From Bacteroidaceae bacterium (lineage in GTDB: Bacteria > Bacteroidota > Bacteroidia > Bacteroidales > Bacteroidaceae): a stretch of 64,000 nt of DNA. Location of the stretch: positions 1 through 64,000 of the forward strand of contig JAFZZI010000016.1 in NCBI GenBank assembly GCA_017615835.1. Direction: 5' to 3'. How positions within the stretch are numbered: the first letter of the stretch is position 1; each line of letters opens with the position of its first letter. The notes beneath the pieces are model-generated. The model worked only from the letters and a program-made list of their open reading frames with translations. It was not told where the DNA came from and did not search any database. This document shows, piece by piece, positions 1-64,000 of the stretch. The position numbers were made by a program, and so were the translations under genes.

Positions 1-1
1 T

Positions 2-328
2 CCCTGTATCAACCACGGTCTTAAGGCCAAGGGCGGTATGGGTAAGAGCCAGGCCGAGGAGAAGAAGGCTGTCGAGTGCGGTTACTGGCACCTGTGGCGC
101 TTCAACCCCGCTCTCATTGAGGAAGGCAAGAATCCGTTCTCGCTTGACTCCAAGGAGCCTAACTGGGAGAACTTCCATGACTTCCTGATGGGTGAGGTGC
201 GCTACCTCTCAGTCAAGAAAGCTTATCCCGATGAGGCTGAGGAACTGTTTGCCGAAGCCCGGAAGATGGCTCAGATCCGCTACAAGAGTTACGTGCGCAA
301 GACTCAGGAAGACTGGAGCATAGAGTAA
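2..328 (+). CDS. nifJ: Pyruvate:ferredoxin (flavodoxin) oxidoreductase, C-terminal fragment
   Basis: The reading frame is open from the first bases of the window and stops at 326-328, so this is only the last ~108 residues of a protein whose 5' end lies to the left. The residues CINHGLKAKGGMGKS, followed by the NPFSLDSKEPNWENFHDFL stretch, match the C-terminal thiamine-pyrophosphate domain of PFOR. That cytoplasmic enzyme oxidatively decarboxylates pyruvate to acetyl-CoA and reduces ferredoxin. The internal ATG at 38 is not a real start, because the conserved sequence continues upstream of it. A perfect 13-bp hairpin follows 37 bp after the stop, so the gene probably ends its transcript here. 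Family assignment is by sequence recognition and is firm. Confidence 0.93.
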   Translation, partial: PCINHGLKAKGGMGKSQAEEKKAVECGYWHLWRFNPALIEEGKNPFSLDSKEPNWENFHDFLMGEVRYLSVKKAYPDEAEELFAEARKMAQIRYKSYVRKTQEDWSIE

Positions 329-365
329 TCAGAGGCTTGACGTACTGTCATCCTCATGCCTTTGT

Positions 366-404
366 GAAGAGAGGTGGACCCTTGTCAGGAATCCACCTCT
401 CTTC
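366..404 (+). terminator. Hairpin terminator after the PFOR gene
   Basis: GAAGAGAGGTGGA at 366-378 pairs perfectly over 13 bp with 392-404, with a 13-nt loop. The following bases (GTAATTAATATAAC) are AT-rich but have no strong T-run. The position just after the PFOR stop and the stem length support a terminator or 3'-end stabiliser; the missing T-run lowers certainty. Confidence 0.65.
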
Positions 405-629
405 GTAATTAATATAACTGACCCCAAGTGTATACGCGTTACCCCCAAAAAACACTTGACGCAGCACAATTACGATTTAGACTTCACAGAACGTAACGTG
501 ATATCATAATGAGGCTATCCTGTCTTTTTCAGATGGGGTGATATAACAAAAAAACAGAAAAAACTCGCACATTGTTTTTAAAAGTATTAACTTTACGACC
601 TTGTTTGTACTATCTTAATATTTTTTCGT
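405..629. other. Intergenic region without a gene
   Basis: No coding frame is credible here. The sequence is AT-rich and probably holds the promoter of the repeat-protein operon. TAACTTTA at 588-595 matches the TAnnTTTG -7 box except for the last base and would place transcription start about 28 nt before the ATG at 630. No convincing -33 TTTG at normal spacing was seen. Confidence 0.4.
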
Positions 630-2078
630 ATGAAGAAAAAAAGAAGTATCGTTATTCTTATTGCTGCAGTATGCGCGATTTGTGCGTTGGGATTCTTAGC
701 CAGTACATTTTTTGATTGGCCTGTTGACACCTCAGGTACAAGGGGTGATATTGCCAAGTCAAACCGCTTCTCACGTAAGTCTGTGAACGGGGGAATGAGT
801 AATATGCAGGAACTTCTGGCCAATGACGAAGAGTTCAAGAACAACATGGTTGTCGCCTACACCATTATGTCTTCGCGTGCAAGTCAGTTTGATGCTCTTG
901 TGAACATGTCTGTCGATGCAGCAGGCGACATTAAGGATTTTGACAAGATTCTTGACGACATGAAGACCATTAAGCCCATGCTCAAGAACGTCTGCTCTTC
1001 TATGGAGAGTGCGGGAAAAGACTTGGATGCCGCGTTAAGTGGAGAGAACAGAGCAGACTTGAACCAGAACACAAACAATGCAGCACTGGCATACACTGCC
1101 CTTCAGAAACAGAATGAACTCGCAGACAGATTCATTAATGCTGTTGACCAGTATGTGCAGGGGAATTCTGCGGATGACCGGCTCAAACTGGTCCGTGATG
1201 AATGGATTGAGTATCAGATTATGACGGCAGCCTTGAATAATGACCCCAAGTCTTCTGACAAACTGAAAGAACAGGGTTATCTGCTCACGTCTGACAAGGC
1301 TGTGACTGCCTTGAATTCTTTCGATCCTTCTTCACAGGCTGCGATTGTGAGCAGTTATTATCTGGATAATTACCTGGGCTTTAACCCGAACGGACTGCTG
1401 TCAGAAGTTAATATGCCTGGACTGCTCAACGAAATCAACCAGAACGGGCTGCTCAACGAAACCAACCGGAACGGGTTGCTCAACGAAACCAACCAGAACG
1501 GGTTGCTCAACGAAATCAACCAGAACGGGTTGCTCAACGAAATCAACCAGAACGGGCTGCTCAACGAAACCAACCAGAACGGACTGCTCAACGAAACTAA
1601 CCAGAACGGGTTGCTCAACGAAATCAACCAGAACGGGCTGCTCAACGAAACTAACCAGAACGGACTCCTCAACGAGATCAACCAGAACGGGCTGCTCAAC
1701 GAAACCAACCAGAACGGACTCCTCAACGAGATCAACCAGAATGGGCTCCTCAACGAGATCAACCAGAATGGGCTCCTCAACGAGATCAACCAGAATGGAC
1801 TCCTCAACGAGATCAACCAGAATGGACTCCTCAACGAGATCAACCAGAATGGGCTCCTCAACGAGATCAACCAGAACGGGCTCCTCAACTTTGATGCTCC
1901 AACCCTTATGAATTCTTTCCACGACGCCGTCATTACCATTAACCACTCTGGAGGTCCCGGAAGAGTTATTAATCAGAATGTTGACGGATATTTGAGTAAT
2001 ACTATTTCTGCAACAATCGCATCATTGACAGCTGATGGCCAGTCTGCTGTTGTCAACCATGTTCCGTTTAGAGAGTGA
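630..2078 (+). CDS. Membrane-anchored protein with 19 nonapeptide repeats
   Basis: I do not recognise a family. The 482-residue product starts with a basic MKKKR and a hydrophobic segment (about residues 5-27) with no lipobox, so it is an N-terminal membrane anchor or signal peptide that exports the rest. Residues ~50-250 look helical and polar. From residue 255 to about 420 there are 19 copies of a nine-residue unit, consensus GLLNEINQN with an I/T alternation; the first two copies are degenerate. A 60-residue tail follows. The stop TGA overlaps the GTG start of the next gene (GTGA at 2075-2078), so the two are almost certainly co-translated. The regular unit with two leucines per repeat suggests a solenoid or adhesive stalk, but that is inference. 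The partner genes encode an exported metalloprotease with a barrel-like region and an intramembrane protease. Confidence 0.8.
   Translation: MKKKRSIVILIAAVCAICALGFLASTFFDWPVDTSGTRGDIAKSNRFSRKSVNGGMSNMQELLANDEEFKNNMVVAYTIMSSRASQFDALVNMSVDAAGDIKDFDKILDDMKTIKPMLKNVCSSMESAGKDLDAALSGENRADLNQNTNNAALAYTALQKQNELADRFINAVDQYVQGNSADDRLKLVRDEWIEYQIMTAALNNDPKSSDKLKEQGYLLTSDKAVTALNSFDPSSQAAIVSSYYLDNYLGFNPNGLLSEVNMPGLLNEINQNGLLNETNRNGLLNETNQNGLLNEINQNGLLNEINQNGLLNETNQNGLLNETNQNGLLNEINQNGLLNETNQNGLLNEINQNGLLNETNQNGLLNEINQNGLLNEINQNGLLNEINQNGLLNEINQNGLLNEINQNGLLNEINQNGLLNFDAPTLMNSFHDAVITINHSGGPGRVINQNVDGYLSNTISATIASLTADGQSAVVNHVPFRE
1392..1889 (+). repeat. In-frame 27-bp tandem repeat array (19 copies)
   Basis: The unit GLLNEINQN begins at 1392 and recurs every 27 bp up to 1878; the last copy is partial, ending GLLN. 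Copies 13-18 (from 1716) differ only at two synonymous third positions (GGG/GGA and AAT/AAC), while copies 1-2 are diverged at the protein level. This pattern points to recent expansion at the 3' side. Because 27 is a multiple of three, the antisense frames are also open here, which explains long but meaningless minus-strand reading frames. Confidence 0.95.
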
Positions 2079-5077
2079 GTAAATCATTTCTATACCGTCT
2101 GTTTATTCTGCTCCCTCTGACTGCTTTTTCTGCCAGCTCAGAGGGACAGACTTATTATCAGTATAAGACTGATGAGGCTAGGATTGTGTTTTTTGACAAA
2201 AACCTTTCCCGGTATATTCCTCACATGACACGCATGTTTCAGCGTGGAAAGACTCTTCATGAACAGATTTGGACCACAGATTCCCTTTATGTTCCCGAAG
2301 CTCCGCTTCTTATGGTAACTGACTGGGAAGACGACGGTAACGGAGGAGCAACTCCTCTACCCCATACTCTTGTTCAGATTGGCATGGCACCATTGTCCAT
2401 GTCGTATTATATAAATCCGTCAATTGAACGTTACCAGCAGTTGTTCGCCCATGAATACACGCATCTTGTAATGGGTGACAAATATAATCGTCGCGATTTG
2501 GCATGGCGCAGGTTTTTCGGCACGAAAGTAGGCACAGAGAACGCACATCCGATTTCGGCTGTCTGGAGTTATCTCAGCGTTCCGCGATGGTATGCTCCGC
2601 GTTGGTTTCACGAGGGAATAGCATGCTTTTTGGAAACATGGCTCGGCGGCGGAGTGGGACGCGCGCTTGGCGGCTATGACGAGATGTATTTTCGCAGTAT
2701 CATAGCAGGTAAGCATGAGCTATTCTCTGTAGTCGGCCTTGAAACAGAAGGAACAACACTTGACTTCCAGGTCGGAGCCAATGCCTACCTGTACGGAACC
2801 AGATTCGTCAACTATCTTGCTTCTGAATATGGCTATGACAAACTGATACGGTTTTACAACAGGACATCTGACAGTAAGACATTCTTCGGAAATCAGTTCA
2901 AGAATGTCTATGGCATGCCTCTTAGAAAGGTATGGAATGAATGGAAACTTGATGAAAAGAAACATCAGGAGGAGAATCTTTCATCAGTTGCTGAATATCC
3001 ATTGACTGAAACCGTTTATCTTACAAAGGAACCTCTTGGCTCAGTTTCACCGTTCGTATATGATTCAGGCACCGGTAAGGCTTACGCCGCAATGAGTGCA
3101 CCCGGACAATTTGCGAATATTACTGAAGTGGACATTAATACCCTGAAACAGAGAAAGGTTACTGATTTCTATGGTGTCCAGTTGTATAATCCGTCGTTCG
3201 TTGCCCTGGACGCCAACTCCAAGAGGCTGATCTACACTGTAAACAATGCCAAAATGCGCGGTCTGGAGGTATATGACCTGAATAAAAGAAAGGTTGTCAA
3301 GAAACTTAAGCTTCAGCGCGTCAACAATATTGTTTATGATAATGCCACTGACCGTCTGTACGGGTTGTTCTCAAACGGAGGGACACAGTCTCTGGTACGT
3401 TATGACAGGAATATTGAGAATCCGGAAATCATCTATGCTTTTCCGTTCGGAGTAAGTGTTTTTGACATCGATATAAGTCATGACGGGAAACTACTCTCAG
3501 TGACTACACAAGGGGACAACGGTGAGCATTCACTGCTTCTTTTCCATGTGGAGGATCTGGAACAGGCCCTTTTCAAGTATGACAAACTGGTTACATGGGA
3601 TGACAGCAACCTGGGGCAGTTCCGTTTTTCTCTTGACGACCGTTATCTGATAGGCAGTTCATACTATACAGGAGTGTCGAATCTTTGGCAGATAGAGATA
3701 GAAAGCGGGGATATGCAGATGCTCAGTAATACTGACATCGGATTGTTTGCACCGCTGGAGATAAGCCCTGGAAAACTTATAGCACTTCAGTTTGAACGTG
3801 ACGGAATGAGGCCGGTATCACTGGAGCGCAAGGTGGTCAATGATGCCAATGCGATTGAACTGTACGGCCAGAAGGCCTATGAAAAAAATCAGGAAGAACT
3901 GGAATCGGTCGGCATCATCAGGAAACCGTTCAATGAGATTGCTTTTGGTCAGGTTTACGACAGCATCGTACCTTACAAGGTGCTCAAGGAGATGCATTTT
4001 GCCGGAGCATATCCCGATATAACAGGTTTTACGGACAGAAAATCATGGAATAATGTGACTCCGGTTCTCGGATACCGTCTCATTTTCAATGATCCCGTGG
4101 GCCTAACCAGTCTGAAACTCGGAATAGGCATATCTCCCTGGAGCAACAATGACTGGAAAAACCGGTTCCATATTGACGCCCAGTTCAAATACTATTTCTG
4201 GACTTTTACCGCCGCCTGGAACCATACTGATTTCTATGATCTGGCCGGTCCTATGCGAACCAGCCGCAAGGGATATATGGCGAGCGTATCCTATGACCAT
4301 ACCAACACTCTTTTCGTTCCATATACGCGCGATTGGGGTTTCTCTGTAGGTGCTTATGGAGATATGGATGCCTTGCCGCTTTATCAGGAAATCGGCGTGG
4401 ATGAAGGTATAAAATCCATGCAGACAATTGCAGCGTACGCAAAAATATCCAAGGCAAGAGCTTCACTTGGTGCTGTGATGAAAGAACAGGGATACATGCT
4501 GGGAATACAAGGTTACGGTTATCTGGCAGGTGGTACTTTCTATCCGTCATGTGAGGCAACAGCTGATTTCGGATTTCTGGTACCGGGTATAAGAAACACC
4601 TCTTTCTGGTTACGTTCCTCTGCCGGACATTCTTTCGGAGATGAAGAGTCGGCCTTCGGAAAGACTTACTTCGGGGGGTTCAGGAATAACCGCATTGATA
4701 ACAGAAATTCATTCCAGTACAGGACGGTAAGTGCCATGCCGGGTGCGAATATTGATGCCATACCGGCCCACTCTTTTGTCAAATCGATGGCTGAACTCAA
4801 CCTGAAGCCCTTACGTTTCAATGATTTCGGAGCGTTGTTCTTCTATCCGACATGGGTTCAGTGTTCACTGTTCGGCACAGTTCTCTCTACCTGGAACTCC
4901 GGGAACAGACATGATATGTTTTACAGTGCAGGAATCCAGCTGACAACTGAACTGGTATTCCTGAACTATCTCAAGACAACGCTTTCCATCGGATACGGCC
5001 ATCTGTTTGCTCCTCAAGGCTTCCAGCTGGACAACCGTAACGGCAATGAATTCATGATTTCCTTAAAACTGCTGTAA
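2075..5077 (+). CDS. Secreted HExxH metalloprotease with propeller-like middle and C-terminal barrel-like region
   Basis: This 1000-residue protein has an N-terminal signal peptide (about residues 1-24). HEYTH at 126-130 is followed by WFHEG (Glu180) about 50 residues later, the spacing of a gluzincin-type zinc site: two His in HExxH plus a downstream Glu. Residues ~300-620 are rich in short beta repeats resembling a TolB-like propeller. From about 670 to the end the sequence is aromatic and glycine-rich with alternating strands, as in an outer-membrane beta barrel, so the protein may sit in the outer membrane with its protease domain in the periplasm or outside. The start is GTG at 2075, overlapping the upstream stop by 4 nt; the downstream gene overlaps its stop by 1 nt. 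Barrel and propeller calls are by eye. The substrate is unknown. Confidence 0.75.
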   Translation: MSKSFLYRLFILLPLTAFSASSEGQTYYQYKTDEARIVFFDKNLSRYIPHMTRMFQRGKTLHEQIWTTDSLYVPEAPLLMVTDWEDDGNGGATPLPHTLVQIGMAPLSMSYYINPSIERYQQLFAHEYTHLVMGDKYNRRDLAWRRFFGTKVGTENAHPISAVWSYLSVPRWYAPRWFHEGIACFLETWLGGGVGRALGGYDEMYFRSIIAGKHELFSVVGLETEGTTLDFQVGANAYLYGTRFVNYLASEYGYDKLIRFYNRTSDSKTFFGNQFKNVYGMPLRKVWNEWKLDEKKHQEENLSSVAEYPLTETVYLTKEPLGSVSPFVYDSGTGKAYAAMSAPGQFANITEVDINTLKQRKVTDFYGVQLYNPSFVALDANSKRLIYTVNNAKMRGLEVYDLNKRKVVKKLKLQRVNNIVYDNATDRLYGLFSNGGTQSLVRYDRNIENPEIIYAFPFGVSVFDIDISHDGKLLSVTTQGDNGEHSLLLFHVEDLEQALFKYDKLVTWDDSNLGQFRFSLDDRYLIGSSYYTGVSNLWQIEIESGDMQMLSNTDIGLFAPLEISPGKLIALQFERDGMRPVSLERKVVNDANAIELYGQKAYEKNQEELESVGIIRKPFNEIAFGQVYDSIVPYKVLKEMHFAGAYPDITGFTDRKSWNNVTPVLGYRLIFNDPVGLTSLKLGIGISPWSNNDWKNRFHIDAQFKYYFWTFTAAWNHTDFYDLAGPMRTSRKGYMASVSYDHTNTLFVPYTRDWGFSVGAYGDMDALPLYQEIGVDEGIKSMQTIAAYAKISKARASLGAVMKEQGYMLGIQGYGYLAGGTFYPSCEATADFGFLVPGIRNTSFWLRSSAGHSFGDEESAFGKTYFGGFRNNRIDNRNSFQYRTVSAMPGANIDAIPAHSFVKSMAELNLKPLRFNDFGALFFYPTWVQCSLFGTVLSTWNSGNRHDMFYSAGIQLTTELVFLNYLKTTLSIGYGHLFAPQGFQLDNRNGNEFMISLKLL

Positions 5078-6114
5078 TGTCATACGTAGCCGCTCTGTTA
5101 CCTGTAGCCGTATACATTATTGTGGTATACAAGTTGGACAGTTTCTCGCTTGTGAGCGTCAAGAGTCTGATTTTCCTGGTGTCGTCCGGGATTGCCGCAG
5201 CTCTTGTCTGTTTCGGACTATTCTCTCTTACAGGAAGAATCATGCCGGAGAAGATATCCGATTATTTCAATCCAATAATGGAGGAGGTGGTTAAAGGTAT
5301 TCCTCTGTTTTATCTTGCGCGCCAGAAAAAAACCGTATTCTTTATAGATAGCGTCATTTGCGGCGCAGCATTGGGAGGCGGTTTTTCTATCCTTGAGAAT
5401 ATCTTTTACCTTGTTCTTGGTGAACAGTTCGGAATAGGGACCGTCCTGTTCAGGGGACTGGAAGTTGCACTCATTCACATGGGTTGCAGTGCTGTAATCT
5501 CAGTTGCACTTATGTTCTCTGTCCGAATTGCAGAACGTTTCAAGTCCGGTCTTTCTGTAAAAAAAGGCGACACTGTCATGGCAGTCTTTCTGCTGATTGT
5601 AGCTCCGTCTGTTCATGTGCTGCATAACAGTCTGCATGCAGAACCCATAAAACAATTCATAATAGTATTCGGCATATTGGCAGTACTGCTGATCTGGTTA
5701 TATCAGTATGACGTCGATATGATACACCGTTGGCTTGACAGAGGTCTGGATAAACAGGTCAGTTTTCTGATGTCAGTCAAAGAAGGGCAGTTGGGGAACA
5801 CCAAAACCGGCAAATACCTGCTGTCCGTCAAGGAGAACTTTCCTCAGGATGTCTTTTTTGACATTATTTGCTACGTCCAATTGTATGTGGAGTTGTCAGT
5901 AGCAGCCAAGAGCCGCTTCATGATGAGAGAGACGGGAATGAGTCTCCCTCTGAACGAGTCAGACAAGGAATTATACCTTTCTCAATATGCCGAGTTCAAG
6001 AGTCTTGAGAGAAATCTGGGTAAAACTGCAAAAATGACTATTGCGCCAATAGTCAAGTTCTATCCTGCCGACTCAAAATCACTTGACGATCTCCTTGAGG
6101 AGTGTCGCAAATAA
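5077..6114 (+). CDS. PrsW-family intramembrane metalloprotease
   Basis: This 345-residue multi-pass membrane protein carries the PrsW/CAAX-protease-like motif set: MEEVVKG (Glu69-Glu70), GGFSILEN (Glu107), His134 in a membrane helix and HVLHN (His180, His183). About seven hydrophobic segments lie in the first 220 residues. A soluble C-terminal domain (220-345) follows that is not part of the usual PrsW core. PrsW in Bacillus cleaves a membrane-anchored anti-sigma factor; no anti-sigma factor is seen here. The membrane-anchored repeat protein two genes upstream is the obvious candidate substrate (inference). The ATG overlaps the upstream TAA by one base. The gene converges on the next minus-strand gene with a 3-bp gap and no visible terminator. 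Confidence 0.82.
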   Translation: MSYVAALLPVAVYIIVVYKLDSFSLVSVKSLIFLVSSGIAAALVCFGLFSLTGRIMPEKISDYFNPIMEEVVKGIPLFYLARQKKTVFFIDSVICGAALGGGFSILENIFYLVLGEQFGIGTVLFRGLEVALIHMGCSAVISVALMFSVRIAERFKSGLSVKKGDTVMAVFLLIVAPSVHVLHNSLHAEPIKQFIIVFGILAVLLIWLYQYDVDMIHRWLDRGLDKQVSFLMSVKEGQLGNTKTGKYLLSVKENFPQDVFFDIICYVQLYVELSVAAKSRFMMRETGMSLPLNESDKELYLSQYAEFKSLERNLGKTAKMTIAPIVKFYPADSKSLDDLLEECRK

Positions 6115-6117
6115 CCG

Positions 6118-9069
6118 TCACTTTATTATTGCCTTGCTGTTGCGGCCATCAATGCAGATTTCAAGTTCGCGGTCAAGGCGGACATGGCGTATCAATTCTG
6201 TCTCCTCAACTGCCGGAAGAGCCTGAAGGGCATCATAGTCGAACACATCTGACGGGTTTGACCAGATATCAACATTTATATATCCGGCATTGAAGGAGGT
6301 CAGGTTCTGAAAAAAGTGGGTTCCCTGGCTAGGATCCACACGGAAATCCTCAAGGCTGCTCTCTACTATCACCTTGGCCTCGGATATATTGCTCCATTGA
6401 ACAGGAACTCCAAGCGACGGTATGCTGGAACCCCAACGGCCATAGCCAATGAGAACATAATTTTTTCCTTCCAAACGCATGCGGTTGTTGATGTCTGTTA
6501 TCTGGCGTGCAATATCTACAGTCTTTTGAGTATCAAAATTCTCACGGCGAATATATATGATGTCAGAAACACCTTTAATCCAGCCGGTACCCAAAGCGCT
6601 GTCTGAGCGAATGATGGCCCCATCCACATCCACCTCGTCCCAGTTAATGTCAACATTACGACTGTCAACAGATATGGGACGTATCTGCAGAACGTTGAAC
6701 TTGGGCGGCTTTGTAGGATCGCCTCCACGATCCAAATCTGCCGCGAACTCTATCTCTACCCCACACTTCATCTCCTTTCTGGCAATTTCGAGAAGTTCGT
6801 CCACTATCTCTGCCAATGGGAATGTCTTGTATTTCAGCATCTGCGCGAATGTGATGAAGCGAGGCCCCTGTGGATATGCCGAGTCAACCATACGCTGATT
6901 TTCTGCATCCCAGGTAGAAACCACAAATTTGAAGTTGCGGAACTTCTCACATTCTGCCACATCAAGACGTTCCAGATTCACAGCATCATCGATTGAGGTC
7001 TTGAACTTTTCCGGCTTGAGGTTCAGGGCGAACATAGATTTTTGAGTCTCGCTCATTATCTGTCCGACAGTGGATGTCTGCAACACGTGCTTAGGATATT
7101 TAGGCGAGAAACGGAGCACCTGATCGCCGTCAACGACAGCCTTGCCCAGGCCAAACGCCACCTTGACTATACCGTCCTCAGCCTTCTCGTGACCTATGGG
7201 ATAGAAATTGACCGAACGGGCTACTCCCGACAATGTGGGGAAATAATAACCACTGTCTTCACTACCGCATATCTCCTGTAGGATAATGGCCATCTTCTCC
7301 TCGGATATGACATTGGCAGTTGCTGTTATATAGCTGCGGGACGACGAGTAGAAGATGGAAGCATATACGCTCTTTATCGCCTTGGATAGCAGACGCAACT
7401 GCTGATCCTCATTGTCGGTACGAGGAATCATGTACGTTGAATAGACGCCCGCGAACGGCTGATAGTAAGAGTCCTCCAATCTGGAGGATGATCTGACTGC
7501 CAACGGCTTGCGAATGTTATGGATAAACACCTTGAGGGCGTCTGTAAGATCACGGGGCAGAGTTGATGCCACGAACTCGGCAAGTATCTCAGAATCGGAT
7601 ATGTCGGAGTTGATGACATACTGCAGACCGTTGTCCAATATGAAACGGTCGAAATAATCAGTAGTTATCACAAGCGTACGAGGCACGGTAATACGCACAT
7701 CTTCGTACTTGTCATACATATCGTACTTTACAAGCACATGGTTCAGAAAAGCAAGACCGCGCGCCTTGCCGCCCAGCGAACCGTCACCCAGACGGGCAAA
7801 CCTGATGGTGTCGTTATAGGTCTCCGGATTGAATTTGGCCACCACGCCAACGCCCTGATTGATGCGGAAATCGTGAATGATGCGCCGGTTGATACGGCGA
7901 ATCTCAGGGAGGTCGGAGTCATCACGTATGGTCAGGGGACGCAATTGCTTACCCAAACTGAACAGACCGCGTGCAAAAAGCCAGCGGGAGATGTAATTTT
8001 TAGCCGAAAGACGCTTGAAATCATCATCCGAAATATTCTTGACAATCTTTTCAAATCCATACAAGTCCCGCGCACGTAGGACCTCTTCGCCTGTAACCGG
8101 ATCTGTCAATACAAAATCTCCGAACCCGAACTCGCGTCCTATGTACTCGGAAAGGTCATGTGTAAGAGTCTTGGACGTTTTGACGACAAACCCAACGCCC
8201 AATTGTCGGGCCACCTCACGCATGCTCTCCTGCGATGACTGCATCAGTATCGGCATGGTAGGATTGTCTCTGTGTATATGATTGCACAGGTCAATACCAG
8301 CATCCAACTTCTCGCTTTCGGGAGGATCATCACGATGGATTACGAAACCGATATCCGATATCACGCCCAGAATATTCAACTTGTAACGCTCATAGAGTTC
8401 TATAGCTTCATCATAGCAGGTTGCCATCAGAATTTTAGGCCGCGACCGTTTGCGAAGTATCTGCTGTTTCTCATTCAGAGTGTCGCGAATGGCATCGCTG
8501 TTATGCTTCAGAACCAGTCTGTACAACACAGGAAGATAAGTTGAATAATAGCGTACAGAGTCCTCAATGAGCAGAATAGCACGCACTCCCTCCTCCTGAA
8601 TGTCATGCTCAGCGTTCATTCGGTCCTCAAGCAACTTTATGATTGCGATTATCAGGTCTGTTGAGTTGTTCCAGCAGAAGAACCAGTCAATTGCAGAGTT
8701 GTCACGGTCCTGTACCCTACGGTATATCTCACGTGAGAAAGTTGCCAGCAACACGATGGGCGTATTTGGGGCTATCTCCTTCATCCTGTGTGAGAAATCA
8801 AATACGTCAACCTCACCCACGTTATACATGGTAATGACAAGGTCGAATTTCTCACCCTTGCCGGCAATTTCAAGAGCCTCAAGAGTCGTCTCTACCCTAA
8901 GTATGTCAGGCGGATTGCTCAGGTTCAGTGCGGAATAGTCCTCTGCAATCTGTGCCTCTATATGGCCGTCCTCTTCGAGCGAGTAGCTGTCATAATTGTT
9001 ACATACCAGGAGTATCCTTCGAATTCTCCTGCTCATCAGTTCGATATGGTTGGAACTTCTCTCTTCCAT
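6118..9069 (-). CDS. Two-receiver PEP/pyruvate-dikinase-like ATP-grasp protein (PEP synthase-like)
   Basis: With the start at ATG 9069 the protein has 983 residues. Residues ~14-125 form a receiver-like fold without the phospho-acceptor Asp. Residues ~160-310 form a second receiver with an apparently complete pocket (E169/D170, D239 in SDIGF, S278, K297). From ~420 comes the ATP-grasp domain of PEP synthase/pyruvate phosphate dikinase: GGKARGL (433-439) and AVRSSSRLEDS (524-534). The mobile phosphohistidine domain (TSHAA-type motif) and the PEP-binding TIM barrel of true PEP synthase are not visible, so PEP synthase activity is doubtful and a regulatory or ligase role is possible. A longer frame starting at 9108 was rejected because its first 13 codons are the gdhA terminator hairpin. 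A good promoter lies at 9106-9137. Confidence 0.8.
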   Translation of the reverse strand: MEERSSNHIELMSRRIRRILLVCNNYDSYSLEEDGHIEAQIAEDYSALNLSNPPDILRVETTLEALEIAGKGEKFDLVITMYNVGEVDVFDFSHRMKEIAPNTPIVLLATFSREIYRRVQDRDNSAIDWFFCWNNSTDLIIAIIKLLEDRMNAEHDIQEEGVRAILLIEDSVRYYSTYLPVLYRLVLKHNSDAIRDTLNEKQQILRKRSRPKILMATCYDEAIELYERYKLNILGVISDIGFVIHRDDPPESEKLDAGIDLCNHIHRDNPTMPILMQSSQESMREVARQLGVGFVVKTSKTLTHDLSEYIGREFGFGDFVLTDPVTGEEVLRARDLYGFEKIVKNISDDDFKRLSAKNYISRWLFARGLFSLGKQLRPLTIRDDSDLPEIRRINRRIIHDFRINQGVGVVAKFNPETYNDTIRFARLGDGSLGGKARGLAFLNHVLVKYDMYDKYEDVRITVPRTLVITTDYFDRFILDNGLQYVINSDISDSEILAEFVASTLPRDLTDALKVFIHNIRKPLAVRSSSRLEDSYYQPFAGVYSTYMIPRTDNEDQQLRLLSKAIKSVYASIFYSSSRSYITATANVISEEKMAIILQEICGSEDSGYYFPTLSGVARSVNFYPIGHEKAEDGIVKVAFGLGKAVVDGDQVLRFSPKYPKHVLQTSTVGQIMSETQKSMFALNLKPEKFKTSIDDAVNLERLDVAECEKFRNFKFVVSTWDAENQRMVDSAYPQGPRFITFAQMLKYKTFPLAEIVDELLEIARKEMKCGVEIEFAADLDRGGDPTKPPKFNVLQIRPISVDSRNVDINWDEVDVDGAIIRSDSALGTGWIKGVSDIIYIRRENFDTQKTVDIARQITDINNRMRLEGKNYVLIGYGRWGSSIPSLGVPVQWSNISEAKVIVESSLEDFRVDPSQGTHFFQNLTSFNAGYINVDIWSNPSDVFDYDALQALPAVEETELIRHVRLDRELEICIDGRNSKAIIK

Positions 9070-9072
9070 CGG

Positions 9073-9108
9073 AAAAAAATTTGGGCCGGTCCAGCAGGAC
9101 CGGTCCAA
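9073..9108 (-). terminator. Rho-independent terminator of gdhA
   Basis: Read on the minus strand, a 12-bp GC-rich stem (9108-9097 with 9092-9081, one G-T wobble, loop TGCT) is followed by a run of seven T (9079-9073). It sits 42 nt after the gdhA stop and directly before the ATG of the next minus gene. Stem, loop and T-run are all seen directly. Confidence 0.9.
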
Positions 9109-9137
9109 ATTTACAATTAAATGCGGATTATACCAAA
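9106..9137 (-). promoter_or_regulatory. Promoter of the PEP synthase-like gene
   Basis: On the minus strand TTTG (9137-9134) is followed after 20 bp by TAAATTTG (9113-9106), an exact match to the Bacteroidetes -33/-7 consensus. Transcription would start near 9099, inside the gdhA terminator hairpin, giving a leader of about 30 nt. Promoter and terminator therefore overlap physically. Confidence 0.75.
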
Positions 9138-9150
9138 ACCGCCGGGTTCA

Positions 9151-10506
9151 TTATACAAGGCCCTGATCGCACATCGCATTTGCCACTTTCATGAAACCTG
9201 CGATGTTGGCACCCTTGACGTAATTGATATATCCGTCCTCCTCAGTTCCGTACTTTACGCAAGCAGCGTGAATGTCAGACATAATACGGTGCAGACGCTG
9301 GTCAACCTCCTCGGATGTCCATTTAAGACGCATTGAGTTCTGCGACATCTCAAGACCTGAGGTCGATACGCCACCGGCATTTGAGGCCTTGCCCGGTGAG
9401 TAGAGCATCTTGTTCTTCTGGAACAGGGCGATAGCATCGGGAGTTGTAGGCATGTTTGCTCCCTCGGTCACACAATAACAGCCATTTGCAACCAACTTCT
9501 CGGCATCCTTGAGCTCAATCTCATTCTGAGTAGCGCAAGGCATCGCTATGTCGCACTTGACGCCCCATGGACGTTCATTCTCATAGTAAGTTGCGTTGGG
9601 GTACTGCTTTACATACTCCTTAATACGTCCACGGATGACATTCTTGAGGTTCTTGACATACGCAATCTTCTCCTCTGTCATGCCATCGGGATCGTAAATG
9701 TAACCATTGCTGTCGGAGAAAGTGACAACCTTGGCACCCAGACGCATGGCCTTTTCTGCTGCATACTGGGCAACGTTGCCCGAACCGGAAATAACGACAG
9801 TCTGACCCTCGAACGACTTGCCACGGGTAGCAAGCATATCCTGTGCAAAGTAGCAGGCACCATAACCGGTAGCCTCAGGGCGCAACAGGCTTCCGCCCCA
9901 GCCCTGACCTTTACCGGTATAAGTACCGGTCCACTCATTCTTGAGTTTCTTGTACTGGCCAAACATAAAACCGACCTCGCGGCCACCTACACCTATGTCA
10001 CCGGCAGGTACATCGGTATCAGGACCGATGTGACGATACAGTTCGTTAATGAAGCTCTGGCAGAAACGCATTACCTCAGCGTCACTCTTGCCTCTTGGGC
10101 TGAAATCAGAGCCACCCTTGGCACCGCCCATGGGGAGTGTTGTAAGGCTGTTCTTGAAGGTCTGCTCGAAAGCAAGGAACTTCATGATGCTCAAGTTTAC
10201 ACTTGAGTGGAAACGGACACCACCTTTATACGGTCCTATAGCGCTGTTCATCTGGACGCGGAATCCACGGTTTACATGAATCTCGCCTTTGTCATCCATC
10301 CAAGGAACGCGGAACATTATAACCCTCTCAGGCTCCACAATGCGCTCCATTATCTTCTGGTCAATGAGATACGGATTCTGCAGAATGTAAGGTGCAACAC
10401 TCTCCACCACCTCGCGAACGGCCTGATGGAATTCCTTCTCACCCGGATTCTTGGCTATGAGTTCAGCCATGAAATTCTCAACGTAATTCTTTACCTGTTT
10501 GTCCAT
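9151..10506 (-). CDS. gdhA: NADP-type glutamate dehydrogenase
   Basis: This is a full-length 451-residue hexameric-type glutamate dehydrogenase, which interconverts 2-oxoglutarate plus ammonium and glutamate in the cytoplasm. GPYKGGVRFH (Lys94) and PMGGAKGG (catalytic Lys130) are the glutamate-site motifs, and a GSGNVAQYAAEKA Rossmann motif lies near residue 240. Length and N-terminus match the ~450-residue biosynthetic class. The gene stands alone: it has its own promoter upstream and a strong terminator downstream. In Bacteroidales this is a main route of ammonium assimilation (family knowledge). Confidence 0.95.
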   Translation of the reverse strand: MDKQVKNYVENFMAELIAKNPGEKEFHQAVREVVESVAPYILQNPYLIDQKIMERIVEPERVIMFRVPWMDDKGEIHVNRGFRVQMNSAIGPYKGGVRFHSSVNLSIMKFLAFEQTFKNSLTTLPMGGAKGGSDFSPRGKSDAEVMRFCQSFINELYRHIGPDTDVPAGDIGVGGREVGFMFGQYKKLKNEWTGTYTGKGQGWGGSLLRPEATGYGACYFAQDMLATRGKSFEGQTVVISGSGNVAQYAAEKAMRLGAKVVTFSDSNGYIYDPDGMTEEKIAYVKNLKNVIRGRIKEYVKQYPNATYYENERPWGVKCDIAMPCATQNEIELKDAEKLVANGCYCVTEGANMPTTPDAIALFQKNKMLYSPGKASNAGGVSTSGLEMSQNSMRLKWTSEEVDQRLHRIMSDIHAACVKYGTEEDGYINYVKGANIAGFMKVANAMCDQGLV

Positions 10507-10579
10507 ATATAAACGGTTTTAAATAACTTTTTCTCTGTTTGACTTGAATTTAGTGTAATATTGCCACTAAAATTCGATG

Positions 10580-10611
10580 CAAAGTTACTTTTTGTCATTT
10601 ACATATACAAG
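10580..10611 (-). promoter_or_regulatory. Likely gdhA promoter
   Basis: On the minus strand TAACTTTG (10587-10580) matches TAnnTTTG exactly, and CTTG (10611-10608) lies 20 bp upstream as a 3-of-4 match to the -33 box. This gives a leader of about 65 nt before the gdhA ATG. Confidence 0.6.
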
Positions 10612-10650
10612 CATTTCTGCAAAAATATCCAAAAATTTTTGTAAAAATTA

Positions 10651-11688
10651 TCATTTCAGAGGATTGAGATCAGAACGGAACCACTCAATGAACTTCGAGA
10701 TACCGTCGTGCAAGGTGGTTGACGGGTGATATCCCACCTCCTTTTCAAGATGAGACGTATCGGCATACGTCCTGAGAACGTCGCCCTGCTGCATGGGCAG
10801 AAACGTTTTTTTTGCTTCTATGCCGAGGGCGTTCTCAATCTCGCTTATAAAGTCCATAAGCTTTACAGGGCTGGAACAACCGATATTGTAAACCTTGTAT
10901 GGGACACCATTATTGCATACCTCAGCTTCGGGACGGTGGTCAATCACCTGTACAGTTCCCTGAACAATGTCGTCTATATACGTGAAATCACGACTCAGAT
11001 TACCGTGATTGAAGACTTTTATCGGATCTCCTTTACTGATGGCCGTGGCAAACAGCATCGGGGCCATGTCAGGACGCCCCCATGGGCCGTAAACTGTAAA
11101 GAACCTAAGTCCGGTAGTAGGCAGGCCGTAAAGTTTGCTATAGGAATGAGCCATCAGTTCGTTTGCCTTCTTTGTGGCGGCATAGAGGCTGACAGGATTG
11201 TCAACCCTATCGTCCTCGCTGAACGGAACCTTGTCATTCATTCCGTAAACGGAACTTGAGGAGGCGTAAACAAGATATTCCACACCATGGTGGCGGCAAC
11301 ACTCAAGAATGTTCATAAATCCTACAAGGTTGCTGTCAAGATAGGCATATGGATTTGTTATTGAGTAGCGCACTCCTGCCTGAGCTGCCAGATTGACCAC
11401 AACACAGAACTTCTCGGATTCAAAAAGCGAATTCAACGAAGCACGGTCAGTCAGATCCATGCGTATGAACCTGTAGTTCGGAAACGTAGCGCTTATGACA
11501 GTTTTTCCGTCAGGAATGCTGTTCCCAGGAGATTTCACACCGCACTCAGCAAGACGTCCGTATTTAAGCCTGACATCATAATAGTCGTTGATATTGTCAA
11601 TGCCTACCACTTCGTCACCCCGACGGGACAGTGTCCAGGCAAGTCTCGAGCCAATGAAACCTGCAGCACCTGTAACAAGAATTTTCAT
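10651..11688 (-). CDS. NAD-dependent nucleotide-sugar epimerase (UDP-glucuronate 4-epimerase type)
   Basis: This extended short-chain dehydrogenase of 345 residues begins MKILVTGAAGFIGSRLAW, whose GxxGxxG motif binds NAD. It continues with the catalytic YAATKK (Tyr-x-x-x-Lys) and a preceding serine cluster (ASSSSVYG). The sequence around the NDYYDVRLKYGRL and GRPDMAPMLFA motifs resembles UDP-glucuronate 4-epimerases used for capsule or LPS sugars; the exact substrate cannot be read from sequence. The start at 11688 is preferred to an upstream ATG at 11736, since the Rossmann motif begins immediately after it. The gene follows the chorismatase-like gene by 22 nt and is probably co-transcribed with it. 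Confidence 0.85.
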   Translation of the reverse strand: MKILVTGAAGFIGSRLAWTLSRRGDEVVGIDNINDYYDVRLKYGRLAECGVKSPGNSIPDGKTVISATFPNYRFIRMDLTDRASLNSLFESEKFCVVVNLAAQAGVRYSITNPYAYLDSNLVGFMNILECCRHHGVEYLVYASSSSVYGMNDKVPFSEDDRVDNPVSLYAATKKANELMAHSYSKLYGLPTTGLRFFTVYGPWGRPDMAPMLFATAISKGDPIKVFNHGNLSRDFTYIDDIVQGTVQVIDHRPEAEVCNNGVPYKVYNIGCSSPVKLMDFISEIENALGIEAKKTFLPMQQGDVLRTYADTSHLEKEVGYHPSTTLHDGISKFIEWFRSDLNPLK

Positions 11689-11710
11689 TATATTGAATGT
11701 GTAATTGTTA

Positions 11711-12832
11711 TCAGAACGAAGGGAAACGCGGATCATTCTGAGACTTCACCGCCATACACTCCATCTCGACAAGCCAACCGGGACGGCAGATAGGAGCAAG
11801 AAGGACCACGTATGGTGTTTTGGGGAAACGGGCTTCCAACATCTCCGTCACTGTCCTGTAGTCGGCAATATCCCTGAGATAGACTATCAAATGCATTGTG
11901 TCTTCGTAGTTGCAGCCTGCCTCGTCCAGCAGAGCTGCAACATTATCGAGCATACGCTCAGTCTGGAGACGGATGTCGCCGGCATAAACCACCCGGCCCT
12001 TGTTGTCGATGCTTGCTGTTCCGGAGATGATTACATGACGACGGTCCCCATAATCGACACGAACGCCGCGTTCGAAACTGACACCATAATCGCTGGTGCG
12101 GTTAAGATGAGTAGGAGCATAGAGATATGTCATCTGACCTGGAGCAAGGCCCTTGACCGAGTAAGCGTCCATGTCTACAAAGTAACCGGGGTCAGCAACC
12201 CTTCCTCCAATTCCGGTACTCGCAATGAAGTGGGTATCATTAGTCAGCCCCTGGGCGTTAAATACTTCATTGCGTGCATATACAACCCCTTTGTAGTTGA
12301 CATCTATATTCTGAACGAAGAACCATGTCCGTACACAGTTGTCCGCAAGAGTACACCCCAACTCACCAAGCTTTTCGCCATAGGCGACAAGCGCTTCGCG
12401 GGTCTGTACCCTGGAACTGAGACCCTTGGCGGTAACCCCGGCCGAGAATAGCTGAGTGTAGCGGCCATGGCTCAGACAAAACATGCCTTTGCCGAGGAAC
12501 TGACACGAAATGTTCCTCTGGAGCCATACCCACATGGCAACCTTTGTACCGTCAAGGGGAGGTTGCTCAACTACTGACACAGCACAATGCCTATTGTCAA
12601 AGGCTGCTTCGACAACGGACTGTTGAGTTGCAGAATCGCTGAGAAAAAAACGCTCAAAAACGGGAGTAAAGCCAGGCATGCTGTCCAAGAGGGAATTCAG
12701 GGCGTCGGACAGTGAATCCAACTGTTCCTTGAATGACGTGCCCGGTTTGCATGAACGGATTATTGCGTGACACTCACTGACACCGGCGCCAGAAGCGGCA
12801 AAGCATTTCACTCTCACATCAGCCTTTTCCAC
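11711..12832 (-). CDS. Chorismatase-like / Rid-superfamily protein
   Basis: The product has about 373 residues. The C-terminal part (ISGTASIDNKGRVVYAGD through WLVEMECMAV) is a Rid/YjgF domain. The middle, VRTWFFVQNIDVNY plus ARNEVF and ASTGIGG, resembles chorismatases such as FkbO and XanB2, which are built as a degenerate tandem of Rid folds and hydrolyse chorismate to a hydroxybenzoate or dihydroxy acid. Activity is not proven by sequence. Start choice: an upstream ATG at 12877 is open, but a perfect TATCTTTG -7 box lies at 12858-12865 just inside it, so the GTG at 12832 is preferred; no ATG lies nearby. The epimerase gene follows by 22 nt. A DAHP synthase/chorismate mutase fusion, an enzyme of chorismate metabolism, lies 4 kb away on the other strand. 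Confidence 0.65.
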   Translation of the reverse strand: MEKADVRVKCFAASGAGVSECHAIIRSCKPGTSFKEQLDSLSDALNSLLDSMPGFTPVFERFFLSDSATQQSVVEAAFDNRHCAVSVVEQPPLDGTKVAMWVWLQRNISCQFLGKGMFCLSHGRYTQLFSAGVTAKGLSSRVQTREALVAYGEKLGELGCTLADNCVRTWFFVQNIDVNYKGVVYARNEVFNAQGLTNDTHFIASTGIGGRVADPGYFVDMDAYSVKGLAPGQMTYLYAPTHLNRTSDYGVSFERGVRVDYGDRRHVIISGTASIDNKGRVVYAGDIRLQTERMLDNVAALLDEAGCNYEDTMHLIVYLRDIADYRTVTEMLEARFPKTPYVVLLAPICRPGWLVEMECMAVKSQNDPRFPSF

Positions 12833-12857
12833 AGAAGTCCCTTCTTTTTTCGTTGCG

Positions 12858-12865
12858 CAAAGATA
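12858..12865 (-). promoter_or_regulatory. -7 box for the chorismatase-like gene
   Basis: The minus strand reads TATCTTTG, an exact TAnnTTTG. No good -33 TTTG was seen at normal spacing. It lies inside the longest possible reading frame and argues for the GTG start at 12832. Confidence 0.5.
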
Positions 12866-12926
12866 GCCATTATTCACGAAATACCATAATTAATAAAAAA
12901 AGGAAGGAACTTTCAATACAAAAGAG

Positions 12927-12934
12927 TATCTTTG
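12927..12934 (+). promoter_or_regulatory. -7 box for the recJ operon
   Basis: TATCTTTG matches TAnnTTTG exactly and would give a leader of about 90 nt before recJ. It is divergent from, and about 60 bp away from, the -7 box of the minus-strand neighbour. No clear -33 box was seen. Confidence 0.5.
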
Positions 12935-13029
12935 CTTCTTTGAAACAGACGGCTTTATTCCAAAAGCTCAGCATGGTACGAACCGTCACTTTACTGTCAA
13001 TATGAAAAAAGGAAAAAACAACATAAATA

Positions 13030-14760
13030 ATGGACTTCAAATGGAACTACGTGCCCCCGACATCGGAGTTGACAGAGGAAGCGCTTGAACTTTCACACGC
13101 TATCGGAATAAGCCCGATACTCTGCAGACTTTTGATATCCAGAGGCATAAAGAACAAGGAAGAGGCCGAAAAATTCTTTAATCCGCAACTGAACGAGTTG
13201 CACGAGCCGTCACTGATGCCCGATATGGACATTGCTGTTGAGAGGCTCAACAGGGCCATAGAAAGGAACGAGAGAATCCTGGTTTACGGAGATTATGACG
13301 TGGACGGGACGACCGCCGTCGCGCTGGTTTACAACTTTCTCCACCATACTTACGACAACCTTGACTACTACATTCCCGACCGGAATAACGAGGGATACGG
13401 TGTGTCGCACAAGGGCGTAGACTATGCTTATGAAACCGGTGTCACTCTGGTGATTGTACTTGACTGCGGGATCAAGGCCATCGAGGAGATTGGCTACGCA
13501 AAGAGCAAGGGTATTGATTTCATAGTCTGCGACCATCATGTCCCGGACGACGAGCTGCCTCCGGCCGTAGCCATTATCAATGCAAAAAGACGTGACAATA
13601 CATACCCGTTCACACATCTTTCAGGCTGCGGAGTAGGATTCAAGTTCATGCAGGCATATGCGCTGAGCAATGGAATTCCGTTCACCGAGCTCCTTCCGTT
13701 ACTCGACCTTGTGGCGGTGAGCACAGCTTCGGACATTGTTCCTATAATCGGCGAGAACAGAGTACTCACCTACTACGGACTTCAGCGGCTGAACAGCCAG
13801 CCCAGCATAGGTCTGAAAGCCATAATCAACATCTGCAAGCTAGAGAACAAAGAACTGACTATTAACGACATTATCTTCAAGATAGGCCCACGCCTTAATG
13901 CCTCAGGCCGTCTTTACACCGGCAAGGAGGCTGTCGATCTGATGGTTGAAACGGATTACAGACGGGCTCTGGAGTTGGCAAACAGCATCAACATGCATAA
14001 CGAAGAGCGCAAGAAGCAGGACAAGGAGATGACAAAAGAGGCCAACGAGATAGTGGATTCACTGGAAAGCCTTAGCCAGCGACGTTCAATAGTTCTTTAC
14101 AACGAAGAGTGGAACCGCGGGGTCATAGGAATCGTTGCTTCAAGACTGACCGAGATATACTACAGGCCGGCAGTTGTACTTACCAGAACAGGAGATGTAG
14201 CAACAGGTTCCGCAAGGTCTGTAGCAGGATTTGATGTTTACAAAGCTATTGAAAGTTGTAAGGAACTGCTCGAGAACTTTGGAGGCCACACTTATGCAGC
14301 AGGCCTGTCGATGAAGGTGGAGAATGTGGATAAGTTCGCAAGAAGATTCGAGGATTTTGTAGCAGCGCACATTGAGCCTGAGCAGATTAGCGCCACAATA
14401 GACATTGACGCAGAGATAGGATTCAACGAAATCACTCCGGATTTTTTCCGCGACCTTTCACGTTTCCAGCCTTTCGGCCCCGACAACCACAAGCCGGTAT
14501 TCTGCACCCGCAACGTTTACGACTATGGTGGCAGCAAGGTTGTGGGGCGCGGGCACGAGCATATTCAGCTTGATCTTATTGACAGCACTAACAACACCCG
14601 CAAGGGAATCGCTTTCGGACAAAATGAGCAGATTTCGCTCATTAAGACCAAAAGTTCGTTTGACATCTGCTATACGCTCGAAGAAGACAACTTCAGACCC
14701 GGGCAACCAATTCTGCAGATTGAAAACATCAAACCGAGCAAGGCGGCATCAAGTCTATAA
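13030..14760 (+). CDS. recJ: Single-stranded-DNA-specific exonuclease RecJ
   Basis: This 576-residue 5'-3' single-strand DNA exonuclease acts in recombination and mismatch or base-excision repair. The DHH phosphoesterase core is intact: GDYDVDGTT at 87-95, the LDCGI motif near 145 and DHH at 168-170 supply the Mn/Mg ligands. The DHHA1 motif GGH is at 418-420, followed by a C-terminal OB-like domain. Length agrees with family members (about 570 residues). It is the first gene of a plus-strand run and is followed 21 nt later by recQ. RecJ and RecQ cooperate in DNA end processing in other bacteria, so the pairing is functionally sensible. Confidence 0.95.
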   Translation: MDFKWNYVPPTSELTEEALELSHAIGISPILCRLLISRGIKNKEEAEKFFNPQLNELHEPSLMPDMDIAVERLNRAIERNERILVYGDYDVDGTTAVALVYNFLHHTYDNLDYYIPDRNNEGYGVSHKGVDYAYETGVTLVIVLDCGIKAIEEIGYAKSKGIDFIVCDHHVPDDELPPAVAIINAKRRDNTYPFTHLSGCGVGFKFMQAYALSNGIPFTELLPLLDLVAVSTASDIVPIIGENRVLTYYGLQRLNSQPSIGLKAIINICKLENKELTINDIIFKIGPRLNASGRLYTGKEAVDLMVETDYRRALELANSINMHNEERKKQDKEMTKEANEIVDSLESLSQRRSIVLYNEEWNRGVIGIVASRLTEIYYRPAVVLTRTGDVATGSARSVAGFDVYKAIESCKELLENFGGHTYAAGLSMKVENVDKFARRFEDFVAAHIEPEQISATIDIDAEIGFNEITPDFFRDLSRFQPFGPDNHKPVFCTRNVYDYGGSKVVGRGHEHIQLDLIDSTNNTRKGIAFGQNEQISLIKTKSSFDICYTLEEDNFRPGQPILQIENIKPSKAASSL

Positions 14761-14781
14761 TCCATACCTCCCGGCAGAGCC

Positions 14782-16698
14782 ATGTCATATCTGGACATAC
14801 TTCGACAGTACTGGGGTTACGAGAGTTTCCGGGGCATTCAGTCCGACATCATCGAAAGTGCCGGCAGTGGTCATGACACACTTGGGCTCATGCCTACCGG
14901 AGGAGGGAAAAGCATTACATTTCAGGTTACCGCTTTGGCCAAGGAGGGCGTGTGCCTCGTAATAACTCCTCTTATTGCCCTCATGAAGGATCAGGTTCTC
15001 AATCTGAGACGACATGGAATACGGGCAGCAGCCATATATAGCGGAATGAAGCGGGAAGAGATTGTCGAGACTCTTGAAGACTGCATCTTCGGAGGCTGCA
15101 AGTTTCTTTACGTTTCTCCGGAAAGACTGGCTTCTGAACTGTTTATGACAAAACTTCAGCACATGAAGGTCTGTCTGATCACAGTTGACGAGGCACACTG
15201 CATCTCTCAATGGGGATATGATTTCAGGCCTGCATATCTCAACATAGCGGCAGTCAGGAAATGCCTGCCGGGGGTCACTGTTCTTGCGCTCACAGCCACT
15301 GCCACGCCAAAAGTCGCTGAAGACATACAAGAGAAACTGGGATTCAGTGAGAAGAGACTGTTCCGAATGAGTTTCGACAGGGAAAACCTTTGGTACATAG
15401 TCCGTAAAACCGACAACAAGACTGCGGAATTGTCAAACATTCTGTCAAAGACCTGCGGCTCAGCCATAGTCTATGTCAGGAACAGAAAGGAGACAAAAGA
15501 GATTGCTGATGATCTCGGGGCTTCAGGAATCACCTCCGGATTCTTTCATGCAGGACTGGATCCGTTGATCAAGGATCAAAGGCAAAAGGAATGGACATCG
15601 GGCAAGTTCAGGGTCATGGTGGCTACCAATGCCTTCGGAATGGGAATTGACAAGCCTGACGTGAGAGTTGTAGCACATATGGACATGCCGGATTCACCCG
15701 AAGAATATTTTCAGGAAGCCGGACGTGCCGGACGTGACGGGAAGAGGGCATACGCCGTCCTGCTCCAGTCGCCCGGAGACAAAAGAGTTCTTTCGAAACG
15801 TGTAAGCGACTCTTTTCCAGACAAGGATTTCATCCGGAAAGTATATGACAAGCTGGCTTATCTGCACACTATGGCAATAGGTGACGGAAGGGGTTGCACT
15901 TTCGATTTCTCTCTCTCCGACTTCTGCCGGCAATATTCCCTGCCGGCAGTCCAGACCGACAGCGCCCTGCGTATTCTCACCAGGATGGGATACATCGAGT
16001 ACATCGAAGAAACTGATTATTCAGCCAGACTCAGGTTCACGGCAAGACGCGATGAACTGTATGACCTGCGTTCCGAGAACCCAGTAACCGAGAAGATTAT
16101 AGGTACAATCCTGCGAACCTATAGCGGCATATTCACTGAAGAAGCCTTCATTGACGAGCAGATGATTTGCCATAAGTCCGGGACAGACCGAAACACTCTC
16201 TACACCACACTTTCCGGACTCGACCGCATGGGAACTGTAAGATATGTACCTCCAAGACGCACTCCGATGATTGTCTGGAGCAGGGAAAGAGTTGACTCGG
16301 AAATGTTGAGATTCACCCCTGAAGTCTACGAACTCCGCAAGAGGGAGTACAAAGAACGGATTAAGGCGATGACCGAGTATGCATCCCGCACAAACGGATG
16401 CAGGAATGCCATGCTGCTGAACTATTTCGGCGAGCGGAGGGTAAAGCCATGCATGCACTGTGACCTCTGTATGGAACGGCATGAAAGCGGCATCACAAGG
16501 GGAATGTTCCAGAGCATCCGTTCTGACATAATCGCCATATTGAAAGAGAATCAGGGAATACCCAGACCTATATTCAACTTACCTTATCAGGAGAAATATA
16601 TTGAGACTGTACTCGAATTCATGTCAGCCGAAGAAGAGATACTCTTGAAAGACGGTTGCATTTACTATAACGACAATTATCCGCACGATGACAATTAA
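14782..16698 (+). CDS. recQ: ATP-dependent DNA helicase RecQ family
   Basis: This 638-residue superfamily 2 helicase has Walker A MPTGGGKS (about 39-46), the DEAH box VDEAHCISQWGYDFRP (about 136), the helicase C motif QEAGRAGRDG and a RecQ zinc-binding Cys cluster near 540-565 (C, CMHC, C). It unwinds DNA 3'-5' in repair. After the zinc/RQC region there is no recognisable HRDC domain, so it is of the short type. It follows recJ by 21 nt, and its last 11 bases overlap the start of the DAHP synthase gene, indicating one operon. Confidence 0.9.
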   Translation: MSYLDILRQYWGYESFRGIQSDIIESAGSGHDTLGLMPTGGGKSITFQVTALAKEGVCLVITPLIALMKDQVLNLRRHGIRAAAIYSGMKREEIVETLEDCIFGGCKFLYVSPERLASELFMTKLQHMKVCLITVDEAHCISQWGYDFRPAYLNIAAVRKCLPGVTVLALTATATPKVAEDIQEKLGFSEKRLFRMSFDRENLWYIVRKTDNKTAELSNILSKTCGSAIVYVRNRKETKEIADDLGASGITSGFFHAGLDPLIKDQRQKEWTSGKFRVMVATNAFGMGIDKPDVRVVAHMDMPDSPEEYFQEAGRAGRDGKRAYAVLLQSPGDKRVLSKRVSDSFPDKDFIRKVYDKLAYLHTMAIGDGRGCTFDFSLSDFCRQYSLPAVQTDSALRILTRMGYIEYIEETDYSARLRFTARRDELYDLRSENPVTEKIIGTILRTYSGIFTEEAFIDEQMICHKSGTDRNTLYTTLSGLDRMGTVRYVPPRRTPMIVWSRERVDSEMLRFTPEVYELRKREYKERIKAMTEYASRTNGCRNAMLLNYFGERRVKPCMHCDLCMERHESGITRGMFQSIRSDIIAILKENQGIPRPIFNLPYQEKYIETVLEFMSAEEEILLKDGCIYYNDNYPHDDN

Positions 16699-17770
16699 AC
16701 CGATTGACCATTTCAAGATATACACAGGACACAAGATAATGATTGCCGGTCCGTGCAGCGCCGAAAACGAAAGGCAGGTAATGGAAACTGCACGTAGTCT
16801 GTCAGAAGCCGGCGTCAAAATATTCCGCGCAGGAATATGGAAGCCACGTACCAAACCCGGGTGCTTCGAGGGAATTGGAATACCGGGGCTGGCCTGGCTG
16901 CAACAGGTCAAGAAGGAGACAGGAATGGCTGTAACAACCGAGGTGGCCAACCCGCACCATGTGGAAGAGGCATTGAAGGCTGGAATAGACCTGCTGTGGA
17001 TTGGAGCCCGCACGACCGTAAACCCCTTTGCCATGCAGGACATAGCCAATGCTCTCCGAGGCGTTGACATTCCGGTCCTGGTAAAAAATCCCATCAATCC
17101 CGACCTTGAACTATGGATAGGAGCCATGGAACGCCTCAACAAGGCAGGCATCACCAAAATGGCTGCCATACACCGGGGGTTTTCAACCTACGGCGAGAGC
17201 ATATATCGCAACGAGCCTCAGTGGCAGATTCCAATTGAACTCCGAAGGCGTCTGCCCGAACTGCCCATCCTGTGCGACCCAAGCCACATGGGCGGACGTA
17301 GCGAACTGGTTTATTCACTGGCCCAGACAGCCCTCGACCTCGATGCTGACGGACTGATGATAGAAGTTCACATCAATCCCTCATGCGCTCTGAGTGATGC
17401 CTCGCAACAATTGACTCCGGCATCATTCAATCAGATGGTCGAAAGACTGATAACACGCAGGGAACCCGATGCCGCAGAGTTTGTAAACCTTGAAATGTAC
17501 CGCAAGCGCATAGACGATTGCGACAGCCGCCTGATGGAGATTCTTGCCGAAAGGATGGATATCGCCAGAGAAATAGGAATCTTCAAGAAGAGTCACAACC
17601 TTACGGTATTGCAGTCTGAACGTTACAGCGACATAATCGACACCCTTGAAAACAAAGGACTCGAACTGGGAATAACTCCACAATGCATACGGAATATCTT
17701 CGAGTCAATACATACCGAAAGCATACGTCATCAGCTGGAACTGATAAAAGACAAGCAGTCAGGCAACTGA
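16688..17770 (+). CDS. Bifunctional DAHP synthase / chorismate mutase type II
   Basis: This is a 360-residue fusion. Residues 1-260 are a class I-beta (KDO8P-synthase-like) 3-deoxy-D-arabino-heptulosonate-7-phosphate synthase with IAGPCSAEN near the start, KPRTKPG, and CDPSHMGG near 200. Residues ~265-355 are an AroQ-type chorismate mutase (RIDDCDSRLMEILAERM...). The enzyme makes the first step of the shikimate pathway and also turns chorismate into prephenate; fusions of this order often couple feedback control. It overlaps the end of recQ by 11 nt. Prephenate is also the proposed co-substrate for some U32 hydroxylases, one relative of which lies at 48557-50434. Confidence 0.92.
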   Translation: MTIKPIDHFKIYTGHKIMIAGPCSAENERQVMETARSLSEAGVKIFRAGIWKPRTKPGCFEGIGIPGLAWLQQVKKETGMAVTTEVANPHHVEEALKAGIDLLWIGARTTVNPFAMQDIANALRGVDIPVLVKNPINPDLELWIGAMERLNKAGITKMAAIHRGFSTYGESIYRNEPQWQIPIELRRRLPELPILCDPSHMGGRSELVYSLAQTALDLDADGLMIEVHINPSCALSDASQQLTPASFNQMVERLITRREPDAAEFVNLEMYRKRIDDCDSRLMEILAERMDIAREIGIFKKSHNLTVLQSERYSDIIDTLENKGLELGITPQCIRNIFESIHTESIRHQLELIKDKQSGN

Positions 17771-17798
17771 CATCTGACAATATGACAAAAAACAATCA

Positions 17799-18470
17799 AT
17801 GAAGAATATGAATCGAACAATCAACAGAATCATTCTTACGGTTTTCATCGTAATTGCAGTTGCTTCGTGTAAGAAAGAGCCCGTAAGAATAGCCTGTGTA
17901 GGTGACAGCATCACTTACGGACACGGCATTGCAAACCGTGAGCGCGACACCTACCCTGCCCTTCTTGACTCACTGCTTGGTTCCGGCTACGATGTCCGGA
18001 ATTTCGGCATTTCCGGACGAACCCTCATGAACTGCGGCGATTTTCCGTACATGTCCGAGCAAATATACCGGGAAGCCCTTGATTTTGCGCCTCAGATTGT
18101 TACCATTATGCTTGGTACAAACGACAGCAAGCCTCAGAACTGGACCTGCAAGAACAACTTCAAATCGGACCTCAAGTTGCTGATAGACAGTTTCAGGGAA
18201 CTACCGTCCAAACCTGATGTGTTGCTTTGCCTACCGGTACCGGCCATGGGTGGAGCATGGGGAATAAACGACAGTGTCATATACAACGGTGTCATTCCTT
18301 ACATCAAAGAAGTAGCGTCCGAGGAAGGAATCAGACTGATTGACCTGAATACGCCGATGCAGTCGCACCGCGAGTATTTCCCAGACACCATTCATCCCGA
18401 CGAGGAGGGACAGAAAAAAATCTCTGAAATAATACTTCCAGTTATAAAGAGCATCAAAAGAAAGCGTTAA
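17799..18470 (+). CDS. SGNH/GDSL-type esterase lipoprotein
   Basis: The 223-residue product has a signal peptide ending in the lipobox AVASC, so it is predicted to be lipidated and attached to an envelope membrane. The SGNH blocks are GDSIT (nucleophile Ser), a Gly in the GISGRT stretch, LGTND (Asn) and DTIHPDEEG (Asp/His). Such enzymes remove acyl or acetyl groups from carbohydrates or lipids; the substrate is not evident. It lies 28 nt after the DAHP synthase gene and 17 nt before an ABC transporter, so co-transcription is likely. A second ATG at 17808 is an equally possible start. Confidence 0.85.
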   Translation: MKNMNRTINRIILTVFIVIAVASCKKEPVRIACVGDSITYGHGIANRERDTYPALLDSLLGSGYDVRNFGISGRTLMNCGDFPYMSEQIYREALDFAPQIVTIMLGTNDSKPQNWTCKNNFKSDLKLLIDSFRELPSKPDVLLCLPVPAMGGAWGINDSVIYNGVIPYIKEVASEEGIRLIDLNTPMQSHREYFPDTIHPDEEGQKKISEIILPVIKSIKRKR

Positions 18471-18487
18471 CTATCACACATAAACTG

Positions 18488-19414
18488 ATGAATCCAATTC
18501 TTAAAATCGAGAATGTCTCAAAGACTTACACAGGGCACAAAGCTCTGGATGATGTCTCGCTTGAGATTCCGCAAGGTTCAATCTACGGTCTTCTGGGACC
18601 AAACGGTGCCGGCAAGACCACACTTATCCGTGTCGTGAACAGAATAACCATACCCGATTGTGGAAAGGTTATCTTTGACGGACACGAAATTACAATTGAC
18701 GACATTTTCAGTATCGGCTACATGCCTGAAGAGCGTGGGCTATACAAGAAAATGCGCGTTGGCGACCAGGCAATGTTTTTCGCACGCCTCAAGGGCATGG
18801 AGATTACTAAAGCCAACAAAAAACTTCATGAATGGTTTGACCGTCTGGAGATGAGCGACTGGTGGGGCAAGAAGATTGAAGACCTGTCAAAAGGTATGGC
18901 ACAGAAGGTACAGTTCATCTGTACGGTAGTACACGAGCCCAAACTGCTTATCTTCGATGAGCCATTCTCCGGCTTCGACCCAATCAATGCGGATATCCTG
19001 AAGCGCGAGATTCTTGGTTTGCGTGACAGGGGCGCCACTGTGATATTCTCAACCCACAACATGGAATCAGTCGAGGAAATATGTGACGACATCACACTCA
19101 TCAATAAATCGCACAACATTCTTTCCGGTTCTGTTGATGAGATTCGCCGCAAAGCCGGAGGAAACACATTCCTCGTAACCTATAAGGATCTGGAACAGCC
19201 TTTGGACGAATTGCTTTCCGGAAAGGCAGAATGTATAGGCCTTCCCGAAGGCATTATCGGAGGGTACACCCAGCAGAAGGTTCACATTCAGTCCGATGAC
19301 TATGTACGCGATGTCATTGCACTGCTGAACGGAAGCAGCAGACTTCGCTCTTTCCAGGAAGTGATTCCAAGTATGAACGATATTTTCATCCGCGCCGTCA
19401 ACGGCACATTGTAA
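18488..19414 (+). CDS. ABC transporter ATP-binding protein (NatA-like)
   Basis: This 308-residue ATPase has Walker A GPNGAGKT (37-44), a signature loop LSKGM, Walker B LLIFDEPFSG (about 154-163) and the H-loop STHNME. The C-terminal extension is of the type found in NatA/YhaQ-like exporters paired with ABC-2 permeases. The signature LSKGM instead of LSGGQ is common in this subfamily. The permease gene starts 12 nt downstream. Substrate is unknown; Na+ or drug export is known for relatives. Confidence 0.9.
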   Translation: MNPILKIENVSKTYTGHKALDDVSLEIPQGSIYGLLGPNGAGKTTLIRVVNRITIPDCGKVIFDGHEITIDDIFSIGYMPEERGLYKKMRVGDQAMFFARLKGMEITKANKKLHEWFDRLEMSDWWGKKIEDLSKGMAQKVQFICTVVHEPKLLIFDEPFSGFDPINADILKREILGLRDRGATVIFSTHNMESVEEICDDITLINKSHNILSGSVDEIRRKAGGNTFLVTYKDLEQPLDELLSGKAECIGLPEGIIGGYTQQKVHIQSDDYVRDVIALLNGSSRLRSFQEVIPSMNDIFIRAVNGTL

Positions 19415-19426
19415 AAAACTACAGTC

Positions 19427-20713
19427 ATGAACAAAACAGGAATAATAATTGGTCGCGAATTCTGGGAAAGAGTTCGCAAAAAGTCATTCATCATAACCAC
19501 CATTCTGACCCCTATCCTGATGATAGGACTTTGTCTGGCACCGACTCTCATGATGTTGCATGACACAAGCGATGTCAGAAAAATAGTAGTTCTGGACGAA
19601 ACCGAGGGCCAGTTTGTAGGCCGCTCACTCCAATCTGACAAGAGTGTGGAATACCAGCTCCTTGAAAACATCAGCCGAAAGGAAGCCAGTGCAAAGTACA
19701 GCGATGAGAAGTCTGCCTTCGGAATCCTATGGATAGGTAGCGACATTCTTGAGCACACCGATCACATACAGCTGATTTCGAACGCTTCGTCATCACTCAT
19801 GCTTGAAGAGAAGATTTCCGACCAGGTCTCCGAAATCCTGCGCACAGAGAAACTGCGCAGCTACAACATTGACGGACTTGACAAGATTATCGCAGAATCA
19901 AACATCAGAGTCTCTCTCTCTACAATGAAGAATGACGGTTCGGGCGATGAGGAGAATATGGAGAAGACATCTACCGCGGCCTCAATGGTTTTCAGCATGA
20001 TTCTTGGAATGCTTCTGTACATGTTCATCATATTATACGGACAACAGGTCCTCACTACCGTAATCGAAGAGAAACAGAGTCGTGTACTTGATGTCATGGT
20101 GACATCGTGCTCCCCGTTCCAAATGATGATGGGAAAGATTCTGGGCATCGCCGCTGTTGCAGCGGTACAGGTCCTTATCTGGGGGTTGCTTATTACCATA
20201 GCCAGTACCATACTTACGCCAATGATACCTGTCGAGGCCATGGATGCCACTTCCGGGTTATCTGCCGCTACCGCAAAGTTCGGCAACATCCTATTCATTC
20301 TGAAACTCTTCCTGTGTCTGCTTCTTTACATAGTTGGAGGCTTTCTCCTTTACGCATCACTCTACGCTGCAGCAGGCTCTTCCGTTGACTCAGCACAAGA
20401 TGCCCAACAGTTCAGCACTATCATACTGCTTCCCATCGTGATGGGTGTAATAGTCATGATGTCAGTGTACAACAACCCCGATTCGGGACTTGCCTTCTGG
20501 TGCTCCATGATTCCATTCACCTCACCTATTGTCATGATGGCAAGAATACCTTTCGATGTCCCGGACTGGCAGATTATCCTGTCGCTGCTGATTCTGTATG
20601 CCAGCTTTATACTGACCACATGGCTGGCGGCACGAATATACAGGATAGGAATATTCATGCACGGCCGAAAACCGTCATGGAAAGATCTGGGGAACTGGCT
20701 GCGGACAAAATAA
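19427..20713 (+). CDS. ABC-2 type permease (NatB-like)
   Basis: This 428-residue membrane protein has one N-terminal transmembrane helix (about 22-42), a ~140-residue extracytoplasmic domain and five or six C-terminal helices, the layout of NatB/YhaP permeases. The segment EKQSRVLDVMVTSCSPFQMMMGKI is the coupling region typical of ABC-2 permeases. It pairs with the ATPase 12 nt upstream. It ends 15 nt before the convergent AraC gene with no clear terminator between them. Confidence 0.88.
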   Translation: MNKTGIIIGREFWERVRKKSFIITTILTPILMIGLCLAPTLMMLHDTSDVRKIVVLDETEGQFVGRSLQSDKSVEYQLLENISRKEASAKYSDEKSAFGILWIGSDILEHTDHIQLISNASSSLMLEEKISDQVSEILRTEKLRSYNIDGLDKIIAESNIRVSLSTMKNDGSGDEENMEKTSTAASMVFSMILGMLLYMFIILYGQQVLTTVIEEKQSRVLDVMVTSCSPFQMMMGKILGIAAVAAVQVLIWGLLITIASTILTPMIPVEAMDATSGLSAATAKFGNILFILKLFLCLLLYIVGGFLLYASLYAAAGSSVDSAQDAQQFSTIILLPIVMGVIVMMSVYNNPDSGLAFWCSMIPFTSPIVMMARIPFDVPDWQIILSLLILYASFILTTWLAARIYRIGIFMHGRKPSWKDLGNWLRTK

Positions 20714-20728
20714 CCTCAATGCCTGTTC

Positions 20729-21646
20729 TTACTCCTGGCGGTATTGACTCGGAGTCCGTCCTGCCTTGTTCTTGAAGAACTTGAAAAAGAAAGACTGGTT
20801 CGGGAAGTTCAATACCGCCGCTACCTCCTTAATGGATAGTTCTGAATGCTTCAGCAGGTTCTTGGCTGAAAGAATCACCAGTTCGTCAATCCATTGTGGA
20901 CCGGACTTACCGCTGACATCCTTGACCACCTTAGACAAGTATTTGGGAGTAACACACATCTTGTCTGCATAGAACTGCATCTGCCTCTCATTAACATAGT
21001 AGGTGGATGCAAGTTTCATAAACTGCTCGAACATCAAGCGCTGCCGTGTGGATTTCTGGTCATCAACGACAGGCTGTTCGTTCATTTTGCTGCGCAGGAA
21101 ACCGGCAAACTGATAAAAAACAGATGTCATTATGGCCCTCACACTTTCCGTCACATAAGTCTGTCTCGATTTAATGACCTCTTCGACAATGTCGAAATAG
21201 CGTTCCAACAGATTGTATTCCTTATCGGAAAGCAAAATGCACGGATTACGCAACACTTCCAAAGCTGCCTGAATGACATTACTCAGATCAATTCCTGAAT
21301 TTTGGAAAAAATCGGTTGTCACATTTATCAGACTGAAACTGACCTTCCTGTCTGAAATCCCTCCTGTAGAATTGAATTGGACAATATTGCCTGGCGTAAC
21401 GACCATCAGCATACCCTTGCAAAGCGTGTATTCATTCAGATTGACGCTGCATCTGATAGTTCCTTCATGACAATAGGCTGCAAGATAACTGTCTATATAG
21501 AAGGGGTGGCCCAACTGGCTGAAATCAGATTCCTCACAGCAACGGGCAACGACAAGCCTGTCCTCCAATCCCACTATTTCGCCGGTTGATATCATTTTCC
21601 TCACCATGTAGGGATTCACGCGAACCTCATCTAAACGAGTATCCAT
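20729..21646 (-). CDS. AraC-family transcriptional regulator
   Basis: The product has 305 residues with an N-terminal cupin-like sensing region and a C-terminal double helix-turn-helix (about 205-300; KMCVTPKYLSKVVK and SIKEVAAVLNFPNQSFFFKFFKNKAGRTPSQYR). It is divergent from the tolC-hlyD-ABC2 efflux operon across 151 bp and most likely controls it. An upstream ATG at 21676 is open, but a TATTTTTG -7 box sits at 21664-21671 inside that extension, so the ATG at 21646 is taken as the start. Confidence 0.87.
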   Translation of the reverse strand: MDTRLDEVRVNPYMVRKMISTGEIVGLEDRLVVARCCEESDFSQLGHPFYIDSYLAAYCHEGTIRCSVNLNEYTLCKGMLMVVTPGNIVQFNSTGGISDRKVSFSLINVTTDFFQNSGIDLSNVIQAALEVLRNPCILLSDKEYNLLERYFDIVEEVIKSRQTYVTESVRAIMTSVFYQFAGFLRSKMNEQPVVDDQKSTRQRLMFEQFMKLASTYYVNERQMQFYADKMCVTPKYLSKVVKDVSGKSGPQWIDELVILSAKNLLKHSELSIKEVAAVLNFPNQSFFFKFFKNKAGRTPSQYRQE

Positions 21647-21663
21647 TTCGTCATGTTTTGCGC

Positions 21664-21671
21664 CAAAAATA
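21664..21671 (-). promoter_or_regulatory. -7 box for the araC-type gene
   Basis: The minus strand reads TATTTTTG, an exact TAnnTTTG. A small palindrome CACGAAACGTG (21674-21684) lies just upstream of it and could be a regulator contact. No -33 box was recognised. Confidence 0.45.
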
Positions 21672-21769
21672 CACACGAAACGTGATTTTCTATATTAAAA
21701 AAGATAAAAATTCGACTTTTAGATACATTTTGTGCAATTTTTTGTTTATTAAAACATCTTTTCTTTGCC

Positions 21770-21777
21770 TACTTTTG
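21770..21777 (+). promoter_or_regulatory. -7 box for the efflux operon
   Basis: TACTTTTG matches TAnnTTTG exactly, with TTTA 21 bp upstream (21745-21748) and a full TTTG at 21741-21744 at longer spacing. It lies 20 bp before the tolC-like ATG. Confidence 0.5.
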
Positions 21778-21797
21778 CAGCATAAACAACAAGTCCT

Positions 21798-23291
21798 ATG
21801 AAAAGTGCAAGACAAATCATCCGGTTGACTGCCCTTACACTGGCCATCATGGTCAGCACGGGAGTCCAGTCTCAGACTATCCTGTCACTTCAGGAGTGTC
21901 GGGACATGGCTCTGAAGAATAACCGGGAATCGGCAATCGCTCAAGAAAAAGTAACCGCCGCCGGATATGACAGAAAGGCGGCCCGTTCCAACTACTTCCC
22001 CAAAGTCTCAATTACCGGCGGTTACCTGCATAATGGTGACAATATTTCACTGCTTAGTCCTGATTTGCAGAACGGCATATCAAACATAGGCACCGCAGTC
22101 GGCAATATCGTATCGGGCATACAGACCGATCCTCAGTTCATGGCGCTGCTCTACAATAGTCCCACACTGCAGTATCTGGCATCCAAACTGATGACCTCAG
22201 ACTTATCCGGAAAACTTAACAACCTTGGAACCAGCATTGCTGACCGCTTCACCTTCGACATCAGCAACCTCTATGTGGGTGCCATATCTGTCGAGGAGCC
22301 TATCTATGTCGGCGGCAAGATACGTGCATATAACAAGGTGACAGCATATGCCGAAGAGTTAGCAGCCACTCAGCTTGAAGGTGAAGACCGCAAGATAATG
22401 GTTGCGACAGACGAGGCCTATTGGCAGGTCGTATCGGTAGCCGATAAGCTGAAACTGGCAGACCAGTATGTCGATCTTCTGAAAAAACTTGATAGCGACG
22501 TGGAAAAGATGAAGAATGAAGGCGTTGCGACAGAATCAGATCTTCTATCGGTAAAGGTTAAGCTTAATGAGGCCGAAATGACTCAACTGAAGGCCCAGAA
22601 CGGACTTGTACTGGCAAAGATGCTGCTGTGCCAGTTGTGCGGACTCGACCTTCATTCAGATATACAGCTTGCAGACGAGCGCAACACCTCTATCGATGTT
22701 CCCAAGGAACGTCTGGAATTTACTCAAGAAGACATCGAAGAGAACCGTCCAGAGCTCAAAAGTCTGAGACTGGCCACCCAGATGTACGGCCAGAAAGTCA
22801 ACATCGTCCGTTCAGATTATCTCCCCAGCATAGCCCTGATGGGCAACTACATCCTTACGAATCCCAACATAAAACACGGTTTCGAGAAAGAATTTGCAGG
22901 CACATGGAACGTAGGAGTAATCGCACGCATCCCGGTTTTCCACTTCGGAGAAGGAGTCAACAAAATCAGAAAAGCCAAGTCTGAAGCGCTCATATCACAG
23001 TACCAGCTTGAGGACATACGACAGAAGATAATGCTTCAGGCTACCCAATACGAGCAGAAATTGGCCGAAGCGGACTCAAGACTTCAGATGGCCCGCAAGA
23101 ATCTGGACAACGCCGAAGAAAACCTGCGAATGGCCAATATCGGATTCCAGGAAGGCATGCTTGAATCATCTGTAGTAATGCAGGCCCAGACAGCCTGGCT
23201 GAAGGCACATTCAGAAGAGACAGACGCCCGTATTGACCGGATTATGGCTGATGTGTATCTGCGTCAGGCTACAGGATTGTGGAACAAATGA
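21798..23291 (+). CDS. TolC-family outer-membrane efflux protein
   Basis: The 497-residue protein has a signal peptide (about 1-26) followed by two repeats of the long coiled-coil outer-membrane efflux domain (SLQECRDMALKNNRESAIAQEKV at the start; LQMARKNLDNAEENLRMA near the end). It would form the outer-membrane channel of the exporter encoded by the next three genes. The HlyD-type adaptor follows 15 nt later. An insert at about 75-150 enriched in Asn, Gly and Leu is longer than in E. coli TolC. Confidence 0.9.
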   Translation: MKSARQIIRLTALTLAIMVSTGVQSQTILSLQECRDMALKNNRESAIAQEKVTAAGYDRKAARSNYFPKVSITGGYLHNGDNISLLSPDLQNGISNIGTAVGNIVSGIQTDPQFMALLYNSPTLQYLASKLMTSDLSGKLNNLGTSIADRFTFDISNLYVGAISVEEPIYVGGKIRAYNKVTAYAEELAATQLEGEDRKIMVATDEAYWQVVSVADKLKLADQYVDLLKKLDSDVEKMKNEGVATESDLLSVKVKLNEAEMTQLKAQNGLVLAKMLLCQLCGLDLHSDIQLADERNTSIDVPKERLEFTQEDIEENRPELKSLRLATQMYGQKVNIVRSDYLPSIALMGNYILTNPNIKHGFEKEFAGTWNVGVIARIPVFHFGEGVNKIRKAKSEALISQYQLEDIRQKIMLQATQYEQKLAEADSRLQMARKNLDNAEENLRMANIGFQEGMLESSVVMQAQTAWLKAHSEETDARIDRIMADVYLRQATGLWNK

Positions 23292-23306
23292 AAATAAAAT
23301 AGAATT

Positions 23307-24296
23307 ATGGAACACAAAATTCAGAAAGCCAACATCATCATGGCCCTTTCGTCGTTGGCTGTCATTGTGGTCATTATCTGTGTTGTCGGAATCTTCACAT
23401 TCAACCGCGAAGAGGACAACATCATCCAGGGACAGGCTGAAGCCAGCGAATACCGCATTTCGAGCAAGGTTCCCGGCAGGATTCTTGAAATCCGCGTAAC
23501 AGAAGGACAAAAAGTCAATGCAGGCGACACTCTTGCCATACTCGAGGCACCGGACATACAGGCCAAGCTCGCACAGGCCGAAGCTGTACGCACAGCCGCC
23601 ACTGCCCAGAACGCAAAAGCGCAGAAGGGAGCCCGGGAGGAGGAGATCCAAGCCACATACGAAATCTGGCAAAAAGCCAAGGCCGGTCTGGAAATAATGG
23701 AGAAATCGTACCGTCGAGTAGAGAACCTGTTCAGTCAGGGAGTTGTCAGTGAGCAGAAACGTGATGAGGCCAAGGCACAGTATGATGCGGCAGCAGCTAC
23801 AGAAAAAGCGGCTCTTGCACAATACACCATGGCAAAGAACGGAGCCGAAAATGAGACTAAAGCCATGGCAGCAGCACAAATGCGTCAAGCTGAAGGCGTT
23901 GTTGCAGAAGTGAATTCATACATTGACGAGACAGTGCTCACGGCAAGCATCGCCGGTGAAGTGAGCGAGATATTCCCGATGGTGGGCGAACTTGTAGGTA
24001 CGGGCGCCCCGATAATGAATATTGCTGTAACAGACAAAATGTGGGCATCATTCAACGTGCGCGAGGATCTTCTTAAAGACATGGCAATCGAGAGTGTACA
24101 GAAAGCATACGTACCTGCGCTGGACAAGGATATCGATATCAAGATAACTTATATCAGAGACATCGGCTCATACGCTGCATGGAAAGCCACCAAGGCCAAT
24201 GGTCAGTATGACCTGAAGACATTCGAGGTCAGAGCGGTTCCGACAGAAAAGGTTCAGGGACTCCGTCCGGGCATGACAGTACTGATGAACAAGTAA
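23307..24296 (+). CDS. HlyD-family membrane fusion protein
   Basis: This 329-residue periplasmic adaptor has one N-terminal transmembrane helix (about 13-35). A biotinyl-lipoyl half motif follows (SSKVPGRILEIRVTEGQKVNAGDTLA), then a coiled coil (about 85-200) and the second lipoyl half (ETVLTASIAGEVSEIFPMVGELV). It links the inner-membrane permeases to the TolC-like channel. It lies 15 nt after tolC and 12 nt before the first permease, forming a clear operon. Confidence 0.92.
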   Translation: MEHKIQKANIIMALSSLAVIVVIICVVGIFTFNREEDNIIQGQAEASEYRISSKVPGRILEIRVTEGQKVNAGDTLAILEAPDIQAKLAQAEAVRTAATAQNAKAQKGAREEEIQATYEIWQKAKAGLEIMEKSYRRVENLFSQGVVSEQKRDEAKAQYDAAAATEKAALAQYTMAKNGAENETKAMAAAQMRQAEGVVAEVNSYIDETVLTASIAGEVSEIFPMVGELVGTGAPIMNIAVTDKMWASFNVREDLLKDMAIESVQKAYVPALDKDIDIKITYIRDIGSYAAWKATKANGQYDLKTFEVRAVPTEKVQGLRPGMTVLMNK

Positions 24297-24308
24297 ACTC
24301 CTCCGGTC

Positions 24309-25481
24309 ATGTCAGTCAGAAAAAGCAGAATATATATATTGGGCAGAAGGGAACTGGGACGGATGACAAAGCGTCCGATTTACCTGCTCGCCATGATATG
24401 TGCGCCCCTGTTCTGCTTCATCTTCTTCACCACCCTGATGGACGAGGGGCTTCCCTCCAACATTCCGGCAGGTGTGGTTGACGAAGACAACACCTCCCTT
24501 TCACGTCAGATTCTGAGGAATCTCGATTCGTTTCAGCAGACAGAAATAGTGCAACAGTATTCCAATTTTTCCGAGGCGCGCAGCGCTATGCAGGAAGGTA
24601 AAATATACGCATTCTATTACATCCCGGCCGGAACGACTGAAAAGACTCTTCGTTCCGAACAGCCAAGTATATCATTCTACACAAATGCATCATACCTGAT
24701 CGCAGCGTCACTGATGTATCGCGACATGACGATGATGTCTGAATACGCCGCTGCCGGCGTGGGACGCGAAACAATGATGGCCAGAGGTTACACAATGGAC
24801 CAGGCGATGGGGTTCCTCCAGCCAATCAGGATAGACATGCGTGCTGTGGGCAACCCTTGGCTCAACTATTCCATCTACCTCAACAACACCCTGCTTCCGG
24901 CAGCCCTTATGCTGATGATTATGCTGGTAACAGTCTTTTCAGTGCACACTGAGCTAAAGGACGGGACTTCTTATGAATGGCTTGACGAAGCAGATGGAAA
25001 TATCGTGGTGGCGGCAATCGGCAAGCTTCTGCCGCAAACCGTCATTTTTTCTGTCATGTCCTGTCTATATCTCATATGGCTGTATGGTTTTCTCGGTTTT
25101 CCACTACGAAGCGGACTCCTTCCGATGCTGCTTGCGGCCGTAATGCTGGTAATGGCCTCTCAGGGATTCGCATTGTTCATCTCTTCAGCCATTCCTTCAC
25201 TGAGATGGGCCCTCAGCCTATGTACGCTTTGGGGAGTACTCTCATTTCCCATTTGCGGTTTTTCATTCCCCGTCATGGCCATGCCTCCCGCACTTCAGGC
25301 CCTGTCATACTTCTTCCCGTTAAGGTACTACTTTCTCATATATGTTGACCAGGCGCTGAACGGATTATCCTTATCCTACTCCGTATGGTACTATACGGCA
25401 TTGTTAGGATTCATGATGTTGCCGCTGACTGATATCAGGCTACTGAAACGCACGGCGCTTAAATACGAATACACTTACTGA
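24309..25481 (+). CDS. ABC-2 type permease, first of pair
   Basis: This 390-residue membrane protein of the YhhJ/YbhS type has an N-terminal helix (about 21-41), a periplasmic domain of ~150 residues and five or six C-terminal helices. It probably forms a heterodimer with the following gene, which starts 6 nt after its stop and has the same layout. No ATP-binding subunit is encoded in this operon, so the ATPase must come from elsewhere, or transport is energised differently. Confidence 0.87.
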   Translation: MSVRKSRIYILGRRELGRMTKRPIYLLAMICAPLFCFIFFTTLMDEGLPSNIPAGVVDEDNTSLSRQILRNLDSFQQTEIVQQYSNFSEARSAMQEGKIYAFYYIPAGTTEKTLRSEQPSISFYTNASYLIAASLMYRDMTMMSEYAAAGVGRETMMARGYTMDQAMGFLQPIRIDMRAVGNPWLNYSIYLNNTLLPAALMLMIMLVTVFSVHTELKDGTSYEWLDEADGNIVVAAIGKLLPQTVIFSVMSCLYLIWLYGFLGFPLRSGLLPMLLAAVMLVMASQGFALFISSAIPSLRWALSLCTLWGVLSFPICGFSFPVMAMPPALQALSYFFPLRYYFLIYVDQALNGLSLSYSVWYYTALLGFMMLPLTDIRLLKRTALKYEYTY

Positions 25482-25487
25482 CAAACT

Positions 25488-26759
25488 ATGGAGAACAATT
25501 GGTTTAAAACTCTTATAAGCGTTGCTGTCAATGAGATGAATCATGCGCTCAAGGACTCAGGAGTACTTCTGTTCTTCGTAGTAGTTCCCCTGCTCTATCC
25601 GTTGCTGTACGCATACCTTTACAACGGCGAGACAATACACGAAGTTCCTGTCGTCGCCGTTGATGAGTGCCATTCGGCAGAGAGCCGCCAGTTCCTGCGC
25701 AAAGCAGACGGGACTCCCGATCTGAAGATTATCTCATACTGCGCCGACATCGGGGAGGCCCGCGAACTGATACGCAGACACAAAGCGTACGGACTAATCC
25801 ACATTCCCTCTGATTTCTCGAAAGAACTTGCTGAAGGCCGTCAGGCTACGGTCAACACTTACAGCGACATGAGCGGACTGCTTTATTACAAAGCCCTGCT
25901 CAGCGGATGCACTCAAGTATCACTCTCCATGAACAGGGAAATAAAAATGACACGCCTTTCCGGAATGTCAGACAGAGAGAAGGAGGTGATGACAAAACCT
26001 ATAGAATATGACTATGTCGCAATGTTCAATCCCCAAAACGGATTCTGCACCTTTCTGATTCCCGCTGTACTCATTCTCCTCATCCAGCAGACTATGGTAC
26101 TCGGAGTATCACTTCTTGCAGGGACAGAAAGGGAACGCCGCATGAAAGGACTGGAGATTATCGGCGATTACAATACCAGTCCGTTGGCTATTCTTGCGGG
26201 ACGGGGAATGTGCTACTTTATTATTTATTCAGGAATCTGTCTCTATACCCTGTGCATTGTGCCCAAAATGTTCAACCTCATACAACTGTGGCAGCCTCAG
26301 GACATCATTCTGTTCTGCATCCCTTACATCCTGTCATGTGTTTTCTTTGCGATATCCATCTCATACTTTGTAAAAGAGAGGGAAAGTTGCTTCCTGTTGT
26401 TTGTGTTCGCCTCAGTACCCTTGCTGTTCATGTCCGGAATATCGTGGCCGGCTTCCAACATACCCGCTTTTTGGAAATGGTTCTCATACATTTTCCCGTC
26501 AACCTTCGGAATCAACGGTTTCGTACGAATGACAAATACAGGAGCAAGTCTTTATCAGATACGACATGAATATATTTGCCTATGGATTCAGACAGGCTTC
26601 TATTTCATGATGTCAGTAATGATTTACATCCGTCTGTTCCGCTCCGACTACATGCCGGACGTAAAGTACATAAGACAGGCAGCACTGCAGAGAATCAACC
26701 GCAGAAAGGAGAAAATAGGTGAACGTGTAAACAGAATCAGGACAAAGTTTGATCGTTAA
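25488..26759 (+). CDS. ABC-2 type permease, second of pair
   Basis: This 423-residue protein has the same layout as its upstream neighbour: an N-terminal helix, a large extracytoplasmic domain, and C-terminal helices ending in a basic cytoplasmic tail (RRKEKIGERVNRIRTKFDR). It is last in the efflux operon. Its final 23 bases overlap the 3' end of the convergent LytTR gene. Confidence 0.87.
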   Translation: MENNWFKTLISVAVNEMNHALKDSGVLLFFVVVPLLYPLLYAYLYNGETIHEVPVVAVDECHSAESRQFLRKADGTPDLKIISYCADIGEARELIRRHKAYGLIHIPSDFSKELAEGRQATVNTYSDMSGLLYYKALLSGCTQVSLSMNREIKMTRLSGMSDREKEVMTKPIEYDYVAMFNPQNGFCTFLIPAVLILLIQQTMVLGVSLLAGTERERRMKGLEIIGDYNTSPLAILAGRGMCYFIIYSGICLYTLCIVPKMFNLIQLWQPQDIILFCIPYILSCVFFAISISYFVKERESCFLLFVFASVPLLFMSGISWPASNIPAFWKWFSYIFPSTFGINGFVRMTNTGASLYQIRHEYICLWIQTGFYFMMSVMIYIRLFRSDYMPDVKYIRQAALQRINRRKEKIGERVNRIRTKFDR

Positions 26760-27612
26760 CCAGAGCAAGCTTTCCTATTATTTGGTCTGCATACGTCTTT
26801 GACACGGGAATATGCGGGGCTCCGTCGTATTCAAGTTCTGCATACATACCGTCAGGTTCCTTCTGTATAACCTTGACATGCCTCAGGTTGATAAAATAAG
26901 AACGGTGGCAGCGAACCAGATTATTCTGCATGCATACCTCCTCAAGTTCCTTCATCTTGTTGCGCAGCTGATACTTGACCATCCTGTCATTCTTCATGTA
27001 ACAGATTATGACATAATTGTTGGCAGCCTCAATATAGAGCACAAGACCTGCTGCGACAACAAGTTTCAGATTATTCTGTGAGTCACGGAAATGAATGGGG
27101 CTGGATTCATTTCCAATCTGACCGGATGCATATTTCCGGATAGTGTCGTCACGTTCTTCCACCTGAATGCCTTTATAGTTCAATTCAGACAACAGATTAA
27201 CAGTAACATAGGGAAACACCATCGTTGACAATGCTATCAGGAACATCGAAGGCAACAGAGTAAAGTATGGTTCGGAGCGGTGATTCATCAGCCAATTGAA
27301 TAGAGTGAAGAACATCACTATGACAACCATCTCAACAAACTCCCACATCACGAACTGGAAACGTCCCAGATCCATTCTGTTTCGTACAAGCAGCATTGCC
27401 AGACGGCTGATCAGAGTACATACAAGCTGAATGGAGGTCATGATAATAGCTCTGAAGGCAAGCTGATTGATATCCACATCAAACAATATGTCTATATGAA
27501 GAGGCTTGAAAACAATAAGATAGAAAAAGGTAAAAAGAGGCATGAGCAGAATATAGCATATCATCATGCCCTGATCGAAATATGATTCCGGAATCTTCCT
27601 CATAAGCAGCAA
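26737..27612 (-). CDS. Membrane-anchored LytTR-domain transcription regulator
   Basis: The 291-residue product has four hydrophobic segments in the first ~145 residues and a C-terminal LytTR DNA-binding domain (about 185-285; YIEAANNYVIICYMKNDRM, NLVRCHRSYFINLRHV). It lacks a receiver domain, so membrane helices replace phospho-signalling. This is a known Bacteroidetes layout. The ATG at 27612 lies only 8 nt after the expected transcription start; an ATG at 27603 is an alternative. The upstream region holds direct repeats that could be its own binding sites. Confidence 0.87.
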   Translation of the reverse strand: MLLMRKIPESYFDQGMMICYILLMPLFTFFYLIVFKPLHIDILFDVDINQLAFRAIIMTSIQLVCTLISRLAMLLVRNRMDLGRFQFVMWEFVEMVVIVMFFTLFNWLMNHRSEPYFTLLPSMFLIALSTMVFPYVTVNLLSELNYKGIQVEERDDTIRKYASGQIGNESSPIHFRDSQNNLKLVVAAGLVLYIEAANNYVIICYMKNDRMVKYQLRNKMKELEEVCMQNNLVRCHRSYFINLRHVKVIQKEPDGMYAELEYDGAPHIPVSKTYADQIIGKLALVNDQTLS

Positions 27613-27626
27613 CTGTGATTACTCTG

Positions 27627-27634
27627 CAAATATA
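27627..27634 (-). promoter_or_regulatory. -7 box for the LytTR gene
   Basis: The minus strand reads TATATTTG, an exact TAnnTTTG, with TTTG (27654-27651) 16 bp upstream, slightly close for a -33 box. Confidence 0.5.
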
Positions 27635-27643
27635 GTGGTTATA

Positions 27644-27720
27644 TTTCACCCAAACAAGATAGTTGTAAAATTGCAGCAGACTGGATTTCACCATCAAATA
27701 ACATTTTTCACCATCATATA
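27644..27720. repeat. Three direct repeats, putative LytTR operator
   Basis: TTTCACC occurs at 27644, 27686 and 27706. The last two are part of 15-nt near-identical repeats (TTTCACCATCAAATA and TTTCACCATCATATA) whose starts are 20 bp apart, about two helical turns; the first lies 42 bp from the second. LytTR proteins typically bind paired direct repeats two turns apart. The site lies between the divergent LytTR gene and the small ORF at 27815. Confidence 0.55.
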
Positions 27721-27760
27721 GGGCTTTATACAACCAATCGCCCCAATACATCACAAAAAT

Positions 27761-27791
27761 TTTCGTCCCTAGAACATATGCCTTAACTTTG
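27761..27791 (+). promoter_or_regulatory. Promoter for the ORF at 27815
   Basis: TAACTTTG (27784-27791) is an exact -7 match, with TTTC (27761-27764) 19 bp upstream as a 3-of-4 match to the -33 box. The direct repeats lie just upstream of it, in activator position. Confidence 0.55.
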
Positions 27792-27814
27792 TGGCGTAAT
27801 TAAGCGAAAGAACT

Positions 27815-28210
27815 ATGACAGCTATGTGTTTCAACGACAAGCAGCTTGAGCTTGTCAGAAAAGTATCGGGAGGCAACCGGCTGACTGCACCTATAGAATA
27901 CAAATGGAAAGAGGTTTCTCCGGAGGAGTACGAGGAAAGCGCGCGCAGCCTTGCTTGCGGCCTCATGGTTAAAGGATTGCACCGCGGTGATACCGTAAAC
28001 GTGTCCAACGCGTCTGACGACAGTTTCGCATTCATATCATTCGCATGCCGTCTGGCACACCTTACCCCATCATGTAAAGAGGGTGACTCCGGGTTTGCAA
28101 TAAACGCCCTGTCGGACGATGCCGGCTACCTTATGAACATAGGTGCCGCATGGATGGGCAAGTACAAGCAGATACTGGACCGCTCGATACGCAGTCTGTC
28201 GATCAATTAA
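27815..28210 (+). CDS. Small protein resembling the N-terminus of an AMP-forming acyl ligase
   Basis: This is a 131-residue ORF with a good promoter and its own start (ATG 27815, or ATG 27824). Residues ~25-75 (YKWKEVSPEEYEESARSLACGLMVKGLHRGDTVNVSN) resemble the N-terminal part of AMP-binding acyl-CoA or acyl-ACP ligases, which continue into a ~500-residue enzyme. The ATP-binding and catalytic motifs are absent and no remnant follows in the 229 bp to the next gene. It is therefore either a small stand-alone protein with that subdomain or a decayed fragment under an intact promoter. Gene reality is moderately certain and function unknown. Confidence 0.5.
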   Translation: MTAMCFNDKQLELVRKVSGGNRLTAPIEYKWKEVSPEEYEESARSLACGLMVKGLHRGDTVNVSNASDDSFAFISFACRLAHLTPSCKEGDSGFAINALSDDAGYLMNIGAAWMGKYKQILDRSIRSLSIN

Positions 28211-28225
28211 TATGCCTGCAAGATA

Positions 28226-28260
28226 TCCCGGGGGCAGAAGTACAGAGACTCTGCCCGGGA
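28226..28260 (+). terminator. GC-rich hairpin after the small ORF
   Basis: TCCCGG-GG-GCAGA (28226-28238) pairs with TCTGCCCGGGA (28250-28260), 11 bp with a two-base bulge. It begins 15 nt after the stop at 28210. There is no T-run, so the terminator role is tentative. Confidence 0.4.
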
Positions 28261-28415
28261 CAAGTTCAACGGCATCGGTAAGAGACCCAGTCTCATTCCG
28301 GTGCCTTGTTTTATCCCACTTTTCACGCGGCAATCCGGCACGGGAATGTTGACTGATAGGATCCTTTTTTATCAAAAATTCTACAAACAATTATTCCGGA
28401 TATCGGTGCAAGCAC

Positions 28416-28423
28416 TATCTTTG
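28416..28423 (+). promoter_or_regulatory. -7 box for the antiporter gene
   Basis: TATCTTTG matches TAnnTTTG exactly and lies 16 bp before the ATG, giving a very short leader. No -33 TTTG was found at normal spacing. Confidence 0.45.
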
Positions 28424-28439
28424 CGGAAAACAGTGTTAT

Positions 28440-30683
28440 ATGTCGGAAAAAGTTAATCTTGTAGCGGATCTCGCGCTCATTCTTGTCTCAGCAGGGATGT
28501 TCACCATAATCTCAAAAGCCCTTAAACAGCCTCTGATTCTCGGTTACATCATTGCAGGATTCATTGTAGGCCCCCATGTCGGTCTATTCCCCACAATAAC
28601 AAGCACGGAGGCAGTCAATCAATGGTCAGAGATCGGCATCATTTTTCTGCTGTTCGCACTGGGACTTGAATTCAGTTTCAAGAAGCTGCTCAAAGTCGGC
28701 AGCAGTGCCCTCATCACTGCCGGAACCCAATGCATAGGTATGTTTATTGTGGGCATAATTGTAGGAAAAGCCATGTCATGGAGCATGATGGAAAGTATTT
28801 TTCTCGGAGGAATGCTTTCTATGTCATCAACGACAATCATCATTAAGGCATACGACGACCTGGGCCTCAAAAACAAATCATACGCTTCATTGGTTTTTGG
28901 AGCACTGGTGTTTGAAGACCTTATTGCGGTTCTCCTGATGGTTCTGCTCTCGACAATGGCAATATCAAACAAATTTGCCGGAGGAGAGATGCTTTTCGGC
29001 CTTGCCAAACTGGGCTTCTTCCTGATACTATGGTTCCTGGTAGGTATTTACCTCATTCCTACCATACTGAAGAAAGCCCACAGATACCTAAATGACGAGA
29101 TTCTTCTGCTGGTTGCCATAGGACTCTGTTTTGCAATGGTGTCGATGGCCAGTTATGCAGGCTTTTCATCGGCCTTGGGAGCTTTTGTGATGGGTTCGAT
29201 ACTTGCCGAGACACTTGAATCCGAACACATCACAACACTTGTAAAGAGCATAAAGGATCTTTTCGGAGCAATCTTCTTCGTCTCAGTCGGAATGATGGTC
29301 GATCCTGCCGTGATAGGTCAGTACTGGGTCACCATCCTGATACTGGCCCTCGTCACAATGACAGGCATCCTGATATTCTCCACTTCGGGAGCGATAATAT
29401 CCGGTCAAGGTTTGTACAACTCTGTCCACGCAGGTTTCAGCCTGGCCCAGTTGGGAGAATTTTCTTTTATCATAGCCGGTCTGGGCTGTTCTCTCGGCGT
29501 AATGCGCGACTTCATTTATCCCGTCATAATTACCGTTTCGGTACTGACCACTTTCACCACCCCGTACATGATTAAGGCCGGCGATCCTGCCTGCAGATTC
29601 CTGGAAAAGAAACTGCCTTCTGACTTTCTTGCCAAGATCAATTCCGCACAGGGACACAAAAACTCACCGGCTGCCGCAAACGAATGGAAGATTCTGCTCA
29701 AGAACTATGCAATAAGGGTTGTCCTCTATAGCGTTGTCCTCATTGCAATTGTTCTGGCTTCACAGATCTATCTGGACGGCCTGCTTTCAAAATTCTTCCC
29801 TTCATTGGGTAAGATGGCCCTCGATTCGCTGTCTGTGGGCATTACACTTGCCGTCATGTCTCCGTTCCTTGTCGGGCTGGCCATCAGCGGTTCATCCATA
29901 GCCCGTTCATCCGACAAGTTGCTAAAGGAGAACGAAGCGAGCACATGGACTGTCATAGCACTTACCGTGCTGCGGTTCCTTCTTGCCATGGCATTCGTTC
30001 TTTCAGTCATCGTAGGGCATTTCAGCATCTCTGCAGAGATGTTCATACTTATCTTTGTCGTAGGAGCATTATTCCTTTTTCTGGCACGGAAAAGGCTCAA
30101 CCGATACTCAGTCATTGAAGACAGATTCATTCAGAACCTCAACGAAAAAGAGCGTTACGAACGTGCTATGGCACCAGTGTCCACTTCGGTTACGGAGAGT
30201 CTCTCTTCGTACGACGTCTCTACTGCAATCTACCTTGTTCCGCAAGAATCGTCATTTGCCGGCAAGCCTCTAAGGGAACTGCCATTCCGCCATGTGTCTG
30301 AAGTAAATATCGTCAAAATCATTCGCGGCAAAAAAAACATACTCATCCCCTCGGGAGACGAGATAATCTATCCCTTGGACCGTCTGCTTGCTGTAGGGAC
30401 TTCATCCCAACTTGAGAGTTTCAGACAAACGATGAAGGAAAGCATAGATAAAGAAGGCAGTGTCCATGACGAGTTTGTCCTTGAGCCGATAAAACTTGAC
30501 GACCAGTCATTCCTTACTGGCAAATCATTGAGAGAGGTCAAGATGCGTTCCTACGGCTGCATGGTCATAAGCGTGCTGAGAGGTGACAAATTCATTACAA
30601 ATCCAAAACCTGACTCAAAGTTCATGTCAGGCGACATTGTCTGGCTGGCAGGGGAAAAATCCGGATGCTACTGGTGGAAGTGA
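28440..30683 (+). CDS. KefB-type monovalent cation:proton antiporter
   Basis: This is a 747-residue CPA2 antiporter. Residues ~1-390 form a 12-helix Na+/H+ exchanger domain (ADLALILVSAGMFTIISK at the start, GLEFSFKKL, ALVFEDLIAVLLM with the conserved Asp of the transport site). A further hydrophobic region spans ~420-560, and the cytoplasmic C-terminal part (about 590-745) contains two RCK-C/TrkA-C-like segments (SFAGKPLRELPFRHVSEVN and SFLTGKSLREVKMRSYGCM). These bind regulatory ligands in relatives. Its role is pH, Na+ or K+ homeostasis at the inner membrane. Its 3' end overlaps the convergent hydrolase gene by 16 bp. Confidence 0.9.
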   Translation: MSEKVNLVADLALILVSAGMFTIISKALKQPLILGYIIAGFIVGPHVGLFPTITSTEAVNQWSEIGIIFLLFALGLEFSFKKLLKVGSSALITAGTQCIGMFIVGIIVGKAMSWSMMESIFLGGMLSMSSTTIIIKAYDDLGLKNKSYASLVFGALVFEDLIAVLLMVLLSTMAISNKFAGGEMLFGLAKLGFFLILWFLVGIYLIPTILKKAHRYLNDEILLLVAIGLCFAMVSMASYAGFSSALGAFVMGSILAETLESEHITTLVKSIKDLFGAIFFVSVGMMVDPAVIGQYWVTILILALVTMTGILIFSTSGAIISGQGLYNSVHAGFSLAQLGEFSFIIAGLGCSLGVMRDFIYPVIITVSVLTTFTTPYMIKAGDPACRFLEKKLPSDFLAKINSAQGHKNSPAAANEWKILLKNYAIRVVLYSVVLIAIVLASQIYLDGLLSKFFPSLGKMALDSLSVGITLAVMSPFLVGLAISGSSIARSSDKLLKENEASTWTVIALTVLRFLLAMAFVLSVIVGHFSISAEMFILIFVVGALFLFLARKRLNRYSVIEDRFIQNLNEKERYERAMAPVSTSVTESLSSYDVSTAIYLVPQESSFAGKPLRELPFRHVSEVNIVKIIRGKKNILIPSGDEIIYPLDRLLAVGTSSQLESFRQTMKESIDKEGSVHDEFVLEPIKLDDQSFLTGKSLREVKMRSYGCMVISVLRGDKFITNPKPDSKFMSGDIVWLAGEKSGCYWWK

Positions 30684-31624
30684 CGGGCTTTCTCTATAAA
30701 GCCTCTCACATGGGCAAGGTACTCGTCAGGATGGTCTTTAAAAGAGTATGTGTGCTTGACAGTATTAGGTGCCACCCAAATTTCCTTATAACCAAGCGTC
30801 TTGGCTTCGTAGCATTCATAGACAAAACGTGACGGAACCACATCATCGCTGCTGCCGTGAATGAAAAGCATCGGCCTGTCGCATTTGGCCACCTGATTCA
30901 CTGACGAAGCCTCTCTGAAGTCCCAGCCGTATTTCCTTGCACAGAACTCACTAGCTTTTTCGAGATTCTTCTCCGTGAAAGAAGTACGTGAACGTATGTC
31001 TTCCAACTCATCCCATACCGAGGTATAGCCGCAATCTTCCACAAAAGCCCTCAAGTAGTCAGGCAGATCAGGTTCACCGCTGAGCATCATGGTAGTAGCT
31101 GCGCCCATCGAGACACCACAGACCAGCATGAAGTCGTCATTCCATAATTCATGAGCCACAGCCACCCAGCGTTTGATATCCAACCGGTCGTTCCATCCCA
31201 TCTGGGCATAACGTCCTCCGCTAAGTCCGTGATACTGAAGGTCGGGCAGCAACACATTGAACCCGATTGAGTCCCTATACATGCGGGCCAGATGCAGCAT
31301 CGAGATATGGTTTGAAATATAACCGTGAATAATAATTGCCGTGCCGCCTGCATTCTCACATCCTGCATAGACCGCATGAAGCCTTACACCGCCCTCTTTC
31401 ACGATCATGGTATCGCGGAACACACCTTCATTCCTCAGGCTGTCGTACCATTCCATTACTCCCGGGAAACGACGATCCATACCCGAACGCGTATTCTCAA
31501 GGCTCTGCATAATCGCTCCTGGCTTCAGCGCAAAGCCGCAAATCATCCGACCTGTACTGCACCCCGACACAAACAGTGCCCAAGCCATCAATGCAATATA
31601 ACAAGCCTTCCTTCTGACACTCAT
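30668..31624 (-). CDS. Alpha/beta hydrolase lipoprotein
   Basis: This 318-residue alpha/beta hydrolase has a signal peptide and lipobox (FVSGC, Cys22). The nucleophile elbow is GVSMG (Ser172), an oxyanion-side HGY is at 100-102, and the acid Asp and His are visible late (GSSDDVVP; TVKHTYSF). Related proteins are annotated as BAAT/YqiA-like or dienelactone-type hydrolases; the substrate is unclear. It is 19 nt downstream of thrC and so may be the last gene of the threonine operon, without an obvious metabolic link. Confidence 0.85.
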   Translation of the reverse strand: MSVRRKACYIALMAWALFVSGCSTGRMICGFALKPGAIMQSLENTRSGMDRRFPGVMEWYDSLRNEGVFRDTMIVKEGGVRLHAVYAGCENAGGTAIIIHGYISNHISMLHLARMYRDSIGFNVLLPDLQYHGLSGGRYAQMGWNDRLDIKRWVAVAHELWNDDFMLVCGVSMGAATTMMLSGEPDLPDYLRAFVEDCGYTSVWDELEDIRSRTSFTEKNLEKASEFCARKYGWDFREASSVNQVAKCDRPMLFIHGSSDDVVPSRFVYECYEAKTLGYKEIWVAPNTVKHTYSFKDHPDEYLAHVRGFIEKARHFHQ

Positions 31625-31643
31625 ATATAAGCCGATAAAGAAA

Positions 31644-32948
31644 TCAACCCTTCTGAGACATAAGAAAATCGCGGAAACCGGAATAATCCCTGCCTACAGG
31701 AACGCTCTGCTTTGTTCCTCTCATGAAGGCCTGAAGGCGTTCAGGTATCACGACATCGCCACCGGTTATGGCATCTACCTTCTCCTTGAACTTGGCAGGA
31801 TGGGCTGTTTCGAGGAACACTCCTGTCTGACCAGGTTCAAGCTGTTCCTTAAGGGCTCGGTATCCACAAGTACCATGCGGATCCATCAAATACCCTGTAC
31901 GGTCATAAACCTCCTTGAGAGTTTCACTTATCTGGGCATCTGTATAGGTTGCCCCGCCAATGTTACTGCTTATGTCAGCATGCGAACCGTTGTATAAATC
32001 AAGTACTCGGGCGAAATTACTGGGATTGCCTACATCCATCGCGTTTGCAAGAGTCTGTACTGACGGCTTCGGATTGTAAGCGCCTGTCTTCAGATAGTTG
32101 TAGAAGATATCATTGGCATTGTTAGCTGCAATGAAGTGTTTTACCGGCAATCCCATCTTCCATCCGAAAAGCCCGGCAGTTATATTGCCGAAATTGCCGC
32201 TGGGAACGCAAATGACGAGATTGTCGGCTTTGCCAATGGCCTTCAACTGGGCGTATGCTCCAAAATAGTAGAACGACTGGGGCAGGAAACGGGCCACGTT
32301 GATTGAGTTGGCCGAAGTAATATTCATGTGCGAAGCAAGACCCTCGTCCATGAAGGCATTTTTCACCAATGTCTGACAGTCATCAAACACCCCATCCACC
32401 TCGACAGCGGTAATGTTGCGTCCAAGCGTCGTGAACTGGCACTCCTGTATAGGGCTGACTTTCCCCTTGGGATAGAGCACATAGACATGTACACCATCAA
32501 CACCCAGAAATCCGTTGGCCACTGCGCTGCCCGTATCACCCGAGGTGGCGACAAGCACATTCACCAACCGGTTCCCGTTACGGTTGAACCACCCCAGAAG
32601 TCTCGCCATGAACCTGGCACCCACATCCTTGAACGCAAGTGTCGGTCCGTGGAACAACTCCAGCGAGAAGATGTTCTCTTCAACTCTGACAGCAGGGATA
32701 GGAAACGAGAGCGTGTCATATACGATAGTTCGCAGGTCATCAGCCGGAATGTCATCACCGAAGAAAGCATCTGCCACAATGTACGACAACTCCTGCAGGC
32801 TCATGCGGTCAATATTCTCGAAAAAAACTTTTGGAAGCGTCTTAATGGTGCGGGGCATATAGAGGCCGCGGTCAGGAGCAAGTCCGCGCACCACTGCATC
32901 GCGTAGAGTTACATCAGGCGACTTCCTGTTTGTGCTGTAATATAACAT
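31644..32948 (-). CDS. thrC: Threonine synthase
   Basis: This 434-residue PLP enzyme converts O-phosphohomoserine to threonine. The PLP lysine is in GPTLAFKDVGARF (Lys107), the N-terminus MLYYSTNRKSPDVTLRDAVVRGLAPDRGLY is typical of the E. coli-like long class, and ATSGDTGSAV supplies phosphate binding. It follows the phosphoglycerate-mutase-like gene by 9 nt and closes a thrA-mutase-thrC operon. Confidence 0.95.
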   Translation of the reverse strand: MLYYSTNRKSPDVTLRDAVVRGLAPDRGLYMPRTIKTLPKVFFENIDRMSLQELSYIVADAFFGDDIPADDLRTIVYDTLSFPIPAVRVEENIFSLELFHGPTLAFKDVGARFMARLLGWFNRNGNRLVNVLVATSGDTGSAVANGFLGVDGVHVYVLYPKGKVSPIQECQFTTLGRNITAVEVDGVFDDCQTLVKNAFMDEGLASHMNITSANSINVARFLPQSFYYFGAYAQLKAIGKADNLVICVPSGNFGNITAGLFGWKMGLPVKHFIAANNANDIFYNYLKTGAYNPKPSVQTLANAMDVGNPSNFARVLDLYNGSHADISSNIGGATYTDAQISETLKEVYDRTGYLMDPHGTCGYRALKEQLEPGQTGVFLETAHPAKFKEKVDAITGGDVVIPERLQAFMRGTKQSVPVGRDYSGFRDFLMSQKG

Positions 32949-32957
32949 TTCGTTTAC

Positions 32958-34172
32958 TTATTGCTGTAGGAATAATTTTATGAAATCAGTTCCCTCTTCT
33001 ACCAGGCCGTAACCGCCTGACTTGCAGGATTCCTCGTCGAAAGCGGTCACGCTGTCGGGGGTGATGTCGGGACGGAAAACCAGGAACGGGACTGGATCGG
33101 AAGTGTGTGTCCGGTGAGCACAGGGCGTCGGATGATCAGGCAAGACAGCAAACGACACAGGTTCGTCCCAACCTTTGACAGCCTCGAAAACCGGACCTAT
33201 GAGACGACTGTCCAGATCCTCAACAGTACGTAGTTTAAGATCTGCATTACCCTCATGGCCAGCCTCATCAGGAGCCTCTACGTGGACATATACGAAATCG
33301 TCCGTACGCAGCGCATCAATGGCAGCACTTGCCTTGTTCTCATAATTTGTGTCATAGAGTCCGGTAGCACCCTCAACCTCAATTACCCGCATTCCGGCAT
33401 ATCGTCCAATTCCCTTTATTAGGTCAACAGCCGAAATAACTGAACTGTGACGTAAAAACGGAAATGATTGCGACAGAGCCGGCATCTGGGGCCTGTAGCC
33501 GGGCGACCATGGCCAGATACTGTTTGCGCAATCGCGGCCTTCAACCATACGCCGCAGGTTGACCGGATGCTTCGGCAAAATCTCTTGTGAACGGAGAACC
33601 AACTCATTAAGCAGCGAAGCAGTATCATTGGCTTCCGGAACCTCAGCCTTGACTAGAAGAGGTCTGAAAGGCTGGCCCGGGACATCGTGCGGAGGAGTGC
33701 ATTGCAGCCTCTTGTCACCGCCATCAACAACCAGAAGATGCCTGTATTGTATGCCTGGATAGAAATGAACCTTGTCAGAGCCGAGTTCACGATCAAGGAA
33801 AGCAATCAGTTCCCTCCCTTCTTCAGTGGACAGATGTCCCGCCGAGTGGTTCTTGATATTACCGTTCTTTATGCAAACAATGTTACAGCGCATGCCCATC
33901 TGACCGGGAAGAATATCAACTCCCATGCTGGCGGCCTCAAGCACCCCGCGACCCTCGAACATAGTCCGGACATCATATCCCAACACCCCCAAGTTGGCGA
34001 CCTCGCTTCCCGGCACAAAACCGTCCGGAACGGTCTTGAGCAATCCGGTACGGCCTTTCGCAGCCAGCATGTCCATATACGGCTTACGGGCCTGCTGAAG
34101 AACCGTCCTGCCCCCGAACTGTTCAATCGGCCAGTCGGCCATTCCGTCACCCAGAATAACGATGTATTTCAT
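32958..34172 (-). CDS. Archaeal-type phosphoglycerate-mutase family protein, probable homoserine kinase
   Basis: This 404-residue alkaline-phosphatase-superfamily protein begins MKYIVILGDGMADWPIEQF (metal-binding Asp) and has PGSEVANLGVLGYD with the catalytic Ser, EAPDEAGHEGN, and DHPTPCAHRTHTSDPVPF as metal-ligand motifs. It belongs to the cofactor-independent phosphoglycerate mutase (aPGAM) family. It lies between thrA (1 nt apart) and thrC (9 nt apart), and no GHMP-type thrB is present in the window. From comparative genomics and fitness studies, aPGAM relatives in thr operons are thought to act as an alternative homoserine kinase (ThrB2). I infer that role here. Confidence 0.85.
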   Translation of the reverse strand: MKYIVILGDGMADWPIEQFGGRTVLQQARKPYMDMLAAKGRTGLLKTVPDGFVPGSEVANLGVLGYDVRTMFEGRGVLEAASMGVDILPGQMGMRCNIVCIKNGNIKNHSAGHLSTEEGRELIAFLDRELGSDKVHFYPGIQYRHLLVVDGGDKRLQCTPPHDVPGQPFRPLLVKAEVPEANDTASLLNELVLRSQEILPKHPVNLRRMVEGRDCANSIWPWSPGYRPQMPALSQSFPFLRHSSVISAVDLIKGIGRYAGMRVIEVEGATGLYDTNYENKASAAIDALRTDDFVYVHVEAPDEAGHEGNADLKLRTVEDLDSRLIGPVFEAVKGWDEPVSFAVLPDHPTPCAHRTHTSDPVPFLVFRPDITPDSVTAFDEESCKSGGYGLVEEGTDFIKLFLQQ

Positions 34173-34173
34173 A

Positions 34174-36594
34174 TCAGATGTTCGCTATGCTCATTATGTC
34201 GGCAAATACGCCCGCAGCGGTTACAGCGGCACCGGCGCCATAGCCCTGAATCATCATGGGATACTCCTTGTAACGCTCAGTGGTCAGCAATATAATGTTG
34301 TTGCTCCCCTGAAGATTATAGAACGGATGGTACTTGTCAACCTCACTGAGCGATACGCTGCACTTTCCGTTCTCCATTCTTGCGACATACCGCCACCGAC
34401 GCCCCGCAGCCTCCAGCTTCAGACGACGCTCTTCAAATTCATCATCAAGTTCGGGAAGCCTGCTCCAGAACTCATCTATTGTACCGTCAAGCAGATCCTG
34501 AGGTATAAACTGAATAGCCTCAATATCGCCCTGTTCAACCTTGTAGCCACTCTCACGTGCCAGAATTACCAATTTGCGCATCACATCGCGTCCGCACAAA
34601 TCTATTCGGGGGTCGGGCTCGCTGTAACCCTTCTCTTTGGCCAGACGCACGGTATCGCTCAACTTGCAGTCCGCCCCAATCATGTTGAAAATGAAGTTCA
34701 GGGTCCCGCTGAGCACCGCTTCAATCTTAAGGATATGGTCGCCGCTGTTTATCAGGTCGTTGATTGTATTGATAATCGGCAGTCCGGCGCCCACATTGGT
34801 CTCGAAAAGGAACTTGACGCCTCTTTTCCTGGCGGTCTGCTTCAGATTAATATAGTTGTCATAGTCCGACGAAGCTGCAATCTTGTTGGCAGCCACCACC
34901 GAAATGTTATGACTGAGGAAATCTCCATAGAGCCCGGCTACAGCCTCGCTCGCGGTGCAGTCAACAAATACCGAATTAAAAATGTTCATACCTATAACCT
35001 CCGAGCGCAGACGCTGCAGATTGCTTGGTGCGCTATTTTCAAGAAGCTCACGGTAATTGCGCAAATCGATGCCTTCACGGTTGAAAACGGCGCGACTGCC
35101 ACGAGCGATACCCACCACATTCAACTTAAGGCCACGCTCGCGCATAAGGTTTTCGCATTGCCGGCTTATCTGGTTGATAAGACTGTTTCCAACTGTACCC
35201 ACTCCGCAGATGAAGAGATTCAAGACCTGATACTCTGACAGGAAAAACGAATCGTGGATAACATTAAGTGACTTACGTAACGAACTGGATTCAACGACGA
35301 ACGAAATGTTCGTCTCAGAAGCGCCCTGAGCACAGGCAATGACGTTTATACCATTGCGTCCCAAAACTCCGAACAATTTTCCGGCTATACCGGGACTGCG
35401 TCGCATGTTCTCACCCACGATAGCGATCGTAGCCAGATTCTTCTCGGCTGTAATCGGGAAAATCTGTCCCTGTTCAATCTCACGTGCAAATTCTTCGTTT
35501 AAAACCTCGCAGGCACTCTCTGCATCCGAGTTTCTGACACCAATCGAAGTGCTGTTCTCTGACGAGGCCTGAGACACCATGAAGACGCTGATACCTTTGC
35601 CGGCAAGGGCGCGGAAGATACGGAAGTTGACACCAATTACCCCCACCATTCCCAGACCGGTCATGGTGATAAGACAAGTATCGTTAATACTCGAGATACC
35701 CTTGATGGATTTCGTTCCCGTCGGAAGATCCTTGACTATTACAGTACCCTTGGCGTCAGGATTAAACGTATTCTTTATGAGAATCGGAATATTCTTGAGA
35801 CAGACAGGATATATCGTCGGAGGATACACCACCTTGGCACCGAAATTGCACAATTCCATCGCCTCGACATAACTCAGTTCGCTGATGGTATATGCGGCAC
35901 TAATTACACGCGGATCGGCTGTCATAAATCCGTCAACATCTGTCCAGATCTCAAGACTGGAGGCATTAAGCGACGCAGCAAGCAGAGAAGCAGTATAGTC
36001 TGAACCTCCACGGCCAAGGTTGGTTACCTCGCCCGATACTGTGTCAGATGCAATGAACCCGGGAACCAGCGAACGGTGAGGCAGGTTACTGAAAGTCTGA
36101 CGTATGAGCAGATCGGTCTTAGCCGCATCGATGGTGTGGCGCTTCGATTCAGTCTTTATGAAAGCACGCGAATCGAACAGGGTTATGTCATCAATGAGAT
36201 GCCATACAATCTGCGAAGAAAGACGCTCACCATAACTGACGACCGTATCAAGAGTATGATCAGACAAATCGTGAATCAGGAAAAGTCCCTTCATGATATT
36301 GGTGAGTTCTCCGAAAAGCCTGCGTATGCCGTTAAGGGCCTTGCGGCGCCCACCGGCAGGAAGAATGTCGTAAACCATTGTCTCGTGACGGGTTATCATC
36401 GCTGCAAGTTCCTGCTCGTAACGGGAATCACCCGCTGCTGCCAGTTGCGCCGTTGAGATAAGCTTGTCAGTAATACCGCCCAGGGCAGATACGACCACTA
36501 TCACATCGTCATCCTGAGACTCAACAATCTTCTTGACATTGAGTATGCTCTCCTTCGAACCGACCGAGGAGCCGCCAAATTTCAAAACTTTCAC
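34174..36594 (-). CDS. thrA: Bifunctional aspartate kinase / homoserine dehydrogenase
   Basis: This 806-residue fusion catalyses the first and third steps from aspartate to homoserine. The N-terminal aspartokinase starts MKVLKFGGSSVGS and has GRGGSDYTASL. ACT regulatory repeats occupy about 310-460 (MTGLGMVGVIGVNFRIFRAL; TIAIVGENMRRSPGIAGKLF). Homoserine dehydrogenase runs from ~465 (LFICGVGTVGNSLINQI Rossmann motif; a C-terminal GYSEPDPRIDLCGRDVMRKL). Feedback by threonine through the ACT domains is expected. It is the first gene of the threonine operon and has its own -7 box at 36618-36625. Confidence 0.96.
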   Translation of the reverse strand: MKVLKFGGSSVGSKESILNVKKIVESQDDDVIVVVSALGGITDKLISTAQLAAAGDSRYEQELAAMITRHETMVYDILPAGGRRKALNGIRRLFGELTNIMKGLFLIHDLSDHTLDTVVSYGERLSSQIVWHLIDDITLFDSRAFIKTESKRHTIDAAKTDLLIRQTFSNLPHRSLVPGFIASDTVSGEVTNLGRGGSDYTASLLAASLNASSLEIWTDVDGFMTADPRVISAAYTISELSYVEAMELCNFGAKVVYPPTIYPVCLKNIPILIKNTFNPDAKGTVIVKDLPTGTKSIKGISSINDTCLITMTGLGMVGVIGVNFRIFRALAGKGISVFMVSQASSENSTSIGVRNSDAESACEVLNEEFAREIEQGQIFPITAEKNLATIAIVGENMRRSPGIAGKLFGVLGRNGINVIACAQGASETNISFVVESSSLRKSLNVIHDSFFLSEYQVLNLFICGVGTVGNSLINQISRQCENLMRERGLKLNVVGIARGSRAVFNREGIDLRNYRELLENSAPSNLQRLRSEVIGMNIFNSVFVDCTASEAVAGLYGDFLSHNISVVAANKIAASSDYDNYINLKQTARKRGVKFLFETNVGAGLPIINTINDLINSGDHILKIEAVLSGTLNFIFNMIGADCKLSDTVRLAKEKGYSEPDPRIDLCGRDVMRKLVILARESGYKVEQGDIEAIQFIPQDLLDGTIDEFWSRLPELDDEFEERRLKLEAAGRRWRYVARMENGKCSVSLSEVDKYHPFYNLQGSNNIILLTTERYKEYPMMIQGYGAGAAVTAAGVFADIMSIANI

Positions 36595-36617
36595 AGTGAA
36601 TACTATTTTTCAAACTG

Positions 36618-36625
36618 CAAAATTA
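36618..36625 (-). promoter_or_regulatory. -7 box for the thr operon, with upstream palindrome
   Basis: The minus strand reads TAATTTTG, an exact TAnnTTTG, 23 bp before the thrA ATG. A perfect inverted repeat GCATATTATGC (36647-36657) lies about 22 bp upstream, over the expected -33 position, and may be an operator. With so short a leader a threonine attenuator is not expected. Confidence 0.5.
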
Positions 36626-36744
36626 CTCCATTTTTGCTAGAATACTGCATATTATGCGCAGAAGTTAGGGTATAGGAAATCCAAAACTACGGTCCCTTTG
36701 GGCCTATCCCTCCCACGCCCTACAGTCGTAGGCCTCTCCCGTTC

Positions 36745-36768
36745 ACAACTCTCTAACCGAAGAGTTGT
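36745..36768 (-). terminator. Hairpin at the radA stop codon
   Basis: ACAACTCT (36745-36752) pairs perfectly with AGAGTTGT (36761-36768) around the radA stop. A second short stem (CCTAC/GTAGG, about 36719-36732) follows on the minus strand. No T-run is present, so termination is uncertain and read-through into thrA is possible. Confidence 0.35.
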
Positions 36769-38153
36769 CTGAAAGCCTCCTCGACCTTGTTTACGGGAAA
36801 TATTCCGATACCAGGTTTCCCTGTCTTAAGCCCATGCATGTTTGACGATGGAATGATGATACGTTCAAAGCCCAACTTGCCGGCCTCGGCGATGCGCTGT
36901 TCTATGCGACTTACAGGACGGATCTCGCCCGAAAGGCCAATCTCACCGGTCATGCAGACAGTACGGTCTATGGCAATGTCCAGACTGCTGGAGAGTATGG
37001 CACTGATTACGGCCAGGTCATTTGCGGGATCGCTCACCTTCAAGCCGCCTGCAATGTTAAGGAAGACATCCTTCTGTCCCAGCTTGAAGCCTGCACGTTT
37101 CTCCAGCACAGCCAGCAGCATATTCATGCGGCGCACGTCAAAGCCGATGGCACTGCGCTGGGGAGTTCCATAAACAGCCGTGCTTGCCAGCGCCTGAACT
37201 TCTATCAGGAACGGACGCACGCCCTCAATGGTGCAGGCAATTGATACTCCGCTCATGCCCTGATGGCTGTCGGTAAGCAACAGTTCGCTGGGGTTGCTCA
37301 CCTGACGCAGGCCGTTCTCACGCATCTCATAGATGCCAAGTTCCGATGTGCTTCCAAACCTGTTCTTGATAGGACGCAGTATGCGGTACAGATAGTGCTG
37401 GTCACCCTCAAACTGCAACACTGCATCAACAATATGCTCCAGTATCTTCGGTCCGGCAATAGTGCCGTCCTTAGTGATATGTCCTATGAGCAGCACCGGT
37501 GTTCCGCTCTCCTTGGCAAACTTCAGCAGCGAGGCGGCGCACTCACGCACCTGCGTAAGGCTTCCGGCCGAAGAATCAACATACTCGCTGCTTATGGTCT
37601 GAATGGAATCAATCACCACTATGGTAGGTTGAACCTCCTTTATCTGGGTGTAGATTTTTTCAAGCGATGTTTCGCAGAGCACCAACAAGTCGTTGTTCTT
37701 GCTTTGAGCATTCTGCGACAGGCGGTCTGCACGCATCTTAATCTGGCGAGCACTCTCCTCACCCGACACATACAGGACTTTCTGGCCCTCAATCTGCATC
37801 ACGGTCTGAAGGATAAGTGTGGACTTGCCTATTCCCGGCTCTCCTCCCAACAGAACGATTGATCCCGGCACAAGACCACCGCCAAGCACGCGGTTCAGTT
37901 CATCGTCCAGCATATCAATGCGCGGTTCCTCCTGACTGTTTATCTCGCTCAGAACGTGCGCACGACTGTCGTCAGTCTTGCCCGACGCGCTCTTGCGTGC
38001 ACTGACACTCTCCATCTGAGAGGTAGGCGCCTTAACAGTCATCTCCTTCATAGTGTTCCATCGGCCGCATGAGGGACATTTGCCGCTCCACTTGGGAGCG
38101 TCAAATCCGCACTCGGAACATACAAACACCGTCCTGTCCTTTATCGTTGCCAT
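36753..38153 (-). CDS. radA: DNA repair protein RadA (Sms)
   Basis: This 466-residue RecA-like branch-migration ATPase has a C4 zinc finger (Cys12, 15, 26, 29), Walker A GGEPGIGKST (103-112), the RadA-specific KNRFGS motif near 257 and a C-terminal Lon-protease-like domain. It processes recombination intermediates. It begins 3 nt after the pnuC stop in the same operon and precedes thrA by 158 nt. Confidence 0.95.
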   Translation of the reverse strand: MATIKDRTVFVCSECGFDAPKWSGKCPSCGRWNTMKEMTVKAPTSQMESVSARKSASGKTDDSRAHVLSEINSQEEPRIDMLDDELNRVLGGGLVPGSIVLLGGEPGIGKSTLILQTVMQIEGQKVLYVSGEESARQIKMRADRLSQNAQSKNNDLLVLCETSLEKIYTQIKEVQPTIVVIDSIQTISSEYVDSSAGSLTQVRECAASLLKFAKESGTPVLLIGHITKDGTIAGPKILEHIVDAVLQFEGDQHYLYRILRPIKNRFGSTSELGIYEMRENGLRQVSNPSELLLTDSHQGMSGVSIACTIEGVRPFLIEVQALASTAVYGTPQRSAIGFDVRRMNMLLAVLEKRAGFKLGQKDVFLNIAGGLKVSDPANDLAVISAILSSSLDIAIDRTVCMTGEIGLSGEIRPVSRIEQRIAEAGKLGFERIIIPSSNMHGLKTGKPGIGIFPVNKVEEAFRQLFG

Positions 38154-38156
38154 ACG

Positions 38157-38843
38157 CTATGCCTTTTTTGACATTCTGCTCCACCAGACTATTCCGTAGA
38201 TGGAGTTCATCATGTAAAAAACATATTGTACCACCATAATAGGTGCAAACTGCACTCCACGAGCGGCAGCTATTGACCACATCACCAGATTTGCAACGTT
38301 AACCGCCACCCACATAAACCACTGCTCAATATATGCAAACGTAAGCAGGAACTGTGCACCCACGGCTACGGTCATTGCAAGTGCATCGGACACGGGTTGC
38401 GGGTCATCAGTCTTAAGCAACAAACGGCTTATACCCCAAACTGCGGCAACACAAAGCACAATCAGCAAAATTCTCTGAGGCCAGCTCATCCAGCGTGTCC
38501 TGATACCCTCGTGCCCGCCGCCCAGCGCACGTTTGCGCCACTGGGCCCAGCCCACAAACTGCATCGGCACATTATAGAGCAGGAACAGCGCCGCATTAGC
38601 ATACAGCCCGCTCTTAAGCGCCATGTATCCTTGTATGCATGAGCCTAAAAAGCCAAAAATAAAGTTGAGAACGCTGCCCTTAATACCAAAAATCACGCAA
38701 AGCACGCTGCACGTTCCCGCAATGAAACTGAGTACACTAAAGTTCCCGTTCAGCACACTGACAGCCACACTCACCATCATGAATCCCAGTATCAGAAACC
38801 AATCCCACCAGGTAAATCTCGGTATCTCTATCTTTTTATTCAT
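38157..38843 (-). CDS. pnuC: Nicotinamide riboside transporter PnuC
   Basis: From ATG 38843 the 228-residue product has about seven hydrophobic segments and the PnuC hallmarks: an N-terminal TWWDWFLILGFM, then NFIFGFLGSCIQGYMALKSGLYANA, FVGWAQWRK and a C-terminal NSIYGIVWW. PnuC proteins import nicotinamide riboside for NAD synthesis by facilitated diffusion coupled to phosphorylation inside the cell. An ATG six codons upstream (38861) is possible but adds only MRRRKT. The gene lies between a DUF2461 gene (60-bp gap) and radA (3-bp gap). No NrtR or NadR gene or NAD riboswitch is visible nearby. Confidence 0.88.
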   Translation of the reverse strand: MNKKIEIPRFTWWDWFLILGFMMVSVAVSVLNGNFSVLSFIAGTCSVLCVIFGIKGSVLNFIFGFLGSCIQGYMALKSGLYANAALFLLYNVPMQFVGWAQWRKRALGGGHEGIRTRWMSWPQRILLIVLCVAAVWGISRLLLKTDDPQPVSDALAMTVAVGAQFLLTFAYIEQWFMWVAVNVANLVMWSIAAARGVQFAPIMVVQYVFYMMNSIYGIVWWSRMSKKA

Positions 38844-38878
38844 CGTCTTTCTTCTCCTCACGAAGATACAAAATAGTA

Positions 38879-38898
38879 CAAAAGGGGACAGACCCCAA
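38879..38898 (-). terminator. Weak hairpin terminator between the DUF2461 and pnuC genes
   Basis: On the minus strand TTGGGG TCTGT CCCC is followed by TTTTG. The stem is only four G-C pairs, so it may terminate partially. Confidence 0.35.
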
Positions 38899-38903
38899 TT
38901 GTA

Positions 38904-39587
38904 TCATTTTTCTTCTTTTGACCAACTGACAGCACGGTTTATGAAGTCAATGAATGGCTTGGTGGTTTTGAAAATGGCGGCTACGCGCTCTGCAAGACCG
39001 GGCTCGAGAATGAACTTTTCATCAGGGGTGAAAGCCATGCAAAAGCGCTTTAGGCGGTAATAGTCTGAATCCGGCGTATCGGCAGGGAATCCGGCCGGTA
39101 CCTTCTTGAGAGCGCCCTCATAGTCCAACTCAAAGCGCGGATCGGCCTGCGCCAGAATCTTGCGGAATCCGCCGTCACTCATCTCTATATCCTCGCGCAG
39201 AATAGCCAGCACCTTTGGGTCACACCAGTAATCACCCGCAGCCAGCATGTGGGTTCCCTCCCAACTGTCGCTGGCCGATGCACTCACCTGGAAATAGTAG
39301 CCGCTGTAAGGTGACTTTTTGCCACCCGGGCAGATATACACGCCCATGTGAGTCTTGTACGGGGACTTATCGGCCGAAAACCTTACATCGCGGTATATGC
39401 GATAGGTTATATCATTTATTGTCAGGTCACCGATGGCAGGGTCGAACTTGCGGATCTCTGCAAGCAGTTCCAGAGCAAAAGCATCAAACCGCTCCTTTAC
39501 CCGCTTATACTCATCTTTGTGCGCCATGAACCACTCACGCTCATTATTGGCACTTAGTTCCTTTAAAAAAACAAGTATCTCTTTCAT
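38904..39587 (-). CDS. DUF2461 (TIGR02453) family protein
   Basis: This 227-residue protein matches the DUF2461 family: NNEREWFMAHKDEY near the N-terminus, RFSADKSPYKTHMG at 69-82, and a late RLKRFCMAF. The family is widespread and conserved, but its biochemical role is unknown; nothing in the sequence shows a cofactor. It begins 8 nt after the upstream esterase stop, so the two are co-transcribed. Confidence 0.85.
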   Translation of the reverse strand: MKEILVFLKELSANNEREWFMAHKDEYKRVKERFDAFALELLAEIRKFDPAIGDLTINDITYRIYRDVRFSADKSPYKTHMGVYICPGGKKSPYSGYYFQVSASASDSWEGTHMLAAGDYWCDPKVLAILREDIEMSDGGFRKILAQADPRFELDYEGALKKVPAGFPADTPDSDYYRLKRFCMAFTPDEKFILEPGLAERVAAIFKTTKPFIDFINRAVSWSKEEK

Positions 39588-39595
39588 AATAGGAT

Positions 39596-40462
39596 TTAGC
39601 GCGTCGGGAGAGGTCGGTCTTCAGAGATGGCACGAATAAAACGCTTGGTTATGGTGTGTGCCGGACCAGGCATGTTGTTGTGGTCGTGACCATCAAACTC
39701 ATAGAGGTAAATCTGGTCACAACCGTTAAGTTTCATCATACGCCAGAAATAGGCCTGCTCCTCATAGCGCCCGTAGAGCTCAAGTTCGCGGTCGCCAGAG
39801 AGTACAAGCATGGGCATAGGTAGTTTACGCACATGATAGATAGGAGCAGTGTCGTCAATACGCGGCTGCAAGGGACCGATGTCCGACTGCTTGCGCACAT
39901 TGTAATGCGTGATAATCTGGGCACTGTAAGGGAACACGCCGGCTATGTCATCGGCATCAATTCCGAATTTTTCCAGATAATGTTTGTCAAGAACCACCAT
40001 ATCAATGAGATAGCCGCCTGCAGAATGACCCGCAAGGAATATCTTCTTGGTGCTGCCACCACGTTTCTCTACTTCACGGAAGGCCCAGGCAACAGCGGCG
40101 GCGGCATCTTCAATCACCTCCTTTACAGTAGCTTTGGGGAGCAGACGGTACCCTACTCCTATCACACCCATTCCGTTGTTCTGCAGTTCGGCAGGAATCT
40201 CCTTGTTACCTCCCTCTATACCGCCTCCATGGAACCATACTACTGTGGGAAAGTCTTTTATGTTCTCCGGATAATAGAAATCCAACAGACAGCGCTCGCG
40301 GGCATAATCACCTTCATCAGTACTCCTGTAAGGGATGTTGTACTCAGTGGTGTATGTGGTTTGTACCCTGCGGTTCTGGGCATGAACCGATGTTGCCATC
40401 AAAAGAAACGATGCTGCAATGAATAAAGAAGGGGATTGTTTAGGTAGAATCTTGTACTTCAT
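39596..40462 (-). CDS. Secreted alpha/beta hydrolase (esterase/lipase, HSL-like)
   Basis: This 288-residue hydrolase has a signal peptide (about 1-28, cleaved after VHA). HGGG (78-81) forms the oxyanion hole and GHSAGG carries the nucleophile Ser147. An acid residue in LSGDREL and a His in FDGHDHNN complete the triad. It would act in the periplasm or outside on small esters, perhaps on acetylated carbohydrate. It is the first gene of the minus-strand run with its own promoter at 40489-40496. Confidence 0.85.
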   Translation of the reverse strand: MKYKILPKQSPSLFIAASFLLMATSVHAQNRRVQTTYTTEYNIPYRSTDEGDYARERCLLDFYYPENIKDFPTVVWFHGGGIEGGNKEIPAELQNNGMGVIGVGYRLLPKATVKEVIEDAAAAVAWAFREVEKRGGSTKKIFLAGHSAGGYLIDMVVLDKHYLEKFGIDADDIAGVFPYSAQIITHYNVRKQSDIGPLQPRIDDTAPIYHVRKLPMPMLVLSGDRELELYGRYEEQAYFWRMMKLNGCDQIYLYEFDGHDHNNMPGPAHTITKRFIRAISEDRPLPTR

Positions 40463-40488
40463 AAAGCGATAGTTGGTTAGGTGTAGTG

Positions 40489-40496
40489 CAAAGATA
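40489..40496 (-). promoter_or_regulatory. -7 box for the esterase operon
   Basis: The minus strand reads TATCTTTG, an exact TAnnTTTG, 26 bp before the esterase ATG. It abuts the palindrome AGCACA-ttttt-TGTGCT (40496-40512). Confidence 0.5.
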
Positions 40497-40512
40497 GCAC
40501 ATTTTTTGTGCT
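40496..40512. other. Inverted repeat in a divergent promoter region
   Basis: AGCACA and TGTGCT form a perfect six-base dyad around five T. The site lies between the divergent esterase and FAD oxidoreductase genes and touches the esterase -7 box. It may bind a regulator of both, or form a small hairpin. Confidence 0.35.
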
Positions 40513-40536
40513 ATTTTTAGTACTTTAGCGCCTTGA

Positions 40537-42114
40537 ATGATTAAGGAATTACAACTCAGGGTAGAGCCGCAGTTCGCGTATAACGAGCAGGTACTCAAGG
40601 AGACTGTCTCGCGACATTGCGGACTCGATGTGCGCACTGTAAACGCCGTGCGTACGCTAAGGAAGAGCATCGACGCACGCCAGCGCACCATATTCGTTAA
40701 CCTGACCCTGAGAGTATTCATCAATGAGCAGCCCCCCGGGGACGAATTCACACGCATAGAGTACAAGCCCGTTGACGACAAGCCCGCTGTTATCGTTGTA
40801 GGTGCAGGTCCCGGGGGACTCTTTGCAGCCCTTCACCTTATTGAACTTGGCCTGCGCCCCATCGTGCTGGAGCGTGGAAAGAACGTACGCGACCGCAAAG
40901 TCGATATTGCTGCCATAAGCCGTACCCACAAGGTTAACCCTGAATCAAACTACAGTTTCGGCGAAGGCGGTGCCGGCGCCTACTCCGACGGCAAACTCTA
41001 CACCCGCAGCAAGAAACGCGGCAGCACCGACCGCATACTGAATATATTCTGCCAGCACGGAGCAAGTCCGTCCATATTGTACGACTCTCACCCGCACATA
41101 GGCACTGACAAACTGCCGAGAGTCATTGAGAACATCAGGGAAACCATTCTTAGATGCGGCGGCGAGGTACACTTCCGTACCCGCATGACCGGATTTATTG
41201 TCAGGGACGGTGTGGTGAATGGGGTATTGGCCGAACGGGACGGCTCTACTGTCAGTTTTGCCGGGCCGGTCATACTCGCTACCGGACACTCGGCACGCGA
41301 CGTTTACCGATATTTTGCAGACAACCGGTTTGCCATTGAGGCAAAGCCACTGGCTGTGGGATGCCGTCTGGAACATCCCTCACAGGTAATAGACTGCATT
41401 CAGTATCACAACCGATACGGGCGGGGCAATTATCTGCCCGCAGCGGAATACAGCTTTGTCACACAGGTAGAAGAACGCGGGGTTTACAGTTTCTGCATGT
41501 GTCCGGGAGGTTTCGTCGTCCCTGCCGCTTCCGGGCCGCAGCAGATTGTGGTGAACGGAATGTCTCCGTCCGGCCGGAACTCACTCTGGAGCAACTCAGG
41601 CATGGTTGTCGAGACACGAATCTCCGACATCGCCGCAAATGACAGCGACCTGAAAGACCCGCTTGTGATGATGCATTATCAGGAGAAACTTGAACACGAC
41701 TGCTGGCAGGCAGGGAATATGCGGCAGACCGCTCCCGCCCAGCGCATGACCGACTTCGTGAACGGCAAACTGAGTTTCGACCTGCCTGAGAGTTCGTATT
41801 CACCCGGACTCGTGTCATCGCCCCTGCATTTCTGGCTGCCCGGGACAGTAACATCGCGTCTGCGTCAGGCCTTCATGCAGTTCGGCAAGAACAGCCACGG
41901 ATTCCTGTCATCACAGGCAGTACTGATAGCGGTCGAGACCCGCACGTCTTCGCCGGTACGAATTCTTCGCGACACAGAAACACTCCAGCATGTAACGCTG
42001 AAAGGCCTGTTTCCATGTGGCGAGGGAGCCGGCTATGCCGGCGGCATTGTATCGTCGGCAATAGACGGAGAAAGGTGCGCCGAAGCAGCCGCACAATATA
42101 TGGACAGCATCTGA
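40537..42114 (+). CDS. FAD-dependent oxidoreductase (COG2509-like)
   Basis: This 525-residue flavoprotein has an N-terminal ~80-residue domain, then the dinucleotide motif VVGAGPGG (88-94) with LERGKNVRDR after it, SFGEGGAGAYSDGKL, and a C-terminal GEGAGYAGGI that closes the FAD site. It belongs to a group of uncharacterised NAD(P)/FAD-dependent dehydrogenases common in Bacteroidetes; the substrate is unknown. It is the first of three co-directional genes with gaps of 5 and 9 nt. The neighbour nnrD repairs hydrated NAD(P)H, so a redox-cofactor theme is possible. Confidence 0.85.
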   Translation: MIKELQLRVEPQFAYNEQVLKETVSRHCGLDVRTVNAVRTLRKSIDARQRTIFVNLTLRVFINEQPPGDEFTRIEYKPVDDKPAVIVVGAGPGGLFAALHLIELGLRPIVLERGKNVRDRKVDIAAISRTHKVNPESNYSFGEGGAGAYSDGKLYTRSKKRGSTDRILNIFCQHGASPSILYDSHPHIGTDKLPRVIENIRETILRCGGEVHFRTRMTGFIVRDGVVNGVLAERDGSTVSFAGPVILATGHSARDVYRYFADNRFAIEAKPLAVGCRLEHPSQVIDCIQYHNRYGRGNYLPAAEYSFVTQVEERGVYSFCMCPGGFVVPAASGPQQIVVNGMSPSGRNSLWSNSGMVVETRISDIAANDSDLKDPLVMMHYQEKLEHDCWQAGNMRQTAPAQRMTDFVNGKLSFDLPESSYSPGLVSSPLHFWLPGTVTSRLRQAFMQFGKNSHGFLSSQAVLIAVETRTSSPVRILRDTETLQHVTLKGLFPCGEGAGYAGGIVSSAIDGERCAEAAAQYMDSI

Positions 42115-42119
42115 AGGAA

Positions 42120-42983
42120 ATGAAACAGTTCAGCATAGAGGAGGCGGGAAGCCTGATGACCAGACGCAAAGATGACAGCCACAAAGGCTGTTACGGACAC
42201 GGGCTGCTCATAGCCGGCGGTATGGGCATGGCCGGAGCCTCTGTAATGGCCGCGAAAGCCTGTCTTAGAAGCGGCATCGGCCTGCTTACCGTATCGGCAC
42301 CTGAATGCAACCGCACAATACTTCAGACATCTGTTCCGGAAGCGATGGTGAACGTTGACGGCAATACAGAATGGGAGGCCCCGACAGGCGACCTGTCACG
42401 CTACAGCGCAATCGCTGCAGGGCCAGGTATCGGGACTTCAAACCTTACAGGCAAAGTCTTGAAAAGACTCCTGACGGACAACCAAGGCATTCCGATGATT
42501 CTTGACGCCGACGCCCTCAACATCATTGCAGCCGACAGGAGCACTGAACTGCTGAAAGGCACTGTCATCACTCCCCACCCGGGCGAGTTCGGCCGTCTGC
42601 TAAACTGCGACGGGCTGACTTACGAAAAAGGGAACAGAAACGGCCAGGCTTACGACTTCGCCCGGCTTCATGGTTGCACTGTCATCCTGAAAGGACACCG
42701 GACAATAGTCGCTGCCCCCGACGGCAGAGTCTCTGCAAATGTCACGGGCAACCCGGGCATGGCAACCGGCGGTAGCGGTGACGTGCTTACGGGGATACTC
42801 CTGGCTCTTCTTGCCCAGGGTCTTGATGCATGGAATGCCTCGCGACTCGGTGTCTTCGTCCATGGTCTTGCAGGCGATCTGGCTGCCTTGAGCCTGACCC
42901 AGACCGCCATGACTGCAACCGACATCATTCATTTTCTGCCGGACGCATGGAAGCATATCCATAACAATTATAACGCACTATAA
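42120..42983 (+). CDS. nnrD: ADP-dependent NAD(P)H-hydrate dehydratase
   Basis: This 287-residue ribokinase-fold enzyme restores NAD(P)H from its hydrated, damaged form. Motifs are LLIAGGMGMAGASVMAAKACLRSG, HPGEFGRLL and GNPGMATGGSGDVLTGI. The start at ATG 42120 lies 5 nt after the upstream stop; an open extension upstream is out of frame with, and inside, the FAD oxidoreductase gene and is not coding. In many bacteria this domain is fused to the NnrE epimerase; here the epimerase part is absent. Confidence 0.92.
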   Translation: MKQFSIEEAGSLMTRRKDDSHKGCYGHGLLIAGGMGMAGASVMAAKACLRSGIGLLTVSAPECNRTILQTSVPEAMVNVDGNTEWEAPTGDLSRYSAIAAGPGIGTSNLTGKVLKRLLTDNQGIPMILDADALNIIAADRSTELLKGTVITPHPGEFGRLLNCDGLTYEKGNRNGQAYDFARLHGCTVILKGHRTIVAAPDGRVSANVTGNPGMATGGSGDVLTGILLALLAQGLDAWNASRLGVFVHGLAGDLAALSLTQTAMTATDIIHFLPDAWKHIHNNYNAL

Positions 42984-42992
42984 CATCAGACT

Positions 42993-45917
42993 ATGACATA
43001 CAGATTGCTAACCCGATTCCTGACAGCAGCATGCATTCTTCTCTACGCTGTCGGAGCACAGGCAGGAAAGTCGGTCTATACCGAAAAGTTTCAGGATAAG
43101 AACGGAGTGTTCTTCACTTCAAAAGAGTTCAAGGGCGTCAAGGCCGACGGCAAGACCGATGTAAGTGATGTACTACAGGAGGCAATAAACCGCGTAAAAA
43201 CAGAACGGAACTTCGGTATTCTGTACATTCCCGAGGGGAAGTACCTCATAACCAAGACCATCTATGTGCCGGCAGCAATCCGCCTGATAGGCTACGGCAA
43301 GACCCGCCCGGTCTTCATTCTCGGGAAGAACACTCCGGGATATCAGGATCAGCCCAATTGGATGTTCTGGTTCACCAGCGGCATTGTCAACAGGGGCGGA
43401 CAACCTTCCGATGCGAATGCCGGTACCTTCTACAGCGGTTTCTCGAATATCGACATCCTGATTGAGGAGGGCAATCCCGGTGCAGTCGGGCTTCGTACCC
43501 ACTACGCTCAGCATGGAGTTCTGAGCCACTGCACTATCAACGCCGGGAGCGGATATGCAGGTCTGACAGATGTCGGCAACGAAATGGAAGATGTGGAGTT
43601 CATCGGCGGGAAGTACGGGATAGCGACCGGACGCCCATCGCCAAGCTGGCCGATGCTTATTGCCGACTGCTCGTTCAAGGGACAGACAGAAGCTGCCATA
43701 TCGTCACGTGACGCAGCCCTGACCATCCTGAGCAGCAGTTTTGCCGATGCGCCCTATGGCATTGTCTGCGAGAACGAATCCGAACACCTTTATGTCGAGG
43801 ATTGCTCGTTCGACAATATCAGCGAAGTCGCAATACTGCACAACAGGGAGATTTTATCGACCAACCAGATCAACGTCCGCAACGCTTCGTTCAGGAATGT
43901 TATAATTCCCATATCAAGGACAACAGGCCACGGCTCTGAGAGAAGTGTCTCAAAATCATTCTCCGGCATCTACAAACTTGACATACACTTTGGTTTCAGT
44001 TCGGGTTCGATGGGTCAGGGCGTATCACACAGTTCGGGACAGAGTTCCGGCACCCTCACTGAATTCAAGGCGGCGGGCAACAGCATCCCTTCGCTGCCCG
44101 ACATGTCGCAATGGGTCAGCGTTACCGATTTCGGTGCTGTAGGCGATGGCGTGGCCGATGACACTGAGGCGTTGCGCAAGGCCATTGAGAGCAGCGACAA
44201 TCTCTATTTTCCCGAAGGATGGTACCGCGTGAGCGGAACCGTCAAGATGAAGCCACAGACCAAAATGATTGGACTGCACCCCTACTCGACCCAGATAATC
44301 CTGGAAAACGGCACATCAGCCTTCAGCGGATTCGGCGGGCCGGTAGCCGTTGTGGAGTCATCGGAAGGAGGCAACAATATACTCACCGGCATAGGCATAA
44401 GCACCGGTACACTCAACTACCGCGCCGTAGCATGCAAGTGGATGGCCGGAGCAGAATCATATCTCAATGACGTCAAGTTCGTCGGAGGCCACGGAACGAT
44501 GCAGAAACCAGTGCAGACTCAGAGCCAGACAGCAATACCCAGCTTCGGAGGATACTCGCAACAGGGATGGGACACACAGTACTGGAGCCTCTGGATTACC
44601 AATGGCGGAGGCGGCACATTCAAGGATATCTGGACAGCCAACACATGCGCTGCCAGCGGTCTGTACGTCAGTGACACACAGACACCGTCGCGCATCATGG
44701 CAATATCGCTCGAACACCACCAGCGCGAGGAGTCGCGGTTCGACAACGTCCGCAACTTCAGTATCTACGCCATGCAGTACGAAGAAGAGAGTGCCGAAGG
44801 CAAGGACTGCATAAGCATGACAATGAACAATTGCCGCGACATGCTCTTTGCCAACACATGGATGTACCGTGTCATCCGCGTCAACACACCCCGCGACTAC
44901 GGCATTCTGATAACAGGCTGCAGGGACATAGACTTCTACAACATGCACTGCTGGACGCAGGTACTGCCGATGACGGCTGCTACAATATTCGACCCTAACC
45001 GCAAACTTTCAGTCTGGCCTGGCGACTTCGCGCACCAGCACATCACAGGAGACGAGAGAAGCCGGATGCCTGTAGGGGATGCCATCATGATCGGCACCGG
45101 ATATGAATTTGCCACCGGCCTGACGCGCGACAGCAAGGGAAATGTCTATTTCTGCGAGAACAGACTGAAAAAGATATACAAATGGGATGCATCGACGGGA
45201 CTGATATCAATGATTGCCGACTTTCCATGGAAACCATTCTCCCTGGCAGTCGATACAAAAGACAATCTGATAGTCATCTGCCGCTACGATCCGCAGCCGG
45301 GTCTGGGCGAACACATAGAGCGTCTGCCCGACGACAACCCGAACTACAGCGGCTGGGGCAACGGAGGCTGGGAAGCCCGTGCCTACACCATCACTTCCCA
45401 CGATGTCATGCAGCCGCTGCCACTTGTTCAGACATCATCGGTCAAGGCTGAACGCGTGATACACCCATCGCACCGCTGGCGTCCCGACTTCATCGAAGTA
45501 GCCACTTCAATGCCGGAGCAGAGCTTCCTGGCAGCAGATGGCGTAACAATAATACCGCGCACCTACGACCTGGGCCGTTCAGTACAACTGACCGCCGTCA
45601 ACCCTTCTGACGACAAGGCAGCCTACATAATCAACGAGGAGAACAAATCGACGTACAAGTTCAAGGTGCTGCCCGACGGCAGACTGGCCGAACCGGAAAA
45701 CGTACTGCCTCACGGTGACTACGGAGTCTGCACCACCCCCGACGGAACAATATTCTGCGTAGCTGAAGGACGGCTCAACATAAACAATAACAAAACCGGT
45801 GAGTACACTCAGTATGAACTTGATGAGCGTCCTCACTCGGTCGTGTTCGGCGGTACGGAGAACGAATATCTGTTTGCCACCACCAATACAGGCCTCTACC
45901 GTATCAGATACAAGTAA
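42993..45917 (+). CDS. Secreted tandem beta-helix protein (pectate-lyase-3 type) with C-terminal propeller
   Basis: The 974-residue protein has a signal peptide (about 1-24). Residues ~40-340 form one right-handed beta-helix domain (FKGVKADGKTDVSDVLQEAIN and GILYIPEGKYLI). Residues ~375-690 form a second (VTDFGAVGDGVADDTEALRKAI). Both start motifs are typical of the pectate-lyase-3 / GH28-related or GH55 superfamily. Residues ~705-974 contain SMP-30/NHL-like propeller strands (EFATGLTRDSKGNVYFCENRLKKIYKWD). It is probably a polysaccharide-degrading or -binding enzyme; no catalytic residues can be assigned confidently. It lies 9 nt after nnrD. Confidence 0.8.
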   Translation: MTYRLLTRFLTAACILLYAVGAQAGKSVYTEKFQDKNGVFFTSKEFKGVKADGKTDVSDVLQEAINRVKTERNFGILYIPEGKYLITKTIYVPAAIRLIGYGKTRPVFILGKNTPGYQDQPNWMFWFTSGIVNRGGQPSDANAGTFYSGFSNIDILIEEGNPGAVGLRTHYAQHGVLSHCTINAGSGYAGLTDVGNEMEDVEFIGGKYGIATGRPSPSWPMLIADCSFKGQTEAAISSRDAALTILSSSFADAPYGIVCENESEHLYVEDCSFDNISEVAILHNREILSTNQINVRNASFRNVIIPISRTTGHGSERSVSKSFSGIYKLDIHFGFSSGSMGQGVSHSSGQSSGTLTEFKAAGNSIPSLPDMSQWVSVTDFGAVGDGVADDTEALRKAIESSDNLYFPEGWYRVSGTVKMKPQTKMIGLHPYSTQIILENGTSAFSGFGGPVAVVESSEGGNNILTGIGISTGTLNYRAVACKWMAGAESYLNDVKFVGGHGTMQKPVQTQSQTAIPSFGGYSQQGWDTQYWSLWITNGGGGTFKDIWTANTCAASGLYVSDTQTPSRIMAISLEHHQREESRFDNVRNFSIYAMQYEEESAEGKDCISMTMNNCRDMLFANTWMYRVIRVNTPRDYGILITGCRDIDFYNMHCWTQVLPMTAATIFDPNRKLSVWPGDFAHQHITGDERSRMPVGDAIMIGTGYEFATGLTRDSKGNVYFCENRLKKIYKWDASTGLISMIADFPWKPFSLAVDTKDNLIVICRYDPQPGLGEHIERLPDDNPNYSGWGNGGWEARAYTITSHDVMQPLPLVQTSSVKAERVIHPSHRWRPDFIEVATSMPEQSFLAADGVTIIPRTYDLGRSVQLTAVNPSDDKAAYIINEENKSTYKFKVLPDGRLAEPENVLPHGDYGVCTTPDGTIFCVAEGRLNINNNKTGEYTQYELDERPHSVVFGGTENEYLFATTNTGLYRIRYK

Positions 45918-45929
45918 ACGCCGGAATTG

Positions 45930-45947
45930 TTCCCTTCAATCAGGGAA
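45930..45947. terminator. Short hairpin between convergent genes
   Basis: TTCCCT (45930-45935) pairs with AGGGAA (45942-45947), covering the stop region of the minus-strand hydrolase. It is followed on the plus strand by TGTTCTTCTTG. A weak two-way terminator is possible. Confidence 0.35.
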
Positions 45948-46857
45948 TGTTCTTCTTGTCTGTCGTCCAGCCTTCGCGCAGACTCAGCCCACAGGGACTG
46001 CCGGTGAAAAGCGTTCCGGCCTCCTGGTTGCCTTTTAACTGCCATTTGAGCCAGGCACAGGCCACTATGCCGAATTCACCTCCGTTGGGATTCGTATAGG
46101 TACCTCCATGCCCTACATTGAAATTGCAGACGAATGCAGGAATCTTCTCCAGACGCTTGAAGTCGTCCATTCCGTTCTCATATGCTATGTCGGTCGGACC
46201 GCCCAGAATATAGAGCATCGGAACCTTAATTTTGTTGAGATCCTCCTTCGGAATGTTCGGCATTCCACCCATCATGCTTCCGCCGCCGTTGTTGAACAGA
46301 CCGCTGTTGCATATCATTACAGTCTTGATGCGCGGGTCGGCACTTACCTGATATGCCTGCAAACCGCCGCACGACATTCCTGCCGCAGCTACATTCTTCA
46401 AGTCAATCTTGCCGTAGTACTGGCTGGTCTTGTCGGCATTCTGGGCAGTAATCCAATCGAGTGCATCAAGCAGTTGCGACTGGGCACCCTGCGGCCTGTT
46501 GCCGCCACCCATGCCGCCTCCGAAGCCTCCACCCTGTCCCGTGGGCATCGGACCGATGGCAATTACGATGAATCCCTGCGATGCTATCTCGTTCAGGAAG
46601 TTGATATGTCCGCTCGGAGAGTTGGCACAACCGCCGTTACCCCACACCAGCACCGGCAGCGGATTGCTCTTGCTGAACTGGCTCAAGTCCTGAGGGCGAA
46701 AGATGGTATGTGTCGGAAGTGACTCATCACCCACCATAATTGCCTTGTAATCACCCGAACCGCCATTATCAAAAGTGCGGCTCTCTGTCTCTTTCGCCTG
46801 AAGGCCACCGCACAATACCAGCGCAGCAGCCAAAACCATAACTCTCGAAATCTCCAT
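45940..46857 (-). CDS. Secreted alpha/beta hydrolase, paralogue 1
   Basis: From ATG 46857 the product has 305 residues with a signal peptide (MEISRVMVLAAALVLCGGLQA). The nucleophile elbow is GMSCGG, and the acid and His would be in GGPTDIAYENGMDD and NVGHGGTY. A glycine-rich insert (GQGGGFGGGMGGGNRP) is present. It is closely related to the divergent gene at 47014-47913, sharing FRPQDLSQFSKSNPLPVLVWGNG and ending in the identical LREGWTTDKKNIP. Relatives are annotated as chlorophyllase or PET-hydrolase-like; the substrate is unknown. An upstream ATG at 46878 is less likely because signal-peptide geometry fits 46857. Confidence 0.83.
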   Translation of the reverse strand: MEISRVMVLAAALVLCGGLQAKETESRTFDNGGSGDYKAIMVGDESLPTHTIFRPQDLSQFSKSNPLPVLVWGNGGCANSPSGHINFLNEIASQGFIVIAIGPMPTGQGGGFGGGMGGGNRPQGAQSQLLDALDWITAQNADKTSQYYGKIDLKNVAAAGMSCGGLQAYQVSADPRIKTVMICNSGLFNNGGGSMMGGMPNIPKEDLNKIKVPMLYILGGPTDIAYENGMDDFKRLEKIPAFVCNFNVGHGGTYTNPNGGEFGIVACAWLKWQLKGNQEAGTLFTGSPCGLSLREGWTTDKKNIP

Positions 46858-47013
46858 AACTGTCAATATTTGTAACAATGAATACTACACATCAATATCA
46901 CGGACTCAAAATTATCAAACTTTTCCAGAAAAACTCACAAGTAATAAAAAAGAGATGTAATTTTACAAGACTTCTGACAATCGGGAATTTTTACTCAAAA
47001 ACAAAAACTGAAT

Positions 47014-47913
47014 ATGAAAGGAATCAAGTTATTTGCCCTTGCATTGGCAGCAGTGCTGGGCAGTTGCACACAGGCAGTCAATAACGAAGTCGGCAGCAGG
47101 ATCATAGAGAACGGCGGTTCAGGCCCATATAAGGCAATCATGGCCAGCGATTCGACACTGGCCACGCACACGGTCTTCCGTCCTCAGGACTTGAGCCAGT
47201 TCAGCAAGAGCAATCCGCTGCCGGTGCTGGTATGGGGCAACGGAGCCTGCACCAACTCGCCGTGGGAACACCTGAACTTCCTGAACGAAATTGCATCCAA
47301 CGGATTCCTCGTCGTTGCAATAGGGCCGATGCCGGCCGAAGGACAGCGCGGCAGCGGCCGTTCCGAGTCGAAAGGGCTTAAAGACGCAATGGACTGGGCC
47401 ATCGCACAGAACGCTGACAAGACCAGCCAGTACTACGGCAAACTTGACCTCGGCAACATCGCTGCAGCCGGAATGTCGTGCGGAGGCCTTCAGACACTCG
47501 ACATCGCCAAGGACGAGCGTCTCAAGACCATGATGATATGCAACAGCGGACTCTTCAAAGCCAGCAATGCCGGCAGCGCTGTCCCGGGGATGCCAATGCC
47601 TGCCAAAGAGAGTCTCAAAGATATACACACCCCCATCATATATATACTGGGCGGCCCCACAGACATAGCCTATGAAAACGGCATGGACGACTTCAACAAT
47701 ATAAACAATGTTCCTGCTTTCGCCTGCAACTTCAACGTGGGCCACGGAGGCACCTACTCACAGCCATTCGGAGGCGAATTCGCCGTTGTGGCCACTGCAT
47801 GGCTCAAATGGCAGCTCAAGGGCGATCAGGAAGCAGGAGCATTCTTCACCGGCAATCCCTGCGGACTGAGCCTGCGCGAAGGCTGGACAACCGACAAGAA
47901 GAACATTCCCTAA
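47014..47913 (+). CDS. Alpha/beta hydrolase lipoprotein, paralogue 2
   Basis: The 299-residue product has a lipobox (VLGSC, Cys18), so unlike its paralogue it is lipid-anchored. It shares the GMSCGG elbow, the GGPTDIAYENGMDDF stretch and the C-terminal LREGWTTDKKNIP with the divergent neighbour, but lacks the glycine-rich insert. The two arose by a local inverted duplication. A TAATTTTA sequence about 60 bp upstream resembles a -7 box with one mismatch. A good terminator follows at 47957-47992. Confidence 0.85.
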   Translation: MKGIKLFALALAAVLGSCTQAVNNEVGSRIIENGGSGPYKAIMASDSTLATHTVFRPQDLSQFSKSNPLPVLVWGNGACTNSPWEHLNFLNEIASNGFLVVAIGPMPAEGQRGSGRSESKGLKDAMDWAIAQNADKTSQYYGKLDLGNIAAAGMSCGGLQTLDIAKDERLKTMMICNSGLFKASNAGSAVPGMPMPAKESLKDIHTPIIYILGGPTDIAYENGMDDFNNINNVPAFACNFNVGHGGTYSQPFGGEFAVVATAWLKWQLKGDQEAGAFFTGNPCGLSLREGWTTDKKNIP

Positions 47914-47956
47914 ACTACAAACGATCTGACCGGTCAGACCTTCAGCACAACAACCC

Positions 47957-47992
47957 GAAAGCCCGGACAGTCACGTCACGGGCTTTCTTTTA
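47957..47992 (+). terminator. Rho-independent terminator after the lipoprotein hydrolase
   Basis: GAAAGCCCG (47957-47965) pairs perfectly with CGGGCTTTC (47979-47987), followed by TTTTATT. It lies 43 bp after the stop. Confidence 0.85.
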
Positions 47993-48180
47993 TTCGGCAG
48001 ATTATGACTCTGTGCACAACACAAACACAATAATAATTAGGTACGCGCGCGCGTAGGAAAAGACCCATATCTGAATAAAAAAAGACCCATATCTTTTCAG
48101 ATTCAGTTGTCTGACCCTCCTGAAACACATCCGGACACCACCCATTTTTACACACTGAGTGTATCCAAAATGACAATTAA
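47993..48180. other. Non-coding stretch with CG palindrome and direct repeat
   Basis: No gene is seen. TACGCGCGCGCGTA (48042-48055) is a perfect 14-base palindrome of alternating purine and pyrimidine. AGACCCATATCT is repeated at 48061-48072 and 48083-48094, 22 bp apart. Neither has a known function here. Confidence 0.5.
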
Positions 48181-48212
48181 TTTGCTGTAACACAGAACTT
48201 TGATTATATTTG
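48181..48212 (+). promoter_or_regulatory. Full consensus promoter upstream of a small ORF
   Basis: TTTG (48181-48184), 20 bp, then TATATTTG (48205-48212) match the Bacteroidetes -33/-7 consensus without error. A transcript would start near 48219 and run through a bulged hairpin (48266-48286, TATA-CCAA/TTGG-TATA) to the 37-codon ORF at 48339. Confidence 0.7.
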
Positions 48213-48338
48213 AAGTTGAAACCGCAGAAGCAAAGTCCATTACAAAGTCGTTTGAAGAATTATTTTATAGCCAAACCGTTGGTATAGCACTCTTTTTGTC
48301 TCAACTTTGTACTTGATTTATCAATTAAATACAATTTT

Positions 48339-48452
48339 ATGGACAAGAGATTAACTTTGGTCAGTGTCGAACCGCTGCGACGGCCTCACCGTCAGGCCTG
48401 TATGCACAAGGTGAGTCTCAAACCCTGTACACTAAAGGGAAAAGTCCGGTAA
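48339..48452 (+). CDS. Possible 37-residue basic peptide
   Basis: ATG at 48339 opens 37 codons ending in TAA at 48450-48452. The peptide begins MDKRLTLVSVEPLRRPHRQA, is rich in Arg, Lys and His and has two Cys (21 and 30). It has no membrane segment and no family I recognise. It is the first ATG ORF I identified in the predicted transcript, with a ~120-nt leader. Support is the perfect promoter; against it is the short length. The transcript could equally be a non-coding RNA. Confidence 0.35.
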   Translation: MDKRLTLVSVEPLRRPHRQACMHKVSLKPCTLKGKVR

Positions 48453-48484
48453 CGCACACTTACACCCGTAATAACTTAATAATT

Positions 48485-48540
48485 AGGGGTTTTCCCCTGA
48501 AAGAATAGGGATTTTACCCGAACAGAGGATTTTTGCCGTA
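48485..48540. repeat. Three degenerate hairpin-like repeats
   Basis: GGGGTTTTCCCC (48486-48497), GGGATTTTACCC (48508-48519) and GGATTTTTGCC (48527-48537) recur about every 20 bp, each a short dyad around a T-run followed by an A-rich stretch. They lie between the small ORF and the end of the convergent U32 gene and may end transcription from one or both sides. Confidence 0.4.
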
Positions 48541-48556
48541 ATAGATTTGAATAGGA

Positions 48557-50434
48557 CTAATGACATGACTTGTCCGCACGCACACGCATGAGGCAATTGC
48601 GGCAGTCGAATTCGAGACGGAAGGTACGGCCGTCTGCCGACCTGAGGATGTATGGTTCGGGATATGGTGAGCGGGAACCGCCACGCTTAGTACACCATCC
48701 CATCGCAAACCTGATGCAATGGCGACAATACATGAGGACAGCGCAATCGGTATGGCTCAACTCGTAAGCATCGTCAACTGACAGGACACCATGTTCCTGA
48801 TAGAAGGCTTTGGCCTGACTGTTCATGACATTACCTAAATAAGAGAGTGTTTTTTCAGGGTATTGTAGTCCGGAAGCAGGTTCGCGCCTTGGAGGCACAC
48901 TATGACTGTCCATGCGCAGGCCCAGGAGTTTCTCAACGGCATCTCGCCTCAGAGCAGTGAGCAGGGAAGAGGGGACGAACAGGCCGGAATCCATCATGAT
49001 CTCAACTCTGTCAGTCTCAAATATTGTACCACCCAGTTTTGACAGTTGCAAACGGATATTGTCAGCCTGGGGAGTGCGTGCTGTCTGATGCGGGAAAGGC
49101 AGTTCGGCCACGGCAACATTTCCGTCACAGTCAGTAAGGCTGACTTTGAAGCCTTCTGAAGTATCACTGAACGAGATACTGACAGGTATGTGCCTTTCAG
49201 CCGTGTCTCCGGCAAGTTTCTTCTCGAAAAGGCTGTCGTAATTACGGAAGAGCCGGACTCCTTTGGGTATCTGGAGATTTTTTCCTGCGCCGTGATAAGG
49301 GTAGATACGGTTGGCTTCGACCTTGTTGATGCGAAAGCCCTGCAACGTTCCGCTACTGTCAACATAGCACAGACCGTCGCCATTGCGTATCTCAATATCA
49401 CCTTGCACTGCAATCCATCCGTGGCCGGCTTGGCTGACTGTTCCGACCGGCAGGCCCGTCGATTTGGGAGTGTTGAACTGCCAGATACCGTCTGTACGGC
49501 CGTGGAGGAAGTAATCGGTGAAGCCGCGGTTGAAACTTTTCCGGATATCGGGAGTGAAGCTGTAATGAACAATGCCAGACGAGGCCCGTTTCAGGTCACT
49601 ACGGTTACTAAGAATGGTGTCGAGCCTCTGGCTATAGGCGGCCGTGACGTTCTTTACATATGGAGCATCCTTCAGGCGCCCCTCAATCTTGAACGAAGTT
49701 ACTCCTGCATCGGCCAGTTCCTCAAGGTAGTCCAGACGATTCATGTCCTTGAGCGAAAGGAGGTGTTTTCTGAGGGCTATGGTATGTCCGTCTGCATCTG
49801 TAAGGTCGAAGGGAAGACGACAGAACTGGGCGCACTCGCCACGGTTGGCACTGCGTCGGAAACAGTATTCGGAAGCATAGCACTGACCGCTGTAACTGAC
49901 GCACAATGCGCCATGCACAAAGCACTCCAGCTCGACGTCCGGACATGCTTCGTGAATGGCTCTTATCTCCTGAATCTGCAACTCGCGGGCCAAAACCACT
50001 CGCGAGAAACCGCAAGCGGCGAGAAAACGGACTTTCTCAACGGAACGGACATCCATCTGGGTGCTGGCGTGAAGTGCAATCGGAGGCAACTCCATTCGAA
50101 GCAATGCGGTGTCCTGAACAAGTATGGCATCGACACCTATGTCGTAAAGTTGCCGGACAAGTTTCGCTGTGTCGGCAAGTTCAGAATCCTTGAGGATGGT
50201 GTTTACGGTTACATAGACTCTTGCACCGAAAGGATGTGCAAAACTGACCAGGGCTGCTATGTCTTCAAGGCTATTGCCGGCTGAGGCGCGGGCACCGAAA
50301 CGTGTGGCGCCGATGTAAACAGCATCGGCACCATGTTTCACGGCCTCCAGACCGCACTCTAAGTTGCGGGCCGGAGACAACAGCTCAAGTGGTCTTGCGC
50401 TCACTGAGCCATCAGGAACGCCAAGCCGGTTCAC
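48557..50434 (-). CDS. U32-family peptidase-like protein (RlhA-type rRNA hydroxylation)
   Basis: This 625-residue protein has the U32 core near its N-terminus (LELLSPARNLECGLEAVKHGADAVYIGATRFGARA). It continues with ELECFVHGALCVSYSGQCYASEY and RGECAQFCR, whose cysteines would bind an iron-sulfur cluster. A second half is of the DUF3656 type. Length and layout match RlhA (YdcP), which makes 5-hydroxycytidine in 23S rRNA, more than the shorter tRNA hydroxylase TrhP. Such enzymes use prephenate. It starts 6 nt after the M13 protease stop and is last in a four-gene minus operon. Confidence 0.82.
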   Translation of the reverse strand: MNRLGVPDGSVSARPLELLSPARNLECGLEAVKHGADAVYIGATRFGARASAGNSLEDIAALVSFAHPFGARVYVTVNTILKDSELADTAKLVRQLYDIGVDAILVQDTALLRMELPPIALHASTQMDVRSVEKVRFLAACGFSRVVLARELQIQEIRAIHEACPDVELECFVHGALCVSYSGQCYASEYCFRRSANRGECAQFCRLPFDLTDADGHTIALRKHLLSLKDMNRLDYLEELADAGVTSFKIEGRLKDAPYVKNVTAAYSQRLDTILSNRSDLKRASSGIVHYSFTPDIRKSFNRGFTDYFLHGRTDGIWQFNTPKSTGLPVGTVSQAGHGWIAVQGDIEIRNGDGLCYVDSSGTLQGFRINKVEANRIYPYHGAGKNLQIPKGVRLFRNYDSLFEKKLAGDTAERHIPVSISFSDTSEGFKVSLTDCDGNVAVAELPFPHQTARTPQADNIRLQLSKLGGTIFETDRVEIMMDSGLFVPSSLLTALRRDAVEKLLGLRMDSHSVPPRREPASGLQYPEKTLSYLGNVMNSQAKAFYQEHGVLSVDDAYELSHTDCAVLMYCRHCIRFAMGWCTKRGGSRSPYPEPYILRSADGRTFRLEFDCRNCLMRVRADKSCH

Positions 50435-50440
50435 CGCAGA

Positions 50441-52465
50441 TTACCAGATCTTGGCACGATTGGCAGGAGCGATGTACAGCGAGTCGCCTTCCTGCACGTT
50501 GAATGCCTCGTACCAGGCATCGATATGGGGAAGGGTGCCGTTGACACGCCAGTATGCAAGGGAATGAGGATCACTCATGGTCAGAGTGCGGATGTTCTCT
50601 TCGCGGATATGGCTGGCCCAGACACCGGCATATGCCAAGAAGAAGCGCTGTTCGGGAGTGAAGCCGAGTTTGTTCTCAAGCGGAGCGTCCTTGGTGGCAT
50701 TCTTGAAAGCCTGATAGGCTACCATCAGACCTCCATGGTCGGCAATATTCTCACCCTGGGTGAGCGAACCGTTGGCATGCAGGCCAGGAAGCACCTCTAT
50801 TCCGTCGAAGTAATCAATTATTACCTGAACCCTCTCCTTGAACATCTCAGCATCTTCAGGAGTCCACCAGTCGGCGAAGTTGCCTTCCTTGTCGAACTGA
50901 CGACCCTGGTCATCAAATCCGTGGGTCATCTCATGGCCGATGACGACACCTATGGCCCCATAATTGAATGCGTCGTCGGCATTCATGTCAAAGAAAGGAT
51001 ACTGGAGGATGCCGGCAGGGAAACAAATTTCGTTTGTGGTGGGATTGTAGTAGGCGTTCACAGTCTGCGGGGTCATGTGCCACTCGGTATTGTCAACCGG
51101 CTTCTTGAATTTTTTCTCGATTTCGTCCTGCCAGAAGAACTTGTGGGCGGCAACGGAATTCTCATACAGGGTCTTAGACGGGTCGATGACCAGTTTTGAG
51201 TAATCCTGCCACTTGTCAGGGTAGCCCACCTTAACATAGAATGCGTCGAGTTTTTCGTGTGCCTTGGCCTTGGTTTCGGCACTCATCCATTCCTGGTCAT
51301 CAATGCGCTGGCCGAGAGCAATCTGCAAATTCCTGACAAGCTGTTCCATGCGGGCCTTGGCTGCTGCGGGGAAGTGCTTCTCAACATAAAGCTGGCCGAT
51401 AGCCTCGCCCATCCAGCCACTCACCGTGCTGGTGGCACGCTTCCACATCGGTCTCTGCTCCTTTTGTCCGTTCAGGATACGGCCGTAGAAATCGAAGTTT
51501 GCTTCGTCAAGCTCAGTGGTAAGGGCCGACGCATTGGAATCGATAATCTGCCATTCCATAAGTGCCTTCAGATCTTCGAGAGGCTGACCGGCCAGAATGG
51601 CCTCAACCTCATGAATGGGCTCGGGCTGGCCGACGTCAACAAAATCTACGCCGTCCAGGCCAAGGATACCGAAAAACTGATCCCAGTCTATACCCTTGTA
51701 TTCTTTCTTGAGGTCCGAGTATGCAGTCTTGTGATAGTTCGAAGCAGGGTCGCGCAACTCGACACGGCTATAGGACTTGCGTGCTATGCGGGTTTCGACT
51801 TTCATGACGGACTCCATCTTGGCCCTTGCAACTTTATCGTCATAACCGAAGAGTTTGAACATGCGGACAATGTGCTCCTTAAAGGCTTCGCGAATCTTAA
51901 CGGTGGCCTCATCATCATCAAGATAGTATTCCTTCTGACCCAAAGACAGACCACCCTGCCCTATGCTGACAATGTTCATCTTGCTGTCCATCATATCTGC
52001 ACCGATACCTACACCGAACAAGCCTCCGACACCATACGGGTCAAGTTCGGTCATTTCCTTCATAATCTCCTTGCGGTCGGAAATGGCATTGATTCTGTCC
52101 AGATATGGTCTGAGTACGTCAAGGCCTTCCTTGTCGCGGCGTATGGTATCCATCGTCAGCTTATACAGGTCGGCTATCTTCTGGGCATTTGAACCATACT
52201 CGTTTTCAGCCGCTACTATGCTGTCGATGAGTTCCTTCAGTTGCTCGCGGTTGTCCTCGGCAAGTTTGTCGAAACTGCCATAGCGGGAGTACTCATCGCC
52301 CATGGGATTTTTTACCATCCAGCCGCCGTCAGCAAACTGGTAGAAATTGTCACCCGGACGTGCTGTCTGGTCCAGGTTTTCCAACTTGATTCCTGCATCC
52401 ATCTTCTTTTCTGTGCAAGCGACTGCCGCCAGGGCCACAGCCGCAATGAAAAACAACTTCTTCAT
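50441..52465 (-). CDS. pepO: M13-family zinc endopeptidase lipoprotein
   Basis: This 674-residue neprilysin-like oligopeptidase has a lipobox (AAVAC, Cys17), so it is envelope-anchored. The zinc site is IGHEMTHGFDDQG near 510, with the third ligand Glu in ENIADHGG near 570. NAYYNPTTNEICFPAGILQ and the C-terminal SPR-like region match PepO. It would degrade peptides in the periplasm or outside. It lies 18 nt after the ABC-F gene and 6 nt before the U32 gene. Confidence 0.93.
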   Translation of the reverse strand: MKKLFFIAAVALAAVACTEKKMDAGIKLENLDQTARPGDNFYQFADGGWMVKNPMGDEYSRYGSFDKLAEDNREQLKELIDSIVAAENEYGSNAQKIADLYKLTMDTIRRDKEGLDVLRPYLDRINAISDRKEIMKEMTELDPYGVGGLFGVGIGADMMDSKMNIVSIGQGGLSLGQKEYYLDDDEATVKIREAFKEHIVRMFKLFGYDDKVARAKMESVMKVETRIARKSYSRVELRDPASNYHKTAYSDLKKEYKGIDWDQFFGILGLDGVDFVDVGQPEPIHEVEAILAGQPLEDLKALMEWQIIDSNASALTTELDEANFDFYGRILNGQKEQRPMWKRATSTVSGWMGEAIGQLYVEKHFPAAAKARMEQLVRNLQIALGQRIDDQEWMSAETKAKAHEKLDAFYVKVGYPDKWQDYSKLVIDPSKTLYENSVAAHKFFWQDEIEKKFKKPVDNTEWHMTPQTVNAYYNPTTNEICFPAGILQYPFFDMNADDAFNYGAIGVVIGHEMTHGFDDQGRQFDKEGNFADWWTPEDAEMFKERVQVIIDYFDGIEVLPGLHANGSLTQGENIADHGGLMVAYQAFKNATKDAPLENKLGFTPEQRFFLAYAGVWASHIREENIRTLTMSDPHSLAYWRVNGTLPHIDAWYEAFNVQEGDSLYIAPANRAKIW

Positions 52466-52483
52466 ATATGTAACATTAAAAAA

Positions 52484-54406
52484 CTATGATTCCATCTCCA
52501 TCATGGCTGCCTCCCACTCCTGCTCGGCCTTTGCAAGGTCTTCCTGTAATTTGCCGTAAGCGGCGAACATTTCGTTGTTCTGAGCTCCGGAAGGTGTAGA
52601 AAGCCATCCTTCAATCTCCTTCAGTTCTGCTGATATATTGTTCAACCTCTTTTCTGCATCGTCAACACGCTTCTGAAGCCTGCGCCGTTCGCGTTCCTGA
52701 CGCTTGCGCTGTTCATAGTCATCCTTGCCGGCAGCTGACTTGAACGGCTGCACGGGCTGGGCAGGGCCACCCTTCATGCGCCCGATATCGGCCAGGGAAT
52801 CAATATTTCGGCTGCGCAGGAAGTCGTAGATACCGCCAATATGGCCTATTACCTTTCCATCGGTGAACTCATATACTTTGCAGACCAGGCCATCAAGGAA
52901 CTCCCGGTCATGGCTTACCAGAATGACTGTGCCATTGAATGCCATTATAGCCTCTTTCAGGACATCTTTCGACGCCATGTCAAGGTGGTTGGTCGGTTCG
53001 TCGAGTATCAGCAGATTGACAGGCGAAAGAAGAAGCCGTATCATTGCAAGACGGCTTCGCTCGCCGCCTGAAAGCACTTTTACCTTTTTCCGGCTCTCCT
53101 CGCCGCCGAACATGAATGCTCCCAGGATGTCGTTGATTTTTGTACGGATATCACCGACAGCAACTCTGTCTATTGTATCGTAAACGGTAAGTTCGTCATC
53201 AAGCAACTGTGCCTGATTCTGTGCGTAGTACCCAATCTGAACGTTATGGCCAATCTTCAGTGTACCGTCAAAGGGAATCTCTCCCATGATGCACTTGACA
53301 AGTGTTGACTTTCCCTCACCGTTGCGTCCGACAAAGGCGACCTTCTCTCCCCTCTTGATGGTCATCTCGACTCCGCTGAACACGGTATGACTGCCATAGC
53401 TCTTGGCTACTCCGTCACAGATAACGGGATAGTCACCGCTTCGTTGTGCAGGGGGGAACTTCAGCCGCATGGCTTTGTTGTCAATGCCGTCAATCTCAAT
53501 AGGCACTATCTTTTCAAGAGCCTTGATACGGCTCTGAACCTGAACTGCCTTGGTAGGTTTGTAGCGGAAGCGTTCAATGAACTCTTTTGCATCGGCAATT
53601 TCTTTCTGTTGGTTCTCATACGCCCGAAGCTGTTGCTCGCGCCTTTCAGCACGTAATTTCACGAACTCGTCGTACCGGACCTTGTAGTCGTAAATCCTAC
53701 CGCAAGAGATTTCAATTGTCCGGGTGGTAACGTTGTTGATGAATGCCCTGTCATGGCTGACCAGTACTACAGCCCGTCCACGTTGTGCAAGAAACTGCTC
53801 GAGCCACTGGATACTCTCAATGTCAAGGTGGTTGGTCGGCTCGTCGAGCAACAATATGTCAGGCTGACTAAGTAGTAGTTTAGCCAGTTCGACACGCATC
53901 CTCCACCCGCCGCTGAACTCACTGGTAGGACGGTCGAAATCTGTCCTGAGAAAGCCCAGTCCAAGCAGGGTCTGCTCAAGTTCTGCCTGACAATTGCCCT
54001 CGCCCATCATGTTCAGTCGCTCGCTCTCACGGGTGAAGCGATCAAGCAGTGCCCGATATTCAGACGAATCGTAATCGGTACGTTCAACTATCTGCCGGTT
54101 CAGTCCGGCTATTTCGGACTGAAGCCGGTGAATTGCCTCAAAAGCAGTCTCAACCTCCTGTCGCACGCTGCGGCTGTCGGTAAGTTTCATCACCTGGGGC
54201 AGATAACCTACGGTGGTATCCTTAGGTATGGAAACTACTCCAGATGTTGGTTGCTGCAAACCCGCCAGAATCTTCAGCATGGTAGATTTGCCGGCACCAT
54301 TCCTGCCGGTCAAGGCAATACGCTCCTTGTCGTTGATGACAAAGCTTACTCCGCTGAAAAGGGGTTTGGCTGCGAACTCGACCTTGAGGTCTGAGACTGA
54401 AACCAT
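52484..54406 (-). CDS. ABC-F family ATPase (ribosome-associated)
   Basis: The 640-residue protein has two ATP-binding cassettes and no membrane segments. Walker A motifs are GRNGAGKST (about 34-42) and GRNGEGKST (about 365). Signatures are FSGGWRMRVELA and LSGGERSRLA, and both cassettes have LLLDEPTNHLD or LILDEPTNHLD. A basic linker lies between them. The C-terminal coiled coil (about 560-640) is like that of Uup or YdiF. ABC-F proteins bind the ribosomal E site and rescue stalls or give antibiotic protection. A housekeeping Uup/EttA-like role is more likely than resistance, given the operon context. Confidence 0.9.
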   Translation of the reverse strand: MVSVSDLKVEFAAKPLFSGVSFVINDKERIALTGRNGAGKSTMLKILAGLQQPTSGVVSIPKDTTVGYLPQVMKLTDSRSVRQEVETAFEAIHRLQSEIAGLNRQIVERTDYDSSEYRALLDRFTRESERLNMMGEGNCQAELEQTLLGLGFLRTDFDRPTSEFSGGWRMRVELAKLLLSQPDILLLDEPTNHLDIESIQWLEQFLAQRGRAVVLVSHDRAFINNVTTRTIEISCGRIYDYKVRYDEFVKLRAERREQQLRAYENQQKEIADAKEFIERFRYKPTKAVQVQSRIKALEKIVPIEIDGIDNKAMRLKFPPAQRSGDYPVICDGVAKSYGSHTVFSGVEMTIKRGEKVAFVGRNGEGKSTLVKCIMGEIPFDGTLKIGHNVQIGYYAQNQAQLLDDELTVYDTIDRVAVGDIRTKINDILGAFMFGGEESRKKVKVLSGGERSRLAMIRLLLSPVNLLILDEPTNHLDMASKDVLKEAIMAFNGTVILVSHDREFLDGLVCKVYEFTDGKVIGHIGGIYDFLRSRNIDSLADIGRMKGGPAQPVQPFKSAAGKDDYEQRKRQERERRRLQKRVDDAEKRLNNISAELKEIEGWLSTPSGAQNNEMFAAYGKLQEDLAKAEQEWEAAMMEMES

Positions 54407-54415
54407 CCTATGATG

Positions 54416-55321
54416 TCAGAACAGTTTTTCGGGATAGACGCCTTCGCTTACAAGGTTGCGAATCTTGTCAACAACGCCCTGGCGGTCTTCGGCATACGTC
54501 ACGCCAAACCATTTGGAGGTGGTGTCAAGAACTTCCACCGTGGCTGTTCCGCTGTTGATCAGCCTGTTGACCATGAGAGGGATGAAATACTCGGACTTGG
54601 GAATGTCGATATTGTCATTCAGCCATTCCCTGAAGTATTCTTCGGAATAGGTGAAATAATCGGGGGTGAAACCCCAGACATTCATGGATACGGGAGTGTT
54701 GTCAGGAATGGTGACCCATTCGTCACGTTCATCCTTGTAGCAGACTGCACCCTCACGGCGCAGAATTTCTGTACGTTCGACCACTGTCGTCAGATGGTTT
54801 TTGCTGTTCACTTCGCAGATACCGCGTGAAACCTTGCCGTTTTCGCTGAGGGTATTGGCAACACGGAAGCCCACCATTGAATATGTGTTACGGGCACCTT
54901 CGGGAAGAGAGGAGAGGAAGTTACCCATGACTGCGAAGCAGTCGCGTCCGTAGAAATCGTCGGCATTGATTACGCAGAAAGGTTCCTTTATGACATCTTT
55001 TGCCATAAGTACGGCATGATTGGTACCCCATGGCTTGGTACGTCCCTCGGGACATCTGAACCCGGAGGGGAGGTCGTCAATAGACTGAAAAACAACCTCG
55101 GTAGGGACATGTCCTTCATACTTGCCAAGTACCAGTCTGCGGAAATCATCCTCGAAGTCCTTGCGGATAACGAAAACGACTTTGCCAAAGCCGCTGCGAA
55201 TAGCATCGAAAACCGAATAATCCATGATTGTCTCGCCAGAAGGTCCCAGAGTGTCAAGTTGTTTCAGACCACCATAACGGCTGCCCATGCCGGCTGCCAA
55301 AACAAATAATGTAGGTTTCAT
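54416..55321 (-). CDS. Sugar-phosphate nucleotidyltransferase-like protein
   Basis: From ATG 55321 the product has 301 residues and starts MKPTLFVLAAGMGSRYGGLK, the NTP-transferase signature GxGxRxxxxxK. Later INADDFYG supplies the metal-binding Asp. The fold is that of NDP-sugar pyrophosphorylases. The exact substrate is unclear and the protein lacks an acyltransferase domain. An open extension to 55372 was rejected because the promoter (55343-55373) lies inside it. It is first in the operon with the ABC-F, pepO and U32 genes (9-nt gap). Confidence 0.85.
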   Translation of the reverse strand: MKPTLFVLAAGMGSRYGGLKQLDTLGPSGETIMDYSVFDAIRSGFGKVVFVIRKDFEDDFRRLVLGKYEGHVPTEVVFQSIDDLPSGFRCPEGRTKPWGTNHAVLMAKDVIKEPFCVINADDFYGRDCFAVMGNFLSSLPEGARNTYSMVGFRVANTLSENGKVSRGICEVNSKNHLTTVVERTEILRREGAVCYKDERDEWVTIPDNTPVSMNVWGFTPDYFTYSEEYFREWLNDNIDIPKSEYFIPLMVNRLINSGTATVEVLDTTSKWFGVTYAEDRQGVVDKIRNLVSEGVYPEKLF

Positions 55322-55342
55322 TCTTATATTTTTAAGAGTTTG

Positions 55343-55373
55343 CAAATTTACGGAAAATCGGGAGCATAACAAA
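55343..55373 (-). promoter_or_regulatory. Consensus promoter of the nucleotidyltransferase operon
   Basis: On the minus strand TTTG (55373-55370), 19 bp, then TAAATTTG (55350-55343) match the -33/-7 consensus exactly, 22 bp before the ATG at 55321. Confidence 0.75.
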
Positions 55374-55381
55374 AATGATAT

Positions 55382-55389
55382 TATTTTTG
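55382..55389 (+). promoter_or_regulatory. -7 box for the DUF2809 gene
   Basis: TATTTTTG matches TAnnTTTG exactly and lies back-to-back with the divergent promoter, so the two start points are close together. No -33 TTTG was seen at normal spacing. Confidence 0.45.
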
Positions 55390-55433
55390 TACCGGAGACA
55401 CATGAACATTGTTCAACCTACAATGACAGTCAG

Positions 55434-55814
55434 GTGAAACGCAGACGGTTATACTGGATTCTTACGGCAGCCGCCCTTGTCCCTTTGGGACTCCTGTCTA
55501 GGGAATTCAGTTCGGTTCCCGTCGAAACAGGTGACGCGCTGTGGGCTATGATGGTTTTCAGTTGCCTGCGCATAGTCTGCCTTCGGACCCCTCTGAACAG
55601 GATTGCCCTGTATTCAATGCTCATTTCTGTTGCAGATGAGTTGTCGCAACTGGTATCGTGGTCCTGGCTGGACCGACTCCGCTCCACCACAATCGGGCAT
55701 CTGATACTTGGCCAGGGGTTTCTTTGGGCCGACATTGCCGCCTACGCCATAGGCATCGCACTGATATGGCTTGTGGCAGGATGGCTGGAGCATAACTGTG
55801 TCAAGTTGCGATAA
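55434..55814 (+). CDS. DUF2809 family small membrane protein
   Basis: From GTG 55434 the product has 126 residues with four hydrophobic segments. GLLSREFSSVPVETGDALWAMMVF, DELSQLVSWSWLDRLRSTTIGHLILGQGF and WADIAAYAIGI match the DUF2809 pattern (small integral membrane proteins of unknown role, VanZ-like in layout). A longer open frame from 55287 runs antisense through the divergent gene and its promoter and is rejected. The start is uncertain because no ATG is in frame. Confidence 0.65.
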   Translation: MKRRRLYWILTAAALVPLGLLSREFSSVPVETGDALWAMMVFSCLRIVCLRTPLNRIALYSMLISVADELSQLVSWSWLDRLRSTTIGHLILGQGFLWADIAAYAIGIALIWLVAGWLEHNCVKLR

Positions 55815-55845
55815 CACGGCTCCGCGTCAGGCTGAAACCGGGCAT

Positions 55846-57246
55846 CTACTCTGCCGGAGTGTATTCAAACCCTCGGAAAGAAGACGGGAAAGACTTGTCG
55901 GAAACCAGGCCTATACGCAAAGCATAGAAACCTCCGTAGGTATTATGATGCATGCCCGACACGTCAATATTGTTTGCAAGCTCCTTCCATTTAAAGCAAA
56001 GTGGTTTGCGGATTGCTATCTCGACCTTGTTGTCCCGGTTTGTGATTCTCAATCTGAAACGCCTGCCGACTTTGATGTCCGACATCACCTTGGATTTGGC
56101 ATCACTGTAAACAGCGAGTCCCTGCGCATCGGCAATTACTCCTGCAAAGGCCTGTTCGTCATAGAACAACAGCATTCCGGCTGTACTCTTTCTGTCACGG
56201 CAGACCTTTACCTCAGTGACGTAACGCCTATTCTGGGCTGTCGCAAGCCACAGGTTAAGCGAACTGTCAATGGGCGATCTTTCCGACAGTTTCCAGTTAA
56301 CCCACTGCCAGCCGTATTTGCCGCTGCTGAAAGAATCGGACAGGTTCATGTTGGCGAAAAGCGGCCGTACGTTTTTGGAATCAGCCGACTTGAACCATCC
56401 GTCCTCAGTCCACTCAAGCGGTTCAATGATTGAAACCCTGCCAAGTGTATGGAAGCCGTTGGGATATGCATGGTATATTATATACCACTTGCCATCCGGT
56501 CCTTCGAATGGAGTACCATGACCTTTGGACCACCACTCCTCTGAAGCACTATATGTATGGATTATAGGGTTATAGGGGGAGTTCTCCCATGGGCCGAAGA
56601 TACTCTTGCTGCGAGCTGATACCACCATGTGACTGGTCGGAGGGCCGGCTGTTCCTCCCTCGGCGGTTGTAAGATAATAGTACTCTCCTACTTTCATCAG
56701 TTTTGGAGATTCAAGCCAGAACCCCTCTGTATCCCAATCTTCCGGGAACTGCCATCCTTCATAGGCCACGACAGGATTGCCTTCTACAGACAGTCCATCG
56801 TCAGCCAACCGCACCCTGACCAAGGGAGCATTGCCATTGGAAAGGAAAAGATAGCGCCTGCCGTCCTCGCCGACGGCATGCCCGGGATCGATGCCTCCCA
56901 CCTTCAGGTCAATCGGCTTGCTCCAAGGCCCTCTGATGTCATCGGCCCAAACCACATAATTTGTATTGGCGGCAGGGTAGTATATGTAATAGCGGTCTTT
57001 GTACTTCACAATGTCAGGGGCATACCCGGAGCCCTGAAATTCGGGACATGCCCTGCATACTGGTTCCCAATCATAGAGATTGGTGGAGTGCCAGATAAGC
57101 AAACCCGGATGATATACAAATGAAGAATGAGTGACATAGTAGTCATCGCCATCCTTAAGAATGGTCGGATCGGGATAATCTTGTGCAGCACCCGCAGCAC
57201 ATACGAAAAGCAACGCGGAAGCCAACCCGCATTTCAGATAATTCAT
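55846..57246 (-). CDS. Secreted GH43-family glycoside hydrolase
   Basis: From ATG 57246 the product has 466 residues with a signal peptide ending about AAGAA. The five-blade GH43 propeller begins QDYPDPTI, with the catalytic-base Asp in YPDP. The middle Asp is in GGIDPGHAVGEDG and the general-acid Glu in GFWLESPKL. A C-terminal ~180-residue beta-sandwich (GH43 C2-like) follows. Likely substrates are arabinan, xylan or related side chains. No SusC/D genes are in the window. An ATG at 57273 is excluded because a TACCTTTG -7 box overlaps it. A second GH43 locus lies 3 kb away. Confidence 0.9.
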   Translation of the reverse strand: MNYLKCGLASALLFVCAAGAAQDYPDPTILKDGDDYYVTHSSFVYHPGLLIWHSTNLYDWEPVCRACPEFQGSGYAPDIVKYKDRYYIYYPAANTNYVVWADDIRGPWSKPIDLKVGGIDPGHAVGEDGRRYLFLSNGNAPLVRVRLADDGLSVEGNPVVAYEGWQFPEDWDTEGFWLESPKLMKVGEYYYLTTAEGGTAGPPTSHMVVSARSKSIFGPWENSPYNPIIHTYSASEEWWSKGHGTPFEGPDGKWYIIYHAYPNGFHTLGRVSIIEPLEWTEDGWFKSADSKNVRPLFANMNLSDSFSSGKYGWQWVNWKLSERSPIDSSLNLWLATAQNRRYVTEVKVCRDRKSTAGMLLFYDEQAFAGVIADAQGLAVYSDAKSKVMSDIKVGRRFRLRITNRDNKVEIAIRKPLCFKWKELANNIDVSGMHHNTYGGFYALRIGLVSDKSFPSSFRGFEYTPAE

Positions 57247-57270
57247 AATCGGATAGTTTGTAGTGACCAT

Positions 57271-57278
57271 CAAAGGTA
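57271..57278 (-). promoter_or_regulatory. -7 box for the GH43 gene
   Basis: The minus strand reads TACCTTTG, an exact TAnnTTTG, 24 bp before the ATG at 57246. No -33 box was seen. Confidence 0.5.
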
Positions 57279-57341
57279 CTAATAAATGGCAGTATTCGGC
57301 GGATGACTGAATAAAAAAGGGAGGATATACCCTCCATAAAC

Positions 57342-57366
57342 AAAAAAGACGCCTAAGCGTCTTTTT
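57342..57366 (-). terminator. Bidirectional terminator between tRNA and GH43 gene
   Basis: GACGC-CTAA-GCGTC (57348-57361) is flanked by A-runs and T-runs on both sides, so it works on either strand. In the minus direction it lies directly after the tRNA. Confidence 0.85.
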
Positions 57367-57367
57367 G

Positions 57368-57439
57368 TTGCGGAGGGAGGATTCGAACCTCCGACCTTTA
57401 GGTTATGAGCCTAACGAGCTACCTCTGCTCCACTCCGCG
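57368..57439 (-). tRNA. Initiator tRNA-Met (CAT)
   Basis: The 72-nt cloverleaf reads from 57439 downward. Acceptor CGCGGAG pairs with CTCCGCA except for C1xA72. The D-stem is GAGC/GCTC, giving A11:U24. The anticodon loop is CTCATAA (CAT) and the T-arm GGAGG-TTCGAAT-CCTCC. The C1xA72 mismatch and A11:U24 are initiator marks. The anticodon stem is TTAGG/CCTAA, so only two of the usual three G-C pairs next to the loop are present (29:41 is A:U). CCA is not encoded. Confidence 0.92.
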
Positions 57440-57525
57440 ATGTTTTCAGTTGCGAAAATACTCCATTCTTCCAAAAGTGGTGTTTATTTTCACTCTATTT
57501 AACCTATCTTTTTTCCCAGATTTTG

Positions 57526-57533
57526 TATTTTTG
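57526..57533 (+). promoter_or_regulatory. -7 box for the tetR operon
   Basis: TATTTTTG matches TAnnTTTG exactly, 22 bp before the ATG at 57556. Confidence 0.5.
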
Positions 57534-57555
57534 TGCACTTTATTGTCTGTATTTC

Positions 57556-58146
57556 ATGCCGAGCGAGAAAACCAGGCTGATTCTTCTGGCTGCTGCCAAA
57601 AGGGTCTTCATAAAAAACGGATATGACGGAGCAACAATGAGCGATATAGCCGTCGAATCCGGGAAGGGTCGTCGGACTCTCTACATGTACTATGAGAACA
57701 AACTGGAAATTTACGAGGATGTCATTAACCATGAACTGCAGAGTATTATCGATGCCCTTACTGAAATATACAACAAGGACATTCCACCCCAGCAGAAGAT
57801 TGTCGAAGTAGTCTATGGACGGATGACCATACTGAAAGAAACAGTCTATCGCAACGGCACGCTGCGCTCCGGTTTTTTCCGTGACATCTGGACCGTCGAG
57901 CATTTCCGCAAAGAGTTTGACAGAAAGGAGAACAAGATTCTGATGAACATAATTCTTGAGGGTAAGGCTATGGGTATATTTGATGTCCAGCATGCCAGTC
58001 TCACAGCTACTTTTCTGCAATACTGCATGAGAGGTTTTGAGGTTCCTTTCACACAGGGCAAACTTAAGCGCGGGCATACAAATGACGAGTTGAAGGCTGA
58101 AGCGCAGAAGATTATCTACGGTATTTTGGGATATAATAAAAAATAA
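57556..58146 (+). CDS. TetR/AcrR-family transcriptional regulator
   Basis: From ATG 57556 the product has 196 residues. The N-terminal helix-turn-helix reads MPSEKTRLILLAAAKRVFIKNGYDGATMSDIAVESGKGRRTLYMYYENKLEIYEDV; the rest is an all-helical ligand domain. An ATG at 57523 is possible but lies upstream of the -7 box and adds unrelated residues. It is 9 nt before fabG and may sense an acyl or lipid ligand, as FabR-like TetR proteins do (inference from the neighbour). Confidence 0.9.
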   Translation: MPSEKTRLILLAAAKRVFIKNGYDGATMSDIAVESGKGRRTLYMYYENKLEIYEDVINHELQSIIDALTEIYNKDIPPQQKIVEVVYGRMTILKETVYRNGTLRSGFFRDIWTVEHFRKEFDRKENKILMNIILEGKAMGIFDVQHASLTATFLQYCMRGFEVPFTQGKLKRGHTNDELKAEAQKIIYGILGYNKK

Positions 58147-58155
58147 AGACAGAAC

Positions 58156-58902
58156 ATGGGAATTCTTTCAGGAAAGACAGTATTGCTGACGGGGGCCACA
58201 CGAGGCATCGGCAGGGCCATGGCCAGCTGTTTTGCAAAGGAGGGCGCCGAACTGGCATTCACCTATCTCAACAGTGACGAAAAATGCAAATCTCTTGAAA
58301 ATGAATTACGGTCACTTGGCGTGAAGGCAAAAGGTTACAAATCTGACGCTTCTGATTTTGCCCAGACCGGGCAGACAGTACAGCAGGTTGTCAACGACTT
58401 CGGCAAAATAGACATTCTGGTGAACAACGCAGGCATTACCAAGGATGGCCTTGTCTTCCGTATCAGCGAAGAGTCCTGGGACGAAGTGATTGACAGCAAC
58501 CTGAAGTCTGCCTTCAACTACATTCACGCCTGTGTTCCTCTGATGTTGAAGCAGAGGAGCGGCAACATTCTCTCTGTATCTTCGATTGTCGGCATGCACG
58601 GGAACCCTGGCCAATGCAACTATGCTGCATCAAAAGCGGGGATAATAGGTCTGACTAAATCTCTGGCAAAAGAGATTGGATCGCGCAATATCAGGGTTAA
58701 CGCCATAGCTCCAGGTTTCGTCCTGACAGAGATGACCTCAAAAATGAACGAAGAGACCTTGAGGAAGTGGTGTCAGGATATTCCGATGCAACGTGGCGGA
58801 ACTCCTGAGGAGATTGCTCAGTCTGCCCTGTTTCTCATTTCTGACATGTCTTCTTACGTAACAGGACACATCCTTCAGGTTGACGGTGGCAGATGCATAT
58901 AA
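58156..58902 (+). CDS. fabG: 3-oxoacyl-ACP reductase
   Basis: This 248-residue short-chain dehydrogenase has TGATRGIGRAMA (NADPH binding, about 12-23), NNAGIT, SSIVGMHGNPGQCNYAASKAG (Ser-Tyr-Lys catalytic residues) and a C-terminal GHILQVDGGRCI, the FabG signature. It reduces 3-oxoacyl-ACP in fatty-acid elongation. It lies 9 nt after the tetR gene, and its end overlaps the start of the pseudouridine synthase gene. Confidence 0.93.
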   Translation: MGILSGKTVLLTGATRGIGRAMASCFAKEGAELAFTYLNSDEKCKSLENELRSLGVKAKGYKSDASDFAQTGQTVQQVVNDFGKIDILVNNAGITKDGLVFRISEESWDEVIDSNLKSAFNYIHACVPLMLKQRSGNILSVSSIVGMHGNPGQCNYAASKAGIIGLTKSLAKEIGSRNIRVNAIAPGFVLTEMTSKMNEETLRKWCQDIPMQRGGTPEEIAQSALFLISDMSSYVTGHILQVDGGRCI

Positions 58903-59614
58903 CGTGGAAGTACTCTATGATGACAACCATATAGTCATTGTCTCGAAGAATTCTTCCGAGATAGTGCAGGGCGACAAGACCGGCGATCCGACACTCGCCG
59001 ATGCGGTTGCGGCATGGCTCAAGCAGAAGTACTGCAAACCCGGCCGTGTTTTTGTCGGGGTCGTTCACCGTCTTGACCGCCCGGTGAGCGGCGTTGTGGT
59101 CTTCGCTAAAACCAGCAAGGCTCTTTCCAGACTGAACAACATGTTCCGCGAAGGAAGTGTGAACAAACGCTATCTCGCAATCGTTAAGAACCGCCCGCCA
59201 CAACAGGAGGGAGAACTGATACATTGGCTTGTAAGGAACGAAAGTAAAAACCGTTCTTACGCATACGACAAGGAAAAGCCCGGCAGCAAAAAGGCTGTGC
59301 TACACTATCGTCACATCGCCAGTTCTGTCAACTACCATCTGCTTGAGGTGTCGCTGATGACAGGACGGCACCACCAGATTCGCTGTCAACTGTCGAAAAT
59401 CGGTTGTCCCATCAAGGGAGACATCAAGTACGGAGCTGAGCGGACGAATCCGGACGGAAGCATTTCACTTCATGCTTTCAGTGTCAGTTTCGAGCATCCA
59501 GTGTCACACAATAGAGTAACCGTGCAGGCTTCGCTGCCGGAGGATACCCTTTGGCAAAGTTTCAGTGGTGTCATTGAGCGGGTGTATCCTCCCAATCAAC
59601 TAGAACTGCTTTGA
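58886..59614 (+). CDS. RluA-family RNA pseudouridine synthase
   Basis: The product has about 242 residues with the catalytic VHRLDRPVSG near residue 60 and the RluA motifs SLMTGRHHQIRCQL and GCPIKGDIKYG. It isomerises uridine in rRNA or tRNA; the target is not readable from sequence. No S4 domain is present. The start is uncertain: TTG 58880, GTG 58886 or GTG 58904 (just after the fabG stop) are all in frame; the middle one is used. The 3' end overlaps the convergent cyclophilin gene by 44 bp. Confidence 0.88.
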   Translation: MADAYNVEVLYDDNHIVIVSKNSSEIVQGDKTGDPTLADAVAAWLKQKYCKPGRVFVGVVHRLDRPVSGVVVFAKTSKALSRLNNMFREGSVNKRYLAIVKNRPPQQEGELIHWLVRNESKNRSYAYDKEKPGSKKAVLHYRHIASSVNYHLLEVSLMTGRHHQIRCQLSKIGCPIKGDIKYGAERTNPDGSISLHAFSVSFEHPVSHNRVTVQASLPEDTLWQSFSGVIERVYPPNQLELL

Positions 59615-60455
59615 TAATCTTGACGTCAGGTACGGGTCGACCATTCTTGTCAATATGTGACCTGGATATTGAATCGACTACGTTCATACCTTCTACCACT
59701 TCGCCGAAGACAGTATAGTATCCGTCAAGAGTTGGGGCGCCTCCGTTTGTTGCATATTCCTGTATCTGCTCTTTTGAGTAACGGAAAGGCTTGCGGGTTT
59801 TCATTACCGCTTCCGTCTCTTTGTTCAGTTTGTCGTTAAGGACGCTTATCTTGTTATTGTTGTGGTTCCGACGATACTCAAGTATTTCTTGGGCATAGGG
59901 CTGAGTCAGTGAATCCTTCAAGGCTTTGAACCACTTTTTTTCAATTTTTTCCTCACAATCGGCAAGAGTGGAAGCACTGGCCTTGGTACCGGTTATGATA
60001 TAGAACTGCTGACTGGTGGAGAAGTTTACCTGACGTACGCTTGCCTGTCCCACTGCGCCACGCTTATGATAGTAGCGGGCAGGAAATATCTCACCCTTTA
60101 TGGTGTCAGAGTTATCTTCTATGCCCAGGGTGACGCCCGGTGCAGCTCCACGCGACTTGGGGTCGCCTGTCTGAATCTTGAATTTGCGATCCACTCCGAA
60201 AAACAACTGTCCGTCATACACGCCCCTGCGTACATTGCGTACCATATTGTGACGGTGCAAAGGAGTGCCCTGATACAGTTTGATGACAAAATCGCCCATT
60301 GTAGTCTGGAACCTGACATACTGGTCACAATCCGATATTACGGTGTCGGCATCGTCAACAATTGACTCTGGTACTGCCTGCTTTTGTCTGCATGAGTAAA
60401 GTACCGAAGCAGAAAGAGACAAGACTATGTATATCAATACTGTTTTCTTTTTCAT
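59571..60455 (-). CDS. Cyclophilin-type peptidyl-prolyl isomerase lipoprotein
   Basis: The 294-residue product has a lipobox (VLYSC) and a cyclophilin domain (YVRFQTTMGDFVIKLYQGTPLHRHNMVRNVRRGVYDGQLFFGVDRKFKIQTGDPKSRGA). A helical insert of about 80 residues splits the domain before DGYYTVFGEVVEGMNVVDSIS. It would help protein folding in the envelope. Some cyclophilin residues are altered (for example FFGVDRKFKIQTGD in place of FHRVI..FMIQGGD), so activity may be weak. It follows the tandem GH43 gene by 21 nt. Confidence 0.88.
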   Translation of the reverse strand: MKKKTVLIYIVLSLSASVLYSCRQKQAVPESIVDDADTVISDCDQYVRFQTTMGDFVIKLYQGTPLHRHNMVRNVRRGVYDGQLFFGVDRKFKIQTGDPKSRGAAPGVTLGIEDNSDTIKGEIFPARYYHKRGAVGQASVRQVNFSTSQQFYIITGTKASASTLADCEEKIEKKWFKALKDSLTQPYAQEILEYRRNHNNNKISVLNDKLNKETEAVMKTRKPFRYSKEQIQEYATNGGAPTLDGYYTVFGEVVEGMNVVDSISRSHIDKNGRPVPDVKIIKAVLVDWEDTPAQ

Positions 60456-60476
60456 ACTGTCGATTTTCTGTCAGTT

Positions 60477-63077
60477 TCATTTGAAAGACCACCAATCCCA
60501 CTTGAAGCTACAACTGCCCCTGAATACGAAGTATAGGTCGTTTATGCCTTCGGCTCCTTCAACCTTGCAGCTCAGGCTTTTGTAGTTTTTGCCGGGTTTT
60601 ACGTACAAGGCTGCGGCCAAAGGACCGTCAACAGAGTTAAGGCGCACCTCTATGACTCCTTCGGTTTCTGCCATTATATTTGCTGTAAATTTGCCGGCAC
60701 CCCTGCCGAAGTCAACTCCTTTGAGCAGGATATACTCTCCATCGTCCATACCCGTAACAACAAGGCCGCGTTTTCCGTCTGGCACATTTTTCAATCCGTA
60801 TCCCCATGCCATAGTCTCAGCCTCAACCTTCCTGAAAGGGTTAAACGGTTCGATCTGGCTGAGGGTGCAGTCTTGCCAGTATGGTAACTCCTGTATGGTG
60901 CCGTCGACATTATAGGTCATTTCAGCACCGGATACGCTGCGGCGCTCGTGATGCCTGAAGGTTTCGATATGCATAATGTCGTAGTTCAAGCCGAATACAT
61001 ACGATCTTCCCTTGTAGTCAGCAATGCCGGGATGATTGCCGCGGGTGCGCTGAGTGTGGTTCATTATGTGTCCTTTGTACTCCCATGGCCCCAGAGGAGA
61101 GTCGCTCATGGCATAGCCGATTCCTTCCGGGCAGCAGGTTGATGCGAAGGCCAGATAATAGTGGCCATCTCTTTTCCAGAACCATGGACCCTCCTGATAG
61201 TCGGTTATTTTTGGATACTTCATAATATCGCCGCTATAGGATATCATATCTTCGTTCAGTTTCACGCAATAGAGTGTGGGGTTACCCCAATACATATATG
61301 CCTGCCCGTCGTCATCAATCCAGACAGTGGGGTCTATATCATCCCAGTGCTCCTGCTGCCAGACAAGGGGTCTGCCTATCGGGTCTTTAAATGGGCCTTC
61401 AGGCTTGTCGGCCACAAGCACACCGATTCCGTGGCCGTGAAGCGGGCAGTACATGTAGAACTTGCCATTCCGGGGAACAACCTGCAGGGCCCACGCTCCA
61501 TTGTCGCGGCTGCGCCATTCAAAGTCTTTTGTCGAAGCTACTGAACCATGATCGCGCCAATTCACCATATCGGTCGAAGAATAGAGTAGCCAATCGTACA
61601 TCTCAAAGTTGTTGGCATAGTCTTCATCATGGGTGGTATAAAGGTAGAAGACCCCGTCATAGACCATTGGAGCAGGATCTGCCGTGTATTTGGTTTGAAT
61701 GACCGGCATGTTGACTGTCTGGTTGAACTTCCACCAGTCAAGATCGAAGAAATCGCCGTCGCCTCCTCTGAAACGTATATATACGTCATGAATGCCTGTG
61801 GCATCTGTCTTCACATCAGCATACTGGACAGCTCCCTCACCGGTGATGTCGATTGTACAGACAGGTGTTCCCTGCATCTCGTCGAGATAGAATTCAATGG
61901 CTGCCTTGTTTTTGAAGGCAGCTATCTCGACTGTGGCCAGCACCGGAGACTTGTCACCCAAGTCAACCTGACGAACCTTAAGCCAGTCACCGTTGTTGAT
62001 TGAGGTGACATAGTGTGTCCTGCCGGCGCGGCTATCATTTTTAAGCCCGTAAGAGTCGGCCATTGTCTCAGCTTCGACTCTTGTATATGGGTCTATTGTA
62101 CCCAGCGGACTCACACCCTGCTTTGTGAAGGGGATGAACGGTATTGTTCCGTCAGGATTGTAACTGAATTCCTCAACGCATGTCGAGCGGCGGAATCCGC
62201 CTCCGCCTGGCAGTAGGCCGTTGTGATAGAACATGTAGTTGTGTCCTTTATACTCTACCTGACCACCATGTATGGTGAAACTGTTCTCAGCCTCGTCCAT
62301 GATGCGTCCACGATAGGTCCAAGGGCCGTCAATGGTGGGGGCAGTTGAATATGCCATATGTTCGGGAACACCCCCGGAGGGATAAGATATGTAATAGAGG
62401 CCATTTCTCTTTGTCACCCAAGGGCCTTCTTCGTATCCGACCATCATCTCTTCCTTGCCACCGTTAGCCCAGTTAGCCTTCATCGACTCCGGGCCGAAAC
62501 AGGCCGGATCATGAAAACCGGGAACCTCTTTGTAGCCGTCACGGAACGATATCATGTCATCGTTAAGCTGTCCATACCAGCAGCCTTTGTTACCCCAGAA
62601 CAGATATGCCTTGCCGTCATCATCTATGAATACCGTGGGATCGATAAAACTGAACCCTTCTGCCAACGGAGCGCCGATGGCGTCTTGCCACGGTCCCTGT
62701 GGATCGTCTGCAACAGCTACTGCAAGTGCATCTCCTCCTCTTGCGGTATTGCAGCATACATACCAATACCATTTGCCATTCCTCTCAACCGCCTGCGAGG
62801 CCCATGCACGATCTCCATGACGGGCCCACTTGAAGGTTTCGGTTGTAACCTGGGTCCCAAGATATGTCCAGTTAACCATGTCTGTAGTCTTGTATAGAAG
62901 CCAGTCCTTCATCTTGAAGTACTGTGCATCATCCTCATCGTGGTCAACAAACAGGTAAAGCGTTCCGTCATGCACATAAGGTGCGGGATCGGGTGTGTAC
63001 ATTGTGTGAATTACCGGGTTCTGGGCAGATGCGCCGATAAACCACAGAAGAGGCAAACAAAAAAGGGTTCTTTTCAT
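60477..63077 (-). CDS. Secreted tandem GH43-CBM6-GH43-CBM6 glycoside hydrolase
   Basis: This 866-residue protein has a signal peptide (about 1-18) and two full GH43 propellers. The first (about 20-320) has Asp30, Asp146 and general-acid Glu217. The second (about 458-740) has Asp467, Asp582 and Glu629. Each is followed by a CBM6-like beta-sandwich beginning VEAETMA (about 333-451 and 750-866). Both catalytic triads look intact, so both halves may be active, perhaps with different linkage preference. Likely substrates are arabinoxylan or arabinan. It is 63 nt downstream of metA and 21 nt upstream of the cyclophilin gene, and could be transcribed with them. Confidence 0.92.
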   Translation of the reverse strand: MKRTLFCLPLLWFIGASAQNPVIHTMYTPDPAPYVHDGTLYLFVDHDEDDAQYFKMKDWLLYKTTDMVNWTYLGTQVTTETFKWARHGDRAWASQAVERNGKWYWYVCCNTARGGDALAVAVADDPQGPWQDAIGAPLAEGFSFIDPTVFIDDDGKAYLFWGNKGCWYGQLNDDMISFRDGYKEVPGFHDPACFGPESMKANWANGGKEEMMVGYEEGPWVTKRNGLYYISYPSGGVPEHMAYSTAPTIDGPWTYRGRIMDEAENSFTIHGGQVEYKGHNYMFYHNGLLPGGGGFRRSTCVEEFSYNPDGTIPFIPFTKQGVSPLGTIDPYTRVEAETMADSYGLKNDSRAGRTHYVTSINNGDWLKVRQVDLGDKSPVLATVEIAAFKNKAAIEFYLDEMQGTPVCTIDITGEGAVQYADVKTDATGIHDVYIRFRGGDGDFFDLDWWKFNQTVNMPVIQTKYTADPAPMVYDGVFYLYTTHDEDYANNFEMYDWLLYSSTDMVNWRDHGSVASTKDFEWRSRDNGAWALQVVPRNGKFYMYCPLHGHGIGVLVADKPEGPFKDPIGRPLVWQQEHWDDIDPTVWIDDDGQAYMYWGNPTLYCVKLNEDMISYSGDIMKYPKITDYQEGPWFWKRDGHYYLAFASTCCPEGIGYAMSDSPLGPWEYKGHIMNHTQRTRGNHPGIADYKGRSYVFGLNYDIMHIETFRHHERRSVSGAEMTYNVDGTIQELPYWQDCTLSQIEPFNPFRKVEAETMAWGYGLKNVPDGKRGLVVTGMDDGEYILLKGVDFGRGAGKFTANIMAETEGVIEVRLNSVDGPLAAALYVKPGKNYKSLSCKVEGAEGINDLYFVFRGSCSFKWDWWSFK

Positions 63078-63140
63078 ATAAGTCGGTTATTGTGTATTTA
63101 TCTTTAGTTGTTGTCTGCAGGGTCTGACAAGATTGCGACA

Positions 63141-64000
63141 TCAGTTTATGTCGGCCAGTCTGTATGGGGTTTCCTGATAGACGTAATAGTTAAGCCAATT
63201 GCCGAAAAGCAGGTTTGCATGCGATCTCCATCTTACAAGAGGAGGAAGGTTGGGATTGTCTTCGGGATAGTAATTCCGGGGGACGCTGATTTCAAGTCCC
63301 TTTGACAAGTCCCGTCTATACTCTGCGTCAAGAGTGAGCGGCGAGTATTCGGAATGTCCGGTTATAAAGAAGTCGCGTCCTCCACGGGCCATTACCATGT
63401 GGACTCCGGCTTCTTCTGATTCGGACAGCAGTTCAAGTTCTTTCTTGTCAACAATGTCCTCGCGAAAGACTTCAGAGTGACGGCTGTGCGGAACGAAGAA
63501 TTCATCGTCAAAGCCTCTGAAGATGGGAAGTTCGGGTTTCAGCATGTGATGTCTGAAGACTCCAAACATTTTCCGTTCAAGCTGATGCTTCATTATGCCG
63601 TAGCGGTGATATAGCACAGCCTGGGCAGCCCAACAGATAAACATACTTGACGTCACGTGGGTTTGGGACCAATCAAATACTTCAGTCAGTTCCGGCCAAT
63701 ACGAGACATCCTCGAAACGGAGCTGTTCCACGGGAGCGCCGGTAACGATAAAGCCGTCAAAACGTTCGTCGTACATGGAGCTGAAATCATCATAGAAAGC
63801 CATCATGTGCTCAATAGGAGTGTTTTTTGAAGTGTGGCTTCTCAGCTTCATTAAACGTAGTTCAATCTGCAAGGGGGTATTGGACAGGAGTCTGACAAGG
63901 TCGGTCTCTGTTGTAATCTTCAATGGCATCAAGTTCAATACAGCAATCTTCAGGGGGCGTATGTCCTGAGTGTCAGCCCTGGAGGAAGACATAACAAATA
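63141..64000 (-). CDS. metA: Homoserine O-acyltransferase MetA, 5' end outside window
   Basis: The frame runs off the right edge, so the N-terminus (about 20 residues) is missing. The residues before the first visible Met read FV, continuing the family pattern [22 protein letters not shown], so the Met at 63992 is internal. [16 protein letters not shown] supplies the catalytic Cys, [10 protein letters not shown] the His, and ITGHSEYSP the Glu region. It acylates homoserine with succinyl- or acetyl-CoA for methionine synthesis; which donor cannot be judged here. It draws on the same homoserine made by ThrA in this window. Confidence 0.95.

Follow-up and report, generated by a model that had tools for sequence, protein, structure and literature searches.

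Three overlapping genes near the start of the stretch analysed here (the window, 64,000 nucleotides of a Bacteroidaceae genome) encode a membrane-anchored repeat protein, a secreted metalloprotease with a propeller and a predicted barrel, and an extended PrsW-type intramembrane protease. We consider this unit, at a probability of roughly 0.45, to be the core of a regulated-proteolysis module of Bacteroidota whose repeat protein would serve both as sensor and as substrate. The reading draws on the linkage of the genes, on naturally fused genes, on a motif shared with putative anti-sigma proteins, on conserved catalytic residues and on predicted folds.

Architecture of the three-gene unit

The first gene, g1 (630..2078, 482 aa; homologues aligned in A6), overlaps the second, g2 (2075..5077, 1000 aa, GTG start), by 4 nt, and g2 overlaps the third, g3 (5077..6114, 345 aa), by 1 nt; all lie on the plus strand, as does every feature described below unless stated otherwise. 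The three overlapping genes of the original prediction proved real, with unchanged coordinates. The window begins at a contig end, and its positions 38-328 presumably represent the end of a pyruvate oxidoreductase gene, which they resemble. On the minus strand, the repeat array is crossed by two long ORFs of 189 and 181 aa (1370-1946), and antisense ORFs longer than these hid g1 or PrsW in some relatives. No regulator candidate was seen near the unit in the window; a site-2 protease match (PF02163) is present in the window's genome.

In the structure model, g1 opens with a membrane helix (aa 4-27, 639..710), followed by a low-confidence linker with the juxtamembrane motif GDIAK (aa 39-43, 744..758) and by a helical bundle with pLDDT mostly above 90 (aa 58-248, 801..1373). 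A tandem array of 17.3 copies of a 27-nt unit, NQNGLLNE[IT] (1422..1889), forms a low-confidence insert between this bundle and two weakly conserved tail helices (aa 424-439 and 451-467, 1899..2030). The membrane anchoring predicted for g1 held in the window, where the model has the helix, but in five g1 proteins of other lineages a lipobox-like site replaces the plain helix, and what is conserved in g1 is therefore not the helix itself. A match of g1 to DUF1118 (PF06549; 31.7 bits, cut-off 22.5) was rejected; its best stretch, aa 369-416, lies inside the repeats, and it was found in only 1 of 63 g1 proteins, among whose Pfam matches there was no toxin family.

The second protein carries an HEYTH zinc-binding motif (aa 126-130, 2450..2464) and, at E180 (2612..2614), a proposed third zinc ligand, a role that we take over from the gluzincin motif. 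H126, E127, H130 and E180 were invariant in alignments of 42 and 22 rows, which confirmed that the metalloprotease active site is kept in relatives; the match of the window protein to Peptidase MA_2 (PF13485) stayed at 23 bits, under the cut-off of 32.4. The propeller-like middle that had been proposed for g2 was borne out by the fold test, which identified a TolB-like propeller (aa 310-589, 3002..3841). Compared with TolB, g2 adds the N-terminal metalloprotease and a C-terminal part modelled as a beta-barrel (aa 641-1000, 3995..5074). Sixteen long strands were counted for this part in the g2 model, and scores against the Omp85 superfamily (PF19143, Omp85_2) were 16.8 bits for the window and 20.4 for locus L066, under the cut-off of 23.1. 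Given the predicted barrel, g2 would be an outer-membrane protein whose protease and propeller face the periplasm.

The third protein matched the PrsW family (PF13367) with 50.5 bits against a cut-off of 23.5, and E69, E70, K73, E107, H134 and H180 were invariant in 34 rows, so that the catalytic residues expected of PrsW are conserved here too; we take the EExxK, E and two-H motifs to be the conserved motifs of that family. Against the PrsW equivalog NF033739 it scored only 17.9 bits, far under the cut-off of 225. The hallmark of this PrsW subfamily is an extra C-terminal domain that begins at about aa 216 (5722..6111). A natural in-frame fusion of PrsW to g2 (L152:8957-12979, 1341 aa) has the g2 signal-type segment directly after this domain. 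Signal peptidase could therefore still part PrsW and g2, and, provided that the segment works as a signal, the extra domain would be cytoplasmic.

Linkage of the genes among relatives

Among 61 relatives examined, g1, g2 and PrsW occurred together in 7 of the 37 genomes of the genus, the window's included (in G004 and G031 the three genes sit on two contigs). A genome of another family, G048, also has them, g2 and PrsW having been found by search and g1 by reading. Across 393 genomes of the order, 18 had g2, at E values of 1e-40 or better, and 24 had the extended PrsW, in one case recognised by a fragment next to a contig end. Every one of the 18 g2-bearing genomes also carries the extended PrsW, whereas chance alone would predict about one, and g1 adjoins g2 or PrsW in 17 of them; in the remaining one, G384, g2 lies at a contig end. 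At the level of the phylum, g2-like proteins were found in 30 of 395 genomes. Ten of the 20 loci fetched from these had no PrsW or g1 match nearby; g2-like proteins therefore occur in other contexts too. The g2-like proteins of L182, L185 and L186 are longer than g2 (1211-1218 aa) and have similar neighbours in all three loci, with no PrsW or g1 match near them.

A search of named genomes confirmed 321 relatives of g2, of which the best 80 were used. The unit was expected to be conserved as neighbours in related genomes, and 63 of these best 80 loci indeed have g1, g2 and PrsW directly in this order (57, plus 6 whose PrsW had been hidden by an ORF on the opposite strand). In four of the 63 (L076, L104, L114 and L126) the contig holds no more of g1 than its C-terminal end. 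In 48 of the 64 cases measured, g2 overlaps PrsW by exactly 1 nt. The other 17 loci comprise three whose PrsW lies at another place in the locus, the PrsW::g2 fusion, four with no recognised g1 upstream of g2 (L082, L108, L149 and L141, g2 being broken in L141), two with g1 and g2 and no PrsW seen in the available stretch (L139 and L151), six that are truncated where the contig ends, and L112, which lacks an intact g2. An AraC gene takes the place of g1 upstream of g2 in L149. L082 and L108 have intact g2 and PrsW, and L108 also has a divergent membrane AraC-like gene. In L153 the extended PrsW has none of its partners on its contig. The named isolates Prevotella communis E15-14 and Xylanibacter ruminicola D31d carry the unit.

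Regulatory neighbours and a membrane-side motif

The original prediction had set the unit apart from known PrsW circuits because no sigma/anti-sigma pair was nearby; this distinction failed for the family and held only for the gut clade of the window. Immediately upstream of g1, nine of the 18 order genomes have a gene for an ECF sigma factor together with a putative anti-sigma gene (L055, L056, L061-L064, L067, L068 and L072), a pair that would probably form a stress-signalling switch, and in two more such a pair stands beside the extended PrsW (L161 in G384 and L158 in G321), which brings the count of genomes with the pair beside g1 or the extended PrsW to 11 of 18. Sigma70_r2 and r4 were over their cut-offs in the three sigma proteins tested. 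The putative anti-sigmas are so labelled by place and topology, as single-pass proteins after an ECF sigma gene, and none of the seven tested separately reached the cut-off of any Pfam family. A sigma gene is also present in 7 of the 20 fetched phylum loci.

The ORFs of the window gave no ECF sigma or membrane anti-sigma match, and its genome gave no anti-sigma match. The seven genus genomes had no anti-sigma match better than E 0.08, that one (G005) spanning 31 positions. A profile search of L073-L152 likewise found no sigma/anti-sigma pair, with one ECF-like gene 7.7 kb from g2 (L094). In the g2 tree (midpoint root, quick method, context labels assigned by reading), the window falls inside a 22-row clade without sigma that adjoins four rows whose contexts are of the sigma, STAS, Rsb-type and LytTR kinds. 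The missing pair is best read as a loss, since the pair is present in 11 of the 18 order genomes; the simplest account is that it was lost in the gut stem and that AraC regulators were recruited in some branches.

Genes of STAS, HATPase and SpoIIE type stand in other loci; these were profile-tested in L055 only, and the same names were read from the sequence in L060, L066, L069, L070 and others. Two short proteins beside the extended PrsW in genomes without g2 (L157:1516-2082 and L159:1690-2256) match the anti-sigma profile with 113-117 bits and carry a GTM motif, with just 26 residues ahead of the membrane helix and no adjoining sigma gene. We presume a relation to TIR for the proteins adjoining a repeat protein and g2 in L180:2443-10632, from the way they start, and to Cas9 for the start of a 1414-aa ORF a few genes from the unit in L061:275-4519.

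Fused genes join part of the repeat protein to an anti-sigma-like part. In L174, L175 and L179 the anti-sigma profile matches residues 1-147 of one protein and the g1 profile matches about residues 107-173 of it, after which the protein continues as 8-9-residue repeats. The g1 match takes in roughly the first 60 of the 252 positions of the profile, the helix included, and the helical bundle is missing. Natural fusions tie the g1 segment and repeats to an anti-sigma-like part, and, in L152, PrsW to g2.

A motif, G[TSA][FIMLV], was present 6-32 residues past the membrane helix in 16 of the 17 anti-sigma-type proteins encoded next to these genes, ten of them having it at exactly 16 residues and L172 lacking it. 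Among 5000 shuffled ectodomain sets a mean of 1.3 and a maximum of 6 of 17 had the motif, and windows farther out from the membrane had it in 4, 0 and 1 of 17; the pattern was framed post hoc, with the sequences already viewed. The shared Gly does not amount to 17 independent events, because the anti-sigma-type proteins are homologues. In a 12-row alignment of such proteins (14-37% identity to the first row) this Gly is among three invariant columns.

The corresponding motif of g1 sits 10-15 residues after the helix or lipid anchor. G[DN][IV][AGS]K is found in all 63 rows of A6, whose rows were pre-sorted with a similar motif, one candidate, L139 (GDIGR), being dropped; G[TSA][IVFM] is found in 26 of 26 g1 proteins of other lineages. 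The g1 proteins of the gut clade have Asp or Asn where the others have Thr, Ser or Ala, and GDIAK of the window thus matches the anti-sigma motif in place and not in every letter. These patterns suggest that PrsW may recognise or cut both kinds of protein at the same site, around the shared Gly; the Gly may instead serve folding. The proposal that g1 is the protease substrate is favoured by the motif common to g1 and the putative anti-sigmas and by the fused proteins, both of which are circumstantial.

We thus propose that g1 would be anchored in the inner membrane or by a lipid, its bundle and long repeat loop exposed to the periplasm, and that g2 would trim it upon a signal. The next cut, by the extended PrsW, would fall close to the membrane, at the Gly-based site that g1 has in common with the anti-sigma-type proteins. 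In a putatively older form, the same cut would fall in an anti-sigma, separate or joined to the g1 repeats, and would free the ECF sigma; the clade of the window may have kept the module after losing or swapping this sigma switch. Because the sigma/anti-sigma pair is gone there, the output would be the g1 ectodomain released from the membrane, a regulator encoded away from the unit, or a message via the cytoplasmic domain of PrsW.

DegS/RseP-type sigma-E systems also work by two cuts, a periplasmic one followed by an intramembrane cut of the anti-sigma; the protease families of the proposed module differ from theirs, and the DegS/RseP type has no repeat protein. The literature found on PrsW concerns anti-sigmas of Bacillus and Clostridioides and toxin release (PMC3498285, PMC5358783, PMC3482391). 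The anti-sigma of the PrsW-RsiW-SigW system of Bacillus subtilis is destroyed by regulated proteolysis (PMC3498285, PMC5358783), and the present unit resembles that system in its PrsW-family protease and, in many relatives, in an ECF sigma with a single-pass putative anti-sigma. It differs in the extra PrsW domain, in the barrel-bearing metalloprotease, in the hypervariable repeat protein, in the absence of the sigma pair from the window and in the low score of the window's PrsW against the NCBIfam equivalog. For polymorphic toxins, PrsW has been proposed to process exported proteins with constant and variable parts (PMC3482391). A processing protease for such a protein is the common point; there PrsW is fused to toxin domains, whereas here it is a separate gene, with sigma genes in relatives. 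No published work on this unit was found in the PrsW literature, of which coverage was partial, and the unit is filed as a so far undescribed variant of PrsW-based regulated proteolysis.

Variability of the repeat protein and alternative readings

The C-part of g1 is hypervariable and its N-part conserved. Tandem or paired paralogues share 93% of the N-part and 44% of the C-part in G048, and 94% versus 36% in L147; species pairs with an N-part identity of 60-70% have a median C-part identity of 0.24. Four tandem g1 paralogues stand ahead of g2 in L056:3333-8555, with N-parts 56-64% and C-parts 21-32% identical. This contrast of the two parts, together with the patchy presence within the genus (7 of 37 genomes), would also suit a g1 that is displayed on the surface or in the envelope and is driven to diversify by phages, predators or the host, with the proteases maturing or turning over g1 and any sigma system merely regulating it. 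We hold this reading to be unlikely, as the similar repeats that follow an anti-sigma-like membrane helix argue for the periplasm, and the shared motif also speaks against it.

The only substrate of PrsW could instead be a membrane regulator, either an anti-sigma or an AraC protein, of which g1 and g2 would be co-regulated targets. Extended PrsW genes do stand by a sigma/putative anti-sigma pair with g1 and g2 absent beside them (L154, L155 and L158), and a membrane AraC-type gene, called by reading, adjoins the unit in 18 of the best 80 loci. We consider this rather unlikely, since g1, g2 and PrsW persist together without either regulator, in the window as elsewhere, and since PrsW and g2 are fused in one locus and commonly overlap by 1 nt.

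The arrays themselves were searched for periods of 4-20 in 73 g1 proteins, a set that includes five C-terminal fragments; 47 had a significant tandem array and 26 had none. The unit changes between nearly all species and is nearly constant inside one genome: NQNGLLNEI in the window, AATNKDGL[LV] in L074, NNTPGL in L075, EIVGKN in L090, ENLGASAR in L137 and GGAVNGF in L151, with up to about 26 copies per array. In G004 (C6/C138) and G031 (C24/C78) the contigs are broken within the g1 array, and because assemblies break there, draft genomes probably show arrays shorter than they are.

Adjacent units in 24 arrays differed by 0.36 per synonymous and 0.048 per non-synonymous site (pN/pS 0.13), and neutral arrays put through the same filter gave 0.63-0.67 when young. 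Finding arrays by their amino acids lowers this ratio (to 0.22 for neutral arrays at pS 0.34), and neutral arrays were hardly ever detected past a pS of about 0.35. The arrays of L090, L134, L135, L143 and L151 have pS of 0.48-0.75 and pN of 0-0.10, where neutral ones are rarely detected, and therefore point to selection on the repeat unit.

On such grounds g1 could be a multi-copy precursor, its array being cut by g2 and PrsW into species-specific oligopeptides for a linked regulator. The many near-constant, species-specific copies, the synonymous bias of several arrays in a range where a neutral array is almost never detectable, and the transcription regulators linked in many relatives would fit this. 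It is nonetheless quite improbable in our judgement: more than a third of the g1 proteins (26 of 73) have no significant array, no receptor was seen, the way arrays are detected biases pN/pS down, and a structural repeat would show equal constraint.

The boldest reading, which we regard as distinctly speculative, would make the array a species-specific peptide code, its identical short units being cut out of the membrane-anchored precursor by a dedicated outer-membrane protease and PrsW, with the same membrane-side cut switching an ECF sigma or membrane regulator. If true, this code would be a signalling or self-recognition system of Bacteroidota, rewritten between species and fixed per genome.

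For the regulated-proteolysis module as such, the segment shared by g1 and the anti-sigma-type proteins suggests which substrate, and which cut site in it, could be put to the test. The repeats are its fastest-changing part, yet their unit is fixed per genome, which raises the question of what gets recognised. Across the phylum, an extended PrsW is tied to a protease that seems designed for the outer rather than the inner membrane, and also to a repeat protein with a membrane-side segment found in anti-sigma-like proteins too.
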